Positions 1 to 40,138 of a stretch of 40,138 nucleotides of DNA are shown here, piece by piece (position 1 is the stretch's first letter; every line of letters starts with the position of its first letter). The notes under the pieces are model-generated. The model made no database searches, was not told the origin of the DNA, and worked only from the letters and a program-made list of their open reading frames with translations. The stretch spans positions 1 through 40,138 of the forward strand of contig JBCDCH010000036.1 in NCBI GenBank assembly GCA_039182125.1, written 5' to 3'. This DNA is from Planctomycetota bacterium. Its GTDB lineage: Bacteria > Planctomycetota > Phycisphaerae > Tepidisphaerales > Tepidisphaeraceae. The translations under genes and the position numbers were made by a program.

Positions 1-398
1 ATCCCGATCAGCAGCAGCGGGACGATCGCCCCCGGCGTGCCAAAGCCCGCAACGCTCTCGAAGAACGCCGCAAGAAACAACGCCAGGAAAAAGAATCGTA
101 CCTGCCGATCTGGATGAACCGTTTCGAGGGACCGCTCCAACTCCCCCAACGCCCCGGTCTGCTCCATGACGACGTACAGCAGGATCGCCCCAACGACGAT
201 CATCAGGATCGTGAGCGTACCCCCGGCGGCATTGACCAGCGCACCAACCAGCGTCGCCCCGTCGCCGCCGTCGACGAAAAACAAACCGACCGTTACCGCG
301 AAGGCAAGTAACACGGCCTGCTTCACGCCCCACGTCAGGCTGAGGATCAGCAGCAGGATGATCGGAACGAACGGGAGGATGCCGGTGATCCAGGACAT
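1..398 (-). CDS. lctP: L-lactate permease (LctP/LldP family), N-terminal part, cut by window edge
   Basis: Only the first 132 codons are present; the gene runs off the left edge. The frame starts at ATG 398 with MSWITGILPFVPI and stays open. Several hydrophobic helices are visible (about residues 5-22, 27-45, 55-75 and 95-110). The signature FESVAGFGTPGAIVPLLL near the window edge matches the conserved AGFGTP region of L-lactate permeases, which are inner-membrane carriers that import lactate or glycolate, probably with protons. A GTG eight codons upstream is an alternative start, but the ATG places the first helix where the family usually has it. It is divergent from nnrE, with only 46 nt between the starts, so the two share a short promoter region. 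The family call is strong; the substrate is inferred. Confidence 0.85.
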   Translation of the reverse strand, partial: MSWITGILPFVPIILLLILSLTWGVKQAVLLAFAVTVGLFFVDGGDGATLVGALVNAAGGTLTILMIVVGAILLYVVMEQTGALGELERSLETVHPDRQVRFFFLALFLAAFFESVAGFGTPGAIVPLLLIG

Positions 399-444
399 GC
401 CGTCCGCATTGTTGGCACGCACATCCGGTCGTAATCTCTGGCAG

Positions 445-1064
<620 letters not shown>

Positions 1065-1068
<4 letters not shown>

Positions 1069-1769
1069 CGCTCCTCTCGGTGAACCTCAACAAGATCGCG
1101 ACGCTGCGGAACACCCGGGATGTCGGCTATCCCGACGTCGCACGCTTCGGCCGCATCGCGCTCGATGCCGGGGCACACGGGCTCACCGTCCACCCCCGGC
1201 CGGACGAGCGACACATCCGCGCGGCCGACGTGCCGATCATCGCCGGCGTCTGCAACGCCGCGGGTGTCGAGTTCAACATCGAGGGCAACCCTTTCGAAGG
1301 CCGGTTCATGGAGCACTGCCGTGAAGTGCGCCCGACGCAGGCGACGCTGGTTCCCGACACCCTGGAGCAATCGACCTCGGATCACGGCTGGGACTTCGCC
1401 GCCGACCGCGATCGCCTGACGCCGATCGTGGAGGAACTGCGTGAGCTCGGCTGCCGGGTCAGTGTCTTCGCCGATCACGACGCCGACATGGACGCCGCCG
1501 CCGCGACCGGGGCGGATCGGGTCGAGCTTTACACCGAGCCGTATGCCGCCGACCCGTCGATGCTGTCGAAGTTCGCCGCCGCCGCCGAGCGTGCCACCGC
1601 TGCCAGGCTGCACATCAACGCCGGGCACGACCTCAACCTCGACAACCTCGCCGCGTTCGGCGGCGCGGTGCCCGGCCTTCTCGAAGTCAGCATCGGCCAC
1701 GCCCTGATCGCCGACGCTTTGGAACTCGGCATGTTCGAAGCGGTCAAGCGGTATCTCCGTTGCCTGTAA
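1065..1769 (+). CDS. pdxJ: Pyridoxine 5'-phosphate synthase
   Basis: PdxJ condenses 1-deoxy-D-xylulose 5-phosphate with 3-amino-2-oxopropyl phosphate to give pyridoxine 5'-phosphate, the last ring-forming step of the DXP-dependent vitamin B6 pathway. The protein is 234 residues, close to the family norm, and is a TIM-barrel enzyme. Visible family segments are VNLNKIATLRNTR (6-18), DAGAHGLTVHPRPDERHI (34-51, with active-site His43), EFNIEGNP and LHINAGHDLNLDN. The start is GTG at 1065, inside the stop of nnrE (GTGA overlap). dapA follows after a 30-nt gap holding a palindrome. Confidence 0.93.
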
Positions 1770-1790
1770 GACAGGCTGTGCCCGCCCTAC
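1762..1790. repeat. Palindromic element at the pdxJ/dapA junction, diverged copy of the 7106-7168 element
   Basis: GCCTGT (1762-1767) and ACAGGC (1771-1776) form a 6-bp stem over a 3-nt loop around the pdxJ stop codon. The stretch 1771-1790 reads ACAGGCTGTGCCCGCCCTAC, which resembles the right arm of the sigma/kinase element (GTGCCTGCCCTAC, 7156-7168), ending in the same GCCCTAC. This suggests a dispersed palindromic repeat family, though this copy is diverged and the resemblance is by eye. Confidence 0.4.
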
Positions 1791-1799
1791 AGTCCCGCC

Positions 1800-2666
1800 A
1801 TGTTCAGCGGCGCACTCACCGCGTTGGTCACCCCGTTCAAAGACGGCAAGGTCGACGAAGCCAGGCTCATCGAGCAGGTCAAGTTCCAACTCGATGCCGG
1901 CATCGACGGCCTCGTCCCTGTTGGCACGACCGGCGAGAGCCCGACGCTCGACATGAACGAGCACAAGCGTGTCATTGAGATCGTCGTGGAGACCGCGGCC
2001 GGCCGGGTGCCGACCATCGCCGGGGCCGGCGGCAACTCGACCGAGGAAGCGCTCGAACTGCACAACCACGCGAAGGCCGTCGGTGCATCGGCCGCTCTCT
2101 CGGTGAACCCGTACTACAACAAGCCGACGCAGGAAGGTCTGTATCGGCACTTCATGAAGCTCGCTGACGCGATTCCGTTGCCGATCGTGTTGTACAACAT
2201 CCCCGGTCGCTGCGGGGTCAACATGTCGCCCGACACCATCGCCCGCCTCGCCGAACACCACGGCATCGTCGCAATCAAGGAAGCGACCGGCTCCTGCGAC
2301 CAAGCCTCGCAGATCCGACAACGCTGCGACCTGCCCATCCTCTCCGGCGACGACTCGCTCACGCTGCCGCTGATGAGCATCGGCGGCGTCGGCGTCATCA
2401 GCGTCGCGAGCAACCTGATCCCCAACAAGATCACCGCGATGGTCCGGCAGGCGGCCGACGGCGATTTCACAGCGGCGCGCGGCATCCACACGCAGGTTTT
2501 CCCGCTCTGCCAGGCCCTGTTTCTCGAAGGCAATCCGGGTGGCGTGAAGAAGGCGATGCAACTCCTCGGCCGCGACAGTGGCGAGATGCGGCTGCCGCTT
2601 TGGGAAGTTGGCGACGCGACGGCCGCCGCCATCAGGCACGCGTTGCAAGGGTTGGGGTTGCTGTGA
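1800..2666 (+). CDS. dapA: 4-hydroxy-tetrahydrodipicolinate synthase
   Basis: DapA condenses pyruvate with aspartate semialdehyde, the first committed step to diaminopimelate and lysine. The protein is 288 residues and ends normally. Active-site residues are all in place: Lys160 (GIVAIKEATG) forms the Schiff base with pyruvate, Tyr132 and Tyr106 belong to the catalytic triad, Arg137 binds the aldehyde substrate, and Thr43-Thr44 lie in GTTGES. Each sits one position before the E. coli numbering. The next gene, aroDE, starts at a GTG overlapping the dapA TGA by 4 nt, so they are very likely co-translated. Confidence 0.95.
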   Translation: MFSGALTALVTPFKDGKVDEARLIEQVKFQLDAGIDGLVPVGTTGESPTLDMNEHKRVIEIVVETAAGRVPTIAGAGGNSTEEALELHNHAKAVGASAALSVNPYYNKPTQEGLYRHFMKLADAIPLPIVLYNIPGRCGVNMSPDTIARLAEHHGIVAIKEATGSCDQASQIRQRCDLPILSGDDSLTLPLMSIGGVGVISVASNLIPNKITAMVRQAADGDFTAARGIHTQVFPLCQALFLEGNPGGVKKAMQLLGRDSGEMRLPLWEVGDATAAAIRHALQGLGLL

Positions 2667-4183
2667 CTCGACTGTGTGTGCCGATCTTCGTCCGGGGCAT
2701 CGAGCAGGCCCGCAAGGACATCGCCGGGGCGGTCGAAGCCGGGGCCGATGTGATCGAGCTGCGGCTCGACGCGATCGAATCCGAGGAAGATGTGCTCATC
2801 CTCACCGGCGGCTTCGACATCCCGTTCATCCTCACCGCCCGCACCATCCACGAAGGCGGCGAAGACACCCGCTCGGTCAGCGATCGGCTCTCGTTCCTGC
2901 GGGCTTGCCGTGAGGCGGTCGGCTCGGCCACGCACGTCGACATGGAAGCGGCCTCGCTGGAGCAACTCGCGCTCGGCGACTTGCCCGAAGCCGAGGAGTT
3001 GATGGCACTCGAGGAAGGCTCGCTCATCGCCTCGGCCCACGATTTCAAAGGCCGGCCCGCGACGCTGACCAAGCTCTTCGCGGAGCTGCGGTCGATGGGC
3101 GACATCCCCAAGGTTGCCTGGCAAGCACGCAGCATCCGCGACAACGTCGAAGCCTTCGAACTGCTCGAACAGGCCCCTGGCTCGATCGTGCTCTGCATGG
3201 GCGAAGCCGGGCTGATGTCGCGGGTGTTGGCGAAAAAGTTCGGAGCCTACCTCACCTTCGCATCGCTCCGCGACACCAGCGCCACCGCACCCGGACAGCC
3301 GACGATCGACGAACTTAAAACCCTCTACCGCTGGGACCGCATCGGTCGTCGCACGAAGGTCTTCGGCGTCGTAGCGGATCCGGTCGCGCACTCGATGTCG
3401 CCGGCGGTGCACAACGCTGCCTTCGACGCGACCGGCTACGACGGCGTCTACCTCCCAATGCTCGTGCAGGGTTCATACGAGTCTTTCAAAGCGTTCATGG
3501 AGACCGTCGCCCGGTTCACGCCCCTGCACCTGACCGGGCTGAGCGTGACGATCCCGCACAAGGAACACGCGCTGCGTTACCTCGATGAGATCGGCAGCAA
3601 CGTCGACCCGCTGGCTCGAACGATCGGCGCGGTCAACACCCTCGACCGCGTCGGCGAATCCTGGCACGGTCGCAACACCGACTGCGGCGCGATCGTCGAA
3701 AGCGTCGGTGACGTGGCCGGCAAGCATTGCGTGGTGCTCGGCGCGGGCGGTACGGCGCGGGCGGCGGTCGCCGGCATCCTCGACGCCGGCGGCAACGTCA
3801 CGCTGCTCAATCGCACACGCAGCCGGGCCGAGAAAATTGCCGACGACTTCCCCACGATCGACGTGGGTGATTGGGACGAGCGAGACACGGTGGCCGGCGA
3901 CGTGTACCTCAACACCACGTCGATCGGCATGTCACCAGACGTCGATGCTTCGCCCTACGACACGCTGCCGCCGATGGATGGCGCCACGGTGTTCGACGCG
4001 GTGTACAACCCGATCGAAACGCGCTTGCTACGAGAAGCACGGGTTGCCGGAGCGCGCACGGTGAGTGGGTTGGAAATGTTCGTCCGCCAGGCCGCCGCGC
4101 AATCCCGAGGTTGGACTGGCCTCGACGCACCGAACGACATCATGCGGGCCACCATCGAAGCCGCGCTGGATCAGCCGTCGTAG
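2663..4183 (+). CDS. aroDE: Bifunctional 3-dehydroquinate dehydratase (type I) / shikimate dehydrogenase
   Basis: A 506-residue fusion of two successive shikimate-pathway enzymes. Residues 1 to about 220 are a type I dehydroquinase: ELRLDAI, His126 (IASAHDFKG), the Schiff-base Lys150 (PKVAWQAR) and the GQP loop at 211-213. From about residue 230 to the end is a shikimate dehydrogenase: HSMSPAVHN (243-251), VTIPHK with catalytic Lys300, GRNTD with Asp340, the NADP-binding VVLGAGGTARA and a closing SGLEMFVRQA. The start GTG 2663 overlaps the dapA stop (GTGA); the frame stays open further upstream, but only inside dapA. The same domain order is known from plants, chlamydiae and planctomycetes. 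The 3' end overlaps the convergent yjbQ-like gene by 13 nt. Confidence 0.93.
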   Translation: MTRLCVPIFVRGIEQARKDIAGAVEAGADVIELRLDAIESEEDVLILTGGFDIPFILTARTIHEGGEDTRSVSDRLSFLRACREAVGSATHVDMEAASLEQLALGDLPEAEELMALEEGSLIASAHDFKGRPATLTKLFAELRSMGDIPKVAWQARSIRDNVEAFELLEQAPGSIVLCMGEAGLMSRVLAKKFGAYLTFASLRDTSATAPGQPTIDELKTLYRWDRIGRRTKVFGVVADPVAHSMSPAVHNAAFDATGYDGVYLPMLVQGSYESFKAFMETVARFTPLHLTGLSVTIPHKEHALRYLDEIGSNVDPLARTIGAVNTLDRVGESWHGRNTDCGAIVESVGDVAGKHCVVLGAGGTARAAVAGILDAGGNVTLLNRTRSRAEKIADDFPTIDVGDWDERDTVAGDVYLNTTSIGMSPDVDASPYDTLPPMDGATVFDAVYNPIETRLLREARVAGARTVSGLEMFVRQAAAQSRGWTGLDAPNDIMRATIEAALDQPS

Positions 4184-4605
4184 CTGTACGATCCGAAAAC
4201 TTTGACCATGACCTGCCGCGTACGAGGACCATCGAACTCGGCGAGGTAAATCCCCTGCCACCGGCCAAGCTGCAGCTTCCGACCTCGGGCAAACACGAAC
4301 GTTGCATTACCGACCATCGACGTCTTGAGATGACTGTCAGAGTTCCCCTCGGCGTGGCGGTAAAACGGCTCATCCTTCGGCACCAACTGGTCGAGCTTGG
4401 CCAGAAGATCATGACGCACGTCGGGATCGGCGTTCTCCTGGATCGTCACGCCGGCCGTTGTGTGAGGGACAAAAACGTGAACAACCGAACTATCGAGTTC
4501 GAGATTTGCCAGCACACTCTCGACCCTCTCGGTGATGTCGACAAACACGTTGCGAGCTTCCGTCTCGACATCGAAGGCGTAGGTCTTTGAGAGTTTCTCG
4601 GGCAT
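4171..4605 (-). CDS. YjbQ family protein (UPF0047)
   Basis: A 144-residue protein with the family's conserved HTTAGVTIQEN segment and the downstream HLKTSMVGN, GRWQGIYLAEFDGPR and VKVFG blocks. YjbQ proteins form compact trimers; E. coli YjbQ has weak thiamine-phosphate synthase activity in vitro, but the cellular role is not settled, so no specific reaction is assigned. It starts at ATG 4605 and ends inside the last codons of the convergent aroDE gene (13-nt overlap). cysS, on the same strand, ends 21 nt upstream of its start, so it may be the last gene of an ispF-cysS-yjbQ run. Confidence 0.85.
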   Translation of the reverse strand: MPEKLSKTYAFDVETEARNVFVDITERVESVLANLELDSSVVHVFVPHTTAGVTIQENADPDVRHDLLAKLDQLVPKDEPFYRHAEGNSDSHLKTSMVGNATFVFARGRKLQLGRWQGIYLAEFDGPRTRQVMVKVFGSYSYDG

Positions 4606-4626
4606 GGCGGCGTTATACCACGCCGA

Positions 4627-6030
4627 TTAGCCGATGTGCCAAGTCGTGCCGTCTTTGCCGTCCTCCAGCACGACACCGAGGTCGGCCAAGCGATCGCGGA
4701 TGGCGTCGGACGTGGCGAAATCCTTGGCCTTTCGCCGTTCCAGACGCAACTCGACGAACAAGTCGAGCAGCTTGCCAGTGAGATCGTCGCGGGTCGGCGG
4801 CGTGAGCAGATCGAGGCCGAGCAATCCGCCAAGTTCGCCGAGCGTCACCGCTGCCGCCGCGGCTTCGGTGTCGTCGGCGTGTTTGGCGATGGCGTTGTTC
4901 AGCTCGTGAAGTGCCGCGATCGCGCCGGCGGTGTTGAAGTCGTCGTCCATTGCGTCGGCGAACTTGCGCTGGGCCTCGGCGACCGCATTGGCAAGTCCGC
5001 CGACTTCGCCGGCTTCAACCTTGCTCAGACGCTCGGCGGTGCGGGCAAAGTTGGCCATGCCCTTCTTCGTCGCCTCGATCACGTCGTCGTGGAAGTCGAT
5101 CGGACTGCGGTAATGCGTGGCGAGAATGAGATAGCGCAGCGTCCGCGGTGTGTGCTGCTCGAAGAACTCGGCGGCGGAGATGACGTTGCCGATCGAGCCG
5201 GACATCTTTTCGTCCTTCCACTCGCCGCTGACCGCCTTGGTCTTCATGCGGGTCAGGCCGTTGTGGAGCCAGTACTTCGCGAACGGCTTGCCGGTCGCTC
5301 CCTCGCTCTGGGCGAGTTCGTTCTCGTGGTGCGGGAACATCAGGTCCAACCCGCCGCCGTGGATATCGAAGGACTCGCCGAGCAGCTTCATGCTCATCGC
5401 GCTGCACTCGATGTGCCAGCCAGGTCGGCCCTTGCCCCACGGACTGTCCCAGTTCGGCTCGTCCGGCTTCGCCGCTTTCCACAGGGCGAAGTCGCGCGGG
5501 TCGGTCTTGCCGTCGATGACGACGTCGCGGGTGGTGGCTTCGGCTTCGTCCGGGCGTCGGCCGCTGAGCTTGCCGTAGTCGGCGTCCTCGCTCACGTCGA
5601 AGTACACATTCCCATCACCGGCGTACGCCTTGCCGTTGGCGATGAGACGCTCGCAGAGCTTGATGATGTCGGCGATGTGGTCCGTGGCACGCGGGTAGGC
5701 GTCGACGGTGTCGATGCCGAGCGCGATCAGCGCCGCCTTGTACTCCGCTTCGTACCTGGTCACGAGCGACTCGACGCTGACGCCGAGCTCGTTGGCCTTG
5801 TTGATGAGCTTGTCCTCGACATCGGTGATGTTGGTGACCCAGGTGACGACGTACCCGCGATGGGTGAGCCAGCGCTTGATCGCGTCGAAGATGACCGGGC
5901 CGACCATGTGGCCGACGTGCGGCGGCTTGTACACGGTCGGGCCGCAGAGATACATCCCGACCTTGCCGGGTTCGACCGGCTCGAACGTCTCCTTGCGTCG
6001 GGTGAGCGTGTTGTGGATGCGGAGGCTCAT
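4627..6030 (-). CDS. cysS: Cysteine--tRNA ligase
   Basis: A class I aminoacyl-tRNA synthetase of 467 residues, within the usual 460-500, that charges tRNA-Cys in the cytosol. The HIGH motif is present as HVGH (38-41), preceded by the zinc-binding Cys29 in CGPTVY. The other zinc-site segments are WHIECSAM and HGGGLDLMFPHHENE. The KMSKS loop is KMSGS at 275-279. The ATG at 6030 shares one base with the stop of ispF (TGATG), so the two are probably translationally coupled. The open frame extends upstream into ispF, but MSLRIHNTLTRRKETFEP is the canonical N-terminus. Confidence 0.95.
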   Translation of the reverse strand: MSLRIHNTLTRRKETFEPVEPGKVGMYLCGPTVYKPPHVGHMVGPVIFDAIKRWLTHRGYVVTWVTNITDVEDKLINKANELGVSVESLVTRYEAEYKAALIALGIDTVDAYPRATDHIADIIKLCERLIANGKAYAGDGNVYFDVSEDADYGKLSGRRPDEAEATTRDVVIDGKTDPRDFALWKAAKPDEPNWDSPWGKGRPGWHIECSAMSMKLLGESFDIHGGGLDLMFPHHENELAQSEGATGKPFAKYWLHNGLTRMKTKAVSGEWKDEKMSGSIGNVISAAEFFEQHTPRTLRYLILATHYRSPIDFHDDVIEATKKGMANFARTAERLSKVEAGEVGGLANAVAEAQRKFADAMDDDFNTAGAIAALHELNNAIAKHADDTEAAAAAVTLGELGGLLGLDLLTPPTRDDLTGKLLDLFVELRLERRKAKDFATSDAIRDRLADLGVVLEDGKDGTTWHIG

Positions 6031-6500
6031 CACGCGGACTCTAGGAGCACCACCACCTGGGCCGCGATCGCTTCGCCGCGGCCGATGGCGTCGAGGCCTT
6101 CGTTGGTGCCGGCTTTCACGTTCACCGGGGCGTCGAGCATCCCCCCAATCGCGTCGCGAATCGCGGCCTTGAACGGATACAGCTTCGGCCGCTCGGCGTG
6201 GATCATGCAATCGGCGTTGGCCACGGTGTAGCCGGCCTCGCGGACCCGCCGCAGCGCCTCCTCCACGAACACCCGGCTCTCGGCATCTCGCCAACGCTCA
6301 TCACTCGGCGGGAACAGATCACCGATATCCCCCGCCCCGATCGCCCCGAGCAAGGCGTCGGTCAACGCATGGAGCACCACGTCGCCGTCGGAGTGGGCGA
6401 TGGCGGACATCTCCTCGCTGACGACCACGCCGCCGAGCACGAGCTTGCCGCCGCTTCGAAGTTTGTGAATGTCATGGCCGAGGCCGATGCGGATTCGCAT
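6030..6500 (-). CDS. ispF: 2-C-methyl-D-erythritol 2,4-cyclodiphosphate synthase
   Basis: IspF makes the cyclic diphosphate intermediate of the MEP route to isoprenoids, releasing CMP. The 156-residue length is typical. Zinc ligands are Asp10 and His12 (GHDIHK) and His44 in the segment HSDGDVVLHALTDALLGA. The C-terminal signature NVKAGTNEGLDAIGRGEAIAA is also seen. The start is ATG 6500 (MRIRIGLGHDIHK); no closer alternative is convincing. It is head-to-head with the sigma-factor gene and lies upstream of cysS with a 1-nt overlap. Confidence 0.95.
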   Translation of the reverse strand: MRIRIGLGHDIHKLRSGGKLVLGGVVVSEEMSAIAHSDGDVVLHALTDALLGAIGAGDIGDLFPPSDERWRDAESRVFVEEALRRVREAGYTVANADCMIHAERPKLYPFKAAIRDAIGGMLDAPVNVKAGTNEGLDAIGRGEAIAAQVVVLLESA

Positions 6501-6524
6501 GGGGATGTGTGGTATGTTGCTTGG

Positions 6525-7109
6525 GTGCCGGAGGAAAACGGACAGGCCGACCCATCGACGCCCGACGATCGGCTCGTCGAACTGTACGAGAAAATGCGGC
6601 GTGTCGCCTCCACGATGATGCGGCACGAATCCTCCAGCCACACGCTCCAAACGACCGCGCTCGCCAACGAAGCCTACATGCGTCTGCAGCGGGACCGACA
6701 GGTGAAGTGGCAGGACGACGGGCAGTTCTTCGGTGCCGCCGCGGAGGCGATGCGGCGGGTGCTCATCGACCACGCCCGCAAGCATCTTGCCGCCAAACGC
6801 GGCGGCAACAGCACGGATGGGAACAAACGCCGAGCACGCAAGGTCAGCTTCGACGTCGTCCAACTCGCCGCCGAGGATGACGTGGATCAGCTCGTCGATC
6901 TGAACGATGCGCTCGAAGCACTCGCCGCCGAGGACGAGCGGTCGGCCGAGGTCGTGCGGCTGAGGATTTTCGCCGGTCTCGAAGTCGAGAAGATCGGCGA
7001 CGTGCTCGGCATCAGCGAACGCACCGTGCGTCGGGAGTGGACCTTCGCGAAGACCTGGCTTTACGACCGCCTGTCCGGTGGCGACGACGAGTCACGCGAC
7101 ACCTCGTAG
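6525..7109 (+). CDS. ECF-type RNA polymerase sigma factor (planctomycete TIGR02999-like)
   Basis: About 194 residues with the sigma-70 region 2 pattern (HTLQTTALANEAYMRL, then AMRRVLIDHARKHLAAKRGG) and a region 4 helix-turn-helix (EVVRLRIFAGLEVEKIGDVLGISERTVRREW). This arrangement matches the ECF subgroup common in planctomycetes, where the gene is often followed by a Ser/Thr kinase, as here. The start is uncertain: GTG 6525 (MPEENGQADPS) avoids overlap with ispF and gives a typical length, while ATG 6474 and GTG 6507 are in the same frame. No transmembrane anti-sigma gene is adjacent; activity may instead be set by the neighbouring kinase. The stop codon lies inside the palindromic repeat at 7106-7168. 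Confidence 0.85.
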   Translation: MPEENGQADPSTPDDRLVELYEKMRRVASTMMRHESSSHTLQTTALANEAYMRLQRDRQVKWQDDGQFFGAAAEAMRRVLIDHARKHLAAKRGGNSTDGNKRRARKVSFDVVQLAAEDDVDQLVDLNDALEALAAEDERSAEVVRLRIFAGLEVEKIGDVLGISERTVRREWTFAKTWLYDRLSGGDDESRDTS

Positions 7110-7168
7110 GGCAGGCACGGCCTGCCACCTCGATGACGCACGCATTCGGCAGGCAGTGCCTGCCCTAC
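7106..7168. repeat. Large inverted repeat between sigma factor and kinase genes
   Basis: The 21-nt arms at 7106-7126 and 7148-7168 are reverse complements with one mismatch, separated by 21 nt. Each arm is also nearly palindromic (core GCAGGCA-GTGCCTGC). The left arm contains the TAG stop of the sigma gene, and the right arm ends 8 nt before the kinase ATG. In RNA this would form a long hairpin across the translation start region of the kinase. There is no trailing T run, so it is not a standard intrinsic terminator. A related sequence lies at 1762-1790. Confidence 0.75.
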
Positions 7169-7176
7169 GAAAAACG

Positions 7177-9678
7177 ATGCCCACGCTCAGCACGATCAAA
7201 GATGTCTTCGGCGAAGCGCTCGACCTGCCGGCGGGAGAGCGGGATGCGTTTCTCGGCGCTCAGCCGGACGACGTGCGGACGGCGGTGCAGCGCCTGCTCG
7301 ACGCCGAGACCGACGCGGCCGAGGCGGATGAACCGCAATCCGTCGGCGGCTGGATCGACGGCGGCAACGCGCCGGCCCCTGGCCAAACGTTCGGCCAATA
7401 CACGCTGGTCAAGAAGCTCGGCGAAGGCGGCCACGGCGAGGTCTGGGAAGCCGACCAGCAGCAACCTGTCCGCCGACGCGTGGCGATCAAGCTGCTCAAG
7501 ACCGGCCTTGACGAAACCCAACTCGCCGCCCGCTTCGGTGCCGAGCGGCAGGCGTTGGCGTGCATGGACCACCCCGGCGTCGCACGGGTCTACGACGCTG
7601 GAAAAACGGACGACGGTCCCGGCGGTGCCGGGCGGTTGTTCCTCGTGATGGAGCTCGCGCCGGGCAAGCCGATCACCAAGTTTGCCGCGGCGGAAAACCT
7701 CACCCTGCGTGAGCGTCTGCGCTTGTTCGAACGCCTCTGCCGCGCGGTCCAGCACGCCCACCAAAAAGGGGTGATCCACCGCGACATCAAGCCGGCGAAT
7801 GTGCTGGTCTGGCGTGACGGTGACGACACGCCGATGAAGGTGATCGACTTCGGCATCGTCAAGCTCCTGCGGCCTGACGACGAGCGGTTCGATACCGACA
7901 CGCCACGGACCGAGCAGACGCAGCTCATTGGCACGCCGCAGTACATGTCGCCCGAGCAGGCGGCCGGCGAGACGGTGCTCGATGTGCGGTCGGATGTGTA
8001 TGCGCTGGGCGTGTTGCTCTACGAACTAACGACCGGCTTGAACCCCCACGTCGCGGCGGCGAAGGAAAAGAGCAAGCGTGCCGTGCTGATCGCGGCTCGG
8101 GACCTTGATCCACCGACGCCTTCGTCATTGGTGAAACTGCCGCGCGAGTTGGACTGGATATGCGGGCAGGCGTTGGCGAAGGAGCCGGGCGAGCGGTACG
8201 CGACGGCCAACGAACTCGGCGACGATGTGCGGCGCTACCTCGACCGCCTGCCCGTCGAAGCCGCCCCGCCATCGTGGGTGTATCGGCTGCGGCGTCACGC
8301 GGCACGGAACAAGCCGACCTTCATCGCGGCGGCTGCCGCAGTGTTCCTGCTCATCGGCGGCGCGATTGCGACGTCGGTGCAGGCGGTCCGTGCGACACGG
8401 GCCGAGACGGTCGCGCTGGACCAGCGCGACGAGGCCGAACGGCAACGTCAACAGGCAGAGGAGCAACGTGCGATCGCCGTCGCCGCGGAACTCGACGCCG
8501 AAAACAAAGCCGCCGAGGCCGAGGCGGTCTCGCAGTTTTTCCAACGCGTGATGTTCGGCGCCCGCCCGGAGTACTCGCCCGACGATCGAGAGGTCATCCT
8601 GAAAATGCTGCGGGCCGCGGCCAGAGGATTGCGGTCGGACTTACTCGATCGTCCGTCAGTGCGTGCTGAGCTTGCCGACATGATCGCGATGATCCATCTG
8701 GAGCTACAAGCTCCCGAGGAAGCCGAGACGCTCGCGGAGCAAGCGTTCACGATCCGCCGCGACATGTACGGTCCCGACGATCCGCGCACGCTGCGGTCGA
8801 TGACGCTCGTCGCCAACGTCGTTCGGCAGAAAGGTGATTTGGAAAAGGCCGACAAGATTTTCCACGAAGTCCTCGAACTCGCCGAGCAGCGCGGGCTTGC
8901 CGAGGAGCATCCGGTCATCGGCTTTTCGCTCGAAGGCTTGGCCGTTTCGGCGCTGACGCGCAAGGCCTACGCCGAAGGCTTGCCGCATGCCGAGCGGTTC
9001 GCCGAGGGGCTTGAAGCCGCCGGGTTCGCGGACGGGGACTACGCAAAACGTGAACGTCTCGGCATCGCCTGGCAGACGCTCGCGGCTTTGCGGATTTACA
9101 TGGCCGAGACGGACGAGCAGCGTGCCGAAGGCCTCGCCCTATCCCGGCGTTCGGTCGACCTCGTCAGCGACCTGCCGATCCTCCAGGCCGCCCGCGTCGG
9201 GATCATGCGAGTTCACGAACAGAACGCGCTTCGGGCTCAGGATTTCGACTACTACTTCACCGCGATCGCCGACCGGTTTGAGCTGATCGACGCCGAAGTC
9301 GACCTGCCGCCGGCATCAACATTCGACCGCCGTTTCCGGCTTCTTCAACAGTACGTCTCAGCCCATGAACAAGGCCGACTCCACGAGGGTCACCGGCCGC
9401 GCTACCTCGCGATCGCCGTGGAAACCCACCGCGACGTCAAGGAGATCTTCGGCGAGAAGCATCCGATGCGGGCCTTTGCCGCCTTGATCCACTACTTCAT
9501 GCTCGTGATCAACGAATCGCCGGTCGAGGCGGTCCGGCTGGCCGACCGGGTCATCGCGGAGATCGGCGACGCCCTGCCTGGCGACCCGGCGCTGGGGGAT
9601 CTGAAGAACTCCGCAGACAACATGCGAGGCCATTTGGAGGAGTTCAACCAACCGGTCGAAAATTCCGGCAATTTGTGA
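7177..9678 (+). CDS. Transmembrane serine/threonine protein kinase with TPR-like C-terminal region
   Basis: An 833-residue protein. Residues 1-70 are the N-terminal helical region usual in planctomycete kinases (VFGEALDLPAGERDAFL). The kinase domain spans about 73-350: Gly-loop GEGGHGEV (82-89), Lys105 (VAIK), HRDIKPAN with Asp203, DFG at 224-226, and GTPQYMSPEQAAGE in the activation/P+1 loop. A membrane helix follows at about 381-403 (FIAAAAAVFLLIGGAIA), then a charged coiled coil (about 405-450) and a helical TPR-like region of ETL/AFTIRRDMYGPDDPRTL type. The catalytic residues are intact, so it should be active. ATG 7177 was chosen because the frame upstream runs through the inverted repeat. 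Its target may be the upstream sigma factor; that is inferred from position only. Confidence 0.9.
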   Translation: MPTLSTIKDVFGEALDLPAGERDAFLGAQPDDVRTAVQRLLDAETDAAEADEPQSVGGWIDGGNAPAPGQTFGQYTLVKKLGEGGHGEVWEADQQQPVRRRVAIKLLKTGLDETQLAARFGAERQALACMDHPGVARVYDAGKTDDGPGGAGRLFLVMELAPGKPITKFAAAENLTLRERLRLFERLCRAVQHAHQKGVIHRDIKPANVLVWRDGDDTPMKVIDFGIVKLLRPDDERFDTDTPRTEQTQLIGTPQYMSPEQAAGETVLDVRSDVYALGVLLYELTTGLNPHVAAAKEKSKRAVLIAARDLDPPTPSSLVKLPRELDWICGQALAKEPGERYATANELGDDVRRYLDRLPVEAAPPSWVYRLRRHAARNKPTFIAAAAAVFLLIGGAIATSVQAVRATRAETVALDQRDEAERQRQQAEEQRAIAVAAELDAENKAAEAEAVSQFFQRVMFGARPEYSPDDREVILKMLRAAARGLRSDLLDRPSVRAELADMIAMIHLELQAPEEAETLAEQAFTIRRDMYGPDDPRTLRSMTLVANVVRQKGDLEKADKIFHEVLELAEQRGLAEEHPVIGFSLEGLAVSALTRKAYAEGLPHAERFAEGLEAAGFADGDYAKRERLGIAWQTLAALRIYMAETDEQRAEGLALSRRSVDLVSDLPILQAARVGIMRVHEQNALRAQDFDYYFTAIADRFELIDAEVDLPPASTFDRRFRLLQQYVSAHEQGRLHEGHRPRYLAIAVETHRDVKEIFGEKHPMRAFAALIHYFMLVINESPVEAVRLADRVIAEIGDALPGDPALGDLKNSADNMRGHLEEFNQPVENSGNL

Positions 9679-9744
9679 CCGGTGCGGCGAGTTGTCTCCG
9701 CGACATGGGATGAAGGCGATTCTGCCACACCCCGGAGACCCACC

Positions 9745-11973
9745 ATGCTCGACGCCCGGCTCGACACCCGCCCCGACGCACGCTGCCAGATGGAAACGAT
9801 GGAACCCCGCAAGCTCCTCGCGGTCGGTCCCGACATCGTTTACGCCACCCTGTCCGAATCACAGGCGACCAATGGCGACTTCTACCACGAGAAGGTCTCG
9901 GCCATGCGGGCCGAACTCTCGCCCATGATGAAGACGATGGTCGACGGCACCATCGACAAGGGCGGCAGCGACGTCGACGTCTTCCGCGTCCAGCTCAAGA
10001 AGGGCCAGATCTTTACCGCCGACCTGAACTCGACCAACCAAGGCGTGAGCCTCGGGTACATCGGTGCCCCGCCGCCGGAGCAGAACGACTTCTCGATGGA
10101 ACTGCTCGATCGCCGCGGCAACCGGATGATCAAGTACGACACGGCCGTGGACCCGCTCAGCGGCGAAACCAGCGAGGACCCGGCGTTCGCGATGCGGGTG
10201 AAGAAGTCAGGCACCTACTACGTCCGCATCGCCTCGGGCCTCGAAACCGACCGCGATCAGAACTACGAAATCTCGCTTCGCACGATCGGCCTGAACTTCC
10301 TCGACATGGCCGAGTCGTACCTCAAGCACTCGTCCCAACAGCCGATCGTCACGCTCCGGGGGGAAACGTTGACGTTCAGCGGGCCGACGGGCGAGGGCTT
10401 CGACATGGTCGGCAACTGGACCCGCACCCTCCGCGGCGACGGCGTCAACAAGTACGCGGAGTACACCGCCACCGGCGAGGTCCTGCTCCGCACCGGGCTC
10501 GGCGACATCCCGATCTCGCCCGACAGCGAGCTGCTCGACGACGTGCGTCCGTTCAAGGTCACGACCAAGCCGCATGTGTGGAGCAACTGGTACGGCGAGC
10601 TCGACAAGATCGAGTGGGTCGGCGACCTCGCGCTCGAACGTCTCGGCGGCGGATTCCAGCGTGGCTTCGGCCTGGAGATGTTCGGCATCAACGGGCCGCA
10701 AACGCAATGGGGCATCAAGATGGGCAGCGACCCGCTGCTGCAGTCGTTCGACATGCCGCTCAACCCGGCCCAGCCGTACCTGTTCTACTCGCACCGCACG
10801 GGCATGAACGTGAAGTTCGGCAACTTCGAAGCTTCCGCGCCCAACAGCTACGGCCTGAACATCGTCGTCGACCCGGCCGACGCGTTCTTCATCGGCGGCG
10901 AGGGCATTCCGGTCGTCGGCGACGTCGGTATCGGCGTCAGCTTCGACGGCAAGATCCCCGTCTCCACCGACGTCGACCTCCGCGGCGACATCGACAAGGA
11001 CGTCTACGCCCACGCCTGGTTCAAGGGCGGCGTCGACATCAGCCAGATCACGCCGAAAGTGCCGTTGGAGCTACGCGGCGAGGTGTTCTACGACTTCGAC
11101 GCCAACGACGACGGCCGCAACCTCGACAACTCCAAGCTCGCGCTCGACACGCTGATCACCACCGGCGGCAAGGGTGATTCGAGCGAAAGCCGATTCGAGC
11201 GGGCCATCCAGGACATCGGCATCTTCGCCAACGGCGAGGCGTGGGTCGGGTACGAGAAGAAAGGCTTCGGCTTCAAGATGAAGGTCGGCGAGATGTCGGC
11301 CGGCGTCCGAGGTGACACCGGCGAGCTCGCCATCAAGGGCGGGACGATCAACCCCTTCGCCGACGTCCCGGTCGTGGGTCGCTACCTCGCCCCGAGTCCG
11401 CAGGTGAAGTTCGACGGCTATGCCAACTTCCACAGCGGCGACTTCGACGCGACGCTCAACGGCAGCTGGCGGATGGGCGTGTTCCCGATGACGGGCACGC
11501 TGCGGCTCGACAACAACGGCATCTTCGCCGACGTCCGCACCAACACCCCGCTGGGCCGGGCGAACCTCACCGGCGAGATCACGCCCAACAGCTTCGACCT
11601 GCGGGCCAACGCGAACGTGAACCTCGGCATCCTCGACGCCCGTGCGAACTTCCGCATGTACGCCAGCAGCTCGCAGTTCAAGTTCTCCGCTAGCCTGTCG
11701 GGCAACTACGACCTGTCGGTGACCATCGCCGGTGACCGCGTCGGTGCCTACGGCTACCTCAACGCCAGCGCCACCTTCGGCTACGGCGGCAGCGGGCTCA
11801 CGATGGCCGTCTCCGGCTCGGGCAGCATCACCCTCGACCCGCCGCTGATCCCACGCCTGACCCTCTCGGCCGGCGTGAAGATGAACAGCCGCGAGCTCGG
11901 GCTGAACTTCAAGATCGACCTGCCCAGCCCCGTGCCAGACGTGTGGATTCGCCCGCGCTTCGCTCTGAAGTAA
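9745..11973 (+). CDS. Large exported protein with LEPR-XLL-type N-terminus and PPC-like domain
   Basis: A 742-residue protein beginning MLDARLDTRPDARC. Residues 19-26 read MEPRKLLA, a match to the LEPR-XLL motif at the N-terminus of large planctomycete surface proteins. About residues 68-180 look like a bacterial pre-peptidase C-terminal (PPC) beta-sandwich: DVDVFRVQLKKGQIFTADL, then AMRVKKSGTYYVRIASG. The rest is rich in short Gly/Asn/Asp beta strands with alternating polar residues and ends RPRFALK. No catalytic motif was recognised, so a structural or adhesive cell-surface role is likely. It follows the kinase gene by 66 nt on the same strand. ATG 9745 was preferred over an upstream in-frame start because of the motif position. 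Confidence 0.7.
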   Translation: MLDARLDTRPDARCQMETMEPRKLLAVGPDIVYATLSESQATNGDFYHEKVSAMRAELSPMMKTMVDGTIDKGGSDVDVFRVQLKKGQIFTADLNSTNQGVSLGYIGAPPPEQNDFSMELLDRRGNRMIKYDTAVDPLSGETSEDPAFAMRVKKSGTYYVRIASGLETDRDQNYEISLRTIGLNFLDMAESYLKHSSQQPIVTLRGETLTFSGPTGEGFDMVGNWTRTLRGDGVNKYAEYTATGEVLLRTGLGDIPISPDSELLDDVRPFKVTTKPHVWSNWYGELDKIEWVGDLALERLGGGFQRGFGLEMFGINGPQTQWGIKMGSDPLLQSFDMPLNPAQPYLFYSHRTGMNVKFGNFEASAPNSYGLNIVVDPADAFFIGGEGIPVVGDVGIGVSFDGKIPVSTDVDLRGDIDKDVYAHAWFKGGVDISQITPKVPLELRGEVFYDFDANDDGRNLDNSKLALDTLITTGGKGDSSESRFERAIQDIGIFANGEAWVGYEKKGFGFKMKVGEMSAGVRGDTGELAIKGGTINPFADVPVVGRYLAPSPQVKFDGYANFHSGDFDATLNGSWRMGVFPMTGTLRLDNNGIFADVRTNTPLGRANLTGEITPNSFDLRANANVNLGILDARANFRMYASSSQFKFSASLSGNYDLSVTIAGDRVGAYGYLNASATFGYGGSGLTMAVSGSGSITLDPPLIPRLTLSAGVKMNSRELGLNFKIDLPSPVPDVWIRPRFALK

Positions 11974-11992
11974 CGCACATTTTGCGGCCGCG

Positions 11993-12040
11993 ACGAAGTC
12001 GCCCGGGTCCGAGGCTCACGCCGGACTCGGGCGACTTCGT
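11993..12040. repeat. Perfect-type hairpin element (family with core GCGACGAAGTYGCCCG)
   Basis: CGAAGTCGCCCGGGTCCG (11994-12011) and CGGACTCGGGCGACTTCG (12022-12039) are reverse complements with one mismatch over a 10-nt loop, extended by an A-T pair. It lies between the surface protein gene and the thioredoxin-fold gene. No T run follows on either strand. The core GCGACGAAGTCGCCCG recurs at 13964-13980, so it is better read as a dispersed palindromic repeat that may also end transcription. Confidence 0.6.
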
Positions 12041-12076
12041 TACACCGCTACACGGCAGATCTGTTACCGTGCTGGT

Positions 12077-13057
12077 ATGGGACTTTTCCGCGCGATTGCC
12101 GCCGCTTTCGTTGCCGCCTTTCCGCTGGTCGCCCTAGCCGCGCCGGAGTTCCCGCCGGGCGTCTGGAGCGACGGTGGGGATTACTCGATCGACGACTTCG
12201 ACGGCAAGGTCCTCGTGCTCGTGTTCTACGACGACGGGTGCAGCAAGTGCGCCGCCTCGACTGAGGAGTACGCGAAGCTGCAGGAGGCGTTCGAAGACGA
12301 GCCGGTGTACGTGTTCGCAGTCGCGGTCAACGACAGCGAAACATCGGCCGCGCAATACGCCAAGACCAACGGGATGGGCGTGCCGGTCTTCGTCGACAAC
12401 GCCGGCCTGCTCACCGCCGCGTACGGCCTGGACATCCCGCACGACGGCAACCGGAAGTTCATGGTCGTGCGTCCCGACGGCTCGATCCGCAACTGCGGCT
12501 TCATGCCGAACCACGCGACGGATCACGTCGGCGAGTTGGCCGAGGACGTTGCGACGATGTTCGACTTCAGCGACGTGCCGGAGATTTTCGTGCCGGTGTT
12601 GCGGGACATCGAGATCGGCAAGTGGGGCCGGGCGCTGCGGACGGCCGAGCCGGGACTGCGATCGCCGGACGATGCGGTGCGGGAAGCCACCGAGCGGCTG
12701 TTCGTCACCGCCGAGGAGCAGGCGGACGTGTTGCTCGCCGAAGCGGCCGAAGCCAACGATGCCGGCGACGCCCTGGCCGCGATGCTCAAGTACGAGACGG
12801 TCGTCGAGGAGTTCAGCGTCTTCCCCGACCGCGTCACCGCCGCCCGCAAAGCCGCCCGGCCGTTGCAGAAACATCCCGACGTCCAGAAAGAGATGGCCGC
12901 GCGGGAGCGGTACGCCATGCTGACCAACGGCCTGCGCCAAGCCACGCCACAGCAGGCCGACGACGTCCGTGCCTTCGCCCGCAAACTCGTCACCGAATTC
13001 CCCGACACGCCAACCGCGAAGCGAGTCGAGGGCTGGCTCAAGGTTGCAGACGACTGA
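12077..13057 (+). CDS. Exported thioredoxin-fold (redoxin/AhpC-TSA-like) protein
   Basis: A 326-residue protein with a signal peptide (hydrophobic 4-20, likely cleavage near VALA-A at 21-22). Residues 23-170 resemble a redoxin: KVLVLVFYDDGCSKC with a CxxC pair (Cys55, Cys58), GVPVFVDNAGLLTAAYGL with a cis-proline-type loop, and FMVVRPDGSIRN. The C-terminal 150 residues are helical and repeat-like, with no recognised enzyme motif. It probably acts outside the cytoplasm in thiol-disulfide exchange or as a redox sensor; the reaction is not certain. The 3' end overlaps the convergent archaemetzincin gene by 20 nt. Confidence 0.75.
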   Translation: MGLFRAIAAAFVAAFPLVALAAPEFPPGVWSDGGDYSIDDFDGKVLVLVFYDDGCSKCAASTEEYAKLQEAFEDEPVYVFAVAVNDSETSAAQYAKTNGMGVPVFVDNAGLLTAAYGLDIPHDGNRKFMVVRPDGSIRNCGFMPNHATDHVGELAEDVATMFDFSDVPEIFVPVLRDIEIGKWGRALRTAEPGLRSPDDAVREATERLFVTAEEQADVLLAEAAEANDAGDALAAMLKYETVVEEFSVFPDRVTAARKAARPLQKHPDVQKEMAARERYAMLTNGLRQATPQQADDVRAFARKLVTEFPDTPTAKRVEGWLKVADD

Positions 13058-13913
13058 CGCGCCGCTCGATCCAACCCGCCGATTCTTCGTCGCCGATCCC
13101 CCGCAGATGATCGGCGACGTCTTCGTAACGCCGCACCACGTCGAAGCCGACGGCATGGTGCAGTTTGTGCAGGCAGACCGGGCAGAGCGTCATCGGCTTG
13201 GCGTCCATCTCGGGGCGGCTGTTCGAGCCGTTCATCAGGCAGTGGTGCGCGATGCAGTGTCGGATGCCGAACATGTGGGCGGTCTCGTGGGCGATAACTT
13301 TGAAGCTTCGCTTGCGGAAGTCGGGGCTGCCCGGTTCGCCATAGCGGGCGAAGCTCTGCACGCCCACGCGGTTGCGGAGCGATGCCTGGCCGAAAACGAA
13401 GTTGCTGCCCGGCCCAGTCCACAGGTCGGTCACGGTGAGCCCGAGGATGCAGAATGCATCGTCGGGGAGCCGGCGCTTGAGTTCGGCAAGAATGTCGTGG
13501 GTGAGCCATTGCGTCTGGCCAGCGTTCTCCCGGCTCTCGATCTCGCTCGGGGCCGGCAACCAAGGCTCGAGCACTGCGACCGGCAACCCCGTGAAGTCGG
13601 CAAGCCCGTCGGCGATCTGATTCAGCGGCCCGATGTCGTCGCCGATCGGCAACAGGTAGATCATCCGCCGATCGTCCGTGGGCACCGGCGGGTCACTCGC
13701 GACGTACTCGGCGAAGTTCTGTCCGGCTTCCTCATAATTCGCCAGCCAGTCCAGCGGCCCCGGTGTCGGCAATGGCTCAACGTCGGCGGTGTCCGAGAAC
13801 CACGCAACGTCGGTCGGCGTCTCGGCGATCGGACGGATGACGAGGTACAGCACCCCCGCGGCCAAGATGAGCAAGACCACGATCGACCAAAGGATGACGC
13901 GAACACTCGGCAT
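13038..13913 (-). CDS. Membrane-anchored archaemetzincin-family zinc protease
   Basis: A 291-residue protein. A single N-terminal hydrophobic helix (about 6-25) should anchor it in the membrane with the rest outside. The active site follows the archaemetzincin (peptidase M54) pattern: HETAHMFGIRHC (209-220), then Cys225, Met227 (the Met-turn) and a CPVC pair at 244-247. His209, His213 and His219 bind the catalytic zinc, Glu210 is the general base, and the four cysteines bind a second zinc. Most described family members are soluble, so the anchor and a 180-residue leading region are notable. The start ATG 13913 is just ahead of the helix; an upstream in-frame start would fall in the repeat at 13922-13991. 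It is downstream of the sigma-54 regulator gene on the same strand. Confidence 0.85.
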   Translation of the reverse strand: MPSVRVILWSIVVLLILAAGVLYLVIRPIAETPTDVAWFSDTADVEPLPTPGPLDWLANYEEAGQNFAEYVASDPPVPTDDRRMIYLLPIGDDIGPLNQIADGLADFTGLPVAVLEPWLPAPSEIESRENAGQTQWLTHDILAELKRRLPDDAFCILGLTVTDLWTGPGSNFVFGQASLRNRVGVQSFARYGEPGSPDFRKRSFKVIAHETAHMFGIRHCIAHHCLMNGSNSRPEMDAKPMTLCPVCLHKLHHAVGFDVVRRYEDVADHLRGIGDEESAGWIERRVSRLQP

Positions 13914-13921
13914 AAAACCAT

Positions 13922-13991
13922 GTTTAGCGGACGCAGCGAAGCTGCCCAAGTCCGCCACCGTCCACGGGCAACTTCGTCGCTCCCGCTAAAC
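13922..13991. repeat. Long imperfect inverted repeat between regulator and archaemetzincin genes
   Basis: The outer arms GTTTAGCGG (13922-13930) and CCGCTAAAC (13983-13991) pair perfectly, and the inner arms up to GCCC (13944-13947) and GGGC (13966-13969) pair with about five mismatches. The loop is about 18 nt. The right arm contains, in reverse, GCGACGAAGTTGCCCG, nearly the same as the core of the hairpin at 11993-12040. It occupies most of the 88-nt gap upstream of the archaemetzincin start. Confidence 0.6.
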
Positions 13992-14001
13992 GAAACCATC
14001 C

Positions 14002-15384
<1,383 letters not shown>

Positions 15385-15413
15385 CGTGCCAATGATACAC
15401 GCCGGGCGGGCTG

Positions 15414-16283
15414 TCAGACTGGCAGACGGATCGTGAATGTGCTCCCCCGACCGACTTGCGAATCGAGGGCAACTTCGCCGTTGTGGGCGTCTGCGATGCG
15501 GCGGACCATCGCGAGACCGAGGCCTGTGCCGCCCTTGCGTTTGCTGTAGTAAGCGCCGAAGATTTTCGGCTGATCCTCGGCGGCGATGCCGGGGCCGGTG
15601 TCGGTGACGCGCAGCTCGTACCACTTGCCGATCGCGCGGGCGGCCAGTTCGAGCCGACCGCCATCGGGCATGTGCTGCACGGCATTGAGCGCGAGGTTCA
15701 GCACCGCCTGCTTGATCTGCTTCTCGTCGATCTGCGCCGTGAGTGCGATGTCCGGGCGGTTGACGTTAAGAACCACGTTCTGCGAAGCTGCTTGCGGGGC
15801 GAAGAAGTCGGCGACGTCTTCGATGAGTTGGCCGAGATCGTGCGGTGCGGTTTCGACCTCCACCCTGCCGGCGTAGCGCAGGAAATCGTCGAGGATCTCG
15901 CGCAGTCGGATGGCCTCGCTGTGAACGGTGTTCAGGCGTTTGTGGGAGCGTTGCGGGACGTGCGGAATCTCATCGAGTTCCTCGTCGAGCAGCTGCAGGT
16001 TGAGGCCGATGGTCGAGAGCGGGTTCTTGATCTCGTGAGCGAGTCCGCCGGTGAGTTGGCCGAGCTCGGCGAGCCGCTCGGCCTCCCGGGTTCGGCGTTC
16101 GAGCAACACGAAACGCCGATAGCCCCAATAGCCGATCGTCGCGGCCAATCCGCCGACAAGGATCGCACCCAACAACGTCCCGACGACCAACCCGGCCCAA
16201 TAGCCCTGGTCGTACGACAAGACGTTGACTTCAGCAAGTAGCGCGACGGTCGCGGGTGGACAACTTGGTCGAAGGACCGACAT
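15414..16283 (-). CDS. Sensor histidine kinase (NtrB/AtoS-like, no recognised sensor domain)
   Basis: A 289-residue kinase. One hydrophobic segment (about 30-53, GLVVGTLLGAILVGGLAATIG) is followed directly by the dimerisation/phosphotransfer helix with His83 in GLAHEIKNPLSTIG. The ATP-binding domain has the N box (NLALNAVQHMPDGG), G1 box (DTGPGIA), F box (IFGAYYSKRKGG) and G2 box (GTGLGL). There is no periplasmic, PAS or GAF domain, so signal input is either intramembrane or via a partner. It is the probable partner of the downstream sigma-54 regulator. The N-terminal start is not certain: ATG 16283 is used, and a TTG at about codon 22 would give a shorter form. The cold-shock gene ends 29 nt upstream. 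Confidence 0.9.
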   Translation of the reverse strand: MSVLRPSCPPATVALLAEVNVLSYDQGYWAGLVVGTLLGAILVGGLAATIGYWGYRRFVLLERRTREAERLAELGQLTGGLAHEIKNPLSTIGLNLQLLDEELDEIPHVPQRSHKRLNTVHSEAIRLREILDDFLRYAGRVEVETAPHDLGQLIEDVADFFAPQAASQNVVLNVNRPDIALTAQIDEKQIKQAVLNLALNAVQHMPDGGRLELAARAIGKWYELRVTDTGPGIAAEDQPKIFGAYYSKRKGGTGLGLAMVRRIADAHNGEVALDSQVGRGSTFTIRLPV

Positions 16284-16312
16284 GCACGGCGACGGTAGGT
16301 CCGGCCGACGTA

Positions 16313-16678
16313 TCAGAAGCGATCGCCGTGGTCGACACCGTTTCCGGCGTGCGAAGCCAGTTGGCCTTCGGCCGCGTCGGACACATGCGAACCGGGATCG
16401 TTGTCGTGGTCGGTGATGCGGCCCGTGCCGTTGCCGTGGCTCTTGGGTACTTCGTTGTCGGCCTTGGTGAAGCGCTCGACGTTCTTGGCGAAGTCGCCTT
16501 TCTCGCCGGAGTGGAGTTCGTAGCGGACGCGCTCGCCATCCTTAAGCGTGCGAAAGCCGTCACCGATGATGCTTGAGAAGTGGATAAAGACGTCCTGTCC
16601 GTCGGGGCCTTCGAGGAACCCGAATCCCTTCTTGACGTCGAACCATTTGACGGTGCCTTCGATCATGGGATTGTCCAT
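16313..16678 (-). CDS. Cold-shock domain protein with C-terminal extension
   Basis: A 121-residue protein. Residues 5-72 are a cold-shock domain that binds single-stranded RNA and DNA: GTVKWFDVKKGFGFLEGPDG (8-27, RNP1) and DVFIHFSSI (29-37, RNP2). A normal CSP ends at about residue 70; here another 50 residues rich in His, Asp, Gly and Asn follow (KSHGNGTGRITDHDND), with no recognised domain. ATG 16678 (MDNPMIEG) follows a GAAGAA purine run; ATG 16666 (MIEG) is the alternative. The frame stays open far upstream, but that part shows no domain. A 389-nt gene-free leader lies upstream, and the histidine kinase gene follows after 29 nt. Confidence 0.9.
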   Translation of the reverse strand: MDNPMIEGTVKWFDVKKGFGFLEGPDGQDVFIHFSSIIGDGFRTLKDGERVRYELHSGEKGDFAKNVERFTKADNEVPKSHGNGTGRITDHDNDPGSHVSDAAEGQLASHAGNGVDHGDRF

Positions 16679-17067
16679 TTCTTCGCGAATGAACGGGGTG
16701 AGGGACACACCCGAATGAAACAGCATGACTCGGAAAAGACGGCCCCCACCGGCCATCGGTTGATTTCCGTGTGGCGATCGCATCGTCGCTTCGGTCGCGA
16801 CGACCCGAACCCACCTGCCGTGTTCGCGGGAGCGGTCATCCGGTCGTGTCTCCCTAAACACGACCGACACCTCGCCCTGCTCCCGCTTTATAGCCGTCAC
16901 CGGCCTAAACAGACCCAGGTGACGACAGGCCGAGGGACAACGCCCTATCCGGCTACATGCCACATTAACGGAGTCGGTATGTGAGATGCAACACACGGCG
17001 ACATGTTTTTTCGAGTTCCCTCCATACGTTCCGAGATTTTTGTCAGGATTGCGGCCGTCGGTACGGG
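16679..17067 (-). promoter_or_regulatory. Gene-free 389-nt leader upstream of the cold-shock gene
   Basis: No supported gene lies between the cold-shock start and the end of the alpha/beta hydrolase. On the minus strand there is a TATAAA (-10-like) at 16892-16887 without a clear -35 box. Downstream of it, within the putative leader, is a 9-bp perfect inverted repeat (16841-16866). If transcription starts near 16880, the leader would be about 200 nt, reminiscent of the long structured leaders of enterobacterial cspA mRNAs. That parallel is inference. Confidence 0.35.
16841..16866. repeat. 9-bp perfect inverted repeat in the cold-shock leader
   Basis: CGGTCGTGT (16841-16849) and ACACGACCG (16858-16866) are exact reverse complements around an 8-nt loop. 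There is no T run after either side, so it is unlikely to be a terminator. It may be an RNA hairpin in the leader or a protein-binding site. Confidence 0.55.
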
Positions 17068-17829
17068 TTATCGGCCCCAGCCGTGACGTCTGAGCCAAAC
17101 CCCGCAGCGATTCGCCCAATCCGCGACTTCAGGCGGGTCATCGGGGTCGAGACATAGCCCCAACCCGTGCCGGCCCCGCTCATAGACGTGCAGTTCGAAC
17201 GGCACCCCCTTCTCGGCCAAGGCCGCGGCGAACATCGTGTTGTGAACTGGGGCGACGACCGCATCCTCGGCCGTGTGCCAGAGAAATGTCGGCGGCGTTT
17301 GGGCGGTCACATGTTGCTCGCTACTGAGGTGCGTGAGCAATTCAGTTGTTTGTAAGTCGGCGAGCAAGTTCTGCCTGCTGCCCAAGTGTGCCGCGGCGGT
17401 AAGCAGATCGATCACGGGATAGCACAGCACGAGGTAGTCGGGCCGGGCCGTCGTACCGACATACGTTTCGTTGTGATGCGTCGCCAAGGTACTGGCGAGA
17501 TGCCCGCCGGCACTGAAGCCGATGACGCCGACGGGAACTTGGCCGACGCGTCGGCGAACTTGTCGCATCGCTTCGGCGGCATCGATCAACGGGGCAGGGT
17601 GTCGGTTGGGCGCGATACGGTAACGAAGGACGGCGGCGGAGATGCCGAGTTCCTTGAGCCAATCGCCGATGGTCTCCGCTTCGTGATCGGCGTGCGAACC
17701 GTAACCACCGCCCGGCAGTACAAGACACGCCGACCGATGTTCGGCGACGGGCATCCAGCGCAGGGTCACCGCCGACCTCGGGTCACTCGTTTCCACGTCC
17801 GGCCAAAGGGGTTCCAACGACGGGTTCAT
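17068..17829 (-). CDS. Alpha/beta hydrolase (BD-FAE / acetyl esterase-like)
   Basis: A 253-residue serine hydrolase. The oxyanion segment LVLPGGGYG (36-44), nucleophile Ser106 in GFSAGGH, Asp189 (TAEDAVV) and His221 (GRHGLGL) form a complete catalytic set. The pattern is that of acetyl-xylan/feruloyl esterase-like hydrolases (COG0657 type), which remove acyl groups from sugars or small esters. No signal peptide is evident, so it is probably cytoplasmic; the substrate is unknown. It starts at ATG 17829, divergent from the lipoprotein gene at 17945. It is a single-gene unit in context. Confidence 0.85.
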   Translation of the reverse strand: MNPSLEPLWPDVETSDPRSAVTLRWMPVAEHRSACLVLPGGGYGSHADHEAETIGDWLKELGISAAVLRYRIAPNRHPAPLIDAAEAMRQVRRRVGQVPVGVIGFSAGGHLASTLATHHNETYVGTTARPDYLVLCYPVIDLLTAAAHLGSRQNLLADLQTTELLTHLSSEQHVTAQTPPTFLWHTAEDAVVAPVHNTMFAAALAEKGVPFELHVYERGRHGLGLCLDPDDPPEVADWANRCGVWLRRHGWGR

Positions 17830-17944
17830 GCCAAGATCATGCTCCGCGCGGACGTGCCGAACAATCGCCCCATTACCGAAACTCTCTCCGATCGGTTAGC
17901 GTTGCCTATCCCATTTGTTCTTTACGCTTCGCATTGCCACCTCC

Positions 17945-18550
17945 ATGAACCCGTCGACCGTTCTCTTGCTGCTCGTCTTTCTCGCGGGTTGTTCGACCAT
18001 CCGAACCACCGATCCCCCGCGGACCGCGACCGAGCTGTTTTTGCTGAACAAAGCCACGGAACTCGCGGTCGAACAGCTCAGCTTCGCGGAACTGCGTGAC
18101 CGACAGATTTTCGTCTCGGCGGAGTACGTCTACGGCACGTTTCAACCGAGCCAGGAACAGGCGTACCTCATGGGTGAGGTTCGTGCCCGGTTGCTCAACA
18201 GCGGGGCAAGGCTGGTCAATCGCCGCGAAGATGCCGAGATCATCGCCGAGGTTCGCGTCCAGTCGCTGGGCATCGACCGCCTTGAGTATCTCTTCGGCCT
18301 GCCGGCAATCACCGCCGCGAGTGATGAACTGGCCGGAGACGGTGAAGCGGTGGTAATTCCGGAGATCGCCTTCCTGCGGAACTTGCGCCAGAAAGGCTTC
18401 TCTGCCTTGGCGATCGTAACCTATTGGCGTGAGGGCGGTGAACTCGTGAGCAGCACCCCGGTGGTGGTCGGCAAGACCAGCCGCGAGGATTTCTGGATCT
18501 TCGGAGTCGGCCCGCAAACCGTCGGCAACATCCCGCCCGCCGACCAGTAG
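17945..18550 (+). CDS. Uncharacterised lipoprotein
   Basis: A 201-residue protein with a lipoprotein signal: MNPSTVLLLLVFLAGCSTI, where LAGC is a good lipobox with lipidated Cys16. The mature part has TDPPRTATELFLLNKATELA, then a region with likely beta structure (QIFVSAEYVYGTF, AEIIAEVRVQSLGIDR). No catalytic motif is seen and the family was not recognised with confidence. It probably sits in the outer or cytoplasmic membrane facing the periplasm. The AsmA-like gene starts 13 nt downstream, so they are probably co-transcribed and may share an envelope role. ATG 17945 was chosen because it places the signal peptide at the N-terminus. Confidence 0.75.
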   Translation: MNPSTVLLLLVFLAGCSTIRTTDPPRTATELFLLNKATELAVEQLSFAELRDRQIFVSAEYVYGTFQPSQEQAYLMGEVRARLLNSGARLVNRREDAEIIAEVRVQSLGIDRLEYLFGLPAITAASDELAGDGEAVVIPEIAFLRNLRQKGFSALAIVTYWREGGELVSSTPVVVGKTSREDFWIFGVGPQTVGNIPPADQ

Positions 18551-18563
18551 TACGGAGCGCGTC

Positions 18564-21500
18564 ATGGCGAAGAACAAGCCTGCAAAGACGGCCAAGCCCA
18601 GAGCCTCCCGCAAGCGGATCGACCGGTGGTGGAAACGGTACCTCCGTCGTCTCGCTGTCGTGATGGTGCTGTTGCTGGTGATCGTCAGCGTGTTGCTGGT
18701 GGCGGTCCAGCTTGTGCTTTGGTCGGGGCTGCCCCGTGACATTGCCGTGAGCACGATCCGGGCGCAGACAGGCTTGGACACGTCGGTCGGCGCGGTGGAG
18801 ATCTCACTGCTCGGCGACGTCAAAGTTCGAGAGGTCGAACTCACGCTTCCCGAGACCGCCGTCCCGGTCCAGGCCGGCGCGCCGCGTCCGGCCGACATCA
18901 CTCCCGAACCGTTCGCGCGGGTCGAAGAAATCAGCGCCAAGCTCCCCCCGCTGCCGCTGGTTGCCGTCCAGTTCCTGGCAGGCAAGCCCAACGTCAATCT
19001 CGTCGACATCGAGGGCATCACCGTCGATGCCCGCCAGTATGACGACGGCACCTGGAACCTCCAGCGCATCGCCGAGCAGGTCCAGCGCACCCTTGCCAAA
19101 CCAACGGCGCAACCCGAATCACAAGGCTTGGCCTTGCCATTGTCCCTGCCGTTGCCCAAGGTCGATCTCCGCGACATCACGCTTCGAGCGATGGACAACA
19201 AAGGCCGGCGGCAAACGATCGCGCCGATTTCCGTCTTCGCCGAAAGCGACAAACCGTTGCACTGGACGTTCAAGGTGTCGCTGCCAGAAACAACGGGGAT
19301 GGACGGGGCGCCGCTGCCGCGTTCGATCACCGGGGAACTCGTGCCGGCCGGCCGGTTCGATCACGTCGTTTACGTCGAACTGCCCAACGCGGCGGCACTC
19401 ATCGACCCGATCATCCCGCTGCCCGGAACGGGTGTTCAACTCAACTGGGTCGGCAACCTCGCCGACGGCATCGACGGCCAGCTTCGCCTCGAGAAGATTG
19501 CTATCGACATCCAGAACGGCGTGACCATCCGCGGGGACGTACTGGCCAAGGCAGGCTCCCGCGGCGGCCCGCTGTTCCAGGCCGACGTCGTCGAGATCGT
19601 CATCGACAACGTGCCCCAGGTCGGCACAGTCATCATCACGTCCGGCACACTCAACTTCGACGGCAAGACCGCCCGGCTGACGGACGGTCGGGCCGAACTG
19701 CTCGGCGGCACCGCCGCCATCCGTGAAGCCGCGATCGACGTCGCCAACCTCGTCGGCAACGCCGACCTCAAGCTCACCGAACTGACCTACGCCGGCAACA
19801 CCGTCAGCGGCAACGCCAACCTCGACGTGCGCCGATCGAACACCGACGGACTGTCGATCGAGCTGACCGGGGATTTCGGCGGCAACTCCGTGGCCGGCCC
19901 TTTCGCCGCGCGAGTCGACGTCAACGGGTCCGGTGAAAGTTTTCGTGAACTCGATTGGAGGGCAAGCGTTGATGAAGCCCACGTTGTCCGCGGCGGGCAA
20001 CGGATCGACCTGCCGATCCTTGTCGCCAATGCATCGACGGCGTTCTTGGACGAACTCACGCAAGTGCTTCTGAAAGAGGTACGAACCGACGACGTCGATT
20101 TGCTCCGGGCCGAGGGCGGCTTGACACTTTCGGCGGACGAACGCATTTGGTGGTTCTACGGCGAGATCGCGGACTTGGCGCTGACCTTGCCACGTCTGCC
20201 GGAGTCGAACAATCAGGTCACGCTCGCCGGATTGGTCAACGTGTGGGGGGAGTTGCCAAGGGACCAGAGCAATGGCCTGACCGTGATCATCGATCAGCTC
20301 TACGGCACCGGCGGCGGGTTGGTCGTTTCCGGCTCGGGCAAGTTCACTCCCGGCGGTGCCGCCGATGCGGAACTCACCGACACAGCCACCGGCGACCTTG
20401 CCGAAAACCTCGCGTCAGTGTTGCCTTTGCAACTCGCGTTGACGGTCTCGGACAACGGCGAGGTCGGGGCCAGCAGCACCATCGTCGACGGCAACATTCG
20501 TGGCAACTTCAATCTCGCGGGCGACCCTGATCCCGAACGCTGGTTCATCGAGTTCGACGGCAAGCTCGACGCGATGAACCTCGCCGTCGCCAGCCAGGCG
20601 ATCGACGACATCGGCGGCGACATCACCGGATCGCTCAACGCCAAACGCATCGTCGTTCAAACGCAGAACGTGCGGGGCCTGGGCGGAACCGCGGCGTTGG
20701 ACGTCATGGCACCCCTCGATGCGACCGAACCGATCCGCGGCACGCTTGCCGTTCGTGACATTGAACTTGCCCAGGTCGGTCGCATCGCCAACCTGCCGCC
20801 GCTGTCTGGCCGACTCGCCAATGCCGACTTGGCGCTCGCCGCTGAAACACTCACCGCCGATGCCCTCCGCGTCGACGGTAGTTTTGCGGTGCTTCCCGAA
20901 GGCACGGATCCGAAGATCATCGCCGGCCCCTTGGTCGTCGGCGAGTCGATCACCGGCGACATTCGGTTGCGTGGCTTCGACCTCTCCGCCACCAACATCA
21001 CCGTCACCAGCACCCGTGAACTCGGCGGCCAACCCAGGCGCGGCAACGTCATCGCCAATGCGTTCGTCTCCCTCAACGACCTACAACGCATCACCGCCAA
21101 TGTCGATGTCGATGACTACTACATCGACCTGCCCGCCCTGAGCGATGCGTTGGATGTCGTCGTCAACGACTTCGATGCGAACGAGTTGGTCATCACCTTC
21201 GAGCCCGACAAGCTCTTGCCGTCGGTGGACGGCATGATCAACCTCGACGCCGACGTCACGATCGCACAGGTCACGGACATGGTCGAGATCTCCGTTGCCG
21301 CCGAGGCGCGCGACCGGGCGTTCAACATCAACGACCTGCGTATCGCCATGGCGACCGCCGGTGAGTTGACCGGCGAAGCCAGATTTCCTTTCGACGAGCC
21401 GGCCGCGTCAACGTTCCGGCTCATCGGCGACGACCTTGATCTGAGCCCGCTGTTGACGGACTTCGCCGGCGAAACGGCGCTCGATCAAGTGTCGGGCATC

Positions 21501-22511
21501 TGGGACATCGACGTCAACCTTCGGCCCGCCGACGTGAAGCGCCCACTCGCACCGCTGCAACTCGACATCGACGTCGACGTCGAAGACGGCCAGTTCATGG
21601 GCATGTCCATCGGCGGGCTTGACGTGCGGGCATTCGCGGACCTCGCCTTCACCGACGAAGCCGGCCGGTCCGCGTTTCAGTTCAACAAGTTCGTCACCCG
21701 CTACGCCATCGCCCGATTCGCCGAGGGAACGGTCGATACCTTCGCCCGAGTCACGCGCAAGATGGTCACCGACAGCGACGGCTCGGAGCAACTCGTGTTG
21801 CAGTCGCTGGTCACCATCGATATCGGCAGCGACAGCCAGACGCCAGACGCGGCCGCACCGCTGGATCTCAAGCAACTCGTCGGCCTCGTGAACCCCGACG
21901 GCATCGGCGCCGCCGGGCTCGTGAACGGCAAGATGAACTTCGGCGGCGACCTGCTCGACATCACCCGCGCGGTCGACGAGGTCAACCGACGCCGCGCGGC
22001 CGAACTGGCCGGCACCCCGGTCGATGACGCCAGCATGGCCAGTGCCATCGACGTCTTCGGCGGTAGCGGGCGGCTCAACCTCACCGAACTCGGCATCTAC
22101 GGGCCCAAAGCCCGAACCATCGGTTTCGATGCCAGAGACGACTCGCGCGGCAACGGTGAGGGCACCATTGGCTTTGACTTCTTCCGCGGCAACATCCGGG
22201 CCAAGGACATCAACATCCGCGTCACTCCGATCCAGGTTCGCGGCGCACTGAGCATCGACAACGTGCTCTTCACCGACGACCCGCCCATCGACGGTTACAT
22301 CGTCGCGTTGGCCTCACCGCTGGGCGACATCGACCTGCCTTTCGTCAACAACGCCGACCAACTCCTCACCGCGATCCAAAGCGCGGCGAATCTCCAGAGC
22401 TTCCGCATCCAAGGCACCGTATCCAACTTCGAGCCTGTGCCGGCTGCGTTCGCCGAGATCGGCGACCAGACCAAGAAGCTGCTCGTCGGCGATGCACGGG
22501 ACTCGCGCTAG
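18564..22511 (+). CDS. AsmA/TamB-like envelope protein
   Basis: A 1315-residue protein. A basic N-terminus (residues 1-29) leads to one transmembrane helix (about 30-53), then RAQTGLDTSVGAVEISLLGDVKVREVEL, which is the typical opening of AsmA-like proteins. The long remainder is a series of short beta strands of the form 'GxxxxDG...L..LxG.A.', as expected for the beta-taco groove of bridge-like lipid-transfer proteins (AsmA, TamB, YhdP). The C-terminus has the conserved-looking LGDIDLPFVNNADQLLTAIQ segment. These proteins are thought to move phospholipids or assist outer-membrane assembly. It starts at ATG 18564 just after the lipoprotein gene, and mutL begins 10 nt after it. Confidence 0.75.
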   Translation: MAKNKPAKTAKPRASRKRIDRWWKRYLRRLAVVMVLLLVIVSVLLVAVQLVLWSGLPRDIAVSTIRAQTGLDTSVGAVEISLLGDVKVREVELTLPETAVPVQAGAPRPADITPEPFARVEEISAKLPPLPLVAVQFLAGKPNVNLVDIEGITVDARQYDDGTWNLQRIAEQVQRTLAKPTAQPESQGLALPLSLPLPKVDLRDITLRAMDNKGRRQTIAPISVFAESDKPLHWTFKVSLPETTGMDGAPLPRSITGELVPAGRFDHVVYVELPNAAALIDPIIPLPGTGVQLNWVGNLADGIDGQLRLEKIAIDIQNGVTIRGDVLAKAGSRGGPLFQADVVEIVIDNVPQVGTVIITSGTLNFDGKTARLTDGRAELLGGTAAIREAAIDVANLVGNADLKLTELTYAGNTVSGNANLDVRRSNTDGLSIELTGDFGGNSVAGPFAARVDVNGSGESFRELDWRASVDEAHVVRGGQRIDLPILVANASTAFLDELTQVLLKEVRTDDVDLLRAEGGLTLSADERIWWFYGEIADLALTLPRLPESNNQVTLAGLVNVWGELPRDQSNGLTVIIDQLYGTGGGLVVSGSGKFTPGGAADAELTDTATGDLAENLASVLPLQLALTVSDNGEVGASSTIVDGNIRGNFNLAGDPDPERWFIEFDGKLDAMNLAVASQAIDDIGGDITGSLNAKRIVVQTQNVRGLGGTAALDVMAPLDATEPIRGTLAVRDIELAQVGRIANLPPLSGRLANADLALAAETLTADALRVDGSFAVLPEGTDPKIIAGPLVVGESITGDIRLRGFDLSATNITVTSTRELGGQPRRGNVIANAFVSLNDLQRITANVDVDDYYIDLPALSDALDVVVNDFDANELVITFEPDKLLPSVDGMINLDADVTIAQVTDMVEISVAAEARDRAFNINDLRIAMATAGELTGEARFPFDEPAASTFRLIGDDLDLSPLLTDFAGETALDQVSGIWDIDVNLRPADVKRPLAPLQLDIDVDVEDGQFMGMSIGGLDVRAFADLAFTDEAGRSAFQFNKFVTRYAIARFAEGTVDTFARVTRKMVTDSDGSEQLVLQSLVTIDIGSDSQTPDAAAPLDLKQLVGLVNPDGIGAAGLVNGKMNFGGDLLDITRAVDEVNRRRAAELAGTPVDDASMASAIDVFGGSGRLNLTELGIYGPKARTIGFDARDDSRGNGEGTIGFDFFRGNIRAKDINIRVTPIQVRGALSIDNVLFTDDPPIDGYIVALASPLGDIDLPFVNNADQLLTAIQSAANLQSFRIQGTVSNFEPVPAAFAEIGDQTKKLLVGDARDSR

Positions 22512-22520
22512 ACTCATCGC

Positions 22521-24314
22521 ATGGACGGTCGGCCGGTCATCCGACAACTTCCCCAAGCCCTGATTAACCGCATCGCCGCCGGCGAGGTGGTCGAACGGCC
22601 GGCGTCGGTCGTGAAAGAACTCATCGAAAACGCCATCGACGCCGGTGCCACGCAGATCACGATCGACATCGAGGAAGGCGGCCGAAAGCTCATCCGCATC
22701 GTCGATGACGGACGCGGGATCGCGCCGGATCAGTTGCCACTCGCCTTCGCACCGCACGCGACGAGCAAGCTCACCGACGACGCCGACCTGCTGAGCATCC
22801 GCACGATGGGCTTCCGGGGCGAAGCGCTGGCGAGCATCGGCAGCGTGAGCCGGTGCCGGATCGTGACGCGCACCAACGACGGCGACGCGGCGTTCGGGAT
22901 GGACAACACCGGCGGCGAAGTGACCGGCCCCACCCCCGCCGCCGGCAACGTCGGTACCACCGTCGAGGTTCGCGATCTTTTCTTCAACGTCCCGGCCCGC
23001 CGAAAGTTCCTCAAGGCGACCGGCACCGAGAGTTCGTACGTCACCGAGACCGTGCTCAAACTCGCGCTGGCCAACCCGTCGGTGGGCTTCCGCTACAGTC
23101 GTGACGGCAAGGTCGCGCACGACTTGCCGCCCGGCGTCGACCGACTACTCGCGGGCTGGCCGAAAGAGTTCCGCGATCAACACCTCGCCGTCGACCGGCG
23201 TGATCAGGACTACCACCTGCACGGTATCGTCGGCCTGCCCGAACTGGCCGCGCCGCACATGCGGTACCAGTATCTGTTCGTCGCCGGGCGACCGGTGAAG
23301 GACCGGCACATGATCCATGCGCTCCGCGAAGCATTTCGAGGCTTGTGCGAACCGGGACGACATCCGGCGGCCGTGCTCATGCTCAACTTGCCGCCGGGAG
23401 CCGTGGATGTCAACGTGCATCCGCAGAAGTTGGAGGTCCGCTTCCGCGAGAGCAACCGCGTCCATGCCTTGGTGATGAGCAGCGTGAAGCAGGCTTTGCT
23501 CGGAGCGAACCTTGCCCCCAAGCTCAAGCCGAAAGTCGAGGAGCCGGAGCCGCCACGGGAAAATGTCCGCGAAACGTTGGCCGCGTTCTTCAAGCAAGAC
23601 TTACAGCAACAGACGCGTTTGGAGAATGTCCAGCCGGTTGAGACGACCGAAGTGGCTGCGCCGCCTGCCGTGCCGCCGTCGCAGGGCGACGGGTCTAGCA
23701 ACGGTGAATCGCGCGAAGAAGTTGACCCCGCACTTCCGATCCGCGGCGCGATCCAGTTGCACAACAGTTATCTCGTCACGCAAACCGACGACGGCATGGT
23801 CATCATCGATCAGCACGCGTTGCACGAGCGGATCATTTTCGAAGACCTTCTCCAGCGGATCCGCCGTGGTAATCTCGAGAGTCAGCATCTGCTGATGCCG
23901 TTGACGTTCGATGCCGACGGGCGGCAGCTGGAAGTACTCGAGACGCTTCGGCCCATGTTGCTCCGGCTCGGAATCGACGCCGAGGCGTTCGGCCCCGACG
24001 CGGTCGCGGTGCGTTCCTTCCCGTCGTTTCTGCACAAGCTCGACCCGGTCGACTTTCTCCAACAGTTACTGCAACGGGACGAGTCGGAGTTGGAAAAGGC
24101 CGACGACGAAACGGTCCTGCACGAAGTGCTGGACATGATGAGTTGCAAGGCCGCGGTGAAGGCCGGCGACCCGCTGACGCCGGAGGAGATCACCGCCCTG
24201 CTGGCCCGCCGCGACCTCGTCTCCAGATCCAGCAACTGCCCACACGGTCGCCCGACGACACTCCGCCTATCTCTCACCGACCTCGAACGACAGTTCAAAC
24301 GCACCGGGTTTTGA
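22521..24314 (+). CDS. mutL: DNA mismatch repair protein MutL (endonuclease type)
   Basis: A 597-residue MutL. The GHKL ATPase domain has NRIAAGEVVERPASVVKELI and ENAIDAG (Glu36, Asn37, Asp40), DDGRGI, GFRGEALASI and GTTVEVRDLFFNVPARRKF. A proline-rich linker (about 335-405) leads to the C-terminal dimerisation domain. There the latent endonuclease motif DQHA-x2-E-x4-E is intact (Asp430 to Glu441), together with SCKAAVKAGD, CPHGRPTT and a C-terminal FKR. The organism therefore uses nicking MutL, as in most bacteria outside the MutH-bearing gamma group. It starts at ATG 22521. An acetyltransferase gene begins 2 nt after its stop. Confidence 0.95.
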   Translation: MDGRPVIRQLPQALINRIAAGEVVERPASVVKELIENAIDAGATQITIDIEEGGRKLIRIVDDGRGIAPDQLPLAFAPHATSKLTDDADLLSIRTMGFRGEALASIGSVSRCRIVTRTNDGDAAFGMDNTGGEVTGPTPAAGNVGTTVEVRDLFFNVPARRKFLKATGTESSYVTETVLKLALANPSVGFRYSRDGKVAHDLPPGVDRLLAGWPKEFRDQHLAVDRRDQDYHLHGIVGLPELAAPHMRYQYLFVAGRPVKDRHMIHALREAFRGLCEPGRHPAAVLMLNLPPGAVDVNVHPQKLEVRFRESNRVHALVMSSVKQALLGANLAPKLKPKVEEPEPPRENVRETLAAFFKQDLQQQTRLENVQPVETTEVAAPPAVPPSQGDGSSNGESREEVDPALPIRGAIQLHNSYLVTQTDDGMVIIDQHALHERIIFEDLLQRIRRGNLESQHLLMPLTFDADGRQLEVLETLRPMLLRLGIDAEAFGPDAVAVRSFPSFLHKLDPVDFLQQLLQRDESELEKADDETVLHEVLDMMSCKAAVKAGDPLTPEEITALLARRDLVSRSSNCPHGRPTTLRLSLTDLERQFKRTGF

Positions 24315-24316
24315 CC

Positions 24317-24736
24317 ATGCGAATCGAGACCGTCGACGTCGAACGCATCCGCGCCCTGCGGCACAAGGTGCTGCGTGCCGGCATGCCGATCGAGACGACG
24401 TATTTCACGGGCGATGAGCTGGCGACGCATTACGCGGCGCTCATCGACGGCGCGGTCGTTGGCTGCGTGTCGGCGCTGGTCGCGCCTTTTCCCGAGCACG
24501 ACGAACCGGCCGACCGGCAGCTGCGCGGCATGGCAACGGACCCAGTCCATCGTGGACGCGGCATCGGTGGCACGCTGGTCCGTACCTTGCTCGCCGACGC
24601 GCCCGGCCGGGTCTGGTGCAACGCCCGTATCGCGGCGGCCAACGTCTATCGCCGCGCCGGCTTCGAACAAATCGGTGAGCCGTTCGAGGTACCAATCTTC
24701 GGCACGCACTTGCGGATGCTGAACGTCAACGCTTGA
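24317..24736 (+). CDS. GNAT family N-acetyltransferase
   Basis: A 139-residue protein of GNAT fold. The acetyl-CoA pyrophosphate-binding motif A reads LRGMATDPVHRGRGIGGTLV, with the R-x-x-G-x-G core at RGRGIG, and a later ANVYRRAGFEQIGEPFEV segment matches motif B. It transfers an acetyl group from acetyl-CoA to an unknown amine. The start ATG 24317 is 2 nt after the mutL stop, suggesting one transcript. Its last 11 nt overlap the convergent repeat-protein gene. Confidence 0.88.
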   Translation: MRIETVDVERIRALRHKVLRAGMPIETTYFTGDELATHYAALIDGAVVGCVSALVAPFPEHDEPADRQLRGMATDPVHRGRGIGGTLVRTLLADAPGRVWCNARIAAANVYRRAGFEQIGEPFEVPIFGTHLRMLNVNA

Positions 24737-25475
24737 GCTTAATGCGGGCCTTGTCGCGGGCCTTGGTGAAGGTGCCGAACAGGCGAACGGCGGCGCCGTA
24801 GAGTGCGGCGTTGCTCTTGCGAACGACCGAGTCACTCAGATGCGCGCCGCCGTCATGCAACGCCTTGAGTTCCGCCAACACCTCGTCCTGCGTCCATCGG
24901 CGGCGCTGGCGGTGCTTGGTCCCATCGATGCCGGCACTTTCGAGTGCCCTCTGGAAGCTGCCGAAGTAGCGGACCGACGCCGCGTGGAGGCCGGGGTCGT
25001 CCCGCTGGACCGAGCCGCTGTTGAGCGGAGCACCGTTCGTCTCGGCCTGCTTGAGTTCGGCGATGATGGTGGCCTTGTCCCAACGGCGGTAGCGCGACAC
25101 GACTTCCGCGTCGAGCCCGGCCGCGGCGAGAGCGCGGTCCCACTTACCGAACAGGCGCGGCTGCAACGACGCGAACGCCGCCCTGCCGAGTTCGTCGCCC
25201 CGCTCGATCACCGCCGACCAGTGCAAATCCTCGCCGCGCTCGTGGGCCTCACGGATGAGTTCGACGACGTTGGCCTTGGTCCACTTGGGCCGGCGGGCGA
25301 TCTCCGTGTAACGCGTGCCCGTCGCCTCGATCGCACGGCGGTAGCTGCCAAAGTGATACGCGGCCGCACTGACCAACGACTGGTGCGACTCGGCGAGCCG
25401 GTTGTAGCTGAGGTCGACGCCCGCAGCCTTGAGTTTGCGCAGCGCTCGAAGAATGCTGTCTTGCGTCCAGGCCAT
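24726..25475 (-). CDS. Four-repeat protein resembling homing endonuclease-associated (HNH_repeat-like) repeats
   Basis: A 249-residue protein made almost wholly of four tandem units of about 62-67 residues. Each begins with a Trp (W3, W65, W132, W194) followed by a helix (WTxDxIxxEL), then Gly-x-x-Leu and a conserved [YR]xFGSFxxAL near the end (FG at 42, 109, 171, 233). This layout resembles the homing endonuclease-associated repeat (PF18780-like), thought to bind DNA. No HNH, GIY-YIG or LAGLIDADG catalytic motif is present. The protein is strongly basic, which fits nucleic-acid binding. ATG 25475 is preceded by GGGGGAA at 25491-25485; GTG 25496 is the alternative. It is divergent from truB and overlaps the acetyltransferase by 11 nt. 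The family assignment is by eye. Confidence 0.7.
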   Translation of the reverse strand: MAWTQDSILRALRKLKAAGVDLSYNRLAESHQSLVSAAAYHFGSYRRAIEATGTRYTEIARRPKWTKANVVELIREAHERGEDLHWSAVIERGDELGRAAFASLQPRLFGKWDRALAAAGLDAEVVSRYRRWDKATIIAELKQAETNGAPLNSGSVQRDDPGLHAASVRYFGSFQRALESAGIDGTKHRQRRRWTQDEVLAELKALHDGGAHLSDSVVRKSNAALYGAAVRLFGTFTKARDKARIKLKR

Positions 25476-25566
25476 GGCAACGTGTTCCCCCGACACAGGC
25501 GCTGTCGGTTACAAATGTCGTCGTCGCAATCATGGATGAGGTCGTGGAAGACCGCGGTTGGCGCAT

Positions 25567-26340
25567 ATGGTGTTTACCGTGGCGGACGATTCATCGCAAC
25601 CAACACGACCGGTCGATGGGAGCGCCGCAACCGCCGACGTACCCGACGCGGGTGTGCTGGTGATCGACAAGCCGCTGGGCGTTTCGTCGGCGCGGATCGT
25701 CGCACGGGTCAAGGGCATCGCACGATCGGCCGGTGCGGCCAAGCGCTACAAGGTCGGCCACGCCGGCACGCTCGACCCCGCCGCGACGGGTGTGTTGGTG
25801 CTCCTGCTCGGCAAGGCGACCAAGCAATGCGAACGGATGATGGGCCTGCCCAAGACTTACCGAACGACGGTCCGCCTCGGCGCGACGACACCGACCGACG
25901 ACGCCGAAGGCGAGCCGACCCCCTGGCCCGACGCGATGCCGCCGACCTTGCAGGACATTCATGGCGTATTGACTCGGTTCACCGGCACCTTCGAGCAAAC
26001 ACCGCCGCAGTTCAGTGCCGTGAAAGTTGGCGGTCGACGCGCCTATGCCGCGGCCCGCTCAGGCGAAACCGTGGAGATCGAGCCGAAGACCGTTCGCTGT
26101 GATCGGCTCGAACTCGTGCGGTACGACTGGCCCGATCTCGTGCTGGAAATGGACACCGGACGCGGATTTTACGTTCGTTCACTCGCCCGGGACCTGGGTA
26201 CCGTGCTCAACGTCGGCGGGTACCTCACCGCGCTACGCCGCACGGCCGCCGGGCCTTTTAGCGTCGACAACGCGGTCGACATCGAAACGCTCGACCGTGA
26301 CGGCATCTCCGCCCACTTATTCCACGAGGTGCCCGCATGA
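25567..26340 (+). CDS. truB: tRNA pseudouridine(55) synthase
   Basis: TruB makes pseudouridine 55 in the T-loop of most tRNAs. The catalytic Asp70 lies in KVGHAGTLDPAATGVL, preceded by GVLVIDKPLGVSS and followed by KTYRTTVRLGATTPTDD, QFSAVKVGGRRAY and GRGFYVRSLARDLG, all family hallmarks. The length is 257 residues. ATG 25567 is used; an upstream TTG and a downstream GTG at 25579 are possible. About 28 residues precede the conserved core, longer than usual. The stop overlaps the plsC start (ATGA). Confidence 0.93.
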   Translation: MVFTVADDSSQPTRPVDGSAATADVPDAGVLVIDKPLGVSSARIVARVKGIARSAGAAKRYKVGHAGTLDPAATGVLVLLLGKATKQCERMMGLPKTYRTTVRLGATTPTDDAEGEPTPWPDAMPPTLQDIHGVLTRFTGTFEQTPPQFSAVKVGGRRAYAAARSGETVEIEPKTVRCDRLELVRYDWPDLVLEMDTGRGFYVRSLARDLGTVLNVGGYLTALRRTAAGPFSVDNAVDIETLDRDGISAHLFHEVPA

Positions 26341-26993
26341 CCCAGCCGGCACGCGACTGGTCCGGGCCGTTCGATACACGGGTGGACGTGCGCGTGATGA
26401 TGGGGCTCAACCGCTTCTTCACGCGGTTCTGGCATCGCAGCCGAGTGGTTCGCCCGGCACCTCGGCTACCCGACGGGCCGTTCCTCGTCACGCCCAACCA
26501 CATCAGCGGGCTCGACCCCGCGCTGGTGCAAAGCGCGGTCCCCCGGCCGATCGTGTGGATGATGACGGCGGAGTACTACGACGTGGCGTGGCTGCGTCCG
26601 TTCCTGAGACGCGTGGAAGCGATCCGCGTCGACAAGGAGATCAATGACAGCAGCGCGATCCGTGCCGCACTGGGAGCGCTCAAAGCGGGCCGAGTCGTGG
26701 GCATTTTTCCTGAGGGTCGCTTGCAGGAGCGGCGCGAACTTCGACCGCTGCAGCCGGGTGCCGTCGTGCTGGCGGCACGGTCAGGCGTGCCAATGCTTCC
26801 GGTCTGGGTGGATGGGCCGATGCGGAGCCACATTCATCGCAAGACGAACATGCTCAAGGCGTATCTCACGCCCCACCGTTGTCGGCTGGCCGTCGGCGAT
26901 TTCATCCCGGCCCCGCCACGGCGTTGCGACCCGGAGCCGACGCTCGAAACCCTCCGTGCCGCCTTGGACGGGCTTCACACGCTCTGCCGCTAA
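26337..26993 (+). CDS. plsC: 1-acyl-sn-glycerol-3-phosphate acyltransferase family protein
   Basis: A 218-residue acyltransferase. The catalytic NHxxxxD block is NHISGLD (54-60, His55 and Asp60), and the substrate-binding block is FPEGR (124-128), continuing LQERREL. PlsC adds the second acyl chain in phosphatidic acid synthesis; other glycerolipid acyltransferases share these motifs, so the exact acceptor is inferred. The ATG overlaps the truB stop by 4 nt, so the two are translated together. It is the last gene before a 413-nt spacer. Confidence 0.88.
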   Translation: MTQPARDWSGPFDTRVDVRVMMGLNRFFTRFWHRSRVVRPAPRLPDGPFLVTPNHISGLDPALVQSAVPRPIVWMMTAEYYDVAWLRPFLRRVEAIRVDKEINDSSAIRAALGALKAGRVVGIFPEGRLQERRELRPLQPGAVVLAARSGVPMLPVWVDGPMRSHIHRKTNMLKAYLTPHRCRLAVGDFIPAPPRRCDPEPTLETLRAALDGLHTLCR

Positions 26994-27199
26994 ACACAGT
27001 GGTGAACCCGATCTAGCGTGCGACAGGGTTCGGGGTCGATAATTTCCCGCGAAAAATTGCAATAAGGACTGTCCTGAAACAACCGGGGGGGTCGATGTAT
27101 GTAGTGTCAGGGAGATAGTCACGCAGCCTGGCGGAGACAGGCGGGGTTGACCGCTTGTGAGGATTGGACGGATTGAAATGTGTTTTGATGCATAAGACT
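26994..27199. other. First half of the plsC/HIT spacer, no gene seen
   Basis: No supported coding frame was found here. The stretch is visibly less GC-rich than the genes on either side. Small hairpins are possible, for example GCCTG (27126-27130) with CAGGC (27138-27142), followed at once by GCGG...CCGC (27141-27154), and GAACCC with GGGTTC near 27003-27035. A GATAAT at about 27038 resembles a -10 box but has no good -35 partner. It may be a 3' untranslated region of truB-plsC. Confidence 0.4.
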
Positions 27200-27227
27200 T
27201 TGACGAGCCTATTTGCGAAGCTAAGAT
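27200..27227 (+). promoter_or_regulatory. Sigma-70-like promoter inside the plsC/HIT spacer
   Basis: TTGACG (27200-27205) is one base from the consensus -35 box, and TAAGAT (27222-27227) matches four of six -10 positions, with 16 nt between. Transcription would start near 27234 and run toward the terminator at 27330-27365, with no coding gene between. No expression data were available. Confidence 0.4.
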
Positions 27228-27233
27228 AAGACA

Positions 27234-27365
27234 GGCAAGATAGAGAAAATGGCTCGGGCGGCAGGCAGATAGGCAAATCGAAACATCGGGGACTGCGCAC
27301 CCCACCCACGGCGCATTTTCTCCCCTCCGGAAGACACCGACCCTCACGGGCGGTGTCTTCTTTTT
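27234..27365 (+). ncRNA. Candidate small RNA of about 130 nt
   Basis: The interval lies between a promoter-like sequence and a strong intrinsic terminator, with no coding frame that looks real. GAGAAAATG (27243-27251) and CATTTTCTC (27314-27322) are exact reverse complements and would close a 60-nt domain. Inside, GCAG (27261-27264) can pair with CTGC (27293-27296). The terminator hairpin forms the 3' end. I could not match it to tmRNA, SRP RNA, RNase P RNA, 6S RNA or a known riboswitch. The alternative is a structured 3' end of the truB-plsC message. Confidence 0.4.
27330..27365 (+). terminator. Rho-independent terminator
   Basis: GAAGACACCG (27330-27339) pairs exactly with CGGTGTCTTC (27351-27360). 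CCC and GGG inside the loop extend the stem, and five T residues follow at 27361-27365. The orientation is plus only; the reverse strand lacks a T run. It is the clearest intrinsic terminator in the window. It ends either the truB-plsC transcript or the candidate small RNA and protects the convergent HIT gene. Confidence 0.88.
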
Positions 27366-27406
27366 GTACCTGCCTGGGTTTGCTGTTCGCCGTGAAGCAG
27401 ATCGCG

Positions 27407-27748
27407 TTACCCCGGCGGCCAGTCGAACGGCCGGCCGGCGAGTACATGCAGATGGAGATGAAACACCGTCTGCCCCGCTACCGAGCCGCAGTTGAACACG
27501 GTGCGGAAATCCGCCTCGCCCCGCTCGGCCATCAACTGCTTGGCGACGAGGAACAGGTGCCCGACAAGCCCAGCATCCTCGGGCGACAGATCATTGAGCG
27601 TCGGGATCACCTTTCGCGGAACCACCAGCAAATGCACCGGTGCCTGCGGCGCGATGTCGGCGAACGCGACGCAATGCTCGTCCTCATGAATCAGGTCGGC
27701 GGGAATGTCGCCGGCAATGATCTTTTCAAAAAGTGTTGGTTCGGCCAC
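27407..27748 (-). CDS. HIT family nucleotide-binding protein (HinT-like)
   Basis: A 113-residue histidine-triad protein, the typical size of HinT phosphoramidate hydrolases. The triad reads FHLHLHV with His97, His99 and His101; His99 should be the nucleophile. The N-terminal TLFEKIIAGDIPADLIHEDE and middle HLLVVPRKVIPTLNDL match the branch. The start is GTG 27748 (MAEPTLFEK); further upstream the frame runs into the permease promoter region. It is divergent from the permease gene by 34 nt and convergent with plsC. HinT hydrolyses adenosine phosphoramidates; the cell role is unclear in most bacteria. Confidence 0.9.
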   Translation of the reverse strand: MAEPTLFEKIIAGDIPADLIHEDEHCVAFADIAPQAPVHLLVVPRKVIPTLNDLSPEDAGLVGHLFLVAKQLMAERGEADFRTVFNCGSVAGQTVFHLHLHVLAGRPFDWPPG

Positions 27749-27782
27749 GGCGCTAGCATCGCACACCGGGCCGATTGTTTCC

Positions 27783-29084
27783 ATGCTCAACTTCGTCACC
27801 GAAAACGTCCGCGTCGGCCTGAAAAATCTGGCCCTGCACAAGCTCCGTTCGCTCCTGACGGCGCTTGGCATCATCTGCGGCGTCATGGCGGTCATCATCA
27901 TGGTCGCCATCGGACAGGGAGCGAAGCAAGCCGCCCGTGAGCAGATGGAGCAGCTCGGCGCGACCAACATCCTCGTCCGCTCGACCCGCCCGCCCGAGTC
28001 CACCGACGCCGGCAGCAGCCAGCGTGTGCCGATCTATGGCATCACGCAGGACGATATCGACTTGCTCGAAACCATGCCGAACATCAAGGCGATCGTGCCG
28101 CTGCGCGACGTCAAGCAAGGCGTGCTCAAGAACGATCAGGTGATGCGGGTCAACACGATCGCCACCACGCCTGACATCTTCGACGTCGTCAGCCTGCAAC
28201 TGCAACGCGGGTCGGCGTTCGACTGGAGCCAGTACGAGGAGAACGCGCGGGTCTGTGTCCTCGGGGCCGACGCGGCCAAACAGCTCTTTCCATTCTCCGA
28301 TCCGATCGATCAGACGGTGCAGGTGGGCGTGACGGGCGTGGGAACGCTCGTGCTGACCGTCGTCGGCGTGCTCGAGCCGACGGGACTGCGAGCCGGTGCC
28401 GAGGCGTCGAACATCATCGACCGTGAGATCGACCGCGACATCTACTTCCCGCTCTCGCTCGCCGACCAGACCTACGGGCCGCAGCTCAACTGGCGTGACC
28501 AAGGCGCGTTGAAGATGGAGCAGGTCGCCCGCCATGAGGTCTGGCTACAGACCGAGGGCATCGAATACGTCGAACCGACCAGTTCGATGACCGCCCACGC
28601 GCTCGGCCTACCGGATCGTCTCGATTTGCAAGTCAAGGCACCCATCCAGCTTCTCCGAGCGGCCGAGCAGGAAGAACGCAAGTTCAATTTCATCATGGGC
28701 TCGATCGCCGGCATCTCGCTGGTCGTCGGCGGCATCGGCATCATGAACATCATGCTCGCCAGCGTCACCGAACGCACCAAGGAGATCGGCATCCGCCGGG
28801 CGCTCGGTGCCAAGCAGAAGCACATCACGCTCCAGTTTCTGATCGAAACGGTGATGATCAGCGCGATCGGCGGACTGCTCGGCATCGCGGTCGGCGTGGG
28901 CGGGGCGCTGGCACTGCCGTGGATCGTCGCAAGGTTCTTCGACGGCTCGCAACCGACCGCCGTGACACTGTGGTCGGTCGTGCTCAGCTTCAGCGTCAGC
29001 GGGCTCACCGGGTTGCTCGCGGGCCTGTACCCGGCCATCCAGGCCGCCCGGCTCAACCCGATCGAAGCCCTCCGTCGCGAGTAA
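27783..29084 (+). CDS. MacB/FtsX-type ABC transporter permease
   Basis: A 433-residue permease with one N-terminal membrane helix (LTALGIICGVMAVIIMVAIG, about 27-46), a large extracytoplasmic domain (about 50-310), and three C-terminal helices within the FtsX domain (around ISLVVGGIGIMNIMLASV, ISAIGGLLGIAVGVGGALAL and SVVLSFSVSGLTGLLAGLYP). The segment ERTKEIGIRRALGAKQKHI is the characteristic FtsX-family cytoplasmic loop, and the protein ends in AARLNPIEALRRE. These proteins act as mechanotransmitters with an ATPase (MacB type) to export macrolides, lipoproteins or peptides. No ATPase gene is next to it, so its partner lies elsewhere. ATG 27783 gives the canonical N-terminus. Confidence 0.88.
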   Translation: MLNFVTENVRVGLKNLALHKLRSLLTALGIICGVMAVIIMVAIGQGAKQAAREQMEQLGATNILVRSTRPPESTDAGSSQRVPIYGITQDDIDLLETMPNIKAIVPLRDVKQGVLKNDQVMRVNTIATTPDIFDVVSLQLQRGSAFDWSQYEENARVCVLGADAAKQLFPFSDPIDQTVQVGVTGVGTLVLTVVGVLEPTGLRAGAEASNIIDREIDRDIYFPLSLADQTYGPQLNWRDQGALKMEQVARHEVWLQTEGIEYVEPTSSMTAHALGLPDRLDLQVKAPIQLLRAAEQEERKFNFIMGSIAGISLVVGGIGIMNIMLASVTERTKEIGIRRALGAKQKHITLQFLIETVMISAIGGLLGIAVGVGGALALPWIVARFFDGSQPTAVTLWSVVLSFSVSGLTGLLAGLYPAIQAARLNPIEALRRE

Positions 29085-29176
29085 AATCGGACGTTGCACA
29101 CTCCTGCGTTTCGCTGTCGCCCTTCCAACGCGTTGGCCGATTCGGTGTCTATATGTCAGCGAGTCCAGCGCGTACC

Positions 29177-29181
29177 AGGAG
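29177..29181 (+). promoter_or_regulatory. Shine-Dalgarno AGGAG fixing the start of the 65-residue membrane protein
   Basis: AGGAG at 29177-29181 lies 7 nt before ATG 29189. It favours this start over the in-frame ATG 29153 and is one of the few clear ribosome sites in the window. Confidence 0.6.
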
Positions 29182-29188
29182 TGGCAAA

Positions 29189-29386
29189 ATGTTCGCAGCC
29201 CTTTGGAACAACCGAACGCAACCGTCACAAACGCAGGAGGTTAACACCGAAGCGGACTATGTGCCGTGCATGTTCATTTTCGGGCTGGCGGCCGGTTTTT
29301 TCACGGCGCTCGCGACCGGATCCCTCGTCTTCGCCGCCGGCGGCTGCGTCGTCGGGGCGATCATCGGGTTGGCGCTGGCCGACTGA
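29189..29386 (+). CDS. Small glycine-rich membrane protein
   Basis: A 65-residue protein, MFAALWNNRTQPSQTQ then a polar stretch, followed by one or two tightly packed hydrophobic segments (about 29-62) rich in Gly and Ala (GLAAGFFTALATGSLVFAAG, then GCVVGAIIGLALAD). The Gly spacing resembles a glycine zipper, which packs helices in membranes. No family was recognised. It has a good AGGAG ribosome site. Its last 26 nt overlap the convergent PhoD-like gene. It follows the permease by 104 nt on the same strand. Confidence 0.55.
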   Translation: MFAALWNNRTQPSQTQEVNTEADYVPCMFIFGLAAGFFTALATGSLVFAAGGCVVGAIIGLALAD

Positions 29387-30353
29387 TCGACCAGGTGTCC
29401 GACACGGCGATCTCGCCATCCACACGGCGCAACGTCGCGGTTACCGTGCCGGCTTGCCAGTCGATTTCCAAAAGCCCAAAGTTCGCCTCACCGATCGGCT
29501 CGCCGACGCGATGGACATTCGGTTCGTTCACCGGCGATCGACGGTTTTGGTTGAGCGCACTGCTGGTGATGTCGCGCAGACCGCTCACCGTGCTGATCTC
29601 TCCGTGGTGACGGTCGCCGCTGATGACGACAACATTTCCTGCTTCCGTGAGCATCTTCATCAACCGCTCGCGCTGCTCGGGAAAGTTCGCCCACTTCTCG
29701 AAGCGATGCTCCTCGGCGAGCACCTGAATGCTGCTGCACACGACTCGCAGGTCCGCCGGCTCCGCAAGCCGCGCTTCGAGCCAAGCCCATTGGGCATCGC
29801 CGAGCATCTCGCCGGGGCCGGGAACGTAATGGCGACGGTCGTTGATCCGCTCGGTCTTGATCGGATCGCGGAAGTAGCGGGTGTCGAGCAGGATCACCTG
29901 CAAGCGCTGGCCGGGCTCACCGAAAGTCTCGGCGTGATAGATCCCCTCGCGTTCCCGCCGCGGGTCGGTCTCTGAGACGCCCTGCCAGTCGAGCGCGATC
30001 TGTTGCGCCTCGGCCCGAAGGTGCCACTCCTTGCCCGCGTCGTTTCGGCCGTAGTCGTGGTCGTCCCATGTCGCGAGCAGCGGCACCTTGCGGCGTAGCT
30101 CCGCGAAGACCGGATGGCTTTCCAGTTGTGCGTACTTCGCGCGGAACTCGTCGAGATCGTCGGTGTCGGCGTAGACGTTGTCGCCGAGCATGATTAAGAG
30201 ATCCGGCTCCGCCGCCGCCACCGCATCCCAGATCGGCATCGGCCGGTCTTCTCGGGCACACGAGCCGAACGCGATCCGGTCCACTGTCTCAGGGGCCGGC
30301 GGCATGGAGACGAGCAACGACAAAAACAGCGTAACTAGCATGGGCTTGACCAT
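29361..30353 (-). CDS. PhoD-like phosphodiesterase/alkaline phosphatase
   Basis: A 330-residue metallophosphatase of the PhoD family. Motifs include FGSCARED (29-36), LGDNVYAD (56-63, metal-binding Asp58 and Asn59), TWDDHDYG (95-102) and SGDRHHGEI near the end. The N-terminus (MVKPMLVTLFLSLLVSMPPA) is a likely signal peptide, so it should act in the periplasm or be exported. PhoD enzymes use iron/calcium to cleave phosphate mono- or diesters. This one is shorter than Bacillus PhoD and lacks its leading Ig-like domain. ATG 30353 is used; ATG 30341 is four codons in. The SMC gene ends 34 nt upstream. The 3' end overlaps the small membrane protein gene. Confidence 0.85.
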   Translation of the reverse strand: MVKPMLVTLFLSLLVSMPPAPETVDRIAFGSCAREDRPMPIWDAVAAAEPDLLIMLGDNVYADTDDLDEFRAKYAQLESHPVFAELRRKVPLLATWDDHDYGRNDAGKEWHLRAEAQQIALDWQGVSETDPRREREGIYHAETFGEPGQRLQVILLDTRYFRDPIKTERINDRRHYVPGPGEMLGDAQWAWLEARLAEPADLRVVCSSIQVLAEEHRFEKWANFPEQRERLMKMLTEAGNVVVISGDRHHGEISTVSGLRDITSSALNQNRRSPVNEPNVHRVGEPIGEANFGLLEIDWQAGTVTATLRRVDGEIAVSDTWSISRPAPTR

Positions 30354-30387
30354 ACCCGTGGAACGTGAGCAGCATGTGAGCAGTCGG

Positions 30388-33300
30388 CTACGCCAACGCG
30401 GCTTCCTTGGCGATCTCACCTTCGTTGCCGACCTGATCGAACTTGACAGCGACCTTCTTGCTGACGCCCTTCTGCTGCATCGTCACGCCATAGAGCACGT
30501 CGGCGATCTGCATCGTGCGCTTGCTGTGGGTGATAACGATGAACTGCGAACGGTCGAGAAACGCCTCGATGATGCCGTTGAAGCGGACGTTGTTCGCCTC
30601 GTCGAGCGCGGCGTCGACCTCGTCGAGGATGCAGAACGGCGACGGCTTGCTCTTGAAAATCGCCATGAGCAGCGCGATGCACGTCATGGTCTTTTCGCCA
30701 CCCGAGAGCTGCGAGATGGACGCGGGCTGCTTGCCGGGCGGACGGGCAATAATCTCGATGCCGGCGTCGAGGGGATCGACGCGCTTCATGATCGGCCCGG
30801 TCGTCGGGTCGCCGTCGGGGCGGACGGCCTTCTTGTCTTCGAGCTCGGTCTCGAGAAACAGGTCGGCCTTGCCACCGCCGAAGAGCTTGCGGAACATCCC
30901 CTGGAACTCCTCGCGCACGATCTCGAACGTCTGCTCGAATCGCTTGCCCGATTCGGTGTTGAGTTCGGCGATGAGTTCGACGAGCGCGGCCTTGCCTTCT
31001 TCGAGATCGGCGACCTGCTCGGCCAACTCGGCGGCGCGAGCTTCGAGGTTCTCTTGGTCTTCGATCGCGTCGAGATTGACGTTGCCCAACCGCGCGACCC
31101 GGCCGCGCAGATCCTTGATCTCCGCGGCGATCGCGGCCCAATCGGTGTCGTCGTCCTCGTCAGCCTCGCGGCGTTCATACTCCACCGGAAGATCGATTTC
31201 AGCTTCCTCGGCGGTCCGCTGCACGAGCGATTCGAGACGTACGTTGCGGTCGTTCTGCTTGAGCTCCAGGTCGCGCAACTGCTGATCGACATCGGCGAGC
31301 CGTTCACGCAGGTCCATCGCGCCGTGCTCGTGCGTCTCGACGGCTTCGCGGGCGGCGGTGAGTTGTTCGCCGAGTTCGGTGACACGGGCGGCGAGGCCGC
31401 CGATGATCGCGTCGGCTTCGGACTGGTGCTTGGTCGCTTCGGCAAGTTCAGCCTCGGCGGCCGTGCGCCGTTCGCCCGCCGTCGACTGCGACTTCTGCAA
31501 CCGTTCAACCTGGGCGGCCAACTCGCGATCGATGCCCTTCATCCGCTCGGTCGCTTCACGCGCGGCGAGCTGGCGTTGCTGGACCTGGCTCAACGCGACC
31601 CGCGCGGCGGTGAGCATCTCGGCAAGTTCGGCGACTTCCGCGCCGGCCGCGGCGAGATCCGTGCCACGGCCTTCGACGTTGGCCAGCCGTGTGTCACGAT
31701 CGGCGATGAGCTTGTCCCGTAAGGCCGACTGGGTTTGCTCGTCGGTGTCGAGTTGTGTCGCAGACGCGGTGATCTTTTCCAGTTCGCCGGCCAAAACCGG
31801 CTGTTCGCTCTGCAGCGCGGTGATCTGGTCGCCCGTCCGGGATCGTTTGCTCGTGAGTTCGACCTTGCGGCCGTTGGTTTCGTAGCTCGCTTGCCGGAGC
31901 GTGGCGAGTTCGCCTTCGAGCTGTTTGGCTTCGGCGTTGTCGCGCTCGAGCCGACCGACGAGTTCGTCGATGTGGCGGTCGGCGTCGGCGATCTGGTTGG
32001 CGAGCGCGTCGAGCTCGGAGCGACGCGAGATCAGGCCGGCCGACGCGTTCATCGGGCCGACGCGGAGTGTGCCATCGGCTTCGAGCACTTCGCCCTGCGC
32101 GGTGACATACCGCCAGCCGTTCGGGCCGTTGTCGTGCAACGCGAGCGCTTCGGCGACGGTCCTGACCACGGCGGTCGTCCCGAGAAGTCGCTCGGCGATA
32201 CGGCGATCGTCCGGCTCGACACGTACCAGATCCAACGCCAATCGAACGCGCTGCGGGAAGGCCGACCAATCGACCTCGGCCGGAGGCGTCCAACCGTTGG
32301 GCCGAATCACGTTGACGCGGCCGGGCAGTTGGGCGAAGGCTTCGGCATGCTCCGCGGCAGCCGCAGCGTCGGAGGCGATCAGCCATTGATCCCGGCCGAA
32401 CAACGCCGCCTCGATCGGCAACGCGTGCTCGACATCGACACGCAGAATGTCGGCGACGAGGCCACGGATGAACGGGAAGTCCGATTCACGCCGTTCGAGG
32501 ACCGACTGCACCGCCTCGGACACGCCCTCGTGGTGCGCTTCGAGGTCGTCGAGCACCTTGCGGCGTGAGGCGAGGCCGGAGCGATGTTCACGGTGACGTG
32601 CGATCTCGGCCGAGAGTTCGCCGATCTGCTCGCCAAGTTGGGCGGATTGGGCACGGACGGCCTCGGCTTGCGCCTGCTGCTCTGCATGTTCGGCTTCGAC
32701 GGCTTCGAGCTCAACGCGGATCGCTTCGGCGGCGGCTTCGGCTTCGGCAAGCTCGGCCTCGACGACGCCGCGGCGTGCTTCCAAACGCTCGCGTTGGGCT
32801 TCGTGGTTACGCCGTTCGACTTCGATGTTGCTCAGGCGATTCTCGGCCCGGTTGATGTCGCCGGTCAGCGAGTTGATCGCGGCACGGTCCTCGGCGATCT
32901 GGCGGTCGAGCTCGTTCTGACGATTCTGTGCCGCGCGGTGGGCGTCGGACTTGCCGTCGATCTCGGCGCGACGTTCGGCGAGCAGGCGGCCGACCTCGGT
33001 CAGTTCCAACTCCGATGTCTGCAAGTCCGCCGCATTCTTCTCGCGCTTGGTCGATGCGGCGGCGAGGTCGTCGGCGATCGTCTGGGCCTGGCGATCGAGT
33101 TCGGCAAGTTGGTTCTCGGCAAACCGCTGCGCCTGGCGGGCACGGTCGAGCTTGGCCTGTTGCTGGACTTTTTCGTGCTCGGTCTTCTGCCGAGCGGCGG
33201 AAAGCTCCTCGGCTTCCTGGCGCTTCGCATCACGCTGTTGCTCGGCGGTGCGCAGGCCACCAGCCAAGTCATCCCGACGGAAAGTCGCTTCCTCGCGCTT

Positions 33301-34119
33301 CTTTGCAAACGCCTCGAGCTTCTCGACGTGGCCGGCGTACTCGTTGAGCGCATGGGCCAGACGAAGCTCGGCAAGCCGGGCGGTGAGTTCCTTGTAGTTG
33401 CGAGCTTTGCCGGCCTGCATCTTGACGCTGCGTAGCTGCTTCTCGACTTCCTCAGTAATGTCGTGAAGGCGCAGGAGGTTGGCGTCGACCTTCTCGAGCT
33501 TGCGGGTGGCTTCTTTCTTGCGCTGCTTGAACCGCGAGATGCCGGCGGCTTCCTCGAAGATCAACCGACGCTCGGCGGGGTTGGCGTCGAGCATCTGCGC
33601 GACGCGGCCCTGCTCGATCACGCTGTACGCATCAACGCCGACGCCGGTGTCGAGGAAGAGATCACGAGTGTCCTTGAGCCGGGCGTTCTTGCCGTTGATC
33701 TTGTACTTGCTGGTACCGTCGCGGAAGAGAATGCGCGTGACCGACGTCTGCTCGGTGTCGACATGGAGGAAACGCTTGCCGTCGGGATCGTCCGCATTAA
33801 GTGGGTTGTCGAAGACGAGCGTGACTTCGGCGAAGCTGGCCGGCTTGCGGTCGGCACTGCCGTTGAAAATCACGTCCATCATCGCCCCGCCACGCAGGCT
33901 CTTGGCGGACTGCTCGCCGAGGACCCACTTGACGGCGTCGACGACGTTGGACTTACCACAACCGTTGGGCCCGACGACGCCGGTGATCGGCTGATCGAAC
34001 TCGAACTCGATGCGATCGGCGAAGCTCTTGAAGCCCTGAACGATGAGCTTGGCCAAGCGCAAACGCGGCGATGCGTTGGCCAGTTCGAGACGGACGGCTT
34101 CGTGATTGCGTTGGGTCAT
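30388..34119 (-). CDS. smc: Chromosome segregation/condensation protein SMC
   Basis: A 1243-residue SMC ATPase. Walker A is GPNGCGKS (50-57) in the N-terminal head, followed by a long coiled coil, a hinge near residues 520-660 (FIRGLVADILRVD, LPGRVNVIRP), the returning coiled coil, then the signature LSGGEKTM and Walker B FCILDEVDAALDEAN. SMC dimers bind ScpA/ScpB and extrude DNA loops for chromosome segregation. About 22 extra residues precede the usual MxxLxxxGFKSF start; ATG 34119 is backed by GGAGGA at 34134-34129, whereas a TTG at 34056 would give the canonical N-terminus. The C-terminus has a short extension (GVSKKVAVKFDQVGNEG). Confidence 0.95.
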   Translation of the reverse strand: MTQRNHEAVRLELANASPRLRLAKLIVQGFKSFADRIEFEFDQPITGVVGPNGCGKSNVVDAVKWVLGEQSAKSLRGGAMMDVIFNGSADRKPASFAEVTLVFDNPLNADDPDGKRFLHVDTEQTSVTRILFRDGTSKYKINGKNARLKDTRDLFLDTGVGVDAYSVIEQGRVAQMLDANPAERRLIFEEAAGISRFKQRKKEATRKLEKVDANLLRLHDITEEVEKQLRSVKMQAGKARNYKELTARLAELRLAHALNEYAGHVEKLEAFAKKREEATFRRDDLAGGLRTAEQQRDAKRQEAEELSAARQKTEHEKVQQQAKLDRARQAQRFAENQLAELDRQAQTIADDLAAASTKREKNAADLQTSELELTEVGRLLAERRAEIDGKSDAHRAAQNRQNELDRQIAEDRAAINSLTGDINRAENRLSNIEVERRNHEAQRERLEARRGVVEAELAEAEAAAEAIRVELEAVEAEHAEQQAQAEAVRAQSAQLGEQIGELSAEIARHREHRSGLASRRKVLDDLEAHHEGVSEAVQSVLERRESDFPFIRGLVADILRVDVEHALPIEAALFGRDQWLIASDAAAAAEHAEAFAQLPGRVNVIRPNGWTPPAEVDWSAFPQRVRLALDLVRVEPDDRRIAERLLGTTAVVRTVAEALALHDNGPNGWRYVTAQGEVLEADGTLRVGPMNASAGLISRRSELDALANQIADADRHIDELVGRLERDNAEAKQLEGELATLRQASYETNGRKVELTSKRSRTGDQITALQSEQPVLAGELEKITASATQLDTDEQTQSALRDKLIADRDTRLANVEGRGTDLAAAGAEVAELAEMLTAARVALSQVQQRQLAAREATERMKGIDRELAAQVERLQKSQSTAGERRTAAEAELAEATKHQSEADAIIGGLAARVTELGEQLTAAREAVETHEHGAMDLRERLADVDQQLRDLELKQNDRNVRLESLVQRTAEEAEIDLPVEYERREADEDDDTDWAAIAAEIKDLRGRVARLGNVNLDAIEDQENLEARAAELAEQVADLEEGKAALVELIAELNTESGKRFEQTFEIVREEFQGMFRKLFGGGKADLFLETELEDKKAVRPDGDPTTGPIMKRVDPLDAGIEIIARPPGKQPASISQLSGGEKTMTCIALLMAIFKSKPSPFCILDEVDAALDEANNVRFNGIIEAFLDRSQFIVITHSKRTMQIADVLYGVTMQQKGVSKKVAVKFDQVGNEGEIAKEAALA

Positions 34120-34128
34120 CGGCGGGTG

Positions 34129-34134
34129 TCCTCC
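34129..34134 (-). promoter_or_regulatory. Shine-Dalgarno GGAGGA for smc
   Basis: GGAGGA on the minus strand lies 9 nt before ATG 34119. It supports the longer SMC N-terminus over the TTG at 34056. Confidence 0.6.
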
Positions 34135-34181
34135 ATGACGATTCACATAACAGGGTGCGACGATCGGCTCGGCCGAACGTG

Positions 34182-36113
34182 TCACTTGGTGCCGCCGAGC
34201 TGAAACTCGGGCGGCAACTCCTGCGGGTCGATGTCCTCGACCGGCAACTGCTCGACGGGCACGACATCAACCGACAACTCCGGAGCGGGGCCGACCTCGG
34301 GCATCGGCTGTCCAAGTTCATTATCGGTCGGTCGCAGCGCGCGACCGTCGGGAATCTCGGGGATCTCCACCCCTTCGTCTCGAGCCGACGGAATGGACTC
34401 GGCGTTCTGGATCAATGATTCGAGGCCGGGTAGTTCCTGGAGGCGGAAGGCGACCTGCCGGCCGGCCGTGTCGACGATGTCGCCCTTGTCGGCCATGTCG
34501 TTCACCAGCGCGACGACCTGACCGTAATCGAACTCGAAACGCGGCTCGCCGGGCACGGATTTGCCGCCCAGACGCGCGACGATGATCGGCATGTCAATGC
34601 TGCTCGAAACGCTCACCGGCCGACCGCCCGGACCGCTGCGCTGGAACATCCGTACACGCGAGGCGTCGGCGCCGTCGGTGCTGATCGTGAACGTGTTACC
34701 GAGCGATCCGAAGATCACCGGGCTACGCAGCTTGCTCGGCCGACCGAGCACGGCGATGCGCGGCTCACCGCGACGCGTCGCATAGATCACCGGCGGGCCG
34801 TCGGTCTGCACGATGTCGAGCAGGAACTTCCCTTCGATGTTCTGACGGAAGATGATCGGGTCGTCGTACTTGGCCAGCGCTTCGTACGCCGCGATGCGAA
34901 CCAGGGCACTCTCCGCGTCGAGCAGCTCTTTGAGCAGCAACTTCGTCTCGGGGGTTTCGGGGAGCTTGCCGAGCGTCTCGACGGCGGGCAGCTGGTACGG
35001 GTGAGACGAGTCGGCTCCCATGCGCAGCAAGACCTGTTGGCTGTAGCGATCGCCAAGGAATGCCGCGGCGCGAGCGGCGGCGTATTGCACGTCAGCGTTG
35101 TCGCCGTTGAGCAGCGGCTGCATCGCGGGTATCGCGGCCGGGCCGAGCGCTTCCCATGCGTAGGAGATGTTCGCGAGCGGCGCGTTGGGCTGCTCGGCGG
35201 CTTCGGCGAGTTCGAGCGCCTTGGCGGCGGCGAAGGTCTCGTTGGTCGTCGGGAACAGGTGCAGCACAATGCCCGCGAAGTGCGCCCAGTCATCGCTGTA
35301 CTTCTCCGGCACGTTGAGGAAAACCCGGCCTTCATCCTGCGCCGACGCGATGGACGTGTCCTGGAAATGACGATCGATTCGTTGCTCGATGAAGCGTGCC
35401 GTCCGTCGGCTGGGTTGGCGGACCTGCAACACGAGCGCCCGGGGCTGCTGGACGATACCGCCGTTGAGAATGACGCCGGTCCGCAACGCCGCGGTCTTGC
35501 GACTGTTGCGGGTGTCGTCCGCACCTTCGGCGGCGTACTCGGGATTGACGAAGATGTCTCCCTGTGCCGAGGCGAGGACGTTGACCTGCTCGCCAGGGTT
35601 GAACTGCGTCACGCGCTCGGCCTGGCGAAGGGTCGACTGATAGAGCGTGCCGCCGACGAGGCTGGTGGTCTGGTTGCCCGGCAGCGCCGAAACCTGAATG
35701 TCAAAGCGTTGGCCCTTCTGGGCACCCGGCGGGATGAAGCCGTCGACACGCACGATGGCCACGCGGCGGTCGGAGAGGATACGGGCCGGCGACACGCCGG
35801 CGTACGGGCCGTTCCGCGATCCGAAGCCACGACGGATAATCTCCTTTTCGATGTACTCGCGGACGGCGATGGGCGCGGTCGAATCGCCGGTGCCTTCGAG
35901 GTTCACCACGAGGCCGTAACCGCTGACCTGCAGGGCACCGGTGTTACGGAGATCGACCTGCTGGTAAACGATCCCCTGCAAGGATTCGGGCACCTCACGC
36001 AGGGGCAGCCGGGGATAGCGTTCATTGGGCGTGTCCGGCTGGACCGTCCGCGTACAACCGAGCATGGTCGCGGCAACCAACACAACGAATGAAATCAGTC
36101 TGATGGCGGGCAT
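34182..36113 (-). CDS. FlgI-like (flagellar P-ring protein domain) lipoprotein with HEAT-like region
   Basis: A 643-residue exported protein. The N-terminus is a lipoprotein-type signal (MPAIRLISFVVLVAATMLGC, atypical lipobox MLGC, Cys20). About residues 45-290 resemble FlgI: VSGYGLVVNLEGTGDS (63-78), a region like VRVDGFIPPGAQKGQRFDIQ and SLVGGTLYQSTLR. About 330-480 look like HEAT-type helical repeats (QYAAARAAAFLGDRYSQQVL, IAAYEALAKYD). A beta-rich part and an acidic Pro-rich tail follow. No flagellar rod, hook or ring genes are nearby, and FlgI itself is about 370 residues, so this may be a different envelope ring or scaffold. The frame also opens at ATG 36194, overlapping the nrdR stop (ATGA); 36113 is preferred because it exposes the signal peptide. 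Confidence 0.65.
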   Translation of the reverse strand: MPAIRLISFVVLVAATMLGCTRTVQPDTPNERYPRLPLREVPESLQGIVYQQVDLRNTGALQVSGYGLVVNLEGTGDSTAPIAVREYIEKEIIRRGFGSRNGPYAGVSPARILSDRRVAIVRVDGFIPPGAQKGQRFDIQVSALPGNQTTSLVGGTLYQSTLRQAERVTQFNPGEQVNVLASAQGDIFVNPEYAAEGADDTRNSRKTAALRTGVILNGGIVQQPRALVLQVRQPSRRTARFIEQRIDRHFQDTSIASAQDEGRVFLNVPEKYSDDWAHFAGIVLHLFPTTNETFAAAKALELAEAAEQPNAPLANISYAWEALGPAAIPAMQPLLNGDNADVQYAAARAAAFLGDRYSQQVLLRMGADSSHPYQLPAVETLGKLPETPETKLLLKELLDAESALVRIAAYEALAKYDDPIIFRQNIEGKFLLDIVQTDGPPVIYATRRGEPRIAVLGRPSKLRSPVIFGSLGNTFTISTDGADASRVRMFQRSGPGGRPVSVSSSIDMPIIVARLGGKSVPGEPRFEFDYGQVVALVNDMADKGDIVDTAGRQVAFRLQELPGLESLIQNAESIPSARDEGVEIPEIPDGRALRPTDNELGQPMPEVGPAPELSVDVVPVEQLPVEDIDPQELPPEFQLGGTK

Positions 36114-36190
36114 TGTCGAAAGGGTCAAACCGATAGCGTAGCGAAATCCGACGCCGACAGGGGACGCAGAGGGCGAACGAACGGAATAGG

Positions 36191-36805
36191 TCATGCCGGC
36201 TTGGACGTACGACGGGCCCGGCGGGTTCGCCGACGATCCACCGCCGGGGCCGAATCGTCGCCCGCATCGGCGGTCTTCGCCTTTCGCGGATTGGCCCGTC
36301 CCTCGCTAAAAAGGTGCGTCTGGTCGGGATCGTCGTCGAGGTCCGGGGCGTCGATCACGGCGCGCGTTTCGTCGATGAACTCCTCGGCCGTCTGGAACTT
36401 CTTGTACACGCTGGCGAAGCGGACGTAAGCAACCTTGCTGATCCGGCCGAGCTTGTCGCCGACGCGGTTGCCGATGAACTCGGTCGGCACTTCGCGCTCG
36501 AAATTTCGCAGGGCTTCGTCCTCGACTTCATCGGCGATGCGGTCGAACTCGGAAGGGGCGATGTCGAGTTTGAAGGCGGCACGCTCGATCCCGGCGATGA
36601 TCTTCCGGCGATCCCAAGGCTGCTTGTCACCGCCGTTCTTCACGACGGACAGTTTCGGGGCCTCGTCGATCCGCTCGTAGGTCGTGAACCGCTTGGAGCA
36701 TTGCACGCACTGCCGGCGGCGACGGATCGCACGGCCGTTCTCGCAAGTGCGGGAGTCGATCACCTTCAGCCGGTCTTTCTCCGCGTCACAAAAGGGACAG
36801 TGCAT
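36191..36805 (-). CDS. nrdR: Transcriptional repressor NrdR with C-terminal extension
   Basis: NrdR is a zinc-finger/ATP-cone repressor that senses ATP/dATP and represses ribonucleotide reductase genes. Here the zinc ribbon uses Cys3, Cys6, Cys33 and Cys36 (MHCPFC...CVQC), followed by the ATP-cone (about 47-137: VVKNGGDKQPWDRRKIIAGI, VAYVRFASVYKKF). The protein is 204 residues, about 50 longer than usual; the extra tail (from about 152) is acidic then strongly basic (RRRTRRARRTSKPA). No NrdR box or nrd gene was found in the window. The stop overlaps an upstream start (ATG 36194) of the next gene. Confidence 0.93.
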   Translation of the reverse strand: MHCPFCDAEKDRLKVIDSRTCENGRAIRRRRQCVQCSKRFTTYERIDEAPKLSVVKNGGDKQPWDRRKIIAGIERAAFKLDIAPSEFDRIADEVEDEALRNFEREVPTEFIGNRVGDKLGRISKVAYVRFASVYKKFQTAEEFIDETRAVIDAPDLDDDPDQTHLFSEGRANPRKAKTADAGDDSAPAVDRRRTRRARRTSKPA

Positions 36806-36871
36806 GGCACGGATAGGGTATGCCCGGCCGTGACATGCACAAGGGAAAGTGCAAATCGTTTGCGGCGAGGA

Positions 36872-37450
36872 TCAATCACGATCTTCGTCGGGCGTATCCG
36901 TCTTCGCGACGTGATCGGCACCGCCGCCCTGCTGCTCCAACTCGGCAAAATCCCCACGGAGAGCCTTCAGGGCGTACTTCTCCTGTTTAATTTCGTCATT
37001 GGTGCGAAATCCTGCCCGGCGGAAGAAAGCGAGCCCCGGCGGCTTCTGATGCCCGATCCCCTTGAACTGCATAAACCCGACCGCCAACGGCAACGCGCCC
37101 CACAACCGGCCCCTGGTCTTGCTCATCAACGCACCAAGGGCACCCACGCCGAGCAACGTGGCTTGGAAGACGTCCTCGGCCGACCACTCTTCGTCGAGTT
37201 CGCGTAGGCGTTGCTCAATCTGGTCGGGATGCGCGGCGTGGTAAGCCATGGACATCTCGAACCGCCTGCGAAACTCACCGCTGGCGACGCTAGCCGCCTT
37301 GTACTCGGCATGCTTGAGCCGATCGACCACGTCGGCGTACCGCTCGCTCAACTTCCACTTACGGTTGAAATCGCGAGCGGCTTGCCCGGCATCGGCGGCC
37401 TTGATCTTGGCGTCCTGCCACGTTTCCTTGGCTCGGTCAGTCACGTTCAT
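36872..37450 (-). CDS. Hypothetical protein with mid-region hydrophobic stretch
   Basis: A 192-residue protein of unknown family. Residues 1-90 are charged and helical (MNVTDRAKETWQDAKIKAAD, HAEYKAASVASGEFRRRFEM). A moderately hydrophobic stretch follows (VFQATLLGVGALGALMS, about 103-119, then LWGALPLAVGFMQF), which may form one or two membrane helices. The C-terminal part is charged (FRRAGFRTNDEIKQEKYALK). No motif was recognised and no function is assigned. It starts at ATG 37450, 46 nt from the divergent SUFU gene, and lies 66 nt upstream of nrdR on the same strand. Confidence 0.6.
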   Translation of the reverse strand: MNVTDRAKETWQDAKIKAADAGQAARDFNRKWKLSERYADVVDRLKHAEYKAASVASGEFRRRFEMSMAYHAAHPDQIEQRLRELDEEWSAEDVFQATLLGVGALGALMSKTRGRLWGALPLAVGFMQFKGIGHQKPPGLAFFRRAGFRTNDEIKQEKYALKALRGDFAELEQQGGGADHVAKTDTPDEDRD

Positions 37451-37496
37451 GGCGTTCTTGCCGCGAAATCGGTGCCAATGCGTTAGCCTGCCTGGC

Positions 37497-38330
37497 ATGA
37501 ACGACGAGCCCATCGACCCAAACTCCGATGAGCCGACGCCACGAAAGCAGCCGCTCGAAGACATCCTGCCGCCGGAGAAAAACCCGGACGGATCCACGGT
37601 CTACCGCCACGAGCCGCGTCAGCGGGACTTCGAACTCGCGGTGGGCGATCACATGCTCATCGAAGCCGTCGAGAAACACCTGACTGACTACTTGGGCGAG
37701 TCGAACGGCGTGTTCCACGAGATTGTCTCGGACCTGGTGCATCTGGACTTGCACATGTTCCCGCCGAACGACGAGCGGCCATTTTGGTACGTCGTGACGA
37801 CCGGCATGGCGGAGCGACCGATGCAGACGCCGGAGGGCGTGGAGAACATGGAGTTCGCAGAGTTGGCCGTCGCCCTGCCGGCGGACTGGCCCATGGACAA
37901 GTTCGGGGCGGGCGTGGACGTGCCGGAGGACGAGCAGGAAGCGGCGTACTGGCCGCTGAAATGGCTGAAGTTCATGGCCCGTCTTCCGCACGAGTACGAA
38001 ACCTGGCTTGGCGCGGGCCACACCGTGCCCAACGGCGATCCGCCCGAACCGTTGCACGAGAGCACCGCACTCATTGGGTCGGTCTGCCTGCCGCCCCTGT
38101 TCGTTGGTGGCGATGGCTTCGGCACCGTGCAGGTCGGCGACCGAACGGTTCATCTCTACCAACTGCTACTGCTTCACGCCGACGAGATGCAGTACAAACT
38201 CGACCACGGACTCGACGCATTGCTCGACCGGCTGGAAGAGGCGAAAGTGCTGCCGATCGTCGATCCCCAGCGTCCGAGTTGCGTCGCCGGGAGTTCCAAA
38301 CCGGCCAAGCCGTGGTGGAAACTCTGGTAA
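37497..38330 (+). CDS. Suppressor of fused (SUFU) domain protein
   Basis: A 277-residue protein whose central part (about 50-240) resembles the SUFU domain: WYVVTTGMAERPMQTPEG, FAELAVALPADWPM, AYWPLKWLKFMARLPHEYET, then TALIGSVCLPPLF and VHLYQLLLLHADEMQYKL. In animals SUFU binds GLI proteins; in bacteria the domain occurs widely, often as polymorphic-toxin immunity proteins or stand-alone proteins of unknown role. No toxin gene was recognised nearby. ATG 37497 is used. It ends 2 nt before the stop of the convergent HIT gene. Confidence 0.75.
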   Translation: MNDEPIDPNSDEPTPRKQPLEDILPPEKNPDGSTVYRHEPRQRDFELAVGDHMLIEAVEKHLTDYLGESNGVFHEIVSDLVHLDLHMFPPNDERPFWYVVTTGMAERPMQTPEGVENMEFAELAVALPADWPMDKFGAGVDVPEDEQEAAYWPLKWLKFMARLPHEYETWLGAGHTVPNGDPPEPLHESTALIGSVCLPPLFVGGDGFGTVQVGDRTVHLYQLLLLHADEMQYKLDHGLDALLDRLEEAKVLPIVDPQRPSCVAGSSKPAKPWWKLW

Positions 38331-38332
38331 GT

Positions 38333-38758
38333 TCACGGCCGCAGAGCCGTACGGATCGCTTCGATCAATGGGCGGTCACGGTCGGCATCGAACGGGCGTT
38401 CCTCGGGGTTTGAGAACGGCGGTTTGGTGCGGTAGGCATCGGGCTCGCTAGCATGCCGCGGAACGACGTGGGCGTGAAGCTCTGGTTCAAGGTTGCCGAA
38501 GATCGCGTAGTTGATCCGCAGTGCTCCGGTCACCTCCAACACCGCATCGCCAAGTCGGACCATGTCAGCAAGAAACGCCGTGCGGGTCGGCTCGGCGAGA
38601 TCGTTCAGCGTCGGCACCACGGGGTCGGGCAAGAGCAGGCACCAACCGGGGAAGTTCTGTTCATCGCCCAGCACCGCCCAGCCGGTGGACATCCGGGCGA
38701 GAACGGTCGGGTTGGCACCGTCGTTGGCGGCGGCGACGCGATCGGCGATGAGCCCCAT
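38333..38758 (-). CDS. HIT-like protein with two-histidine motif
   Basis: A 141-residue protein of the wider HIT superfamily. The motif is ELHAHVVPRH, with His95 and His97 but Val99 in place of the third His of the classic triad; this is common in HIT-like members with a HxHVxPR pattern. The central LLLPDPVVPTLNDL matches the HIT strand. It likely acts on nucleotide phosphates, but the reaction is not certain. ATG 38758 shares one base with the lexA stop (TGATG), so it is translated with lexA. The other HIT protein in the window keeps all three His. Confidence 0.8.
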   Translation of the reverse strand: MGLIADRVAAANDGANPTVLARMSTGWAVLGDEQNFPGWCLLLPDPVVPTLNDLAEPTRTAFLADMVRLGDAVLEVTGALRINYAIFGNLEPELHAHVVPRHASEPDAYRTKPPFSNPEERPFDADRDRPLIEAIRTALRP

Positions 38759-39369
38759 CAGTAACTCCGCAAGACGCCAATCACGACGCCCTGAATGCGA
38801 CAATCGTCAGCGGGGACGATGCGGGGCTCCATGGTGCTGTTGGCGGGTTGGAGTCGGACCTTGCCGCCGGGCTCCTTGTAGAACCGCTTGAGCGTGGCCT
38901 CGCCGCTGGTCAGCAGCGCGACGACCTGCTCGCCGTTGCGGGCGGTCTCGCGGCGTTCGATCACGACGTAGTCGCCGTCGCAGAGGTGGTCCTCGATCAT
39001 CGAGTCGCCGCGAACGCGAAGCACGAAAACGCCCTGGCGACTGGAGAAGAGCTGCTCGAGATCGAGCTCCTCGCGGTTTTCGACGGCCTCGATCGGCGAG
39101 CCGGCCGCGATGTTGCCCAGCAGCGGCAACTTGGTCGGGCGATTCTCGTCAGGGAGCTTTTCGTCGGTGCAGATCTCCAGCGAGCGGGCTTTGTGCTTGT
39201 CGCGGGAAAGAATGCCCTTGCGTTCGAGGGCACCGACGTGCTCGAAGATGGTGACCTTGGAGGTACCGAGTTGGTCGGCGAGCTCCTGCATGGTCGGGGC
39301 GTAGCCGTGGATGTGGCGGTAGTTGCGGATCGCCGAGAGAACGTCGAGCTGGCGCGGGGTGAGGTTCAT
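38758..39369 (-). CDS. lexA: SOS repressor LexA
   Basis: LexA represses DNA-damage genes and self-cleaves when RecA filaments form. The 203-residue protein has an N-terminal winged helix (PTMQELADQLGTSKVTIFEH, 25-44), the cleavage site Ala89-Gly90 (NIAAGSP), catalytic Ser123 (RGDSM) and Lys161 (GEATLKRF). The recognition helix SKVTIFEHVGALERKG differs from the usual bacterial sequence, so the SOS box here may differ too. It is the middle gene of an operon: its ATG overlaps the stop of the 94-residue gene (ATGA), and its stop overlaps the HIT-like start. A palindrome at 39691-39701 upstream is a candidate operator. Confidence 0.95.
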   Translation of the reverse strand: MNLTPRQLDVLSAIRNYRHIHGYAPTMQELADQLGTSKVTIFEHVGALERKGILSRDKHKARSLEICTDEKLPDENRPTKLPLLGNIAAGSPIEAVENREELDLEQLFSSRQGVFVLRVRGDSMIEDHLCDGDYVVIERRETARNGEQVVALLTSGEATLKRFYKEPGGKVRLQPANSTMEPRIVPADDCRIQGVVIGVLRSY

Positions 39370-39650
39370 GGGTTTGGCTGTTGAGGGTCAGATTCGGCGG
39401 CGAGTTGGTCGTGGAGCCCGGTGAGAAGTGCGGTCACCTCGGCCGGCTCAAGCACCGTCGGCGGCTCGTCGAGTACCCCCGGCCCGACGGCCGCCCGGCG
39501 ATGAATGTCCAACTCGACCCGCGCTTGTCTTCGTAACCGCTCGGCGGCGATCACCTCCGGGGCGAACAGCGGTGCGTCGACCGCCATCGGTTTGCGAGGC
39601 CTGCGTCGGCGGCGTTTGGTGAAGTTCGACAAGGCGTTGAGTTGGGGCAT
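39366..39650 (-). CDS. Small hypothetical protein, first gene of the lexA operon
   Basis: A 94-residue protein: basic N-terminus (MPQLNALSNFTKRRRRRPRK), then a mostly helical, charged middle (APEVIAAERLRRQARVELDI) and an acidic end. It has no recognised domain. Support comes from its ATGA overlap with lexA and a GGA-type ribosome site upstream of ATG 39650 (AAAGGA, 8 nt before it). It may bind nucleic acid or simply couple lexA translation. Confidence is moderate because short frames are common in GC-rich DNA. Confidence 0.5.
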   Translation of the reverse strand: MPQLNALSNFTKRRRRRPRKPMAVDAPLFAPEVIAAERLRRQARVELDIHRRAAVGPGVLDEPPTVLEPAEVTALLTGLHDQLAAESDPQQPNP

Positions 39651-39690
39651 CGCGGCATCCTTTCCGCCGCACCGACCACGTTTGGCCGGT

Positions 39691-39701
39691 GTTCCCCGAA
39701 C
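39691..39701. promoter_or_regulatory. Candidate LexA operator palindrome
   Basis: GTTCCCCGAAC is GTTC-N3-GAAC, about 40 nt upstream of the lexA operon start and close to the start region of the divergent YjfB-like gene. Several bacteria have LexA sites built of GTTC/GAAC half-sites with other spacings. Autoregulation is usual for LexA, but this site's spacing is not a known consensus, so it is tentative. Confidence 0.3.
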
Positions 39702-39708
39702 GGTAAAC

Positions 39709-39737
39709 TAAAGCCCTAACACCGTGCAAGCCGATTC
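39709..39737 (+). promoter_or_regulatory. Weak sigma-28-like promoter upstream of the YjfB-like gene
   Basis: TAAA (39709-39712) is followed 17 nt later by GCCGATTC (39730-39737). The FliA consensus is TAAA(GTTT)-N11-GCCGATAA, with 15 nt between TAAA and GCCGAT, so the spacing is 2 nt long and the -10 matches 6 of 8. It would fit a motility gene, but chance is quite possible. Confidence 0.25.
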
Positions 39738-39784
39738 TTCGAATTTTTCTTCCATAGCTCTCGTGGGTATCCGATATCTCTCAC

Positions 39785-39979
39785 ATGGACATTGCCAGCG
39801 GCATGCTCAATCTCAATCGGGTCGACGTGATGGCGAAGGTTCAGTTCGCCGCGGCGCGGAAAGTTCTCGACGTGCAGAAGCAAACCGGCGACACGGCGAT
39901 CAAGCTGCTCAACGCCGCGACCGACGGGCTGAATGCGGCCGCGACGGGGTTGGGGAAGACGATTGACGTGCGGGCTTGA
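39785..39979 (+). CDS. YjfB-like putative motility protein
   Basis: A 64-residue protein starting MDIASGMLNLNRVDVMAKVQ, then FAAARKVLDVQKQTGDTAIKLLNAATDG. This matches the YjfB_motility pattern (MDIAxxSMxLxxxxxxxxVxxAVxKKxLDxQxxxxxxLLxxL), a small family of putative motility proteins often under flagellar control. It is divergent from the lexA operon. No strong ribosome site precedes ATG 39785. Only this one motility-type gene is present apart from the FlgI-like lipoprotein at 34182-36113. Confidence 0.55.
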   Translation: MDIASGMLNLNRVDVMAKVQFAAARKVLDVQKQTGDTAIKLLNAATDGLNAAATGLGKTIDVRA

Positions 39980-39984
39980 GGGGA

Positions 39985-40004
39985 CCCACGGCTGAAGTCG
40001 TGGG
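39985..40004. repeat. Palindromic hairpin just after the YjfB-like gene
   Basis: CCCACG (39985-39990) pairs with CGTGGG (39999-40004) around an 8-nt loop, and the whole 20-mer is nearly its own reverse complement (ACTTCAGC core). A half copy, GTCGTGGGCGCTGA, lies at about 40104. No T run follows, so it is more like a dispersed palindromic repeat. Confidence 0.5.
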
Positions 40005-40042
40005 CATTGATGGGTGAAACAAAGGCGGCGGGCGTTGGGTTG

Positions 40043-40063
40043 AACCCCCCCCCGCGGGGTTTT
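40043..40063 (+). terminator. Possible weak terminator with C9 tract
   Basis: A run of nine C (40045-40053) followed by GCGGGG and TTTT (40060-40063) can form ACCCC/GGGGT with a short loop. It would end the YjfB-like transcript. The homopolymer run also makes this spot error-prone in sequencing. Confidence 0.3.
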
Positions 40064-40138
40064 GTCGGTGGGGTGTAAGACGGAGTAGGTTAACCACCCC
40101 AAGGTCGTGGGCGCTGAATTTCCGGTTTCGGCCAAACC

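Follow-up and report, generated by a model that had tools for sequence, protein, structure and literature searches.

An intergenic element of a planctomycete genome is almost certainly a conserved RNA gene, and it defines a new class-wide family of small RNAs (sRNAs) of the Phycisphaerae that is absent from Rfam 15 and of a functional kind already known. We consider it likely that the element specifies a trans-acting, Hfq-independent anti-Shine-Dalgarno sRNA with its own promoter and terminator. The window, by which we mean the whole stretch of 40,138 nucleotides that was analyzed, contains the following features at this locus:

26337-26993, plus strand: plsC-like acyltransferase gene, the 5′ neighbor of the sRNA (Pfam PF01553, E 2.6e-21)
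27200-27227, plus strand: sigma-70-type promoter of the sRNA, TTGACG-N16-TAAGAT (9/12 matches; promoters of relatives)
27234-27365, plus strand: predicted sRNA transcript of ~132 nt (start placed from the promoter)
27234-27293, plus strand: species-specific 5′ extension, present in the window and absent in relatives
27294-27315, plus strand: small hairpin P1, 27294-27298 with 27311-27315, UGCGC/GCGCA (predicted folds)
27316-27328, plus strand: nearly invariant single-stranded stretch UUUUCUCCCCUCC, the proposed anti-Shine-Dalgarno seed (alignments, predicted ensembles)
27329-27365, plus strand: intrinsic terminator, a 14-bp stem with one bulge and a U-rich tail (folding, covariation)
27407-28003, minus strand: ORF with a convergent HIT-domain gene, whose true start lies inside the ORF (Pfam PF01230, E 5.7e-24)

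The initial annotation had placed an unassigned small RNA in the only large convergent spacer of the window, and its coordinates are correct: the ends of plsC (26993) and of the HIT ORF (27407) are 413 nt apart. The spacer is indeed the only one of its kind in the window, since an acetyltransferase-like ORF (24317-24736) and a short ORF (29189-29386) close the other wide convergent gaps. The near-consensus promoter that had been reported ahead of the element is present at 27200-27227. Matches of this quality (9/12) are expected 0.3 times in the 1.6-kb region, and the window promoter gains weight from its relatives, because a promoter with at least 9/12 matches lies upstream of the element in 14 of the 21 loci of the host's family (window included), compared with 3.1 expected from shuffles. 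The distance from the end of the promoter to the C-rich stretch is usually 32-42 nt in the family loci, 62 nt in the closest relative (L002) and 88 nt in the window. In that relative, the promoter TTGACA-16-TATGAT is followed by a matching GGCAAGAT start. The predicted fold of the whole 132-nt RNA is better than that of shuffled sequences (z -3.3).

A same-strand plsC gene lies 5′ of the element in 16/21 family loci (window included), as might be expected if the element belonged to the plsC transcript as its 3′ end, be it a terminator or an sRNA derived from the 3′ UTR, and had no gene of its own. In five family loci, however, the element occurs without an adjoining plsC, and flanking genes in the rest of the class were found in any orientation, as judged from crude ORF calls; about half of the loci in the host's family have a convergent HIT gene 3′ of the element. 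The element's own promoter, conserved in relatives, and its changing neighbors make a plain plsC terminator unlikely, and a terminator has no need of the invariant single-stranded stretch. We therefore regard an origin from the plsC transcript as quite improbable. The occurrence of downstream genes in either orientation also excludes the element as the leader of one gene.

A strong intrinsic terminator had been called in the spacer, and folding together with a strongly covarying stem bears this out. The hairpin itself spans 27329-27361 and is followed by the U-rich tail; a consensus terminator scanner missed it, whereas folding reveals it. Across 92 sequences, 95% of the cells of the helix are paired. 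Double changes were observed in 10 of 13 pairs, with 148 such cells, a level reached in 0/500 shuffles; such controls exaggerate significance when the sequences are related, but sliding the pairing partner abolished the signal, and the number of different pair types agrees with covariation as well.

The same type of analysis bears on a cis-acting attenuator, in which the UUUUC arm and GAAAA would form an antiterminator that controls read-through into the downstream gene. Most members could form such a pairing, between [C/U]UUUC and GAAA[G/A], but it does not covary (5.68 bp vs. 5.62 bp in shuffles, with 350 of 1000 shuffles as high), and downstream genes lie either way, the next gene in the window being convergent. 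The attenuator is largely refuted by the want of covariation in the antiterminator, and we consider it very unlikely.

Upstream of the C-rich stretch, members of the host's family carry a small GCGC...GCGC hairpin, which can be recognized in most rows of the family alignment. P1 is its counterpart in the window, where the pairing is kept but the loop is larger than in family members. Each RNA carries one C-rich stretch, placed between hairpin and terminator. TTTTCT and CCCTCCGGA show no variation in 24 aligned sequences from several families, and the C-rich core is kept across 92 sequences. The seed of the relatives is mostly unpaired in predicted ensembles (mean unpaired probability 0.43-0.98). 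A conserved unpaired seed, as is characteristic of trans-encoded base-pairing sRNAs, is thus predicted for the family; it is partly hidden in the window, where the predicted full-length fold prefers a structure in which the 5′ extension covers the U-rich half of the seed.

A 9-bp long-range helix between 27243-27251 and 27314-27322 (GAGAAAATG/CATTTTCTC) had originally been taken as a hallmark of the RNA. GAGAAAATG can pair with and mask positions 27314-27322, and it can do so in the window's species only. The helix is formable, but it covers the invariant stretch and failed the check for conservation that the initial annotation itself had set, as no relative's sequence has it. As a conserved core it was rejected: it is missing in relatives, and helices of at least 9 bp (G-U allowed) arise in 49% of shuffled 5′ parts. 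The call was thus right but its hallmark, the long-range helix, was wrong: the conserved parts are the C-rich stretch at 27316-27328 and the terminator.

A DNA search of 61 genomes recovered the 3′ half of the element (27308-27365) from about 20 members of the host's family, with 82-95% identity; outside that family, three genomes had a recognizable TTTTCTCCCCTCCGGAAAAC and a terminator. The adjacent plsC proteins in the same loci are only about 40% identical, which argues that the short stretch is under much stronger constraint. A covariance model built on the 3′ half detected the element in 21 of the 26 genomes of the host's family and, with a class cut-off of E up to 0.01, in 174/298 class genomes, about 140 of them below E = 1e-6. 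Genomes carry up to three good copies, with two or three in several (e.g., G141 and G262). The three paralogous copies of G141 (L143, L144 and L145) share the same core and differ in their 5′ parts and promoters. In the window's own genome (L107), a possible second, diverged sRNA lies on the minus strand of contig C8 (53411-53477; E 3e-8), with the related pyrimidine stretch GCATTTTCTCTCCTTCCCATGC and a different strong terminator. Candidates on contigs C9 and C17 were rejected as second copies, as they are without a terminator.

The family appears to be confined to the class. In a draw of 294 genomes from the phylum, matches outside the class fell only between E 1.7e-5 and 0.01, and those inspected were ordinary terminators or chance matches in which the C-rich stretch and the terminator never occurred together; their rate is therefore that of the background. 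Matches from a pattern scan of named genomes were mostly from Phycisphaerae, Phycisphaerales, Sedimentisphaerales and unspecified Planctomycetota, and those from other phyla nearly all came without a terminator. One record titled Alphaproteobacteria (L272) has both element and terminator, and is likely a mis-binned planctomycete contig.

That the RNA is unassigned was borne out by covariance-model searches, in which the window, and the element in 20 class members, scored below the gathering threshold of every one of the 4227 families of Rfam 15; no description of the family was found among the papers searched. Several observations support its designation as an independent small RNA: it is conserved across the class while its neighborhoods change, its promoter is conserved, its terminator covaries, and it lacks coding potential. 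As far as sequence-based evidence goes, the element is an independent intergenic gene with its own promoter and intrinsic terminator, as is typical of trans-encoded base-pairing sRNAs.

The reverse complement of UUUUCUCCCCUCC is GGAGGGGAGAAAA, a textbook strong ribosome-binding site, and the sRNA probably acts by pairing with Shine-Dalgarno sequences. Transcribed as a stand-alone gene from its promoter at 27200-27227 to the terminator at 27329-27365, the RNA would hold out UUUUCUCCCCUCC between the small 5′ hairpin and the terminator. Through this stretch the RNA would pair with several mRNAs at their G-rich Shine-Dalgarno sequences and keep ribosomes from entering, with no need of Hfq. The 5′ extension of the window's species may act as a restraint, folding back on the seed until it is opened by a target or factor. 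Hfq was detected in 0/26 genomes of the family, with positive controls in E. coli and B. subtilis, which places the RNA outside the Hfq-dependent class of sRNAs. The mean energy of seed pairing was -7.7 kcal/mol at gene starts vs. -4.7 kcal/mol inside genes (95 ORFs of the window's genome), a consistency check only, because the starts were chosen by Shine-Dalgarno strength and any anti-Shine-Dalgarno sequence shows the same. Apart from the sRNA gene itself, near-perfect GGAGGGGAGAAAATG sites did not recur among the 26 genomes, and a single conserved mRNA target with an extended or near-perfect match was rejected for the same reason. The sRNA therefore more likely has many short, weakly distinguished targets than a single dedicated one.

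The invariant stretch might just as well bind a protein. An sRNA of this type would use its pyrimidine tract to bind or titrate not mRNAs but an RNA-binding protein, such as ribosomal protein S1 or an unknown chaperone. Such a role would fit a tract that is nearly invariant over the whole class, tighter than many mRNA-pairing seeds, in a family in whose 26 genomes neither a single conserved mRNA target nor Hfq was found. The complement of the tract, however, is an almost ideal ribosome-binding site, and there is one motif per RNA, whereas titrating RNAs usually carry repeated motifs. Overall, we judge a protein-binding sRNA rather unlikely. A different use of the complement would be a short peptide encoded on the minus strand, with GGAGGGGAGAAAATG as its ribosome-binding site and start. 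In the host's family the reverse complement does read as an excellent ribosome-binding site followed by ATG, but the frames that open there vary in length between 3 and 109 codons and encode no conserved peptide, the ATG is missing in other families, and the T-run ending marks the plus strand. The absence of a conserved frame refutes this proposal, to which we attach next to no credence.

Outside the host's family, the putative anti-Shine-Dalgarno sRNA may be under a different type of control. In other families of the class, a box of the form TAAAG-N15-17-GCCGATAA that resembles sigma-28 promoters is found near the C-rich stretch; such boxes occur upstream of the element in L087, L088, L110, L112, L122, L128, L159 and others. 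In one group, 30 of 57 members have a GCCGA-type box 20-39 nt before the C-rich stretch, and no other 20-nt bin holds more than 9. A similar box (e.g., CTTAAGTT...TCGATAAT) accompanies flagellin genes in these same genomes, with a spacing about 2 nt shorter than in the sRNA box. Roughly half of the loci of the host's family have a GCCGAT box at a distance of about 100-130 nt upstream; none is evident in the window. Co-occurrence of the sRNA with FliA is uninformative, because FliA is present in 280/298 class genomes. Three genomes (G095, G159 and G282) combine the sRNA and a match to a FliA/WhiG-class sigma factor with no flagellin match, and their sigma factor may serve another program. We treat the sigma-28-like box as a lead to a possible regulatory link. 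A broader proposal, in which a class-wide family of Hfq-independent anti-Shine-Dalgarno sRNAs is driven by sigma-28-type factors in several families and the 5′ extension in the window is a built-in off switch, is speculative and in our view improbable. If true, sigma-28-type control would tie a flagellar or WhiG-like program to direct translational repression of many mRNAs.

A 2022 Rfam-based survey listed only 8 distinct sRNA families in the Planctomycetes-Verrucomicrobia-Chlamydiae group (PMC9029176). A class-wide family with a fixed anti-Shine-Dalgarno-like stretch, in genomes with no Hfq, gives the study of post-transcriptional control in Planctomycetota a concrete starting point, and the covariance model can be used directly for annotating Phycisphaerae genomes.

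The best sub-threshold Rfam match, the Pseudomonas rnk leader (RF01772), resembles the element in its terminator-like hairpin and was dismissed as chance (19.1 bits vs. a gathering score of 55, E 0.76). Closer parallels are found among sRNAs with C-rich motifs. NfeR1, of the alpha-r14 sRNAs of Sinorhizobium meliloti, folds into three hairpins, and each of them presents CCUCCUCCC in an unpaired region (PMC10746234). The Phycisphaerae sRNA shares with it a conserved unpaired C-rich anti-Shine-Dalgarno stretch (CCUCCUCCC there, CUCCCCUCC here; PMC10746234). Both are trans-encoded genes in which the motif is highly conserved and the rest variable. In contrast to the three motif-bearing hairpins that characterize alpha-r14/NfeR1, the Phycisphaerae RNA has one C-rich stretch, between hairpin and terminator; it also differs in belonging to another phylum, in having no Rfam match and no Hfq in its genomes, and in that its targets are putative. 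A second parallel is RoxS of B. subtilis, which is conserved in S. aureus and there called RsaE; the Rfam model for RoxS/RsaE did not match in the window or in the 20 class members. The demonstrated mode of action of RoxS and other such sRNAs is the pairing of single-stranded C-rich regions with G-rich Shine-Dalgarno sequences in several mRNAs (PMC10433868). The Phycisphaerae sRNA likewise has a single-stranded C-rich region suited to such pairing, which is predicted here, although it has one such region where RoxS has three (PMC10433868). Kinship to either RNA is supported by no test, yet the mechanism that best fits the family would be a mode of action like that of NfeR1 and RoxS.
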